Positions 1 to 31,312 of a DNA stretch of 31,312 nt are shown here, piece by piece. The number at the start of each line of letters is the position of its first letter. The stretch's first letter is position 1. Origin of the DNA: a virus; the IMG/VR virus record IMGVR_UViG_3300025112_000103, positions 1 to 31,312 of that record, one strand, 5' to 3'. Under the pieces are notes generated by a model that saw only the letters and a program-made list of their open reading frames with translations, searched no databases and was not told the origin of the DNA. Position numbers and translations under genes: made by a program.

Positions 1-1191
1 ATCAGTTAAATCCTGCACTCCAATCGTAGCCTGAGGAGCGTATATGCCAATATGGTCTCCGGCATGTTTCAAGGTAACTATGCCAAGAGGATCAGCAGAC
101 AAACTCTTAACTTCAATATTTCCATCACCATCTAAGCCAGAAACTAAGTGCTCGTTACGGGCTCCTAGAGCACCGAGATTAACCGCACTAGTAATAGCAC
201 TACCAGCAAGAGCATCCAAAGCATCCCCTACATTAGTAACATCTGGTGCAAATCTATCGTAAGTATCATATATACCAACCAGATTGGCCCCCTGACTGTT
301 TACCTGAGAATGTAAATCTAAAAGAGCCTCTCTAACGTTGGTAGCTGTATACCCGCCAATAGTAGCTCCATCAAATCCAACCAGAGATGCACCACTAGCA
401 GAGTTTTCAGATTTTAAAGTTCCTGTAAGCTGATACTGAGGGTGAGCATTATCATCAAGGCCCAGGATAGTACTATGGTCAATGGCTGTCTGAAGGTAGT
501 GAAGGTTATTCAGACCATGGTGAGTTCTGGCACTAAGATCTAGGGCACTAAGCGCAGATTGCACACTGGTAGAATCAAAACCCCCTACATTAGTAAATCC
601 TATTAGTGCACAACCTTTACCCTCAACTTGTGAGGTTAGCTCATCTAAAACGTCTCCAACATTAGTAGAAGCGTAAATAGAATTAGTATCGTTGAATCCA
701 ACCAGATTAGCTCCTTTATGATTAGCTGTGGAGGTCAATGCATACAGCACCCTTCCAACATTAGTTGCTTCAGCGTCGAAGTGCTCACCGAAGCCAGCTG
801 AGCCTCTATGCCACCCAACTACTTCAGCACCACTACCTGCTACCGTAGAGCTAAGAACAGCAGTAGCTTGATACTGAACATGGTCATTTGCGTCAAGATT
901 GGCTAGTAAACTGTGATTAGAGGCCCCCCCCGGAACGTCTAGGATGACATCGAGTATATCCTTACCAGCCGATACAAAAGTATCACCAGCAGCAATACTA
1001 TTTGAAGATACCCCTCCCGCAGATACACCTAAGAATACTGCCGATGCTTGGAAATCAATTCCAGAGGTAGAATTGAATTGATTAACTACATCAACTTTAA
1101 GAGACGATACATCTATATGTAACGCCTCCGCTAAGGTATAATTACCATCCGATTTTTTATTTAGAACTACGGGGGTACCAGTTGCAGCCAT
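1..1191 (-). CDS. Fibre- or tail-like virion protein with GAxLVGF repeats (3' end missing)
   Basis: An open frame starts at ATG 1191 and reads without a stop to the left edge (397 codons), so the C-terminus lies outside the window. It starts after a strong AGGAGG site that overlaps the stop of the scaffold-like gene. From about residue 165 to 365 it contains four degenerate repeats of the form G-A-x-L-V-G-F, then about 12 residues, then T-N-V-x-x-A-L-x-x-L. It also has two D-x-N-A/D-H-x-Q-Y motifs of the kind seen in phage fibre and tail proteins (NDHVQYQ, NAHPQYQL). Repeats of this kind are typical of trimeric tail fibres and spikes. Position downstream of terminase, portal and scaffold fits a virion protein. 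The exact role is inferred. Confidence 0.7.
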   Translation of the reverse strand, partial: MAATGTPVVLNKKSDGNYTLAEALHIDVSSLKVDVVNQFNSTSGIDFQASAVFLGVSAGGVSSNSIAAGDTFVSAGKDILDVILDVPGGASNHSLLANLDANDHVQYQATAVLSSTVAGSGAEVVGWHRGSAGFGEHFDAEATNVGRVLYALTSTANHKGANLVGFNDTNSIYASTNVGDVLDELTSQVEGKGCALIGFTNVGGFDSTSVQSALSALDLSARTHHGLNNLHYLQTAIDHSTILGLDDNAHPQYQLTGTLKSENSASGASLVGFDGATIGGYTATNVREALLDLHSQVNSQGANLVGIYDTYDRFAPDVTNVGDALDALAGSAITSAVNLGALGARNEHLVSGLDGDGNIEVKSLSADPLGIVTLKHAGDHIGIYAPQATIGVQDLTD

Positions 1192-1199
1192 TTAACCTC

Positions 1200-3113
1200 C
1201 TACTTGAAAGGAGGTTTCTTCTTAGACTTTTTCTTTACCTTGAGGTCTTCTTCCTCAGGCTCCTCCTTTTCGACATCGACATCACCATCTCCGTCGCCGT
1301 CTATATCTAGTTCTTCTTCCCCATCTTCGCCTCCAAACTCCTCGCCTCCTTCTTCACCGAATTCTTCGCCTCCTTCTTCACCGAATTCCTCTTCTCCGAA
1401 CCCTTCTCCATCTTCCATGCCTTCTTCTTCGCTGCCTGTAATTTCAGCAGCAAGATCTTGAATAAGAGCATCAAGCTTAGATAGATTACCTAGAAGATCC
1501 TCTTTATCAACCTCAGTTGGGTCTTCTTCCATTCCCGGTTCTGCGCCTGCTTCAACTTCAGCATCTGCTTCCGCAGCAGCCATCTCTGGGTCCATTGAAG
1601 GCTCATCCATATCATCATCGCCTCCAGCTAGACCAGTTCCCATTTCTTCTTCCCCAGGCTCATCTAGCATTTCCTCAGAACCATATTGATCTTGGTCTAC
1701 TTCTGGGCCAACTCCTACTCCTGGTTGTTCGCCGCCCACCATTCCTGGTTCTTCCATTCCTGGTTGTTCCATTCCTGGTTCTTCCATTCCAGGCTCAACA
1801 CCTGTTTGTTTCTTTAGCATACGTAGGATATCACCAATTTGTCCTAGATCAGACGCGACACGATCAAAATCCAAATAATCCATTAGATGCATTTCAGTCA
1901 GAAGCTTGTCATAACCAGCTTCATTAAAGATGCTGTAAATATCTTCGCAAACGTCAAGACTCTCAGACCCAGATTTCTTGCTAAGCATCCTAGACATTTC
2001 TTTTAGAACGCCCTGTTGAATTGAATCTTTCTTTGACAACTTGCCTAGAGTCTCAAAAATAACTACTTGAGTCTTTACCAGATCTTTGAATGTCGGAACT
2101 TCTTTCAGGTTCTGAGTGCTTATTCCATAGTCCTCATTAAGACTCTTAGCCAAATGAGATCTGATTGGCTTCTTCATCTCGTAAACCTTAGCAGAAAATG
2201 CTTTTATATCGGATGTAGAAATAGTAGAATCATTATCCATACTTAGAGCTTTTGAGAATGCCTGAGTAAGACTCTTCTTTGTTGAAAGAGCGATATACGG
2301 AACTTCCATGATTGCCTCTCCCAAAGCTTGAGCCACAACATCATCGTCGGACTCAAATACTAGAGAAGCTAGTTTTGAAACAGTTGTATTGGAAGCCCAT
2401 GCTCCATCGAAATTAGTTTTAGCCTCTAGAAGCTCTCTTTTGATTAGCTCCTGCTTACAGATAATTTCATAAATAGACTCATTTAGCCCACTCTTAATTT
2501 CATAAGATCCCTTATCACCAAGATCCTGCTCAGTAAGTTTAGGGAAGTTAAAAGCAGTGGAGACGAGATTCATGAATCTAATAGAGTTCTTGATCTCAGG
2601 AACCTGTAGAATTGTATCCTTATTTTCTTTTAGAAACTCAACAAGCTCTTTACGGAGTTCAACAAACTTCTTATATTCACTCTCATTAGTGATACTCAGC
2701 TTCTCAGTAAACTTGGCTTTCTTAGCGTTGAGTCTAGCTACAACTCTATCAAACTTTAGACGAGTTTCCCATAGACCTAAAAGATCAGTAAATGAACAGC
2801 TAGTTGAGGGAAAATCACTATTATTTAAATTCTTTAAAAAGGCCATAGCCTTTTGAGATACAAATTCATCGAAATGCTTACCTTCAGAAAACAAAGTAGC
2901 AGGAGTGACTTCAATGTCAGTTAGAGAGATATTGCCTTCATTGAGACTAATACTGCCTCTAATGATCTGGTTATTCTCAGTGACAAAGGTTACTGTGCTG
3001 TCTCTTAGATCAAATAACTCTACATTATTACGTAGAGATCGTGAAAGGTAGTCCCCCAACTTTAATATTGAAGTAACCTTTTTATTTCTGTTTTCGAATA
3101 TGTTTGTAAGCAT
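1200..3113 (-). CDS. Prohead core / scaffold-like protein
   Basis: A 637-residue protein directly downstream of the portal gene. The first two thirds are helical and charged. The last third is extremely acidic and repetitive: PGMEEPGMEQ-type repeats, then runs of Glu/Gly and an Asp-Gly tract. It ends in a short Lys-rich tail (KVKKKSKKKPPFK). Scaffolding proteins of T4-type phages are acidic, helical, and end in a basic or helical capsid-binding tail, and they lie next to the portal gene, so scaffold is the best reading. I see no protease motif. The start at 3113 is preferred over ATG 3119 because AGAGGA (3121-3126) is 7 nt from 3113 but only 1 nt from 3119. The sequence alone does not identify the family. 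Confidence 0.5.
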   Translation of the reverse strand: MLTNIFENRNKKVTSILKLGDYLSRSLRNNVELFDLRDSTVTFVTENNQIIRGSISLNEGNISLTDIEVTPATLFSEGKHFDEFVSQKAMAFLKNLNNSDFPSTSCSFTDLLGLWETRLKFDRVVARLNAKKAKFTEKLSITNESEYKKFVELRKELVEFLKENKDTILQVPEIKNSIRFMNLVSTAFNFPKLTEQDLGDKGSYEIKSGLNESIYEIICKQELIKRELLEAKTNFDGAWASNTTVSKLASLVFESDDDVVAQALGEAIMEVPYIALSTKKSLTQAFSKALSMDNDSTISTSDIKAFSAKVYEMKKPIRSHLAKSLNEDYGISTQNLKEVPTFKDLVKTQVVIFETLGKLSKKDSIQQGVLKEMSRMLSKKSGSESLDVCEDIYSIFNEAGYDKLLTEMHLMDYLDFDRVASDLGQIGDILRMLKKQTGVEPGMEEPGMEQPGMEEPGMVGGEQPGVGVGPEVDQDQYGSEEMLDEPGEEEMGTGLAGGDDDMDEPSMDPEMAAAEADAEVEAGAEPGMEEDPTEVDKEDLLGNLSKLDALIQDLAAEITGSEEEGMEDGEGFGEEEFGEEGGEEFGEEGGEEFGGEDGEEELDIDGDGDGDVDVEKEEPEEEDLKVKKKSKKKPPFK

Positions 3114-3160
3114 AATCATTTCCTCTTAGTTATATATGCTCTAGCTAAGGTGTCAAAGTG

Positions 3161-5032
3161 CTAATTTCCTGATTTAGCCTGAATCCTTGTAATTCTACGA
3201 GTTAGAGCACTAATTGCTTTGGAATTTGTTTTGGCTTGATTTTCCAACATCAGCTTCTTTCTTAGTGATACAAGAGTATCTACTTGCGCTGTTTCGGTTG
3301 GTGGTTTATTCTCTCCACCTTCGGTCCTATATTCCGTTGGATTTTGCATAGAAGCCCCACCAACAGCGTCGGTACTAACTGGCTCTCCCCCCATACCACC
3401 TCCACCCATCATCCCCCCGCCCATAGAGGGGTCCATCATTCCCTGTTGCATCTGTTGTTCCATTTGTTGTTCCATATCTGCCTCTAGTTCCTTTTCAGTC
3501 TCTTCAATTTCTTTCTCGGTCATATCATAATATTCACGATAAATCTTCTTTTTAGAGAATAATTGAAGTCCTATGACAGCAGTAACAACCCGAGCCTTTT
3601 GGTCTTCAAGGTCCAAACGCCTCTTTTCGAACATATCCGAAGGCACAGGGAGTTGAATCCGCATACCTTCGATAGCTGTTCTCGGAAAGCCCTTTATCTG
3701 GAGATGCCTCTTGGCAATACTCTCAAACCCAATTTCCAAACAACGTTGAACTCTTGTGATTACCTTAGCAAACTTCACATCCAATTGAGCAAGGTTAGCC
3801 TTACGTTCAGGAGACTTATCCTTCTCAACTATAAAATCTTTAGGAACCTTTAGGATAGCAAGTAGCTTATCCCTAAAGTATTTAACGTCATCTACCTCTC
3901 CCAGGTTTTGAGCACCAGGAAGAGTGTCTACTTTTGTAGTAGATCCCTTCTTCATTGGGAAGAAGAAATCTTCATCAGCAGATAGAGGATTATACCTAGA
4001 ATCAATTTGCTGAGTGTTAGAGTTATAAAATTTCTCTTTCTTGAACCTCTTCATGGTCTCTTCAACATGAGCCATAGCCTTTGAAGTTGGGAGATTACCG
4101 ACATCAAGATAAAAGATTCTTCGTTCTGGTGCTCTTACCAATCGGTAGATAAGCATCGCATCTTCCATTAGCTTTAGACTACGATGAATCTGACGAGCAT
4201 TGGCAGCAATAGACTTCCCGTATGGGTAGAAAGTAGGATCGCTAGTGTGTAGACGGAAGTGAGAGATTTGATTCCTATCAAGGACAATATACTGCTTGCC
4301 CTTCATATTGTCTGCCCCAAACCCGTAAGCCGCCCAATCGCTCTTCTGCGGGATCTCCTGCAAGAAGTCAGTTAGGTAACCATATTCATTCTCAACCCTG
4401 TAAATATAGTTCGGGTTCAGAATCTTTAGCCTTTGGATACCTGCCTTGGGGTTCTCTAGGTTTACGATACTTTCTGTAAAACAATCACCAAACTTAACGG
4501 TATTACGAACGATATCCCAGTAGTATCGATCTAGTTTGATTTTATTAAATAGAGTTTCAATTTCTTCCTTTACTAACTCATCATCAGATTTTATAACCCA
4601 ACGACGATTCTGTGTATCTCTTTGAGTAGCATCATCAGCATAGATATCAAACGCAGCAGCGATTTCTGGATAATCATCCATATTCTCAAACTCTGCATAC
4701 CTACGCCTTCTCTCAATTTCCAACTCTGTAAGCTGGGGGAGAGAGCCCCGTATCATCGATCCACCAGTGTTCTGATTAGGGACTAATACATCAGGATTGA
4801 CAACCGTATCACCAGCCATTGGGTGAGGAAGTTGTGTCTTAGCCTTTTCAGGGTCTTCATTTTCAAACTCACCAACTACGTAAGGTTGGGCTTTAGTAGC
4901 AAAGAACTTACTAAAGAAGTTCGCCATACGTCCTGTCGGACTATACCACGTATTGCGCCTTGGCCCACCACCAAATCCAGTGAATCCAATAGCGTCTTCG
5001 TCAAGCTTCTTTTGCTTTTCTATTTCATCCAT
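3161..5032 (-). CDS. Portal vertex protein, T4 gp20-like
   Basis: A 623-residue homologue of the T4 gp20 portal, the dodecameric channel through which DNA enters and leaves the capsid. The family signature is clear: an APERRIFYLDVGNLP motif near residue 300 and a KVDTLPGAQNLGEVDDVKYF motif near residue 370, followed by a helix starting KLLAILKVP. Upstream there is a Y-x-E-x-E...YPEIAAAFDIYADDA block typical of these portals. The C-terminal region holds an unusual Met/Gln/Gly-rich stretch (EQQMEQQMQQGMMDPSMGGG) that T4 gp20 lacks. The start overlaps the terminase 3' end by 13 nt, so the two genes are co-transcribed. Length is slightly above that of gp20. Confidence 0.95.
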   Translation of the reverse strand: MDEIEKQKKLDEDAIGFTGFGGGPRRNTWYSPTGRMANFFSKFFATKAQPYVVGEFENEDPEKAKTQLPHPMAGDTVVNPDVLVPNQNTGGSMIRGSLPQLTELEIERRRRYAEFENMDDYPEIAAAFDIYADDATQRDTQNRRWVIKSDDELVKEEIETLFNKIKLDRYYWDIVRNTVKFGDCFTESIVNLENPKAGIQRLKILNPNYIYRVENEYGYLTDFLQEIPQKSDWAAYGFGADNMKGKQYIVLDRNQISHFRLHTSDPTFYPYGKSIAANARQIHRSLKLMEDAMLIYRLVRAPERRIFYLDVGNLPTSKAMAHVEETMKRFKKEKFYNSNTQQIDSRYNPLSADEDFFFPMKKGSTTKVDTLPGAQNLGEVDDVKYFRDKLLAILKVPKDFIVEKDKSPERKANLAQLDVKFAKVITRVQRCLEIGFESIAKRHLQIKGFPRTAIEGMRIQLPVPSDMFEKRRLDLEDQKARVVTAVIGLQLFSKKKIYREYYDMTEKEIEETEKELEADMEQQMEQQMQQGMMDPSMGGGMMGGGGMGGEPVSTDAVGGASMQNPTEYRTEGGENKPPTETAQVDTLVSLRKKLMLENQAKTNSKAISALTRRITRIQAKSGN

Positions 5033-6567
5033 TCTAGGTATTCCTCTTCAGTGTAACCACCATACGATCTCATCTTGTATGTAGTTTGAACCTTAGGTGG
5101 TATTAGGTTATTATCCTGCTCCTGCCCCTTGAATTCTACTAAAGTTCCACCTGTTAGTTCTCTAAAACCAAACGCTGCTAAAGCTAAAGACATAACTAAG
5201 TCATCATAACACCCTTCATCAGCCTCTGCTTTACCTACATTATTCACAATAAAAGTTAAAAGCTCATCAACTGTGCGCTCTGAGTTAACTTTAAATATGT
5301 TTAAACGTATATCCTCTTCCATGTTGGCAAGCATAACTTCTCTATTAGAAACTTGCACCTGGACTCCTAGAAGCCCCTTATCATCCATGTAGATGTTCTC
5401 ATATTCTAAATCATTAAATAGACGGTCAATTAGATTATTTCCAATCGTATTGCGTTCAGGTGTTACCATAGCGGTGTTATACTCTGTCGCCACCTCGCAC
5501 ACAATTCTAGCCAATTCATTGATCGGAGTTTTGTTAGAATAGAATTCTGCTACTTGCTCTCCATTATAGACATTGAATACATGAAAAGCAGAGTTATCCC
5601 CTCCTCGTCCCATAGATGTATCAACTGACATTACATAATCATACTGAGGTTCTGCGTCTTTCCATACGCGCATACGATTATTATAACGGTTCCAATATTC
5701 CTTGTTAACGTTCTTCTTGAGATATCTCAAGATCTCCCCATCTACGTAAGTATCACCAGTTCCCAGGAACTCACATTCATATTCCTGTAGCCAACGTTTA
5801 GGGCCAATGTTCTTTCTAGTGGTAGACTCCCAATCATCAATATTGATAGGCTTGTTATACTTAAGCATATCCAAGTAAAGATGCTCATAGCCTTCAGTTC
5901 TCTTATACTCAGGGTGATCACCCCATCCAATCTCAATCGCATTGAAATCATTGATACCGCGAACAGCGTCCTGCCACATCTTGTAATACCAGTTTCCTAT
6001 ACCATTTACAGTGGACAGGATAAAAGCAGCACCACCAGTCGAAATTACAGGATAAGCAGCACCCCAGATTGTGTCAATATGCTCAATAAATGCCCCCTCA
6101 TCCACAATCAACAAGTTAGCAGAAATTGAACGTCCCGCTTCTTTGCTAGGAGCTTTTGCCTGTAAACGAGAGCCATTTCTAAGTTTTAGATTATGACTAT
6201 TCCTGTACCTAATCTTAGGTTTTAAAATAGCAGGAATTTCATCATACATTATCTTGATTCTCTCCAAGACCTCCTTAGCAGCCTCATCATCCTTTGAGAG
6301 AACAGCAATTGTAGTATTGGCTCTGAACAGCATCATCCATAAAGTGTAAGCAGCGACAATTGTAGTGCATCCTGCCTGCCTAAACTTTCTGAGAATATTG
6401 AAGCGATTCTCCTGTAATTCTCTTACAATTTTCTTTTGGAAAGGGTATAATTTGAATGGGACCAAACCTCTGATAGGATGAACTACTTTGATCCTAGATT
6501 CAATGAAGTAAATTGGATCTTTCTTGTATTTTACAAGTTCAGCGGAAATAACTTCGGACTGTTTCAT
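5020..6567 (-). CDS. Terminase large subunit, T4 gp17-like
   Basis: The 515-residue packaging motor has an N-terminal ATPase and a C-terminal RNase H-like headful nuclease. Visible motifs are a deviant Walker A (FRQAGCTT, about 62-69), Walker B with catalytic Glu (LLIVDEGAF, 152-160), and nuclease acidic residues in YVMSVDTSMGRGGDNS (Asp316), TPERNTIGN (Glu371) and CYDDLVMSLALAAF (Asp455/456). The Walker A lacks the usual Gly-Lys; several gp17-type terminases have GIST-like variants at this place. T4 gp17 is about 100 residues longer. ATG 6567 abuts ATG 6568 on the other strand (CATATG), and I see no good Shine-Dalgarno site. A CTATATAT box lies 16 nt upstream at 6583-6590. Confidence 0.95.
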   Translation of the reverse strand: MKQSEVISAELVKYKKDPIYFIESRIKVVHPIRGLVPFKLYPFQKKIVRELQENRFNILRKFRQAGCTTIVAAYTLWMMLFRANTTIAVLSKDDEAAKEVLERIKIMYDEIPAILKPKIRYRNSHNLKLRNGSRLQAKAPSKEAGRSISANLLIVDEGAFIEHIDTIWGAAYPVISTGGAAFILSTVNGIGNWYYKMWQDAVRGINDFNAIEIGWGDHPEYKRTEGYEHLYLDMLKYNKPINIDDWESTTRKNIGPKRWLQEYECEFLGTGDTYVDGEILRYLKKNVNKEYWNRYNNRMRVWKDAEPQYDYVMSVDTSMGRGGDNSAFHVFNVYNGEQVAEFYSNKTPINELARIVCEVATEYNTAMVTPERNTIGNNLIDRLFNDLEYENIYMDDKGLLGVQVQVSNREVMLANMEEDIRLNIFKVNSERTVDELLTFIVNNVGKAEADEGCYDDLVMSLALAAFGFRELTGGTLVEFKGQEQDNNLIPPKVQTTYKMRSYGGYTEEEYLEWMK

Positions 6568-6579
6568 ATGGAAGAATCA

Positions 6580-7257
6580 ATGATATATAGCATTGCCTGC
6601 ACGCGCAATGCAGAGTTAGACATAACTAGCCAAAATCTAGAACACTACTTCAAACGTGCTGGTATCAATCATAGTTGGTTAGTAGCGGAAAAAAGTATCT
6701 TCGATGCTTACGCTAATGAGATTGAACAAATATCTCCTAGAGATCAGGACATTGTTATTATGTGTCATGATGATATTGAAATTTGGGATGATCCTCAAGA
6801 GCTAAAACTTCAATTGGATCATTGTTTAGATTCTCATGCAGGGTTCATTGGAGTTGCAGGAACCACTAATCTGAATCGAGATGCTGTATGGTGGGATATA
6901 AACCAAAGAAAGAAAGGAGAACTTAGAGGGTTTGTATGGCAAGGAAAAGATAGATCAACATTCTATCCAAACTACTTTGGGGCTCCTGGGAGAGTAACAG
7001 CCTTAGATGGGTGTTTCCTAGCTGCATCGGGAAAGACTCTAAAAAGTATGAATCTTAGGAAGCCAGGGCATTTTACTCACTCTTGGGACTTTTACGATTT
7101 ACATTACACACTTCAAGCTCATAAGAAGGGATTGGAAAATTACGTAGTGCCTATCCATATCTTACATAACTCTCCAGGAGAAATGATCGCAGAAAGAGGG
7201 TGGGCAGAGAATCGTAAAGGATTCCTACGAGTGGAGGATCTCCCAATCAAATGCTAG
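6580..7257 (+). CDS. GT-A glycosyltransferase, StrF / Glyco_tranf_2_5-like
   Basis: A 225-residue protein that begins with a Rossmann-like strand (MIYSIACTRN) and carries the DxD-type metal and nucleotide-sugar motif MCHDDIEIWDDP at residues 61-72, then GFIGVAGTTNL and DAVWWDINQRKKGELRG. This order matches the StrF-like glycosyltransferase family, whose members typically read H-x-D-v-x-l followed by GviGvaG. It probably transfers a sugar to a phage or host glycan; the acceptor is unknown. The frame is open back to 6478. I choose ATG 6580 because the conserved domain begins there and a weak GGAAGA lies before it; ATG 6568 is possible. It is divergent from the terminase gene and overlaps the next gene by ATGCTAG. 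Confidence 0.75.
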   Translation: MIYSIACTRNAELDITSQNLEHYFKRAGINHSWLVAEKSIFDAYANEIEQISPRDQDIVIMCHDDIEIWDDPQELKLQLDHCLDSHAGFIGVAGTTNLNRDAVWWDINQRKKGELRGFVWQGKDRSTFYPNYFGAPGRVTALDGCFLAASGKTLKSMNLRKPGHFTHSWDFYDLHYTLQAHKKGLENYVVPIHILHNSPGEMIAERGWAENRKGFLRVEDLPIKC

Positions 7258-7535
7258 AAAAGATTTGGACTGATTTTCTTTGGGTGCTAGTGAATTTTAG
7301 CATAGTCAATATTATGACTACAGGTGCAATTACAACTACGTTTAGAGAATGGACACACAAGCATCTGCGAACTAGTTTATTCTACTGCCCCATGTGTTTC
7401 TCTTTTTGGACAGCACTCTTGCTTAGTTTAGTCTGGCACTCCCCGACTGGATTTTGGTTATGGGACTCTTTCCTAGGAAGTATCACAGCATGGGCTATGT
7501 ATGTATTTTTACAACCCCGACAGGAGAATTACTAG
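7251..7535 (+). CDS. Small membrane protein, DUF1360-like (CPMCxSFW)
   Basis: 94 residues with two or three hydrophobic helices (about 5-27, 48-62 and 68-86) and a CPMCFSFW motif at residues 46-53. A Cys-Pro-x-Cys-x-x-Phe-Trp element inside a small membrane protein is the hallmark of DUF1360-type proteins of bacteria and phages; their role is unknown. The start ATG overlaps the stop of the glycosyltransferase gene (ATGCTAG), so translation is probably coupled. Confidence 0.6.
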   Translation: MLEKIWTDFLWVLVNFSIVNIMTTGAITTTFREWTHKHLRTSLFYCPMCFSFWTALLLSLVWHSPTGFWLWDSFLGSITAWAMYVFLQPRQENY

Positions 7536-7588
7536 TCAACACCCTCCAGCACACAAAGCGGTCCTTCTCAGACCCCAACGTCTTTTTA

Positions 7589-7616
7589 GTAACATAATAT
7601 ACCTCAAAAATATATA
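7589..7616 (+). promoter_or_regulatory. Possible promoter with TATATA 6 nt before the 7623 ATG
   Basis: TATATA at 7611-7616 is followed by six bases and ATG 7623. GTAACA (4 of 6 matches to TTGACA) lies exactly 16 bases upstream at 7589-7594. The geometry equals that of the leaderless promoters of the small-gene block, but the -35 match is weak and the area is AT-rich, so this is tentative. Confidence 0.3.
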
Positions 7617-7622
7617 GAGAAT

Positions 7623-7847
7623 ATGCAACAAACAAAAATAGGATCTTTTATTGAAATTGTCGTAGATACGACACTAGGTTTCACTCTAAACATCATATTC
7701 ATTCTCATCTTTTTTCCACTGTTTGGAATCAATATAGCATTCACGGTGAACCTACAAGTTACTGCATGGATGACAGTAATTTCTCTAGTAAGACGATACC
7801 TAATGAGAAGATACTATAATAAAAAACACCAAAGGAAAAGTAAATGA
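7623..7847 (+). CDS. Small phage membrane protein, DUF7220-like
   Basis: 74 residues: a QTKIGSFIEIVVDTTLGF start, two transmembrane helices (about 18-36 and 40-57) with the conserved ..FFPLFGI.. turn between them, then a basic tail (RRYLMRRYYNKKHQRKSK). This layout matches a very common phage inner-membrane protein of unknown function that begins Q-S/T-x-x-G-S-x-I-E and ends V-R-S/R-Y-x-x-R-R. No Shine-Dalgarno site is visible; TATATA lies 6 nt before the ATG. Its stop overlaps the next start (ATGA). Confidence 0.75.
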   Translation: MQQTKIGSFIEIVVDTTLGFTLNIIFILIFFPLFGINIAFTVNLQVTAWMTVISLVRRYLMRRYYNKKHQRKSK

Positions 7848-8128
7848 ATGATAACACACAAAATTACACAGCAGTCATGATGGCTTTAGGGAGAGTCTCG
7901 AAAGTCTTAGGAATCAATCTGGTCTTCGATGGACAAAATTATGATGAAATTATTGAAAGACTAGTGCTAGAATCTAGAGCACAAATTAATGATAGTTGGT
8001 TAGATATGTTTGAAGGTGTTCTGGGAAAACGTCCGCAGAATGTCTTAGAAGCTTCGCAACACCTAAATGCGATTCTCACCCCCAAGCCTAAGAAGGCTAA
8101 AAACAAGAAAATACTAAACGAAGACTAA
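7844..8128 (+). CDS. Unknown small protein
   Basis: 94 residues, soluble, predicted helical, with a Lys-rich C-terminus (KPKKAKNKK). I recognise no family. It overlaps the upstream membrane protein gene by ATGA and the downstream gene by TAATG, so it sits in a tightly coupled run of genes from 7623 to 9543. Confidence 0.75.
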   Translation: MNDNTQNYTAVMMALGRVSKVLGINLVFDGQNYDEIIERLVLESRAQINDSWLDMFEGVLGKRPQNVLEASQHLNAILTPKPKKAKNKKILNED

Positions 8129-9543
8129 TGCCAGAATCAGAACTATCAGATCCCTTTTACCATCCATCCATTGTAAAATGGTTGAAAGATGGAGGCGACT
8201 TCACTGTTGAAGGAAAATCAGTAGTGGGGGGAGTAGGAGAACCTGCTTATAGAAACGGAAGAAAGGTTTTTGAAAAACACTTTTTCCTAGAATACTCACG
8301 TTGGGTAAAAGTAGCAGTATCAGTTCAATCCAATAATCCCGTAGCTGACGTATTTGCAACAATGGGATATGGACATACTGGAGCTAGTACCTCCCTATTC
8401 AATAGACGTTCTACCAAACTGCGAGTAGAGAGTTTTGACGTAGAGCTAGAGCCTAACACAGGTAGTGTCCTTCATGGTCAAGGATCTTCCTCTGTTCACT
8501 TCCTATTTGATTTTCGTAATCCTGCGAAACCTATAGTAACAACGTCCCCTAATGAAACCAAAAACGTTCCTCATGATGGAAACCAGACTGGGGGAAAGTG
8601 GGACTATATGCAAGTTAGAACACCACTAGACACAGGTGATTTACTTCGTTGGCGCAAACGTCTTTACGCTCATGCCAGATATGGAGGAAGATTTGTTCAC
8701 AAGGAGACAGGTATTCCAGTATCTGAAAAAGATTACCCAAAGGCAGTTTTACAGAATGGATCTCATTTCCATAGAGAAACTAAAACCTGGATCAAATATA
8801 CTCACCCACAGGACCCGTGGGAAGATCGTGCTGATATGAGAACAGCAGATGACCAACATTTCAGTGTGTATGATGCTCTCATGGAGGTATACAAGAGATA
8901 TCCATGGGACGAAGCTTTGCGTTGGGAGGTAATCTTTGCAGCCCACAGATTCCTTTTCCAGATCCCAGGATATAATAAAGGAACATACGCTTGGGATCCA
9001 GGCCAAGAAAGGGCTCAAGGTCGTATACCTAAGTTTGCTGCCAAATGCGTAGAAGCTTTACTTGCTGCTGGAAAACCTGAACTAGCTGGAGAAGTAGGAA
9101 TCAGATCAGCAGATAGACTTAGTAATCAAGCAAGAGAATTCAGGGAAAATATCCTAAGAGGAAGCACACCGATTCACTACTTTGAAGGATGGGGAAAGCA
9201 CTCTCCTGCCGAAGTAGGAATTCACTGGTGGGGACTAGATGCTGCTCAAAAGATGTTTAAAAAGCATGGCATAAAATTCTTAGAAAATGAACTATGTTAC
9301 ATGAAAAATTATCTTGCGAGATTCTGCTTTGATGCTTTCTTCGAATACGATGATGAGCTTCATCTACCTTATTATGTTGTAACCGATTGGACACATAAAC
9401 GTAAATCATCAGGTGGGGCACACTTTGCATGGTTGGCAGCTAGACACGCTAGCCCCAAGGATGAGAATGAAGAACGTAAAATGAGATTGCTGAAAATCTT
9501 AGGCCTAAAGGTCGAAGATCGATTTAAAGGAGATCTAGCTTAG
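8128..9543 (+). CDS. Large unknown protein with helical, His/Trp-rich C-terminal half
   Basis: 471 residues. Residues 1-140 look beta-rich. Residues 150-460 look alpha-helical and contain aromatic and His-rich motifs: WDYMQVRTPLD, HFHRETKTWIKYTHPQDPWEDRADMRTADDQHFS, HYFEGWGKHSPAEVGIHWWG and KRKSSGGAHFAWLAARH (long stretches here are given as separate landmarks only). Such a helical domain rich in conserved His, Asp and Trp recalls alpha/alpha-toroid polysaccharide lyases or hydrolases, but I cannot assign a family. It is translationally coupled to the gene before it (TAATG). No signal peptide. Confidence 0.8.
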   Translation: MPESELSDPFYHPSIVKWLKDGGDFTVEGKSVVGGVGEPAYRNGRKVFEKHFFLEYSRWVKVAVSVQSNNPVADVFATMGYGHTGASTSLFNRRSTKLRVESFDVELEPNTGSVLHGQGSSSVHFLFDFRNPAKPIVTTSPNETKNVPHDGNQTGGKWDYMQVRTPLDTGDLLRWRKRLYAHARYGGRFVHKETGIPVSEKDYPKAVLQNGSHFHRETKTWIKYTHPQDPWEDRADMRTADDQHFSVYDALMEVYKRYPWDEALRWEVIFAAHRFLFQIPGYNKGTYAWDPGQERAQGRIPKFAAKCVEALLAAGKPELAGEVGIRSADRLSNQAREFRENILRGSTPIHYFEGWGKHSPAEVGIHWWGLDAAQKMFKKHGIKFLENELCYMKNYLARFCFDAFFEYDDELHLPYYVVTDWTHKRKSSGGAHFAWLAARHASPKDENEERKMRLLKILGLKVEDRFKGDLA

Positions 9544-9563
9544 ACTTTTCACTATCTTAGGCT

Positions 9564-9782
9564 ATGATAGTAGATGGCTCACTAACAGATGAAGAGGCCC
9601 ATACTTTTCTAAAAAGTAAGTATGAAAATATGCATAATCATTGGGTTACTTATCTAACAAGTGAAATCGATTGGAATCCTATACAAATTTTATCAACAAC
9701 TTTAGTTTCCATCAATCCACAAGTTTCTTACTTACAAGCAAGAAACTACCTAAAGGAAATTTTGAATGAGAGACAAAATTAA
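9564..9782 (+). CDS. Unknown small protein
   Basis: 72 residues with no recognised family; acidic and probably helical at its C-terminus (SYLQARNYLKEILNERQ). It begins 20 nt after the preceding gene and overlaps the next by 17 nt. The ATG at 9564 lies inside a TATGAT sequence, and I see no Shine-Dalgarno site. Confidence 0.55.
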   Translation: MIVDGSLTDEEAHTFLKSKYENMHNHWVTYLTSEIDWNPIQILSTTLVSINPQVSYLQARNYLKEILNERQN

Positions 9783-10152
9783 GAAACAGTTAGAATATAT
9801 CAAACAGGTTTACTGGGATCACAAGTTCGCCTATCCAGGCTATACGTATGGAGTGGATAAGCATGAAACAAATATCACCTGGGGTGAAGACTTGAAAGAG
9901 GGAGAAACTCATGAACCTGTAGACTTCGGAACTTCTATGTGGTTTAAAGGTTACCTCAAAGGTTTAGAAGCTTCATACAGAGTTCTACTGCACACGCTCC
10001 CTAGAGAAGATTGGGGAGCAAACTCTTTATTCGCTCCTGCTCCTAACTATGAAGAAATGTGTGAAATCCGAGATAAAGCTGTCAAGAATGGATGGAAGAC
10101 CGAAGAGGACTTTACAGAGTATCTTACTTTTTTAGAAGGGAGAACTACATAA
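9766..10152 (+). CDS. Unknown 128-aa protein
   Basis: 128 residues, soluble, rich in aromatic residues (VYWDHKFAYPGYTYGVDKHE, FGTSMWFKGYLKGLEASYR). No family recognised. It overlaps the preceding gene by 17 nt and ends 3 nt before the HEAT-repeat gene, so it shares their transcript. Confidence 0.7.
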   Translation: MRDKIKKQLEYIKQVYWDHKFAYPGYTYGVDKHETNITWGEDLKEGETHEPVDFGTSMWFKGYLKGLEASYRVLLHTLPREDWGANSLFAPAPNYEEMCEIRDKAVKNGWKTEEDFTEYLTFLEGRTT

Positions 10153-10155
10153 AAT

Positions 10156-12216
10156 ATGAAGAAATTCTTTAATTTAGCTTTCGCTGCAATTCTAGCACTA
10201 CCAACAATTGCCGTAGCTCACGGTGGAATGTATCGTGGTCCGGGGGATGTTGTTCCCCCAGGAACACCAGGACATCGCGGACCAAATACTGGAGGGCCAG
10301 GAGCACCCGGCCCAGTAACCCCAGGTGGCCTCTCCCCAGGCGCACCAAACCCCTCTGGTCCTACCACCCCCGGTTCAGCCCCTGGTGGCCCAAATACTGG
10401 AGGGCCAGGAGCACCTGGACCTGGACCTGGACCTGGACCCAGAACTGGGCCTAGAGGTATTTATATTGGTGCTGATCTAAGCAAGTGGCAGTTTTGGTGG
10501 GAATTCAACAAGGCTCCATTCATCAACTTAAAGGACGCGATTCACGCTCCCATGGTTATCACCGGATCCCCGGAATTCTACATGGGTCCGACGAAGCGTG
10601 TCGCCTCCAAGGATACCTCTAAACCATCGAAATATGATATCCAAGGAAGTATCCTACCTGCATTAAAGAGAGCATTGGATACCTCGAATAACCGTGACAT
10701 AAACTCAGCCTGTATTATTGCACTAGCTAAGATTGGACGCGATCATAATACTTTTGATATCCTTTCTATCTTTAAAGAATATTTGAACACCCCAGATCAA
10801 GAAATCCGAGAAACAGCGGCTCTTGCTATGGGTATCTCAGGGATGAAAAGTGCTAAAACACTTCTTACAGACTTAGCTTGGGATACAGCAGCAGGCAGAA
10901 AAGCCTGTAAACGCACACAAGTTGACGCTCGCACACGTTCATTCGCATGTTATAGTTTGGGTCTTATCGCACATCTAAACGACAACATTGATCTCAAATA
11001 TGAATGCTTTAACGCTATCGACAAAATCCTATCTGATGAGAATACTCATGACCGTAACCTGAAAGTTGCAGCCATCAATGGAATGGCTCTTTTACACCTC
11101 AACAAAAAGAACTTGAGCGATAAGGAAACAAAACTTTTAGACAACATACTGAAGTCCCTAGATGCTTATTATGACAAAGCAGCAGGACGAGGAACTGATC
11201 TTATCAAGTCCCATGTTCCTCCAGCTATCGCTAAACTTTTAGGGCGTGGACATTCACACAAGCAGAATTTCTATAAAGAGAAATTCTCTAAAGAACTATC
11301 TTCAAGGAAAAAGAAGGGTAGCGATATCTACCGTGCAGCAGCCATAGCTTTGGGCCAATTAGCTGAGTCTAAAGAAGACAATAAGGCAGACGAGAAATAC
11401 TCTAAGGCTTTGTTTTCATACTATCAAAATGGCAAAGATCCTCAAGCCAAGTATTTCTGCTTATTAGGAATGGGCCAAATTGGTGGTAATACCAATAGAC
11501 ATAAATTGCTAATAGAGCTTGGCCTAGGTCGTAAAACACTTGATCGTCCATGGGCTGCTCTTGGATTAGGTATCATGAGTTTCCATCGCTTCGAAAATGA
11601 TAAACACGCTAGAGTTGATAACCTTGTAGGTGATTGTATTTTGAAGCAGTTAAAATCAGTTAAAGCTCCAGAAGCTAGAAGTGCATTCGCTATTGCTCTT
11701 GGCTTGTGTCGTTATGAGAAGGGTTCCAGCGAACTAATGAATCTACTGGTAAAATATCGTCACCAGGACGAATTCGCTGGCTACCTCTGCATTAGTCTAG
11801 CACTGATGAACGAACAAAAAGCAAAGAGAGATATCCATGAAGTAGTTAGCGGGGCTGTACGCCGCCCGGAGCTTCTTCAACAGGCTGCAATTGCTCTTGG
11901 TAAACTTGGAGATAGGACTGTAACTCAAACTCTAATAGGTATGCTACAGGAGAAAGAAACCAATCTAGCCAAAATGAGTGCTATTGCTTCTGCGTTAGGA
12001 TTTATTGGAGATCGTAGGACCATTGCTCCTCTGAAAAAGATATTGTTTAATGACTCCCTAACCCCTCTGAGCCGTGCTTTCGCAGCGGTTGCTCTAGGTG
12101 GGGTTGCAGATAAAGAGAAGTTGCCCTGGAACTCTAAGATTGCTCGCAACATGAACTATAGGGGTGCAGTGGAAACTCTAACTCAGTCTGGATCTGGAAT
12201 TTTGGATATCCTGTAA
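10156..12216 (+). CDS. Secreted HEAT-repeat protein with Pro/Gly-rich linker
   Basis: 686 residues. A Sec signal peptide (MKKFFNLAFAAILALPTIAVA, cleavage near residue 21) is followed by a collagen-like Pro/Gly linker (about 25-102) with a duplicated PNTGGPGAPG unit. Then comes KWQFWWEFN (about 110-118) and a long alpha-solenoid of HEAT-like repeats to the end (units such as AACIIALAKIG, AAIALGQLAESK, AKYFCLLGMGQIGG, QQAAIALGKLGD and AAVALGGVADKEK). HEAT repeats bind proteins. The combination of signal peptide, linker, WxFWWxFN and HEAT repeats resembles secreted Planctomycetes proteins I know of, so host origin is likely. An exported HEAT protein is unusual in a phage; it may act at the envelope or be part of the virion. 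Confidence 0.85.
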   Translation: MKKFFNLAFAAILALPTIAVAHGGMYRGPGDVVPPGTPGHRGPNTGGPGAPGPVTPGGLSPGAPNPSGPTTPGSAPGGPNTGGPGAPGPGPGPGPRTGPRGIYIGADLSKWQFWWEFNKAPFINLKDAIHAPMVITGSPEFYMGPTKRVASKDTSKPSKYDIQGSILPALKRALDTSNNRDINSACIIALAKIGRDHNTFDILSIFKEYLNTPDQEIRETAALAMGISGMKSAKTLLTDLAWDTAAGRKACKRTQVDARTRSFACYSLGLIAHLNDNIDLKYECFNAIDKILSDENTHDRNLKVAAINGMALLHLNKKNLSDKETKLLDNILKSLDAYYDKAAGRGTDLIKSHVPPAIAKLLGRGHSHKQNFYKEKFSKELSSRKKKGSDIYRAAAIALGQLAESKEDNKADEKYSKALFSYYQNGKDPQAKYFCLLGMGQIGGNTNRHKLLIELGLGRKTLDRPWAALGLGIMSFHRFENDKHARVDNLVGDCILKQLKSVKAPEARSAFAIALGLCRYEKGSSELMNLLVKYRHQDEFAGYLCISLALMNEQKAKRDIHEVVSGAVRRPELLQQAAIALGKLGDRTVTQTLIGMLQEKETNLAKMSAIASALGFIGDRRTIAPLKKILFNDSLTPLSRAFAAVALGGVADKEKLPWNSKIARNMNYRGAVETLTQSGSGILDIL

Positions 12217-12229
12217 AAATGGCTTACAA

Positions 12230-12442
12230 GTGCAAGCAGGAATCATAATAACCAAACGCTCTGCTAAAGAGATCAGAAGCATCATAAAGGAACAGAACTA
12301 CGATGCCTCTGTGATGGTCAGAATCGGCACTAAGGGAGGCGGGTGTGCAGGCATGACATACGTGTTAGACTTCGATAAGGACGGTGCAAGCGAATTTGAC
12401 CTCACCTACGAGCAAGGTTGTGGAACGTCCTTCTCAGTCTAA
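12230..12442 (+). CDS. Shortened IscA/HesB-type Fe-S carrier protein
   Basis: 70 residues from GTG 12230. The N-terminal half matches A-type Fe-S carriers (ITKRSAKEIRSIIKEQ, then VRIGTKGGGCAGMTYVLDF with the first conserved Cys). The last residues GCGTSFSV match the family's C-terminal CGCG-x-SF-x-V. Family members are about 105-110 residues long and have 40-50 residues between these blocks. Here the gap is only about 15 residues, so an internal segment is missing and the first Cys of the CGC pair is gone. The reading frame is intact. It may be a decayed gene or a reduced domain. ATG 12219 upstream is out of frame. HesB-like genes occur in marine T4-like phages. The stop abuts the stop of the convergent gene. 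Confidence 0.6.
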   Translation: MQAGIIITKRSAKEIRSIIKEQNYDASVMVRIGTKGGGCAGMTYVLDFDKDGASEFDLTYEQGCGTSFSV

Positions 12443-13300
12443 CTAAGTACCATACTTATGCCAGTTTCGATCATAGCTAGGCACAGATCTTAGCTGGGCA
12501 GGAATTAGACCATCGAAAAAGCCCCTATTCTTTAGATGTAAAGCAAGATTATGAATAAGATTTCTCATATCTCCTGAGTTTTCATTTACAGGAGCATAAT
12601 CTCCACCCATCCATCCCCACGATGCCGAGTTCCTTGCGCAGACAGCCCCGTGAGGATTGCCAACCGCCCAGTCCCCCCAATAATTTTGGTTACTTTCTAT
12701 CTTGCCAGATGCTCCCCAAGGATCCACGACTGTCACTTCTGGAAAACTTATAACATCTTGCACAGATTCAGAATACGCTCCCCCCATGCTGGACAGCCAA
12801 GGTCTTCGATCAACTCCGATAGTGCTAATTACCCTACTCATAGGTCCGACCGTCCCGTCCGCACTAGACAACGGCCCGGATGTAGAATAAGTATTTCCCT
12901 TAATATCTTGATCATATCGAATAACTTGGAATTCCTGGGGAACAAAAGTTGAAGACCCAGTCCACGTTCCCGTAACAATCGTCCTATCATGAGAGGCAGT
13001 AACCTTAATTCTAAGTTCTGATGCTTGAATCGCTTGCATAGCAGAAGTGTAGCCAGCGTTGCTCACCGCACCTCCAGCCACGCACGAACTGAGCATAAGA
13101 CCTCTTCCCACTCTCATATAATCTGTGGGCGTCAACTTAGGTTGACGATATATGTCTAAGTACAGGGTTTGAGTCGTGACCATGGCAACGCCTTCGAAGG
13201 GAGTCGATGTCGAAACGTCAGAAAGAGAATAAGAACTAGCATTAGTTTGTGCGTAGGCATTAGAGCTAGGATCTAGGGGAGCAATGATAGGAGCAGCCAT
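12443..13300 (-). CDS. Probable virion or structural protein, unknown
   Basis: 285 residues beginning MAAPIIAPLDPSSN, rich in Ser, Thr, Gly and Asn, beta-rich, without signal peptide or membrane segments. The short residue MAA-type start and low charge resemble the fibre-like protein at the left edge and other phage virion proteins, but I recognise no family. AGAGG lies about 11 nt before ATG 13300, and a CTATATATTT box lies 17 nt upstream (13318-13327). It converges with the IscA-like gene without any intergenic space. Confidence 0.65.
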   Translation of the reverse strand: MAAPIIAPLDPSSNAYAQTNASSYSLSDVSTSTPFEGVAMVTTQTLYLDIYRQPKLTPTDYMRVGRGLMLSSCVAGGAVSNAGYTSAMQAIQASELRIKVTASHDRTIVTGTWTGSSTFVPQEFQVIRYDQDIKGNTYSTSGPLSSADGTVGPMSRVISTIGVDRRPWLSSMGGAYSESVQDVISFPEVTVVDPWGASGKIESNQNYWGDWAVGNPHGAVCARNSASWGWMGGDYAPVNENSGDMRNLIHNLALHLKNRGFFDGLIPAQLRSVPSYDRNWHKYGT

Positions 13301-13370
13301 AAGTAAAGTTACCTCTCAAATATATAGTTTAGTTCAACGCTTAGACTCTAAATAATGTGGAGATTTACAT

Positions 13371-13580
13371 ATGACTATCCAAAATGATATTCTAACCCAT
13401 TTAGATGATGCAGCAGCATCTTACGCAAAACTGCTAATTGAAAGAAAAGCTATTGAGACTAGTTTATACAAAGCATATAGTCTAATAGGGCATTTTATGC
13501 CACCTCAGGAGAGCCCTGAATTCCTAGAGCCTACGACAAATGATAAATGGCAAGCACTAAACGAGGATACTGATGACTGA
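13371..13580 (+). CDS. Unknown small protein
   Basis: 69 residues: a helical N-terminal half (HLDDAAASYAKLLIERKAIE) and an acidic tail. No family recognised. It has a GGAG site 7 nt before ATG 13371 and overlaps the next gene by 8 nt (ATGACTGA), so it is the first gene of a two-gene unit. Confidence 0.65.
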   Translation: MTIQNDILTHLDDAAASYAKLLIERKAIETSLYKAYSLIGHFMPPQESPEFLEPTTNDKWQALNEDTDD

Positions 13581-14991
13581 AATTCAAGACCAATTTGATA
13601 ACGTTAAAAATAGTTTAGGAGACTTTATAACCGCAGGCGATGATTTAGCTACAAATGTAGCTTCACTTCACAAAACTATCAATCAAGGGGGATTGGGTCA
13701 GTCTACTGTAGCTGATAGCGATACAATCACTAGCTTTGCCATTACCTGGAAATTCGATAAAAAATACCCTGTTGGGCAGTATGCTAATGGAGATTGGTGG
13801 GTAGTAGGACCAGTCAACGTGGTAAGCATTACTCCTGAATCTAAATTAGGGGCCTTTGGATCGACGACGAGAATCGCTAACGGTTCACAAATCAATCCTA
13901 CGGTGAGCGCAGCCCAAGGGTATGATAATGAAATGAAATGGACAAGTTACGTTGCTGCCCTAAATGTAGCATTTAATGTATCCCAGACCAAGCAACTCAC
14001 AGTACCTGTAAATTCCTCTTTAATCTCTACAAAAAGTGTAGTTGCAACTAAGGCTAGACCTCAACTCTCAGATGCGAGCGTATTAACCGTGGTAGCCTCA
14101 GCCCCCCAGCCAGGAGATTTCAGACCTGCATACGTAGGAGCAAGTAAGGTTTCTACTTTCAACGCAAGTAATATTGATTATTCTCTACTAAAAAGCCTTG
14201 CTCCCGCTTCTACTCCCCTATCTTGGCCTAAAATGGAGAGAATCGTAGAAAGAGTTTACTTGGATCACCTTCCTGATTTCCCGTCAAGAAACCAGCATCC
14301 AAGTAATAACATGAGTCCATATGGCAGAGATCTTTGCTATGACTTAGCCCAAGTAGCTGCAATGCTTCACACTGATGCAACTATAGCCCAAAAGACAAAA
14401 ACTGTAATTGGACTGATTCAAATTGGAATTGACATTTACGGAGTTGCACTTAACGCTGGGAATACGATGTGGCCTGCTAATGGAGGTCATGCTAGTGGAA
14501 GAGTCTGGCCTCCAATTTTTGCGGGACTAATGCTAAATGACCCTGCAATGCAAAACGTTAGAAACATTGCAGACTTCGGAGAAACTGATCAATGCTTCTA
14601 CGTAGAGTTCACTGGCAAAGACCCGCTGAACACTTCATCATGGAATAATGGTTATGGTGGTTATAAGCTTGAACACAGCGGTATGCCAGAATGGGGAATT
14701 AGACATAGACTAAGGCCCTGGAAGGATGAACTGTGGTGGCATAGAAACTATCGAGAATGTTGCACCGCAGCGTCTTGGTATGGAAATGCTTTCGCAGCCG
14801 ATGTAATGGGAGCTAGAGCATTGTGGAAATCTGATGCCTTCTTTGATTATATGGAACGTTATAATTTCTATGCTAAGTTCTGGAGCGGTAAATACGTATA
14901 TTGGGGAGATCCTCTAGCTTATAGGATGTGGGAAAAATACACAGACAAATATTCAGTTAGGATTGATAAGACGCCGCCGATGCCAAGGTGA
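13573..14991 (+). CDS. Conserved large protein of unknown function (YGRD / NGGH family)
   Basis: 472 residues. Residues 1-45 are probably helical coiled coil. Residues 50-190 are beta-rich and include a YPVGQYANGDWWVVGPVNVV block. Residues 210-460 are helical with WPKMERIVERVYLDHLPDFP, NQHPSNNMSPYGRDL, QIGIDIYGVALNAGNTMW, NGGHASGRVWPPIFAGLML and GYGGYKLEHSGMPEWGIRH. These motifs resemble a family I recall from Planctomycetes genomes, function unknown. The helical half with conserved Asn, His, Tyr and Arg looks like an alpha/alpha-toroid lyase or hydrolase. No signal peptide; the N-terminal coiled coil could mount it on the virion. It ends 7 nt from the convergent gene. Confidence 0.8.
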   Translation: MTEIQDQFDNVKNSLGDFITAGDDLATNVASLHKTINQGGLGQSTVADSDTITSFAITWKFDKKYPVGQYANGDWWVVGPVNVVSITPESKLGAFGSTTRIANGSQINPTVSAAQGYDNEMKWTSYVAALNVAFNVSQTKQLTVPVNSSLISTKSVVATKARPQLSDASVLTVVASAPQPGDFRPAYVGASKVSTFNASNIDYSLLKSLAPASTPLSWPKMERIVERVYLDHLPDFPSRNQHPSNNMSPYGRDLCYDLAQVAAMLHTDATIAQKTKTVIGLIQIGIDIYGVALNAGNTMWPANGGHASGRVWPPIFAGLMLNDPAMQNVRNIADFGETDQCFYVEFTGKDPLNTSSWNNGYGGYKLEHSGMPEWGIRHRLRPWKDELWWHRNYRECCTAASWYGNAFAADVMGARALWKSDAFFDYMERYNFYAKFWSGKYVYWGDPLAYRMWEKYTDKYSVRIDKTPPMPR

Positions 14992-14998
14992 TAGCTAC

Positions 14999-15640
14999 TT
15001 ATCGGGGTTTTACTTTGGATGCTGGTTTCTTGATCGCAGCCGTGGATTGGTCAACCTTCTTCTTCCACTCTTTCTTTTCTTCATCGGTTGGCTCATAGTT
15101 AGGATCTCGACTGGCAAGGACCTTTGGGTCTACATTAGCTTTTGCGCGTTTTCGGGCGGTGCGATGCGCTGCGTCCACCGTTATCTTGGACGGTATACCC
15201 TCTTCCATAAACTTAGCATTAGAATCTCTCAGAATTTCAGGATCTATTGAAGGAACTGGTTGATCGACACCTTGATATACTTGTGTCTTTACCCCATCTA
15301 CCAACTCGTGGGAATACGATATTTGTCCTCTTCGTCCCGCCTCTCGCCCCCTATCAGCATCATAGACTGCGGGCTCCTTGGGCTTAAGCGCGTTTGCCTT
15401 CATCTTCTTGGCATTCTGGGCTCTCGTGGCCTTCCTCCCCAGATGGAGTTGAGTCCTTGGTGCTTCTGTATTGAATTTCCCAGTGTATCCACGCCGATTG
15501 TCAGTGCTGGCTTTAGGACCCATATTGCCTTGAGGAGAAGTGGGAGAGGTTCGGATTGGGGTAGCTGCCGCTACTGCTATCCTTGCAGACCTACTGGCTC
15601 TCCGTGTTTCATCTGTCTTTTCTTTACTAATATGATTCAT
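14999..15640 (-). CDS. Basic, disordered protein, unknown
   Basis: 213 residues, very rich in Arg, Lys, Ala, Ser and Pro with few hydrophobic residues. It looks largely disordered and could bind nucleic acid, but no family is recognised. AGGA lies 7 nt before ATG 15640. Transcription converges with the gene ending at 14991. Confidence 0.65.
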   Translation of the reverse strand: MNHISKEKTDETRRASRSARIAVAAATPIRTSPTSPQGNMGPKASTDNRRGYTGKFNTEAPRTQLHLGRKATRAQNAKKMKANALKPKEPAVYDADRGREAGRRGQISYSHELVDGVKTQVYQGVDQPVPSIDPEILRDSNAKFMEEGIPSKITVDAAHRTARKRAKANVDPKVLASRDPNYEPTDEEKKEWKKKVDQSTAAIKKPASKVKPR

Positions 15641-15748
15641 AATATTTTCCTAATTTAGGCATGTACATTGCCCATGTCTTATTTAGACATGCAATCTATT
15701 CAAATAATGATGAATTTATTCAAGGTTATTCAGGAGTCCCTTAAATCC

Positions 15749-15776
15749 TAATAGGAGTCCCTTAGAACTTTTAGAA
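15749..15776 (+). repeat. 28-bp direct repeat, left copy (flanks glycosyltransferase gene)
   Basis: This 28-bp sequence, beginning TAATAGGAGTCCCTTAGA, is identical to 16593-16620. The two copies bracket the glycosyltransferase gene 15809-16576. A further GGAGTCCC lies just upstream (15733). Confidence 0.9.
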
Positions 15777-15796
15777 ACTGCTTTTAGTAGTCCCAC

Positions 15797-15802
15797 TATA
15801 AT
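15797..15802 (+). promoter_or_regulatory. -10 box TATAAT 6 nt before ATG 15809
   Basis: A perfect TATAAT is followed by GTAAGT and the ATG of the glycosyltransferase gene. The spacing is that of the leaderless promoters in the block downstream. No convincing -35 hexamer lies 16-17 bases upstream. Confidence 0.4.
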
Positions 15803-15808
15803 GTAAGT

Positions 15809-16576
15809 ATGATTATTTACACGTATATCTTTTGTTGGAATGAAGAGAAGATACTACCTTTCACTTTAGACCATTATTCTCAGTTTAGTGATAGAATTTT
15901 TTTATTAGACAATTATTCAACTGATAAGAGCTTGAAAATTGCTAGTAAGTATAATAAGGTAACAGTCATTCCAATCTCTTGTGAAGAAGACGATGACACT
16001 TACGATGAGTATAAATCAGCTAAACTTAGATCTACTATTTACAAAGATGAAACTTACGGATTTCATGCAACAAATAAAGCAGATTGGGCAATTTTAGTAG
16101 ATGCAGATGAGTTTGTTTACCATCCTAATATAATAAAAATATTAAAGAATTATAAGGAACAAGGCGTTGCAATTCCCAGGTTAGCAGGTTATGATATGAT
16201 TTCTAATAAATTCCCATCCCACAAAAAAGGAATTTTACTCACAGACATAGTAAAAAAAGGCAATGCTAGTATAACACAGTGTAAACCTGTAATGATAGAT
16301 CCAAACAAAGTAGAGGTAAAGTTTAGTGTTGGAGCACATTTTCATTCTCAAGTTACGGGGGCTGCACTACCTTCCATACTAGCAGATATTAAACTGTTAC
16401 ATTATAAGAATTTAAGTAAAGAGTATGTGATAGCTCGATATAAACAACTAGCACCTCGTTCATCCTGCACCAACAAAGCTAATAAGTTTGGAGAGCACTG
16501 GTATTCCAAGAGAAGTCATAAAGGTATACAAGAGGGATTTGAAAATAGTTATAAAAAATCTAAGAATGTTATTTAG
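15809..16576 (+). CDS. Family 2-like glycosyltransferase (DADEF motif)
   Basis: 255 residues. It starts MIIYTYIFCWNEEKILPFTL, followed by FLLDNYSTDKSLKIA and WAILVDADEFVYHP (DxD metal site at 98-102). These are the hallmarks of the Glyco_tranf_2_4-like glycosyltransferases that begin with an NE-x-x-x-LP motif. It is more AT-rich than its neighbours and flanked by a perfect 28-bp direct repeat, so it was probably inserted as a cassette. There is no Shine-Dalgarno site; TATAAT lies 6 nt before the ATG. The acceptor is unknown. Confidence 0.8.
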   Translation: MIIYTYIFCWNEEKILPFTLDHYSQFSDRIFLLDNYSTDKSLKIASKYNKVTVIPISCEEDDDTYDEYKSAKLRSTIYKDETYGFHATNKADWAILVDADEFVYHPNIIKILKNYKEQGVAIPRLAGYDMISNKFPSHKKGILLTDIVKKGNASITQCKPVMIDPNKVEVKFSVGAHFHSQVTGAALPSILADIKLLHYKNLSKEYVIARYKQLAPRSSCTNKANKFGEHWYSKRSHKGIQEGFENSYKKSKNVI

Positions 16577-16592
16577 TAAGGAGTCCCAATTT

Positions 16593-16620
16593 TAATAGGA
16601 GTCCCTTAGAACTTTTAGAA
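16593..16620 (+). repeat. 28-bp direct repeat, right copy
   Basis: Identical to 15749-15776; see that entry. The sequences diverge immediately after the repeat (ACTG versus CTAA). Confidence 0.9.
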
Positions 16621-16709
16621 CTAATTTGAGTAACTATAAAATAAGATAGATACTGTGTATATGGGGCGAAGCCGATGGAACAGGAGTCCCAAAAACGTAA
16701 AGCATATAT

Positions 16710-16783
16710 ACGTTATACCGCAAGCATACATACATAAAACTTACATACGTTATACCGCAAGCATACATACATAAAACTTACAT
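16710..16783 (+). repeat. 37-bp tandem duplication
   Basis: Two perfect head-to-tail copies (16710-16746 and 16747-16783) of a 37-bp unit beginning ACGTTATACCGCAAGCATAC. No spacer and no associated genes, so this is not a CRISPR array. Confidence 0.95.
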
Positions 16784-16799
16784 CATCCCTGGTCTACTA

Positions 16800-16860
16800 G
16801 ACTTAGGACCATCAGCACCGGGCGCAGCCCTAAGTCCTTACACACCAACACCTTATGAGC
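16800..16860 (+). repeat. Stem-loop element R1
   Basis: First of six related elements. The outer stem GACTTAGG (16800-16807) pairs with CCTAAGTC (16829-16836); the inner part differs from R2-R5 and lacks the GGCCCC/GGGGCC hairpin. The conserved tail ACACACCAACACCTTATGAGC (in part) follows. It precedes the first promoter of the array. Confidence 0.85.
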
Positions 16861-16941
16861 CCTAAGAAAAGTGAGAAAAGACGAAAAACCAGGAATGTTA
16901 GGCTTGACAGATCCGAAATATGCTATACAATGGAGGCATGA
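16855..16941 (+). CDS. Possible short peptide after R1
   Basis: An ATG in the conserved tail of R1 opens a 28-codon frame, MSPKKSEKRRKT..., which runs across the promoter and ends with TGA overlapping the next ATG (GCATGA). The first twelve residues also occur after R3. No Shine-Dalgarno site. It may be coincidental. Confidence 0.25.
   Translation: MSPKKSEKRRKTRNVRLDRSEICYTMEA
16904..16931 (+). promoter_or_regulatory. Leaderless sigma70-type promoter P1
   Basis: TTGACA (16904-16909), 16-base spacer containing CCGAAAT, TACAAT (16926-16931), then GGAGGC and ATG 16938. Transcription should start at the A of the ATG. Confidence 0.85.
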
Positions 16942-17126
16942 AACACAGAAAAGAACTACTCCCTCGCCGTTGGGTTCAGCTCTTGGAAGCGTACGCTTCC
17001 CGTTACCCTCAGGGTGTCGTTGTTATGCGCTACCACAGCAAGCCTGTGGCGTTTGATACCTTGGCTGAGGCTGAGGATTTCGCCCAAGGTTGTGGCGATT
17101 TCGCCTCTTTTCTAGCATTGAGCTAA
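16938..17126 (+). CDS. Unknown 62-aa protein
   Basis: Protein starting MKHRKELLPRRWVQ, basic at the N-terminus, with an ALAEAEDFAQGCGDFASFLA-like helical end (LAEAEDFAQGCGDF). No family recognised. The frame is open upstream, but ATG 16938 is chosen because it lies 6 nt after the -10 box of P1, as in the sister cassettes. GGAGG is too close to the ATG (1 nt) to serve as a Shine-Dalgarno site. Confidence 0.7.
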   Translation: MKHRKELLPRRWVQLLEAYASRYPQGVVVMRYHSKPVAFDTLAEAEDFAQGCGDFASFLALS

Positions 17127-17150
17127 AAGAAATCTTTTCTGAGAAAGTTC

Positions 17151-17178
17151 TTGCAATATCCGAAAAGTGCTGTATGAT
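17151..17178 (+). promoter_or_regulatory. Leaderless promoter P2
   Basis: TTGCAA, 16-base spacer with CCGAAAA and AGTG, TATGAT (17173-17178), then GGAAGC and ATG 17185. A small AAAAG/CTTTT hairpin (17126-17139) precedes it instead of an R element. Confidence 0.8.
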
Positions 17179-17184
17179 GGAAGC

Positions 17185-17397
17185 ATGAATTCACAGAAAC
17201 CTACTAACATGACCTTCGACCAGTTCCTAGAATTCCTCACGCACCTCGATTGGTTCTACGCTATGAGTGACGATCACTCGGTGTATACCAGAGGCCACAA
17301 GGCTTGTAGGGATGCCCTCACGCTTGCCGAGACCAATGGACCCGACTGGGTTGATGCTTACAAGGCTGAACGTATAAAGCACAAAATCAACCCCTAG
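17185..17397 (+). CDS. Unknown 70-aa protein
   Basis: Starts MNSQKPTNMTFDQFLEFL. Soluble, helical, with several aromatic residues in the first half. No family recognised. Start set by promoter P2 (6 nt from -10 box to ATG). Single-gene cassette. Confidence 0.7.
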   Translation: MNSQKPTNMTFDQFLEFLTHLDWFYAMSDDHSVYTRGHKACRDALTLAETNGPDWVDAYKAERIKHKINP

Positions 17398-17399
17398 AC

Positions 17400-17427
17400 T
17401 TGACAGATCCTAAAAACAGTGTATGAT
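17400..17427 (+). promoter_or_regulatory. Leaderless promoter P3
   Basis: TTGACA starts 3 nt after the stop of the previous gene; 16-base spacer; TATGAT (17422-17427); ATACGC; ATG 17434. Confidence 0.85.
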
Positions 17428-17433
17428 ATACGC

Positions 17434-17604
17434 ATGAACCATCCGAAAAACAACCTTCCCCACTGCGACCACTGCGACGAGCCCACCTCTTGGCTGATCG
17501 AGGTCGAGGTTCCTGGGACTCTCCGCGAAGAGTTGCTGTGCGAGGACTGCCTGGATCGTGACATCGAAGGCCCCGACGATTACCACTTGCAGGACGAGTT
17601 CTAA
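17434..17604 (+). CDS. Small zinc-ribbon-like protein
   Basis: 56 residues with CDHCD near residue 11 and CEDCLD near residue 41: two C-x2-C pairs about 27 residues apart, fit for one zinc ion. The rest is acidic. Start set by P3. It is co-transcribed with the next gene (TAATG overlap). Confidence 0.75.
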   Translation: MNHPKNNLPHCDHCDEPTSWLIEVEVPGTLREELLCEDCLDRDIEGPDDYHLQDEF

Positions 17605-17825
17605 TGGAACACAAGAAAAACACCGAGGATCTTAGCTCGCTCTTCATCGGGCAGGACCAAGCGGACCGACAGGCTCGCTACCTTGCCTCCAAAAAGAAGA
17701 GTCGAGATGGCCAAGCGCACTGGTCAGAAGTCCTTGGCGATGATTCCGCTCTAGCGAATGTAATTGGTACTGAGGCAGTTGAGATCCTGCTCGGTCTGAC
17801 CATCATAAAGCGAGCAGAGAAATAG
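17604..17825 (+). CDS. Unknown 73-aa protein
   Basis: Soluble, charged N-terminal part (YLASKKKSRDGQAHWSEVLG) and a hydrophobic C-terminal helix (VEILLGLTIIKRAEK). No family recognised. ATG overlaps the stop of the zinc-ribbon gene. R2 begins at its stop codon. Confidence 0.7.
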   Translation: MEHKKNTEDLSSLFIGQDQADRQARYLASKKKSRDGQAHWSEVLGDDSALANVIGTEAVEILLGLTIIKRAEK

Positions 17826-17887
17826 ACTTAGGCCCCTTCGGGGCCGGGGCGCAGCCCTAAGTCCTTACACACCAACACCTTATGAGC
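17825..17887 (+). repeat. Stem-loop element R2
   Basis: Outer stem GACTTAGG (17825-17832) / CCTAAGTC (17856-17863) enclosing the hairpin GGCCCC-TTC-GGGGCC, followed by the conserved tail ending CACCTTATGAGC. There is no T-run, so it is not a canonical intrinsic terminator. Confidence 0.9.
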
Positions 17888-17929
17888 AAAAACTATTTGA
17901 GGAACTTAATAGAAAACCCAGAGGACTAG
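17882..17929 (+). CDS. Possible short peptide after R2
   Basis: 15 codons, MSKNYLRNLIENPED. The first nine residues equal those after R4 although three codons differ at synonymous positions (AGG/AGA, AAC/AAT, TTA/CTA). Confidence 0.3.
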   Translation: MSKNYLRNLIENPED

Positions 17930-17931
17930 GC

Positions 17932-17959
17932 TTGACAGACTCCGAAATTAGTGTATAAT
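17932..17959 (+). promoter_or_regulatory. Leaderless promoter P4
   Basis: TTGACA, 16-base spacer GACTCCGAAATTAGTG, perfect TATAAT (17954-17959), AGAACC, ATG 17966. This is the consensus form of the family. Confidence 0.9.
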
Positions 17960-17965
17960 AGAACC

Positions 17966-18436
17966 ATGCCCAACACACTCAAAGTTACCTTCAAGGCCAG
18001 CATCGACGACCGTCTCGAATCTTTCGCGCTCATCATGCAGCATCTCGATAAGCTCGATAAGCTCGGCACGCTCACCGTCAAGCTTGACTTTGACAATACG
18101 GTGACAGGGGAGGGATCGAGCGGCAGCGTGAATCCTCACTACGACCCGAACCCGTTCGACGGTCCCACATTGCACGAGCTTCGGCGAGAGGCTGCTGATT
18201 TCGCCACGTTCGTCGATGCCGACTACGATAGGGTACGGGAGTATCTCAGTGACCGACTCAATAGAGAGGTGAATGTCACAATCCTGCGCGAAACGGTGAG
18301 GCATCTCGTCAATCGTCAATCCATCTCCGCGATCAAATACATACGGGAACAACTTCGGCTGAGTCTACACTCTTCCAAGGCTATCGTTGACGCTATCAAG
18401 GTTTGGCGAAAGACCATCCGACAGAGGAAGGATTAG
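17966..18436 (+). CDS. 156-aa protein with L7/L12-like C-terminal motif
   Basis: Starts MPNTLKVTFKASIDDRLESF. The C-terminal part, SISAIKYIREQLRLSLHSSK followed by AIVDAIK, resembles the C-terminal helix-turn-helix of ribosomal protein L7/L12 (x-I-x-x-I-R-x-x-x-G-L-G-L-K-x-A-K-x-x-V-D), a module seen in several phage proteins. The glycines of the motif are replaced by Arg and Ser. Function unknown. Start set by P4. Confidence 0.75.
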   Translation: MPNTLKVTFKASIDDRLESFALIMQHLDKLDKLGTLTVKLDFDNTVTGEGSSGSVNPHYDPNPFDGPTLHELRREAADFATFVDADYDRVREYLSDRLNREVNVTILRETVRHLVNRQSISAIKYIREQLRLSLHSSKAIVDAIKVWRKTIRQRKD

Positions 18437-18446
18437 AAGACTAGGC

Positions 18447-18474
18447 TTGACAGACTACAAAATTAGTGTAGAAT
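18447..18474 (+). promoter_or_regulatory. Leaderless promoter P5
   Basis: TTGACA, 16-base spacer with AATTAGTG, TAGAAT (18469-18474), AGAAAC, ATG 18481. Confidence 0.85.
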
Positions 18475-18480
18475 AGAAAC

Positions 18481-18834
18481 ATGAACATCACGATCACACA
18501 AGGGAAAGGCTTTCATCTCAACTTTGACAATGGCTGGGTTCTCAGCATTCAGGTTGGCGAGTTCAATTACTGTGCCAATCGTGACATTCACTTCGAAGAT
18601 CGCCTCGATAGCGGGAGAAGTGTTTCTTGCCCCGACGCGGAAATCGCGGTATGGCATAAGGAGGAGCACGGAATGTTACATCTCGGGGCGGATACGGTCG
18701 CGGGTTGGGTTCCTGGAAATACGGTTCTCAAAGTTGTAAATTATCTGAACCGCACTAAGTTGGGTAACGGTCGCAGGTTACAGGTTGGCCGTCAACTCGC
18801 CAAGATCCTACGCGCAAACCCTCCTGCTGAATAG
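18481..18834 (+). CDS. Conserved phage protein of unknown function (NGWxxSIQ-GxxNYC)
   Basis: 117 residues. FHLNFDNGWVLSIQVGEFNY, then C, an AEIAVW block and a VAGWVPGNTVLKVVNYL end match a widespread phage protein that reads F-x-x-x-F-x-N-G-W/Y-x-x-S-V-Q-x-G-x-x-N-Y-C and ends with a Y-L-x-P-x-x-V helix. Role unknown. Start set by P5; followed directly by R3. Confidence 0.75.
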   Translation: MNITITQGKGFHLNFDNGWVLSIQVGEFNYCANRDIHFEDRLDSGRSVSCPDAEIAVWHKEEHGMLHLGADTVAGWVPGNTVLKVVNYLNRTKLGNGRRLQVGRQLAKILRANPPAE

Positions 18835-18897
18835 ACTTAGGCCCCTTCGGGGCCGGGGCGAAATTCCTAAGTCCCTACACACCAACACCTTATGAGC
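18834..18897 (+). repeat. Stem-loop element R3
   Basis: GACTTAGG (18834-18841) / CCTAAGTC (18866-18873) around GGCCCC-TTC-GGGGCC, then the conserved tail. Begins at the stop of the preceding gene, as R2 does. Confidence 0.9.
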
Positions 18898-18960
18898 CCT
18901 AAGAAAAGTGAGAAAAGACGAAAAACCCAGAGGACTAGGCTTGACAGACTCCGAAATTAG
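18892..18960 (+). CDS. Possible short peptide after R3
   Basis: 22 codons beginning MSPKKSEKRRKT, identical to the R1 peptide for 12 residues and ending inside the P6 spacer. Very basic. Confidence 0.25.
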   Translation: MSPKKSEKRRKTQRTRLDRLRN

Positions 18961-18968
18961 TGTAAGAT
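18941..18968 (+). promoter_or_regulatory. Leaderless promoter P6
   Basis: TTGACA, 16-base spacer GACTCCGAAATTAGTG (as in P4), TAAGAT (18963-18968), AGAGGC, ATG 18975. Confidence 0.85.
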
Positions 18969-18974
18969 AGAGGC

Positions 18975-19160
18975 ATGGTGTCAATCAAAGCATTTACGAG
19001 CCCGAGCGGGCTGTTCACCCTCAACGTTTTCGATAAGGGCGACCTCGTTCGCACCTTCACAGGTCAGAGGAATACGGTGTTCCGTATGTTCGATGAGTGG
19101 CTTGCGTCTCTCGCAATGGCCCCTAACACTACCAAAAAGTCACTTCACAACTCAATCTAG
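18975..19160 (+). CDS. Unknown 61-aa protein
   Basis: Starts MVSIKAFTSPSGLFTLNVF; beta-rich first half, then helical. No family recognised. Start set by P6; the next gene begins 2 nt after its stop. Confidence 0.65.
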   Translation: MVSIKAFTSPSGLFTLNVFDKGDLVRTFTGQRNTVFRMFDEWLASLAMAPNTTKKSLHNSI

Positions 19161-19162
19161 CC

Positions 19163-19498
19163 ATGATTATCCACTCATACGAAAACAACCCCACCCATTG
19201 CACGGGTTGCCACGTTCTGTTCACAGGTTCCTGCTCCCCCATGAGCCAGACCCAGATCATCGACATACAAGGCGATCTTGACTATATCGAATTGTTTTGC
19301 GACGACTGCGCGGAAGCGGGTATGGGCGAAGAGTGCGACAAGTTCCCGAGAGGGCTCACGCTCGACGGCCCCTGCGACGATGAGATCGACGAATACGACG
19401 AGTACGATCACGATGATCAGTATGACTGGGATTCGGGGATGGCGTCCGCAGGTTTTGGCATGGACGAGGACTATGGCTGTTTCGGGGACGACTTCTAA
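19163..19498 (+). CDS. Acidic protein with Cys pairs, possible zinc binding
   Basis: 111 residues. CTGC near residue 13 and CDDC near residue 46 could form a zinc site; further Cys at 23, 57 and 71. The last 40 residues are extremely acidic (DEIDEYDEYDHDDQYDWDSG). No family recognised. No Shine-Dalgarno site; translated from the P6 transcript. Confidence 0.7.
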   Translation: MIIHSYENNPTHCTGCHVLFTGSCSPMSQTQIIDIQGDLDYIELFCDDCAEAGMGEECDKFPRGLTLDGPCDDEIDEYDEYDHDDQYDWDSGMASAGFGMDEDYGCFGDDF

Positions 19499-19608
19499 TG
19501 AAAGACACAAATAACTGTTTTCCTTCTAGTCCATGGGACGTAATCGCGTTCCTGCCCTTCCTGCTCCTGCTTATCCTTTGCATCATTCTGGGTTTCACAC
19601 TCTACTAG
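19498..19608 (+). CDS. 36-aa single-pass membrane protein
   Basis: MKDTNNCFPSSPWDVIAF followed by one strongly hydrophobic helix (LPFLLLLILCIILGFTLY) to the C-terminus. ATG overlaps the stop of the acidic gene (TAATG). No family recognised; a small membrane peptide of unknown target. Confidence 0.6.
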   Translation: MKDTNNCFPSSPWDVIAFLPFLLLLILCIILGFTLY

Positions 19609-19955
19609 GTGATATTAAGGATCGTTACACTCGTCGTGGTGAGTATAAATAGTGTGTTCTAAGCCACGAGCGTCCGCATCTTACAAGTGGTAATTTGCGG
19701 GGAGACACCCATTAGCACTAATTGCTAGGTTGCAAACTAGCAGGGGACAAAGGATATTAGTGTTGTGTTTAATATTGTATTAGATCTATCGCCTGAGGCA
19801 AGAGATAGAAAGAAGCTACATTACTTGGGTCTGACTCAACACGTTCCTTCTAGAGGATGCGAGACAGAGCAGTAAGAGAGTTTCTTCGACAAGCCTCCCC
19901 ATTAATATCGCTAGAAGTCGCAAGTTCCATCCCCGCTAAAGGCTTTGCTAGGCTA
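19609..19955 (+). other. Gene-free stretch, possibly structured RNA
   Basis: No supported gene. Several inverted repeats could fold on the plus strand: TCGTGG/CCACGA (19633-19668), CCGCA/TGCGG (19675-19701), GCTAG/CTAGC (19726-19743) and TCTATC/GATAGA around GCC-TGA-GGC (19787-19812). No tRNA, tmRNA, RNase P or SRP signature was recognised. Confidence 0.4.
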
Positions 19956-20019
19956 GGCTTAGGCCCCTTCGGGGCCGGGGCGAAATCCCTAAGTCCCTAC
20001 ACACCAACACCTTATGAGC
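19956..20019 (+). repeat. Stem-loop element R4
   Basis: GGCTTAGG (19956-19963) / CCTAAGTC (19988-19995) around GGCCCC-TTC-GGGGCC, then the conserved tail ending CACCTTATGAGC. Confidence 0.9.
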
Positions 20020-20082
20020 AAAAACTATTTGAGAAATCTAGCGACTTCCCTAAAACTACCCCTTGCCAAATGCCGAAATTAG
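20014..20082 (+). CDS. Possible short peptide after R4
   Basis: 22 codons beginning MSKNYLRNL, shared with the R2 peptide with three synonymous codon differences. It ends within the P7 spacer. Confidence 0.3.
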   Translation: MSKNYLRNLATSLKLPLAKCRN

Positions 20083-20090
20083 TGTATGAT
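20063..20090 (+). promoter_or_regulatory. Leaderless promoter P7
   Basis: TTGCCA, 16-base spacer with GCCGAAATTAGTG, TATGAT (20085-20090), seven bases GGGTAAC, ATG 20098. Confidence 0.8.
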
Positions 20091-20097
20091 GGGTAAC

Positions 20098-20310
20098 ATG
20101 AAACATGAACCCAGTGATGATGCGCTCGATAGGGCTCTGCGGCTCCTGCTCCAACAGGACAAAATTAGCCTTATGTGGGACGAGACCCAAAACCAGTTCG
20201 CCTTTTTCATGACCCCCGCCCAACGCGAGGCTTTCGATGCCGAAATAGGGGTTGACTTTCCACCAACCAACGACGACCACCCCGACCACAACTGGCCTGA
20301 GCCCTGGTAA
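20098..20310 (+). CDS. Unknown acidic 70-aa protein
   Basis: Starts MKHEPSDDALDRALRLLLQQ and ends in a His/Asp/Pro/Trp-rich tail (NDDHPDHNWPEPW). The middle reads as a beta hairpin (KISLMWDETQNQFAFFM). No family recognised. Start set by P7; the next ATG follows the stop directly. Confidence 0.7.
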   Translation: MKHEPSDDALDRALRLLLQQDKISLMWDETQNQFAFFMTPAQREAFDAEIGVDFPPTNDDHPDHNWPEPW

Positions 20311-20532
20311 ATGACTATCATCACACAACTTAGGTGCCAAGGGTGCCAAGACACTAACCCAGATGGGCTCCGTCCTGTCCGACTCGTCGAGAAGATTAGC
20401 ACAGGCGAGATCAAGGCCATGTGTCCGACATGCTTTGACTTTCTCATCAGGGTCAGCGACACGCTCGACTACACCGATGACGGCGTCTTCGCTCCAGAAT
20501 TTCGAGTTTCACCTCTTGACAATCCGAGATAA
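20311..20532 (+). CDS. Small zinc-ribbon-like protein
   Basis: 73 residues with CQGCQD near residue 9 and CPTCFD near residue 38: two C-x2-C pairs. No family recognised. Co-transcribed from P7 with no Shine-Dalgarno site. Its last codons contain the -35 box of P8. Confidence 0.7.
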   Translation: MTIITQLRCQGCQDTNPDGLRPVRLVEKISTGEIKAMCPTCFDFLIRVSDTLDYTDDGVFAPEFRVSPLDNPR

Positions 20533-20543
20533 TCGGCTATAAT
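20516..20543 (+). promoter_or_regulatory. Promoter P8 (with leader)
   Basis: TTGACA inside the end of the preceding gene, 16-base spacer, perfect TATAAT (20538-20543). Unlike the others it leaves a leader of about 36 nt with AAGGA before ATG 20586. Confidence 0.85.
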
Positions 20544-20585
20544 AGTTCAAGCAATACATTTCTAAACCCCTACCAAGGACAACAC

Positions 20586-21128
20586 ATGGCCAAGACCGCC
20601 AAGAAGACCCGCGCCAAGCGGAAGACTGTTCAACAGATGTTGGACGAAACCCAAGCCAAGGAGCGCAAGCTCAAGGCTCGCATCGCTTTGAAGAAAGTGA
20701 TGGACAACCCTGCAATAAAGACTTTGCAGAATTCCCTCGATGAGTTGACTAAGAAGATGATCGAATTCCAGAAAGGTTTCGGCAGTGGCCCGCAATCCTT
20801 CCGTTCTCGCATCGAAGGCAAACAACTCTGGATCGCGCAGATCGAGGCTGAGGCGGAATTCGCTGAAGTTGGTCTCGACGCTCTAAGTGAGCAAAGGGAT
20901 TACCTCAAGACCGAGATCGGTCACGTTGCCACTGCAATTACCGAAGGTATCACGGGGGTCGAACTTGACCACTTGGTTTCTGTGGTGCTCGGTAATATTC
21001 CAACCATCGACGACGAAAACGTTGCAGGGGCGCGAGCGAATCTTGAAGCCGCTACCACTGATCGTCTCGTCTTTACGAAACTGAAGAAGATGTCTAAAAA
21101 GGCCAAGGAGGCCATCAACAATGCGTAG
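20586..21128 (+). CDS. 180-aa coiled-coil protein, unknown
   Basis: A Lys/Arg-rich N-terminus (MAKTAKKTRAKRKTVQQML), then long charged helices likely to form coiled coils, ending KLKKMSKKAKEAINNA. No family recognised. It has an AAGGA site 8 nt before the ATG and an untranslated leader, so it is the one clearly leadered gene of the block. It overlaps the next gene by 8 nt (ATGCGTAG). Confidence 0.75.
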   Translation: MAKTAKKTRAKRKTVQQMLDETQAKERKLKARIALKKVMDNPAIKTLQNSLDELTKKMIEFQKGFGSGPQSFRSRIEGKQLWIAQIEAEAEFAEVGLDALSEQRDYLKTEIGHVATAITEGITGVELDHLVSVVLGNIPTIDDENVAGARANLEAATTDRLVFTKLKKMSKKAKEAINNA

Positions 21129-21321
21129 TTTTCGTCAAGTCCAGTTCTCAAATAGCAATTATGTCTGCTATTCCTACGGTCGCACTAGTGGTGCGTCTAC
21201 CCCGATCTATAAGATCGTAAAGCGCAGCAACAAGGCTGTGGTTCACAGTGGCAAGCGTAAGCACATCGTCGAGGTGTGGAACACGCGATACGCCACGCCT
21301 TACAGCTTCACCGCTAACTAA
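21121..21321 (+). CDS. Unknown 66-aa basic protein
   Basis: Tyr, Ser and Lys/Arg-rich, beta-like (YVCYSYGRTSGASTPIYKIV). No family recognised. Overlaps the coiled-coil gene, so translation is probably coupled. Confidence 0.65.
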   Translation: MRSFRQVQFSNSNYVCYSYGRTSGASTPIYKIVKRSNKAVVHSGKRKHIVEVWNTRYATPYSFTAN

Positions 21322-21647
21322 GGTCAGAGCCTGGGTATGCTAAACTGCCCACCATTTATTAGTGCTACGGCGGTAGGACAGCCGCTTGGCTTAGGATGTG
21401 TCGCAGCTACCCTAAGCTCGGGAATCGCCAACGCCCTTACGGGATGGACATGCGAGGACCGTGGCACCATTTATATTCAGGGGGGGAGTATGGTTGCCTT
21501 CGGAGCCTTTAGGCGAGTCCAGTAACCAATCCCCCCTCTCATTTTTGAGGAGCCGAGTCAGCACCTTTGTAGCACCTTCGGGCGATGGCATAGTAAGATA
21601 TGTGTCGGGTAATTGGGATAAGGTGCGTCCCACTCCTCTCTTCTATT
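21322..21647 (+). other. Gene-free stretch with an R-like stem
   Basis: No supported gene. GGCTTAGG (21389-21396) and CCTAAGC (21412-21418) form a 7-bp stem like the outer stem of the R elements but without the inner hairpin or conserved tail. Other short hairpins occur, such as GCCT-TT-AGGC near 21505. No promoter of the array family was found before the HAD gene. Confidence 0.4.
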
Positions 21648-22007
21648 ATGAAAACAATATTTCTAGATATCGACGGAACTATATTCTACCAATCCGACCG
21701 CTGCGACGAGGTCTATAGAACCCAGCCTGGGCTAATAAAGGGCTCAGCTAAAAAGTGTTGGCAGTGGCATCAAAAAGGCTATAATATAATCCTTACTACA
21801 GGAAGGCCTGAATCCTCTAGGAAATGGTGTGAACAAGCTCTAGCTCATCATAATATTGTGTATGATCAACTTATTATGAGTTTAAAGCCTTGGCCTCGTT
21901 ATTTAATAAATAACGACCGATGGCGACCGTCGGATCAACGGGATGATCTCACCGCTTTTGCAAATACAATCCCCACAAATCATGGCATAAGTGATTTAGA
22001 CATCTAG
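21648..22007 (+). CDS. HAD-family hydrolase
   Basis: 119 residues. FLDIDGTI holds the catalytic Asp7 and Asp9 (motif DxDGT); ILTTGRPESSRKW (48-60) is the motif II region; YLINNDRW (85-92) provides a late acidic residue in the motif IV region. The protein is a compact, cap-less HAD phosphatase of a type common in phages (IILTTGR-x-ES-x-R, YDQL-x-M). Substrate unknown; nucleotide or polynucleotide 3'-phosphate is possible. ATG 21648 begins at the catalytic strand. No Shine-Dalgarno site. R5 starts at its stop. Confidence 0.85.
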   Translation: MKTIFLDIDGTIFYQSDRCDEVYRTQPGLIKGSAKKCWQWHQKGYNIILTTGRPESSRKWCEQALAHHNIVYDQLIMSLKPWPRYLINNDRWRPSDQRDDLTAFANTIPTNHGISDLDI

Positions 22008-22070
22008 GCTTAGGCCCCTTCGGGGCCGGGGCGAAATCCCTAAGTCCCTACACACCAACACCTTATGAGC
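22007..22070 (+). repeat. Stem-loop element R5
   Basis: GGCTTAGG (22007-22014) / CCTAAGTC (22039-22046) around GGCCCC-TTC-GGGGCC, then the conserved tail. Nearly identical to R4 over 60 bp. Confidence 0.9.
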
Positions 22071-22094
22071 CATAAAAACTTCAAAAAAACATGA
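22065..22094 (+). CDS. Possible short peptide after R5
   Basis: Nine codons, MSHKNFKKT. Begins with the same ATGAGC as the other R elements but diverges at once. Confidence 0.15.
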   Translation: MSHKNFKKT

Positions 22095-22103
22095 AACCGT
22101 GGC

Positions 22104-22131
22104 TTGACAGACCCTAAAATTAGTGTATGAT
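22104..22131 (+). promoter_or_regulatory. Promoter P9, upstream of a tRNA-like RNA
   Basis: TTGACA, 16-base spacer GACCCTAAAATTAGTG, TATGAT (22126-22131), six bases ATACAG, then G22138, the first base of the acceptor stem of the RNA. The spacing equals that of the leaderless protein cassettes. Confidence 0.85.
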
Positions 22132-22137
22132 ATACAG

Positions 22138-22245
22138 GGCGCTGATATTGGCTTTGCTGTGCATTACGACGATTCCCGCGACCGTTTCGTAGCGGTGTTG
22201 AAGGGATGAGGCATAGTAGGGGGTTCAAATCCCCCCAGCGTCACC
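22138..22245 (+). ncRNA. 108-nt tmRNA-like RNA (RNA-1)
   Basis: Acceptor stem GGCGCTG (22138-22144) pairs with CAGCGTC (22236-22242) over 7 bp with one G.U at 2-71; discriminator A and CC follow (CCA not fully encoded). T arm GGGGG-TTCAAAT-CCCCC (22219-22235) has a canonical loop. The D region reads GATATTGG without a stem, like tmRNA (GATxxTGG). An 8-bp helix TGCTGTGC (22155-22162) / GCATAGTA (22211-22218) sits where tmRNA has P2. Only 48 nt remain inside, with small stems TCCC/GGGA and ACCG/CGGT; tmRNAs are usually 230-400 nt. No anticodon arm is visible, so this is not an ordinary tRNA. G3.U70, the alanine identity pair, is absent. The fold is read by eye. Confidence 0.65.
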
Positions 22246-22260
22246 TTTTCCCCAAAACTA

Positions 22261-22458
22261 ATGAAAAAAGCACGATACACCCTAAGCGTAGAGTATGACA
22301 ACGGAGATTTGCTTCGTCAGCCCTACCTCACCCAGGCCAGAGCCTATCGGATCCTAAAAGCCTACGAGGACAAGGGTTGGATCTACCGCCCGATCGGCTG
22401 GAAGCCCCTTCGCATCACTCGATGGAAGCTCTCCACAGGTTGGCAAGAAACCGAATAA
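22261..22458 (+). CDS. Unknown 65-aa basic protein
   Basis: Starts MKKARYTLSVEYDNGDLLRQ; beta-rich with many Trp, Tyr and Arg. No family recognised. It lies 15 nt after the tmRNA-like RNA with no terminator between, so P9 probably transcribes both. No Shine-Dalgarno site. Confidence 0.65.
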   Translation: MKKARYTLSVEYDNGDLLRQPYLTQARAYRILKAYEDKGWIYRPIGWKPLRITRWKLSTGWQETE

Positions 22459-22464
22459 TAGGGC

Positions 22465-22492
22465 TTGACAGACCCCGAAATTACTGTATAAT
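22465..22492 (+). promoter_or_regulatory. Leaderless promoter P10
   Basis: TTGACA, 16-base spacer GACCCCGAAATTACTG, perfect TATAAT (22487-22492), AGAAGC, ATG 22499. It heads the longest operon of the block (five genes). Confidence 0.9.
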
Positions 22493-22498
22493 AGAAGC

Positions 22499-22792
22499 AT
22501 GAATGAACGCCAAGAACACGGCCCTCTGGGGCACCAAGAACTCCGAGAAATCCAAGAACAACACATGAAGCTCGTCAACATGGCGAACGAGTTTGACTCT
22601 TTCTTTATCCACTACCTATTCGGTTGGATGGGTGTCGAGCGACACAAGGACATGGCAGAGTGCGCTCGCGCCTATCTTAATGACCAATACGGAGTACGCG
22701 ACGTTCCTCGGCGGGACGAGGGTCGCGCCCTTCTCGCTAAATTCGACGAGGAAAACAACCTGTCGGAGAAGTCGGTGGACGTAATAAAGTGA
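22499..22792 (+). CDS. Unknown 97-aa acidic protein
   Basis: Starts MNERQEHGPLGHQELREIQE; helical, with FFIHYLFGWMGVERHKDMAE in the middle. No family recognised. Start set by P10. Its stop overlaps the next start (GTGA). Confidence 0.7.
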   Translation: MNERQEHGPLGHQELREIQEQHMKLVNMANEFDSFFIHYLFGWMGVERHKDMAECARAYLNDQYGVRDVPRRDEGRALLAKFDEENNLSEKSVDVIK

Positions 22793-23415
22793 AAATCGCC
22801 GAAGCTAAAGCGATCACGGGGGGTCTCTCCAATCCCTCTAAGATGCCAGGGAAAGCCTACAATCTATCCGCTTTCGATTGTGATATGGGCTCTAAACTCG
22901 CTGTAAAAGCGGGAAGTGTATGCTCGGGATGCTATGCTCGAAAGGGTCGCTATCGTTTCCCTATGGTGCAAAAAGCTCTAAAGCGTAGACTCGCCTCCCT
23001 CGATCACCCTTATTGGATCGAGGCGATGGTCACGCTAATTAGCAAACAATCCCCCAAACACTTTCGCTGGCATGATAGCGGGGATATTCAAAGCCTCGCG
23101 CATCTAATGGCTATTACTGCGATTTGTGGATACACTCCTAATACGCAGCATTGGCTCCCTACTAAAGAATACGGGATAATCAAACAATATCTAAAGCATT
23201 GGGATTTTCCCTCTAATTTGTGTGTTCGTGTTTCGGCTCCACTCATGGATCATCTCCCTAAGACGCTCTCGGGTGTCTTGGGGAGTATGGTTTTCTCGAA
23301 AGACAAAAAGCCTGATACTTCGATCTGCCCCGCATCTAAACAAGGAAACCAGTGTGGCTCCTGTCGCAATTGCTGGGATTCTTCTATTCCTGTAATTGCT
23401 TACCCGAAACACTAA
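22789..23415 (+). CDS. Phage GP88-like protein
   Basis: 208 residues from GTG 22789 (GTGA overlap with the gene before). Landmarks: KMPGKAYNLSAFDCDMGSKL, VCSGCYARKGRYRFPMVQKA, HFRWHDSGDIQSLAHL, a TPNTQHWLPTKE block, NLCVRVSAP and a Cys-rich end (CPASKQGNQCGSCRNCW). This is the pattern of the GP88 family found in many phages; its function is not known. The Cys clusters suggest a bound metal. Confidence 0.8.
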   Translation: MKIAEAKAITGGLSNPSKMPGKAYNLSAFDCDMGSKLAVKAGSVCSGCYARKGRYRFPMVQKALKRRLASLDHPYWIEAMVTLISKQSPKHFRWHDSGDIQSLAHLMAITAICGYTPNTQHWLPTKEYGIIKQYLKHWDFPSNLCVRVSAPLMDHLPKTLSGVLGSMVFSKDKKPDTSICPASKQGNQCGSCRNCWDSSIPVIAYPKH

Positions 23416-23654
23416 TGCACATACCCGAAGCACTCTCATGCGCTGCCGATGCAATTATGATCTGGGACTATCATTCTGCCCCTTTGCAGTATAGCGATAA
23501 GTTTCCCGACGATGACTGCGATTATATAGCATACATTCCAAACGGGATAATCCCACCTTATCTAGAAGAGGGAACCCGCTTCGCCCCTTGTGAAATTAAA
23601 CTCTCTTTTGTTCCGCTAGACGACGCTATCGTTATCGCAGGGTACCACGCATGA
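23415..23654 (+). CDS. Unknown 79-aa protein
   Basis: Starts MHIPEALSCAADAIMIWDYH; acidic, beta-rich. No family recognised. ATG overlaps the stop of the GP88 gene (TAATG), which decides the start although the frame is open further upstream. Confidence 0.65.
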   Translation: MHIPEALSCAADAIMIWDYHSAPLQYSDKFPDDDCDYIAYIPNGIIPPYLEEGTRFAPCEIKLSFVPLDDAIVIAGYHA

Positions 23655-23863
23655 AACCGAAACCAAAAGCTAAAGCTATCGAGGATTTTCTGGAAGAGTC
23701 CTCAAAGTCTCTTTATGGCAGTTCACGCCTCGACTGTATCAAACACAATACATGCGTGAAGTGTGCAGCTAACGCTAAACGCTTCCGTGATACTTCTTCC
23801 TTGGAGGAGTTTGCAATATCTGGTTATTGCCAAACTTGCCAAGATTCTATTTTTGGGAAATAA
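23651..23863 (+). CDS. Conserved small phage zinc-binding protein
   Basis: 70 residues: CVKCAANAKRFRDTSSLEEF, then AISGYCQTCQDSIFGK at the end. Two C-x2-C pairs with the F-R-D-x-x-S-x-x-E-[YF]-x-I-S-G-x-C-Q-x-C-Q-D-x-x-F signature match a very common small phage protein of unknown function. ATGA overlap with the gene before. Confidence 0.8.
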   Translation: MKPKPKAKAIEDFLEESSKSLYGSSRLDCIKHNTCVKCAANAKRFRDTSSLEEFAISGYCQTCQDSIFGK

Positions 23864-23869
23864 TCCAAT

Positions 23870-24088
23870 ATGTTCAATTCCGTTACGGAAATTCACAATA
23901 AGTCGATCGCGTTGGGTAATGCGTTCGCTGCGTCTTATGCGTCCGACTCGTCGAGCGATGCCACTCTCGCATTGCTGGAAAACTACAAGGACGAACGGCG
24001 CAAGCTCGCTAAGCAGATGGGTCCAAACGGTTACAAGCGTCCTGGTGCTGCCGAGGCTTTCTCGGCCACTCAGGGCGATAACCTGTAG
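23870..24088 (+). CDS. Unknown 72-aa protein
   Basis: Starts MFNSVTEIHNKSIALGNAFA; helical, with many Ala, Ser and Lys residues. No family recognised. Last gene of the P10 operon; no Shine-Dalgarno site; R6 follows. Confidence 0.6.
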   Translation: MFNSVTEIHNKSIALGNAFAASYASDSSSDATLALLENYKDERRKLAKQMGPNGYKRPGAAEAFSATQGDNL

Positions 24089-24097
24089 CCTAGACTA

Positions 24098-24140
24098 GAC
24101 TTAGGCCCCTTCGGGGGCCGGGACGCCCCCCCATAAGTCC
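24098..24140 (+). repeat. Stem-loop element R6 (degenerate)
   Basis: GACTTAGG (24098-24105), hairpin GGCCCC-TTC-GGGGGCC, and ATAAGTC (24133-24139). The conserved tail and peptide start are missing, and the second stem strand has diverged. Confidence 0.75.
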
Positions 24141-24187
24141 TTACTATCACAACACTTAAAATTATCCAATAAGTATTAAGTGGGGGG

Positions 24188-24215
24188 TGGACAAATCGAT
24201 TTTGTGTGCTACAAT
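24188..24215 (+). promoter_or_regulatory. Leaderless promoter P11
   Basis: TGGACA, 16-base spacer without the usual CCGAAATTAGTG, TACAAT (24210-24215), seven bases AGTAGGT, ATG 24223. The most divergent member that keeps the geometry. Confidence 0.75.
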
Positions 24216-24222
24216 AGTAGGT

Positions 24223-24429
24223 ATGAAGTTGACAGAACTAGAAACATTCATCGTTCGCACCCTCACGATTATCGAGAAGCTCCTCCCCCACGACGAGGAA
24301 GGTGCGAAAGCGTTTTATGACATCTCTAAGGTGCTCGGATTGGATACTGAAAAGCATCCCGCCGACTCTGTTCGGGAACTTGCTGATAAGCTCACCCCGC
24401 CCCATCCTCGCACCGCGAGTATGAACTAA
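24223..24429 (+). CDS. Unknown 68-aa protein
   Basis: Starts MKLTELETFIVRTLTIIEKL; helical and acidic. No family recognised. Start set by P11; the stop overlaps the next start (TAATG). Confidence 0.65.
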   Translation: MKLTELETFIVRTLTIIEKLLPHDEEGAKAFYDISKVLGLDTEKHPADSVRELADKLTPPHPRTASMN

Positions 24430-24746
24430 TGGGATTTTTCTCGTGGGATTGTGAAGTTTGCGGGCATCCGCTGCTCAGTGTTTATGCGTTAGAAGATAAA
24501 AATGCATGGATGAATAACGTCGTAATACTTACCGAAGAAGGACACAAATTCTCAGGGGCATACGATGGATATGGTAGCGTAGATGACTGGCAGGAACCTT
24601 TCGAGGACGGGACCTGCGAATGCTATCATAAACTATGCTGGGAAAAAGCAGGAAAACCTACACGGTTTACAGAAGCATCTGAAATGTCAGACGATCAAGG
24701 GTACTTTTTCGAGGCTGGAGTGCATAACATTCCTGAACCAAACTAA
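24429..24746 (+). CDS. Conserved protein, MGFFSWDC family
   Basis: 105 residues. MGFFSWDCEVCGHPLLSVYA, then WMNNVVILTEEG, SGAYDGYGSVDDW, CYHKLCWEKAG and DDQGYFFEAG match a conserved phage and bacterial protein of unknown function. Cys8 and Cys11 and the later Cys pair could bind zinc. Coupled to both neighbours by TAATG overlaps. Confidence 0.75.
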   Translation: MGFFSWDCEVCGHPLLSVYALEDKNAWMNNVVILTEEGHKFSGAYDGYGSVDDWQEPFEDGTCECYHKLCWEKAGKPTRFTEASEMSDDQGYFFEAGVHNIPEPN

Positions 24747-24964
24747 TGACTAAATACACAATCGAGTTGGATGAGGAAGAAATCGAAATTGTGAAAAGGA
24801 TCTTTACGGACTTCAACCACCAACAAAGCCTGCACGTCGTCGAGCACCTTGCCATCTACAACCAGTGGGCGGTCCAACGCCACCTCGATCTCGCGCAGGA
24901 TCCCCTGTTCGGCCCATTGCTGAAGGGAATTTTAGACCAGATTTTGAACCCGAAATACGACTAA
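24746..24964 (+). CDS. Unknown 72-aa acidic protein
   Basis: Starts MTKYTIELDEEEIEIVKRIF; helical, with a His-rich centre (HVVEHLAIYNQWAVQRHLDL). No family recognised. Last gene of the plus-strand block, followed by a terminator. Confidence 0.65.
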   Translation: MTKYTIELDEEEIEIVKRIFTDFNHQQSLHVVEHLAIYNQWAVQRHLDLAQDPLFGPLLKGILDQILNPKYD

Positions 24965-24966
24965 CT

Positions 24967-25012
24967 AGCCCCTTTTGACTTTTATAATAGAAGCCCCAAA
25001 AGGGGCTTTTTT
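24967..25012 (+). terminator. Intrinsic terminator with alternative long stem
   Basis: AGCCCC-AAAA-GGGGCT (24992-25007) followed by T6. The same right arm can also pair with AGCCCCTTTT at 24967-24976 (10-bp inverted repeat with AAAAGGGGCT), so two foldings compete. Confidence 0.85.
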
Positions 25013-25067
25013 CGTGCCTAAAACGAAAGTTAGACGTTTTGACTTTTCTCCTACTTTCTCTAGGAGC

Positions 25068-25108
25068 AACAACATCTAAGTTGTTATTATTTCACGACTT
25101 AGATTTTT
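25068..25108 (+). promoter_or_regulatory. Two mutually exclusive hairpins followed by T-run
   Basis: AACAAC-ATCTAA-GTTGTT (25068-25085) and ATCTAAGT (25074-25081) / ACTTAGAT (25097-25104) share bases, and the second is followed by TTTT. Attenuator-like, but nothing downstream on this strand is clearly coding. Confidence 0.35.
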
Positions 25109-25369
25109 GGGTGTTTTTAGCTTTTCTGATGTATTTGACCGTCTAAATCACGTTTTGACTTTTTTACTGTGGGGGGTCGATACGGTAAAGGGGTCTCAGA
25201 CCTTGTTTGACTTTTTTACAAGCCTTTGTAATTCTTTCAAAATAGCTTGTAATAGGGCTATTCGATCAGTTAGAGTGGTTTTTATGGTTTGACTTATTTG
25301 CATATATATAAGTTGATTCTTACTTAAGTCGGTTTTGACTTATTTGCGGTGGGGCCAAGCTCACATAGT

Positions 25370-25456
25370 TCAAAAACAGCTAACCATAATGATAAATGCA
25401 ATTCCAACTATAATCATAGGCCAGAACATTGGTATTCTTACCAATTTCTCAATCAT
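25370..25456 (-). CDS. 28-aa single-pass membrane peptide
   Basis: MIEKLVRIPMFWPMIIVG followed by AFIIMVSCF: a short cytoplasmic head and one hydrophobic helix. It begins 9 nt after the stop of the upstream minus-strand gene. One copy of the GTTTTGACTT motif lies directly before the ATG, and no clear Shine-Dalgarno site is seen. Confidence 0.5.
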   Translation of the reverse strand: MIEKLVRIPMFWPMIIVGIAFIIMVSCF

Positions 25457-25464
25457 TTGACTTT

Positions 25465-25647
25465 TTACCAACTTTGTCTCCCTCTAACATGGTTGAAATA
25501 AGCTATTGTTTTATCCACTCCTTTACCCTCGTTTTCTTCCTCTTTGTCCTGGTTATACTCTACTCTCCTATATATCGGAATAGGTGTTTTGACTTTTCTA
25601 CATAGCTTATCACTATGTTCAATACGTTCTTTCTCTTCATCACTCAT
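25465..25647 (-). CDS. Unknown 60-aa charged protein
   Basis: Starts MSDEEKERIEHSDKLC; acidic and basic clusters, probably soluble. No family recognised. AGGG lies 10 nt before ATG 25647, within the end of the upstream gene. One copy of the GTTTTGACTT motif lies inside it. Confidence 0.6.
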   Translation of the reverse strand: MSDEEKERIEHSDKLCRKVKTPIPIYRRVEYNQDKEEENEGKGVDKTIAYFNHVRGRQSW

Positions 25648-25653
25648 GAAATT

Positions 25654-25863
25654 CTACCCTGAGAAAAAACTAAAGAAATCCTCTTCCGTCCTTGCTTTCT
25701 GTTTCAGGTCCTTGAGTATCTTCGCCATGTCTGTCCACATGAGTCGGAAGATCTGAGCATGTATCTTGGTAGCTAGAGCTACCTTACCCCCGAAGGAGTA
25801 AGCCTCATCTACTTTTTCTGATAGATCTGCTAGCTCACGCAGTTTCTTCGCTATATGTTTCAT
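25654..25863 (-). CDS. Unknown 69-aa helical protein
   Basis: Starts MKHIAKKLRELADLSEKVDE; helical and basic, ending EEDFFSFFSG. No family recognised. Weak Shine-Dalgarno site (GAAAG). Confidence 0.65.
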   Translation of the reverse strand: MKHIAKKLRELADLSEKVDEAYSFGGKVALATKIHAQIFRLMWTDMAKILKDLKQKARTEEDFFSFFSG

Positions 25864-25872
25864 CGTAGCTTT

Positions 25873-25920
25873 CTAGTGCCTTTCCTTCGTAGGCTTGTTC
25901 TCCTTTGAAAAGAAACCCAT
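25873..25920 (-). CDS. 15-aa peptide with good Shine-Dalgarno site
   Basis: MGFFSKENKPTKERH, preceded by TAGGAG 8 nt before the ATG. Very short, basic. It may be a real small peptide or a leader for the gene starting at 25863. Confidence 0.35.
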   Translation of the reverse strand: MGFFSKENKPTKERH

Positions 25921-25970
25921 TATTTTACTCCTAAAACAGTTATAATATAGACTTTGTCCACTGATAATCC

Positions 25971-26306
25971 TTAAGGAAGAAGTCTATCATATTCGTTAAT
26001 ACGATTTACAATCTCATTAACAGTTCCATACACTACTATGTAACTAACATTTGGATTAGCATGGAACCCTTGGACAGCTACAGTATGCGATTCTGCTCCC
26101 TGTAACACAGGTGCTAGGCTCTCAGTATACATTACTACCAAATCCTCTTTTCCGTCCCACCCATATTTTAAGAGCTTTTCTTTATCTTCTGGTCGAGCAT
26201 TTTGGAGGGCTTTAATTCTCTTAGGATCTATCCATAAATCAGTACGTCGATCGGTTAGATCCCCTGAGACTTTATGAAACTCAAATACTGTGAATTTAAC
26301 TAACAT
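25971..26306 (-). CDS. Unknown 111-aa protein
   Basis: Starts MLVKFTVFEFHKVSGDLTDR; beta-rich first half, VAVQGFHANPNVSYIVVYG near the end. No family recognised. ATG 26306 is preferred over 26324 because GAGGA lies 8 nt before it; both overlap the upstream gene. Confidence 0.65.
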   Translation of the reverse strand: MLVKFTVFEFHKVSGDLTDRRTDLWIDPKRIKALQNARPEDKEKLLKYGWDGKEDLVVMYTESLAPVLQGAESHTVAVQGFHANPNVSYIVVYGTVNEIVNRINEYDRLLP

Positions 26307-26574
26307 CAGGCTTATCCTCTTCATCTAACCTAATTGGGGTGACTGGAACTGTCGATAGTAGAACTACTTTTGTTACATACTCACTAATGACAACATTTCT
26401 TTCTGCTTCAATAGCCCGAATAATACAGTTTATATGGCTATCTTTATATTGAGGAACAGGCCCATAGTGAGTAGCGGAGTATATTGCTTCCTCCAAGGTG
26501 TTAGCCATAACATGTAATTTCTTTACTACAGTTTCTTCTATATTGATTTCGAATTTAGTTTCAGTCGGGCTCAT
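26296..26574 (-). CDS. Unknown 92-aa protein
   Basis: Starts MSPTETKFEINIEETVVKKL; alternating beta and helix (LHVMANTLEEAIYSATHYG). No family recognised. Begins directly at the stop codon of the upstream gene. Confidence 0.65.
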   Translation of the reverse strand: MSPTETKFEINIEETVVKKLHVMANTLEEAIYSATHYGPVPQYKDSHINCIIRAIEAERNVVISEYVTKVVLLSTVPVTPIRLDEEDKPDVS

Positions 26575-26937
26575 CTACTTACCTGCTGCTCTGCCCATCA
26601 AACGCCACAAATCTTTGTAGCTCATGGGAATTGAAATATCAAGCCCTGATTCAAGCCTAATAACAGTTGAACCTTTAAGATCGTTAGGGTCAGGCCAACA
26701 TAATGTGATGTGCCTCAGATTGATCGCTAAGGGCACCTTGTTACCGTTGTCAATAGACAACCATGCAGTAGGGCGAGAGCCTGAGATCACATCCTGGGGA
26801 AGCTCAAGGGGTGTTGAGGGTGTCTTGGTGATTGCTAAGGGAGTGACCGTGAGAACGAACGCTCCTAAACATAAAACTACAACCCGTGAGCCGATACTTT
26901 CCCCGAAATAGAACGTGGCAACTTCTTTTAATTTCAT
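26575..26937 (-). CDS. 120-aa protein with one N-terminal membrane helix
   Basis: Residues 18-37 (RVVVLCLGAFVLTVTPLAIT) form a membrane anchor or uncleaved signal; the rest is probably outside the cytoplasm and beta-rich. No family recognised. Confidence 0.65.
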   Translation of the reverse strand: MKLKEVATFYFGESIGSRVVVLCLGAFVLTVTPLAITKTPSTPLELPQDVISGSRPTAWLSIDNGNKVPLAINLRHITLCWPDPNDLKGSTVIRLESGLDISIPMSYKDLWRLMGRAAGK

Positions 26938-26954
26938 ACTAGTTTACTTTCCAA

Positions 26955-27110
26955 TTAATTTCTTACTAATGCCCACCAACTTGAACCAGCATATAGCAAT
27001 CCCCAAGTTATAAGCAAGCATCCTGCTAATGAAGTCCACCCAACTAGGTGAAATCCTACCGCCAAAGCGACTATCGATATTGCATTTACTACCCAATCTG
27101 GTTTAAGCAT
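26955..27110 (-). CDS. 51-aa membrane protein with two helices
   Basis: MLKPDWVVNAISIVALAVGF, then HLVGWTSLAGCLLITWGLLY and a short tail. Two hydrophobic helices. Its ATG overlaps the stop of the sigma-like gene (TAATG), which supports it as a real coupled gene. No family recognised. Confidence 0.7.
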   Translation of the reverse strand: MLKPDWVVNAISIVALAVGFHLVGWTSLAGCLLITWGLLYAGSSWWALVRN

Positions 27111-27679
27111 TATAGATCACTCCCTAGTGCTGTTGCTATTTTAGATACTAAACTCTTTGCCACTACCCACGAACACTTCATCCCACGCGAAAGAGCCAGA
27201 ATATTTACTTTGCCACCAGACGTTAGAAACTTGTTGGACTCTAAAATCATGTCCAAGGCTTGTGATTCTTTATGCCCTAAGTTTACCCTAAGATCGTCAA
27301 AATACAAGTCTGAGAATGTCACATCATCGTATACCTGCTGATCTACATGCTTGTAATCCATTGAGAATGTCTTCTTCAACATTGGAATCTTTTTGCTGAT
27401 CTTTTTACCTCTGTTGTTTTTTGAATGCCACAAACACGTCTTTGTATATTTATCAAAGAGTGGGTTTTCCCACATCTCACTAAAGGTTTGCCCAGTCTTG
27501 CGGTGGAAGCCGTTGATACTTTCTATTGCAGCTAAGCACAGTTCAGCATAGTTATCCTCAAGGTTAGCCACAGCGTTATCACCTGATATTCGTCTAGTGA
27601 TGGAGTGCATAAGCCTACCATACTGTTCTTCATACTGTTCCCACTGTGCGGCAGTTACATCTAGTGTTACTTTATGCAT
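27110..27679 (-). CDS. Possible sigma-factor-like protein
   Basis: 189 residues. YGRLMHSITRRISGDNAVAN (20-39), then LEDNYAELCLAAIESINGF (40-58) resemble sigma70 region 2.1-2.3 (R-x-x-G-D-x-x-x-x-D-L-x-Q-E-x-x-x-A-L-x-x-x-x-x-F). A basic KNNRGKKISKKIPML segment follows, and a C-terminal helix-turn-helix-like LALSRGMKCSWVVAKSLVSK. This layout recalls late sigma factors of large phages (T4 gp55 role), but the match is weak and another nucleic-acid-binding role is possible. TAATG overlaps on both sides. Confidence 0.45.
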   Translation of the reverse strand: MHKVTLDVTAAQWEQYEEQYGRLMHSITRRISGDNAVANLEDNYAELCLAAIESINGFHRKTGQTFSEMWENPLFDKYTKTCLWHSKNNRGKKISKKIPMLKKTFSMDYKHVDQQVYDDVTFSDLYFDDLRVNLGHKESQALDMILESNKFLTSGGKVNILALSRGMKCSWVVAKSLVSKIATALGSDL

Positions 27680-27957
27680 TAGTTCTCGTCCTCTTCGGGG
27701 AAAGTATCTACAAGCTTATTGAGATACCACTGAGCCTTCTTGAGATCTTCTTCAAACTTCTCTTTATAATTACATCGCATAGTATACTTTAAAATGTTAC
27801 CTAAAAGGTACCCCTGGAATTGTTCAGGACTGAGCTTCGATTCAATAACCTTGACAGCTTCATGCCCTCCCATTGTGTAATGGTCAGGAGAATTTACATT
27901 ATCTTCAGACATGGGCAGGTAGAAGTCTAAACCTAAGGGGTGATTTGATTTCTTCAT
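27679..27957 (-). CDS. DUF3310 protein
   Basis: 92 residues. VNSPDHYTMGGHEAVKVIES, then LSPEQFQGYLLGNILKYTMR and EEDLKKAQWYLNKLVD give the DUF3310 signature (xHPxHYxxG...GNxxKYxxRxxxK...DLxKAxxYL). The family is very common in phages and sometimes labelled nucleotide kinase without clear proof. GGGAG lies before ATG 27957. ATGA overlap with the upstream gene. Confidence 0.9.
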   Translation of the reverse strand: MKKSNHPLGLDFYLPMSEDNVNSPDHYTMGGHEAVKVIESKLSPEQFQGYLLGNILKYTMRCNYKEKFEEDLKKAQWYLNKLVDTFPEEDEN

Positions 27958-28220
27958 TTTTCTAATTCTCCCTCCCAGAAAGTAATACCATCCTGATACT
28001 GCATATGGTAAACAATTGAATCACTGATAACTGCTACGGTATCATCTGATCCTCCATTTTGGTGTATGGCTAAAATAGCTTCAACACGATTAATATCTCT
28101 CTGCACTGCTCTACGACAATACTTCCACTTAGTAGTCTTCTTCCTACATTGAGCCTGGGAGAGTATGTTGATGAGCTTTGTGCGGATCTCTACCAAAGTC
28201 TTCTCTGCGTCACTTATCAT
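27954..28220 (-). CDS. Unknown 88-aa protein
   Basis: Helical basic first half (KLINILSQAQCRKKTTKWKY), then ISDSIVYHMQYQDGITFWEG. No family recognised. AGGA lies 6 nt before ATG 28220 and is part of a possible regulatory fold. Confidence 0.65.
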   Translation of the reverse strand: MISDAEKTLVEIRTKLINILSQAQCRKKTTKWKYCRRAVQRDINRVEAILAIHQNGGSDDTVAVISDSIVYHMQYQDGITFWEGELEK

Positions 28221-28318
28221 AATGGTCCTGCCCCACGGGAACTATCCGTGAATGTTACTCGATTTACTTTTCCAAGCCGTAACTAAACAGTTGAGAAACA
28301 CCTGACAACAGGGCAGGC
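28221..28318 (-). promoter_or_regulatory. Structured leader that could mask a ribosome site
   Basis: On the minus strand CCTGCCC (28317-28311) pairs with GGGCAGG (28233-28227); the 3' arm covers part of the AGGA site of the next gene. Inside are CACGG/CCGTG (28250-28234) and two exclusive stems: GTTAC/GTAAC (28283-28254) and AACT/AGTT (28292-28281), which share bases. Confidence 0.4.
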
Positions 28319-28633
28319 CTATTCATCATACTCTGTAATGAGAGAAGTATGATCCCATTTCTCCCACAACTCGGGAAGATTCTTCTCTACCCATGAAATA
28401 TAGTCTTCACTAGGATTCCACAGATAATACACAGACCCACTACTGGTGGTAATAAGTCTTCCCGAATCATTCACTTTTACAAAGTGTGAAGTGGTAATCT
28501 CATCACCATCTTCAAACTTATCACTGTTATATACTTTGCCGTGCAATGATAGCTTTATAGTTTCAGGAGCAGCGTAAGGATTTTGGGGAGGTCTGGCTAC
28601 CACAGCCCAGTCACGTAAAATTACTTTATTCAT
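28319..28633 (-). CDS. Unknown 104-aa protein
   Basis: Starts MNKVILRDWAVVARPPQNPY; beta-rich (ETIKLSLHGKVYNSDKFEDG) with a GRLITTSSGSVYYLW block and a helical end. No family recognised. ATG 28633 overlaps the upstream stop (TGATG), preferred over GTG 28636. Confidence 0.65.
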   Translation of the reverse strand: MNKVILRDWAVVARPPQNPYAAPETIKLSLHGKVYNSDKFEDGDEITTSHFVKVNDSGRLITTSSGSVYYLWNPSEDYISWVEKNLPELWEKWDHTSLITEYDE

Positions 28634-28791
28634 CACTTACTTATTCTTCTGGAGTTTTTATCCTTCAAAAAAACGTAGCCCTTACCTTTGCCATGCTTGA
28701 GGTCTCTTTTACCTCGCACAGACCCTTTACGGCCAGTAGCTTTATTGCTTTTGTTCTTTAGATGTTTATTTGGTTTCTGCTTTAGACTCAT
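28633..28791 (-). CDS. 52-aa very basic protein
   Basis: MSLKQKPNKHLKNKSNKATG, then GSVRGKRDLKHGKGKGYVFL: almost only Lys, Arg, Gly, Ser and Asn. It may bind nucleic acid. AGGA lies 8 nt before ATG 28791, which decides the start although the frame is open to 28824. Confidence 0.6.
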   Translation of the reverse strand: MSLKQKPNKHLKNKSNKATGRKGSVRGKRDLKHGKGKGYVFLKDKNSRRISK

Positions 28792-28806
28792 AATTTTATT
28801 CCTAAA

Positions 28807-28918
28807 TGGTGGAGGTGGCGACATCGAAATCGCGTCTTACTAAAAACCCTTTAGTTGCAAGCGCAGTTTATCGGGCTGGTCTTTCACCTGTTCTAGCAAT
28901 CGAATCCATTTCACCCCC
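28807..28918 (-). ncRNA. 112-nt tmRNA-like RNA (RNA-2)
   Basis: Acceptor stem GGGGGTG (28918-28912) pairs with CACCTCC (28817-28811), including G3.U70, the alanyl-tRNA synthetase identity pair; then A73 and encoded CCA. The D region holds GGATTCGA, identical to the tmRNA 5' signature. The T arm GCGAT-TTCGAT-GTCGC follows AGAC as in tmRNA (E. coli GGACGCGGGTTC). TTGCTAGAA near the 5' side can pair with TTTTTAGTAA before the T arm, the P2 position. Only about 45 nt remain inside; the usual pseudoknots and tag region do not fit. It starts 1 nt after the stop of the upstream gene, so it must be processed from the operon transcript. Confidence 0.7.
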
Positions 28919-28919
28919 G

Positions 28920-29300
28920 TTATATATCCTCCTTAAGATCTTCTTCCCATTCATTACTCTCCCTCCAAAGTATATCAGCTTCCAACTCTATCTCATCGAG
29001 TGCCTTACTCAAAAAAGACTCCACATCTTCTTCTCCCGTCCAATCAAAATATTGGGATTCACAATCTATATCGCTTCCCTCTACTATACTGCCTACTGCC
29101 AAGCCAGACTCAGTAAACTGAATCCACGCCCCACAAGCAGTTCCCTTGAACAGAGCCTTTTGGATCCTGTGGACAGGGCATCCTTTTTCTAGGCCAAAAT
29201 AAACTGCAACTCGATCCGTAAGGTCTTCGCCCATGGCTCGCTGTTCCTCACCGTGTTCGTAAGGATCCCACGCTTCAGACGGACAGGGTATATGGGTCAT
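28920..29300 (-). CDS. Conserved acidic protein, unknown
   Basis: 126 residues. CGAWIQFTESGLAVGSIVEG, then a C-terminal helix (FLSKALDEIELEADILWRES) resemble a phage protein type with G-x-W-x-x-F-x-x-x-G-x-x-V-G-S-I-V-E-G, function unknown. AAGGAG lies 9 nt before ATG 29300. First gene of the P12 operon. Confidence 0.7.
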   Translation of the reverse strand: MTHIPCPSEAWDPYEHGEEQRAMGEDLTDRVAVYFGLEKGCPVHRIQKALFKGTACGAWIQFTESGLAVGSIVEGSDIDCESQYFDWTGEEDVESFLSKALDEIELEADILWRESNEWEEDLKEDI

Positions 29301-29352
29301 TATTCTAATTCTCCTTGTTGGGCATCGAACAGCCTCAGAACTTGAGGCTCGT
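29301..29352 (-). promoter_or_regulatory. 52-nt leader with hairpin and six-codon frame
   Basis: The P12 transcript should begin at 29352. AGCCTCA-AGTTC-TGAGGCT forms a 7-bp hairpin (29347-29329). ATGCCCAACAAGGAGAATTAG (in part) encodes MPNKEN and contains the AAGGAG site of the next gene, so its translation would block that site. Confidence 0.45.
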
Positions 29353-29358
29353 CCACCT

Positions 29359-29386
29359 ATTATAGACTATTTTTCGAGTCTGTCAA
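29359..29386 (-). promoter_or_regulatory. Promoter P12 for the minus-strand operon
   Basis: TTGACA (29386-29381), 16-base spacer GACTCGAAAAATAGTC, perfect TATAAT (29364-29359). Same family as P1-P11 but with a leader of about 52 nt. Confidence 0.9.
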
Positions 29387-29504
29387 TCCCCTGCGCCAAA
29401 CAAATGCTGCCAAGTGAAGGCAGGGGGCGTTGGGCCGTGAGACCTTAGGGATATCATGCTTTTGTGTTTTTAGTTATGCAACTCAATGTAATATAAAAAT
29501 GATC

Positions 29505-30782
29505 CTAATACAGTCTCGTAAGAGCAGGATTACCTCTACCCTTGGAGCGGTCACACTGGAAGTATGCCCAAGGGAATTTACCAAAACTGTTATTGATTGT
29601 GGATACTAATAGGTCAGGATCTCCATCCCCATCGAAGTCTCCACTAGCCGCAAACGTAACCTTAGCCCATGTATTCAATTTGTTCGGAATGTAAAAGACT
29701 TGCCTATAAGCCCTACTTTCAGAAGGGTCTCCAATATACAGCATATTTCCTGCGTAGCCGGGGTGCCCTACTGCATCCACTGATACAACAATCTCTTCTT
29801 TCCCATCTCCGTCATAGTCTGCTGTAGCTTCTGCCCACACAAAAGCATTACCTAGGTGCAGCCACTCACCTGTAGTTCCAAGCCATGGAGCAGGGACATT
29901 TAGCCCAAAGAGAGCAGCGTCTCCTGTTCTAAGTAAAAACATAGGAACCTTACCAACAGGGAAGATACTGAAAGTGCCATAAGCAACTCCACCATATGAT
30001 TTCTGCTGTGGGTCAAGCTTCATATTTGGCCCCTTCTGAGCCCAGATACTACTGTGCTTTGTAGGGGGATCATCCCCCTTCACAATAAGAGTTCCAAACC
30101 CTCCATTGAAATCCTTCTCCCCTGCACTTAAAAAAGCTTGATAGTCGTTCTTTCCTGGGTGTAGAGCACCCTCGCACTTCACTAAATCCACAATTACAGA
30201 GTTATTTACTGGTTGACCTGGGATAGGTTTGAGTGTGAGAAGCTTATGCCAACCCTTATCAGACTGCAATACGCCTGTCATTAGCTTGCCTAAACGTTGA
30301 TCTGTTTGGCCCCACATAACCATCAGATCTTTATGTCCATCACCGTCAATATCTTTATGATAGGGCGTGAATCTTAGTGTGTTGATTAGTCCGTTAGCGA
30401 CCTGAGGAACAGTAAAATTACGCACAAACTTCCAGCTATTATTGGGAGTTTCAAATTTGTAAATATCGATGTAAGTAGCTCCCTGTGTTTCGCTAGGAAC
30501 CCATAGGTATCCATCAAAGAACACGGAAAGATCTAACATGCTACCAAAGTGTGTGCCAATACTATTGACAGTTTCACTTAGGTAAGGTGATTTATTTGTC
30601 CCCAAGTAGGTGGAATTACCATACCACCCCCATGCAACAATATCATCCTTACCGTCCTTATTGAAATCCCCAACAGTGGTAAGAGATGGTCCCTCATTTT
30701 TCAAAGGGTTCGGAATTTGTCCTTTTACAGCAAATCCACACAAACTAACTAAAAACAACACGCTTGCGAAGAACCGTTTCAT
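29505..30782 (-). CDS. Secreted FG-GAP/VCBS beta-propeller protein
   Basis: 425 residues with a Sec signal peptide (MKRFFASVLFLVSLCGFAVKG). Calcium-binding FG-GAP motifs D-x-D/N-x-D-G-x-x-D stand at residues 39 (DFNKDGKDDIV), 144 (DIDGDGHKDLM), 322 (DYDGDGKEEIV) and 382 (DFDGDGDPDLLV). These repeats build an integrin-like propeller outside the cytoplasm that binds proteins or sugars. Such proteins are common in Planctomycetes and rare in phages. It may act at the host surface or on the virion. Monocistronic; a TATATA box lies 5 nt before the ATG. Confidence 0.85.
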   Translation of the reverse strand: MKRFFASVLFLVSLCGFAVKGQIPNPLKNEGPSLTTVGDFNKDGKDDIVAWGWYGNSTYLGTNKSPYLSETVNSIGTHFGSMLDLSVFFDGYLWVPSETQGATYIDIYKFETPNNSWKFVRNFTVPQVANGLINTLRFTPYHKDIDGDGHKDLMVMWGQTDQRLGKLMTGVLQSDKGWHKLLTLKPIPGQPVNNSVIVDLVKCEGALHPGKNDYQAFLSAGEKDFNGGFGTLIVKGDDPPTKHSSIWAQKGPNMKLDPQQKSYGGVAYGTFSIFPVGKVPMFLLRTGDAALFGLNVPAPWLGTTGEWLHLGNAFVWAEATADYDGDGKEEIVVSVDAVGHPGYAGNMLYIGDPSESRAYRQVFYIPNKLNTWAKVTFAASGDFDGDGDPDLLVSTINNSFGKFPWAYFQCDRSKGRGNPALTRLY

Positions 30783-30840
30783 GACCTTATATAGCCCTTA
30801 CCAAGGGGAAAATTGAAAAATGGTAAAGGTCACGCAGGCA

Positions 30841-30914
30841 TGGTAGATCGTGTAGGAATCGAACCTACTTCAAACAGATTAGAAGTCCATTGGCCTAAAT
30901 CCATAGGACGATCC
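30841..30914 (-). tRNA. tRNA-Arg (anticodon UCU)
   Basis: Acceptor GGATCGT/ACGATCT with A73 and encoded CCA; D arm CCTA-TGGATT-TAGG; anticodon loop CTTCTAA, giving UCU (reads AGA); T arm GTAGG-TTCGATT-CCTAC. The anticodon stem has two G.U pairs. The D stem follows the acceptor directly, so bases 8 and 9 appear to be missing. Confidence 0.85.
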
Positions 30915-31041
30915 ACAAGAGCCGTTTTACTTCATTCTACTCAGGAAGGATAGTATGAAATGGAAAGCAAGGAAGGTAACGCTCCTTCTTCTTCGGGACC
31001 AAAACCCGACGTAATAGCTTCTATACTACTCGCTCAAAAGT

Positions 31042-31312
31042 TTAGCGTCGATGCTGGCGACGACGACTCTTATACATACGATTAGCCTTATGACAACGGG
31101 AACGGGAACGAATGCTTCCGCGAACCCTATCCTTGATACTCCTGCGACCCTGGAATCTGCCGCTTTTATTAGTACGACCCCAACTCTTCCTACGGCTGCT
31201 AGAACCCTTTCGGCTAGAACCCTTTCGGAGGCTGCTAAAGCTCTTTCGGCTAGAACCCTTTCGGCTAGAACCCTTTCGGCTAGAACCCTTTCGGCTAGAA
31301 CCCTTTCGGCTA
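31042..31312 (-). CDS. Basic Ser/Arg/Lys-repeat protein (5' end missing)
   Basis: An open minus-strand frame enters from the right edge and ends at TAA 31042-31044. It reads SRKGS in tandem (15-bp DNA repeat, six good copies and one degenerate), then SSRRKSWGRTNKSGRFQGRR and ends YKSRRRQHRR. Its composition resembles protamine-like DNA-binding proteins. The plus strand is also open here: a 41-codon frame 30960-31085 (MESKEGNAPSSSG..., AGGAAGGA upstream) and one from 31090 to the edge with ARTLS repeats. I prefer the minus strand for direction of neighbours and composition, but this is not settled. Confidence 0.45.
   Translation of the reverse strand, partial: SRKGSSRKGSSRKGSSRKGSSRKSFSSLRKGSSRKGSSSRRKSWGRTNKSGRFQGRRSIKDRVRGSIRSRSRCHKANRMYKSRRRQHRR
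31201..31312. repeat. 15-bp tandem repeat
   Basis: Units of AGAACCCTTTCGGCT start at 31201, 31216, 31252, 31267, 31282 and 31297; a diverged 21-bp unit lies between the second and third. The array continues past the edge. Confidence 0.95.

Follow-up and report, generated by a model that had tools for sequence, protein, structure and literature searches.

In bacteria, tmRNA is the RNA by which stalled ribosomes are rescued. Whole tmRNAs are known from phages, and so is, in one case among the published accounts drawn on here, a tmRNA consisting of the tRNA-like domain (TLD) only. That case is the mycobacteriophage DS6A, which is also the single TLD-only phage example named in the published database. 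Two accounts (PMC4131195, PMC11915505), both citing Mao et al. 2009, attribute a TLD-only tmRNA to DS6A and describe strong inhibition of tmRNA by a similar molecule, chargeable or not, perhaps through titration of SmpB; according to the same accounts, the inhibition of endogenous tmRNA was reported for the similar molecule in E. coli. Going by these accounts, the TLD-only phage tmRNA is already known as a kind from DS6A, a precedent on which the initial annotation of the RNA discussed here was silent.

The window analyzed here is the whole 31,312-nt stretch of IMG/VR record IMGVR_UViG_3300025112_000103, a 31-kb phage fragment with a T4-type terminase and portal, whose closest terminase relatives are about 33% identical. 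It contains a compact RNA, RNA-1 (22138-22245, plus strand), that resembles a tmRNA reduced to its TLD. When RNA-1 is compared with the mycobacteriophage DS6A molecule by its published description, the differences are a promoter with its predicted +1 on G1, a G2:U71 pair in place of G3:U70, an apical part of 48 nt, and a contig that holds another TLD-only RNA. Other features of the window include 2 tRNA genes missed by ARAGORN, one at 30964-31035 (minus strand; 43 bits, TTG anticodon loop, unusual T loop) and one at 30844-30914 (minus strand; 28 bits, TCT), as well as a Pistol ribozyme that passes the Rfam cut-off and lies in an inter-cassette gap (19629-19707, plus strand). A repeat consisting of the hairpin GACTTAGG...CCTAAGTC followed by YTACACACCAACACCTTATGAGC lies between cassettes near 16795, 17833, 18832, 19954, and 22005, and no exact copy of it was found in IMG/VR.

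Sequence and fold of RNA-1

RNA-1 is placed from G1 to the CC after A73, and it is supported by the match to the Rfam tmRNA model RF00023, the minimum free energy (MFE) fold, and shuffled controls. Its 7-bp acceptor stem, with one G-U pair, joins GGCGCTG (22138-22144) to CAGCGTC (22236-22242), and the 3′ segment (22236-22245) ends with A73 and CC at 22243-22245, after which comes a T, so the CCA is incompletely encoded. The D region, ATATTGGCTT (22145-22154), aligns with tmRNA positions 8-18 in RF00023 and includes ATATTGG, with the GG present and no stem. An 8-bp P2-like helix with 2 G-U pairs follows (22155-22162 paired with 22211-22218), enclosing the apical part (22163-22210) that replaces the mRNA-like and pseudoknot regions, and a 5-bp T arm with the loop TTCAAAT occupies 22219-22235. 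Unconstrained folding of 22138-22247 with RNAfold gave an MFE structure (−42.3 kcal/mol, z −2.25) with the same acceptor, P2-like, and T-arm helices, and 2 short inner helices are predicted in the apical part. No pseudoknot is recognizable, as judged by length alone. The initial annotation had described a 7-bp acceptor stem, a canonical T arm, a stem-less D region, an 8-bp P2-like helix, and 48 remaining nucleotides, and all of these elements lie where it had placed them.

The acceptor, the stem-less D region with its GG, and the T arm are the features of a TLD, and the D stem and anticodon arm of a tRNA are missing, with a 48-nt loop in their place. Like bacterial tmRNA (ssrA, RF00023), RNA-1 combines an acceptor stem, a stem-less D region with GG, a P2-like helix, and a T arm in an end-to-end match to the model, but it is about 105 nt long rather than about 350 and lacks the mRNA-like domain with its tag, the pseudoknots, GGNTTCGAC, and a full CCA. 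It also departs from canonical ssrA in scoring below the model cut-off and in having G2:U71 and C3:G70 as acceptor pairs, without the alanine identity pair G3:U70. The tag region is likewise lost in the mitochondrial tmRNAs that lack an mRNA-like domain (RF02544), but mitochondrial tmRNA genes, unlike RNA-1, are usually permuted (PMC11915505), and RF02544 does not match RNA-1.

Model scores and chance controls

The covariance search suggested in the initial annotation aligned RF00023 with RNA-1 end to end (model positions 1-374, with most of the middle deleted) at 35.4 bits, below the gathering cut-off of 47, with an E value of 1.3e-12 in a 601-base search. The tRNA model RF00005 gave 19.7 bits and covered 22194-22243 only. 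The sole RF02544 match in the window (18 bits) lies elsewhere, the permuted tmRNA model RF04321 had no match in 21900-22500 at E values up to 10, and RNA-1 is missed by ARAGORN and by Rfam when the gathering cut-off is applied.

The RF00023 score by itself is indecisive, because ordinary phage tRNAs in other records obtain up to 34.2 bits with this model. The 3 such tRNAs that were checked score 32-34 bits with RF00023 but 65-73 bits with RF00005, and it is this contrast between the tmRNA and tRNA models, rather than any single score, that argues for RNA-1 being of the tmRNA type. Bit score alone was in any case dropped as proof once compact RF00023 hits at 27-34 bits had been traced to ordinary tRNAs or to the acceptor half of permuted tmRNAs. 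An intron-bearing tRNA was also considered for RNA-1 and ruled out by the missing D stem, the 48-nt loop, and the poor tRNA score. In dinucleotide shuffles of the whole window, the configuration of acceptor, T arm, and an A..GG D region, within a length of 85-160 nt, appeared in 0 of 200; when the D-region condition was removed, acceptor plus T arm appeared in 9 of the 200. Taking the RF00023 alignment, the fold, and the contrast with RF00005 and RF02544 together, the tRNA-like domain of tmRNA without its mRNA-like and pseudoknot parts, as originally proposed, is the best match in sequence and structure.

A low model score, a lost identity pair, and an incomplete CCA could also describe a decayed tmRNA gene that persists as a relic, or an aberrant, functionless tRNA, in a phage that has 2 weak tRNA genes besides. 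This explanation appears improbable given that all 3 helices are intact and that a promoter matching 11 of 12 consensus bases is placed exactly at G1.

Promoter, predicted start point, and the downstream ORF

The promoter, P9 (22104-22131, plus strand), consists of TTGACA (22104-22109) and TATGAT (22126-22131) separated by 16 nt, the spacing of its sister cassettes. G1 of RNA-1 is the 7th base after the −10 hexamer, which is the usual start distance for sigma-70. In 7 sister promoters of the same family with 16-nt spacers, this 7th base is the A of an ATG; in an eighth, the ATG comes one base later, and the leaders of 2 further members (at 20516, and at 29386 on the minus strand) are longer. 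Because the spacing equals that of the ATG cassettes, +1 is predicted on G1, and we regard this as a sound prediction from sequence; the initial proposal that P9 has the spacing of the leaderless cassettes is borne out by the 7 sisters. No such clear promoter was seen among the upstream bases read for other TLD-only RNAs.

In Nanoarchaeum equitans, promoters are known from which transcription begins directly at the first tRNA base (PMC10100707). As with the leaderless tRNAs of that organism, the RNA-1 promoter seems set for a start at the first base of the fold, without an RNase P cut. The N. equitans case differs in involving archaeal promoters, genuine tRNAs, and measured 5′ triphosphates, compared with a single phage RNA and a predicted start here (PMC10100707).

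A 65-aa ORF (22261-22458, plus strand) begins 15 nt past RNA-1, with no promoter of its own seen and no family match, and RNA-1 appears from the sequence to share a transcript with it, a point that counts against reading RNA-1 as a decoy. The main rival to that reading builds on this arrangement: RNA-1 would be a cis-acting 5′ leader of the ORF, serving as a tRNA-like protective cap or as a processing site that releases a short-leader message. The absence of a promoter between the 2 features fits a leader, as does the direct driving of an ORF by each sister promoter, but the RNA-1 fold is specific to tmRNA, unlike a generic hairpin, and the second RNA of this contig and other TLD-only RNAs sit elsewhere, for example, in a tRNA array or between genes. 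We therefore consider a leader function unlikely.

A second TLD-only RNA in the window

The second RNA, RNA-2 (28918-28807, minus strand), was absent from the initial annotation and is the more canonical of the two. It scored 46.4 bits (E value 3.5e-17) in the RF00023 search of the whole contig, better than RNA-1 and just under the cut-off, and its identification is supported by its fold. RNA-2 is 112 nt in total and has the acceptor GGGGGTG/CACCTCC with G3:U70, the tmRNA motif GGATTCGA, a 9-bp P2, and an encoded CCA; its T arm is one base shorter than usual. RNA-2 is flanked by a 126-aa ORF and a small ORF, and a P9-family promoter matching 12 of 12 consensus bases (TTGACA-16-TATAAT, 29359-29386, minus strand) is located upstream of the 126-aa ORF and RNA-2.

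The apical parts of RNA-1 (22163-22210) and RNA-2 both contain a CCC/GGG inner helix and a hairpin, with 6 nt before the GGG, and the apical frames of both end in LKG(F) and a stop. Based on the shared apical helix and frame ends, common descent of the 2 RNAs is possible.

Open frames that end within the apical parts (...HYDDSRDRFVAVLKG and a stop in RNA-1, ...VKDQPDKLRLQLKGF and a stop in RNA-2) bring up another explanation, in which RNA-1 is a miniature tmRNA with retained ribosome-rescue activity that uses a short apical tag or, in the way suggested for mitochondrial tmRNA, no tag at all. Mitochondrial tmRNAs with no tag frame do persist along with SmpB (PMC11915505). In RNA-1 and RNA-2, however, no frame has an ALAA-like tag end, the apical frames are short enough to occur by chance, other TLD-only RNAs have no comparable frame, and RNA-1 lacks G3:U70. 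A tag encoded by the apical frames is accordingly a minor possibility as judged from the sequences, and retained rescue activity in general seems quite unlikely.

TLD-only tmRNAs in other phages

No orthologue of RNA-1 was found by IMG/VR pattern scans for TLD-only forms, by IMG/VR scans for the repeated cassette element or the promoter, by blastn against phages and plasmids, or in the records of relatives of gp88 and of the HAD gene. Among the matches listed from a pattern scan of genome contigs, no compact one had a full acceptor stem in tmRNA-like form. The result of the scan for GGNTTCGA forms was excluded from the analysis.

Pattern scans of IMG/VR phages, together with searches of the records so reached, revealed 5 further lineages of TLD-only tmRNA. 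L300 (10069-10156) and L303 (4831-4918) each have an 88-nt form in a tRNA array, both with 68.4 bits to RF00023; L312 (1501-1582, minus strand) has one of 82 nt with 72.4 bits, and L313 (1501-1579) one of 79 nt with 50.7 bits that was absent from a later cmscan. The syntenic L256 (9949-10027) and L251 (2643-2759, minus strand) carry forms of 79 nt and 117 nt with 37.6 and 33.7 bits, respectively, and L332 (1501-1598) carries one of 98 nt with 37.6 bits. Some of these RNAs score above the Rfam cut-off, and no permuted tmRNA match was found at the TLD-only sites of these records. A gene for SmpB was not found in 5 of the TLD-only records, all of which are fragments.

A hand-made table of 7 representatives, comprising RNA-1, RNA-2, and one RNA per further lineage, was used to compare pairing. 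Each of the 7 forms all 12 pairs of the acceptor and T stem, two-sided changes occur at acceptor pairs 3, 4, and 5 and at all 5 T-stem pairs, and G3:U70 is present in every representative except RNA-1. In free folds of the L312, L313, and L332 RNAs, the acceptor helix forms and the T arm does not, a constrained run left this unchanged, and their T arms are taken from the model alignment only. These pairing changes support the TLD-only class, as read from the aligned sequences, rather than orthologues of RNA-1. Of the 3 stems in which compensatory changes had been anticipated, the acceptor and T stems are therefore backed at the level of the class, and the P2 of RNA-1 is without covariation support because no orthologue was found.

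Several other structures were encountered in these searches. Upstream of their TLD-only tmRNAs, L251 (2759-2810, minus strand) and L256 (9832-9948, plus strand) have the common motif GGGAATACAC.GTAAGCTT.GTGTTGAAAACAA in a hairpin that has no Rfam match. Permuted tmRNA genes (RF04321, some RF01850) occur near positions 1500-1950 of L314, L319, L334, L315, L320, and L340, contigs that are classed as viral, and full-length tmRNA genes of 407-409 nt are found in the records behind L083 and L084, which are relatives by a HAD-type protein.

A possible decoy against trans-translation

The decoy mechanism suggested for the molecule similar to the DS6A RNA is, by analogy, the simplest for both RNA-1 and RNA-2. 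From the sequence, fold, model match, class-level covariation, and promoter spacing, we infer that RNA-1 would be expressed with the predicted ends and would counter host trans-translation as a decoy whose probable target is SmpB, a reading to which we give somewhat better than even chances. A strong sigma-70-type promoter would start the RNA at the first acceptor base, and no 5′ cut would be needed because this base is the predicted start. Folded as a TLD, RNA-1 could then occupy the SmpB of the host, possibly along with EF-Tu or the stalled ribosome, with SmpB binding proposed from the fold only. It would compete with host tmRNA and inhibit, or at least damp, trans-translation during infection, and it is expected to compete instead of rescuing because it has no recognized tag and no pseudoknots. 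Against this reading is the RF00023 score, which falls short of the curated cut-off and exceeds the best tRNA scores (34.2 bits) only slightly. The missing GGNTTCGAC, G3:U70, and complete CCA of RNA-1 also weigh against it, as does the P2 helix unsupported by covariation.

Although alanine identity in Drosophila mitochondria resides in G2-U71 combined with G3-C70 (PMC6451123), charging of RNA-1 by a bacterial AlaRS is doubtful because of its G2:U71 and C3:G70 pairs, and a standard AlaRS would probably leave it uncharged. RNA-2, with G3:U70 and CCA, could be the chargeable version.

The alanine and GGNTTCGAC features, in which RNA-1 deviates from tmRNA, could instead indicate a decoy for a host defense or toxin that attacks tRNA-like folds rather than for SmpB. 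Phage tRNAs that counter tRNA-targeting defense offer a general precedent, but RNA-1 has no anticodon arm, and its tmRNA-type D region and companion RNA-2 point to the tmRNA pathway, leaving a defense target very unlikely.

The co-occurrence of RNA-1 with RNA-2 raises the more speculative idea, which we put forward only tentatively, of a two-part phage attack on ribosome rescue that combines a chargeable RNA-2 with a leaderless RNA-1 without the alanine identity pair, the TLD-only tmRNA being a recurrent anti-rescue weapon overlooked because gene finders miss it. Current annotation with ARAGORN and the Rfam cut-off does overlook some TLD-only genes. Because the TLD-only RNAs occur naturally both with the alanine pair and lacking it, they also lend themselves to tests of TLD recognition by SmpB and the ribosome. 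The occurrence of TLD-only tmRNAs in several unrelated phages, with a single contig carrying 2 of them, would make the blocking or diverting of ribosome rescue look like a recurring strategy among phages.
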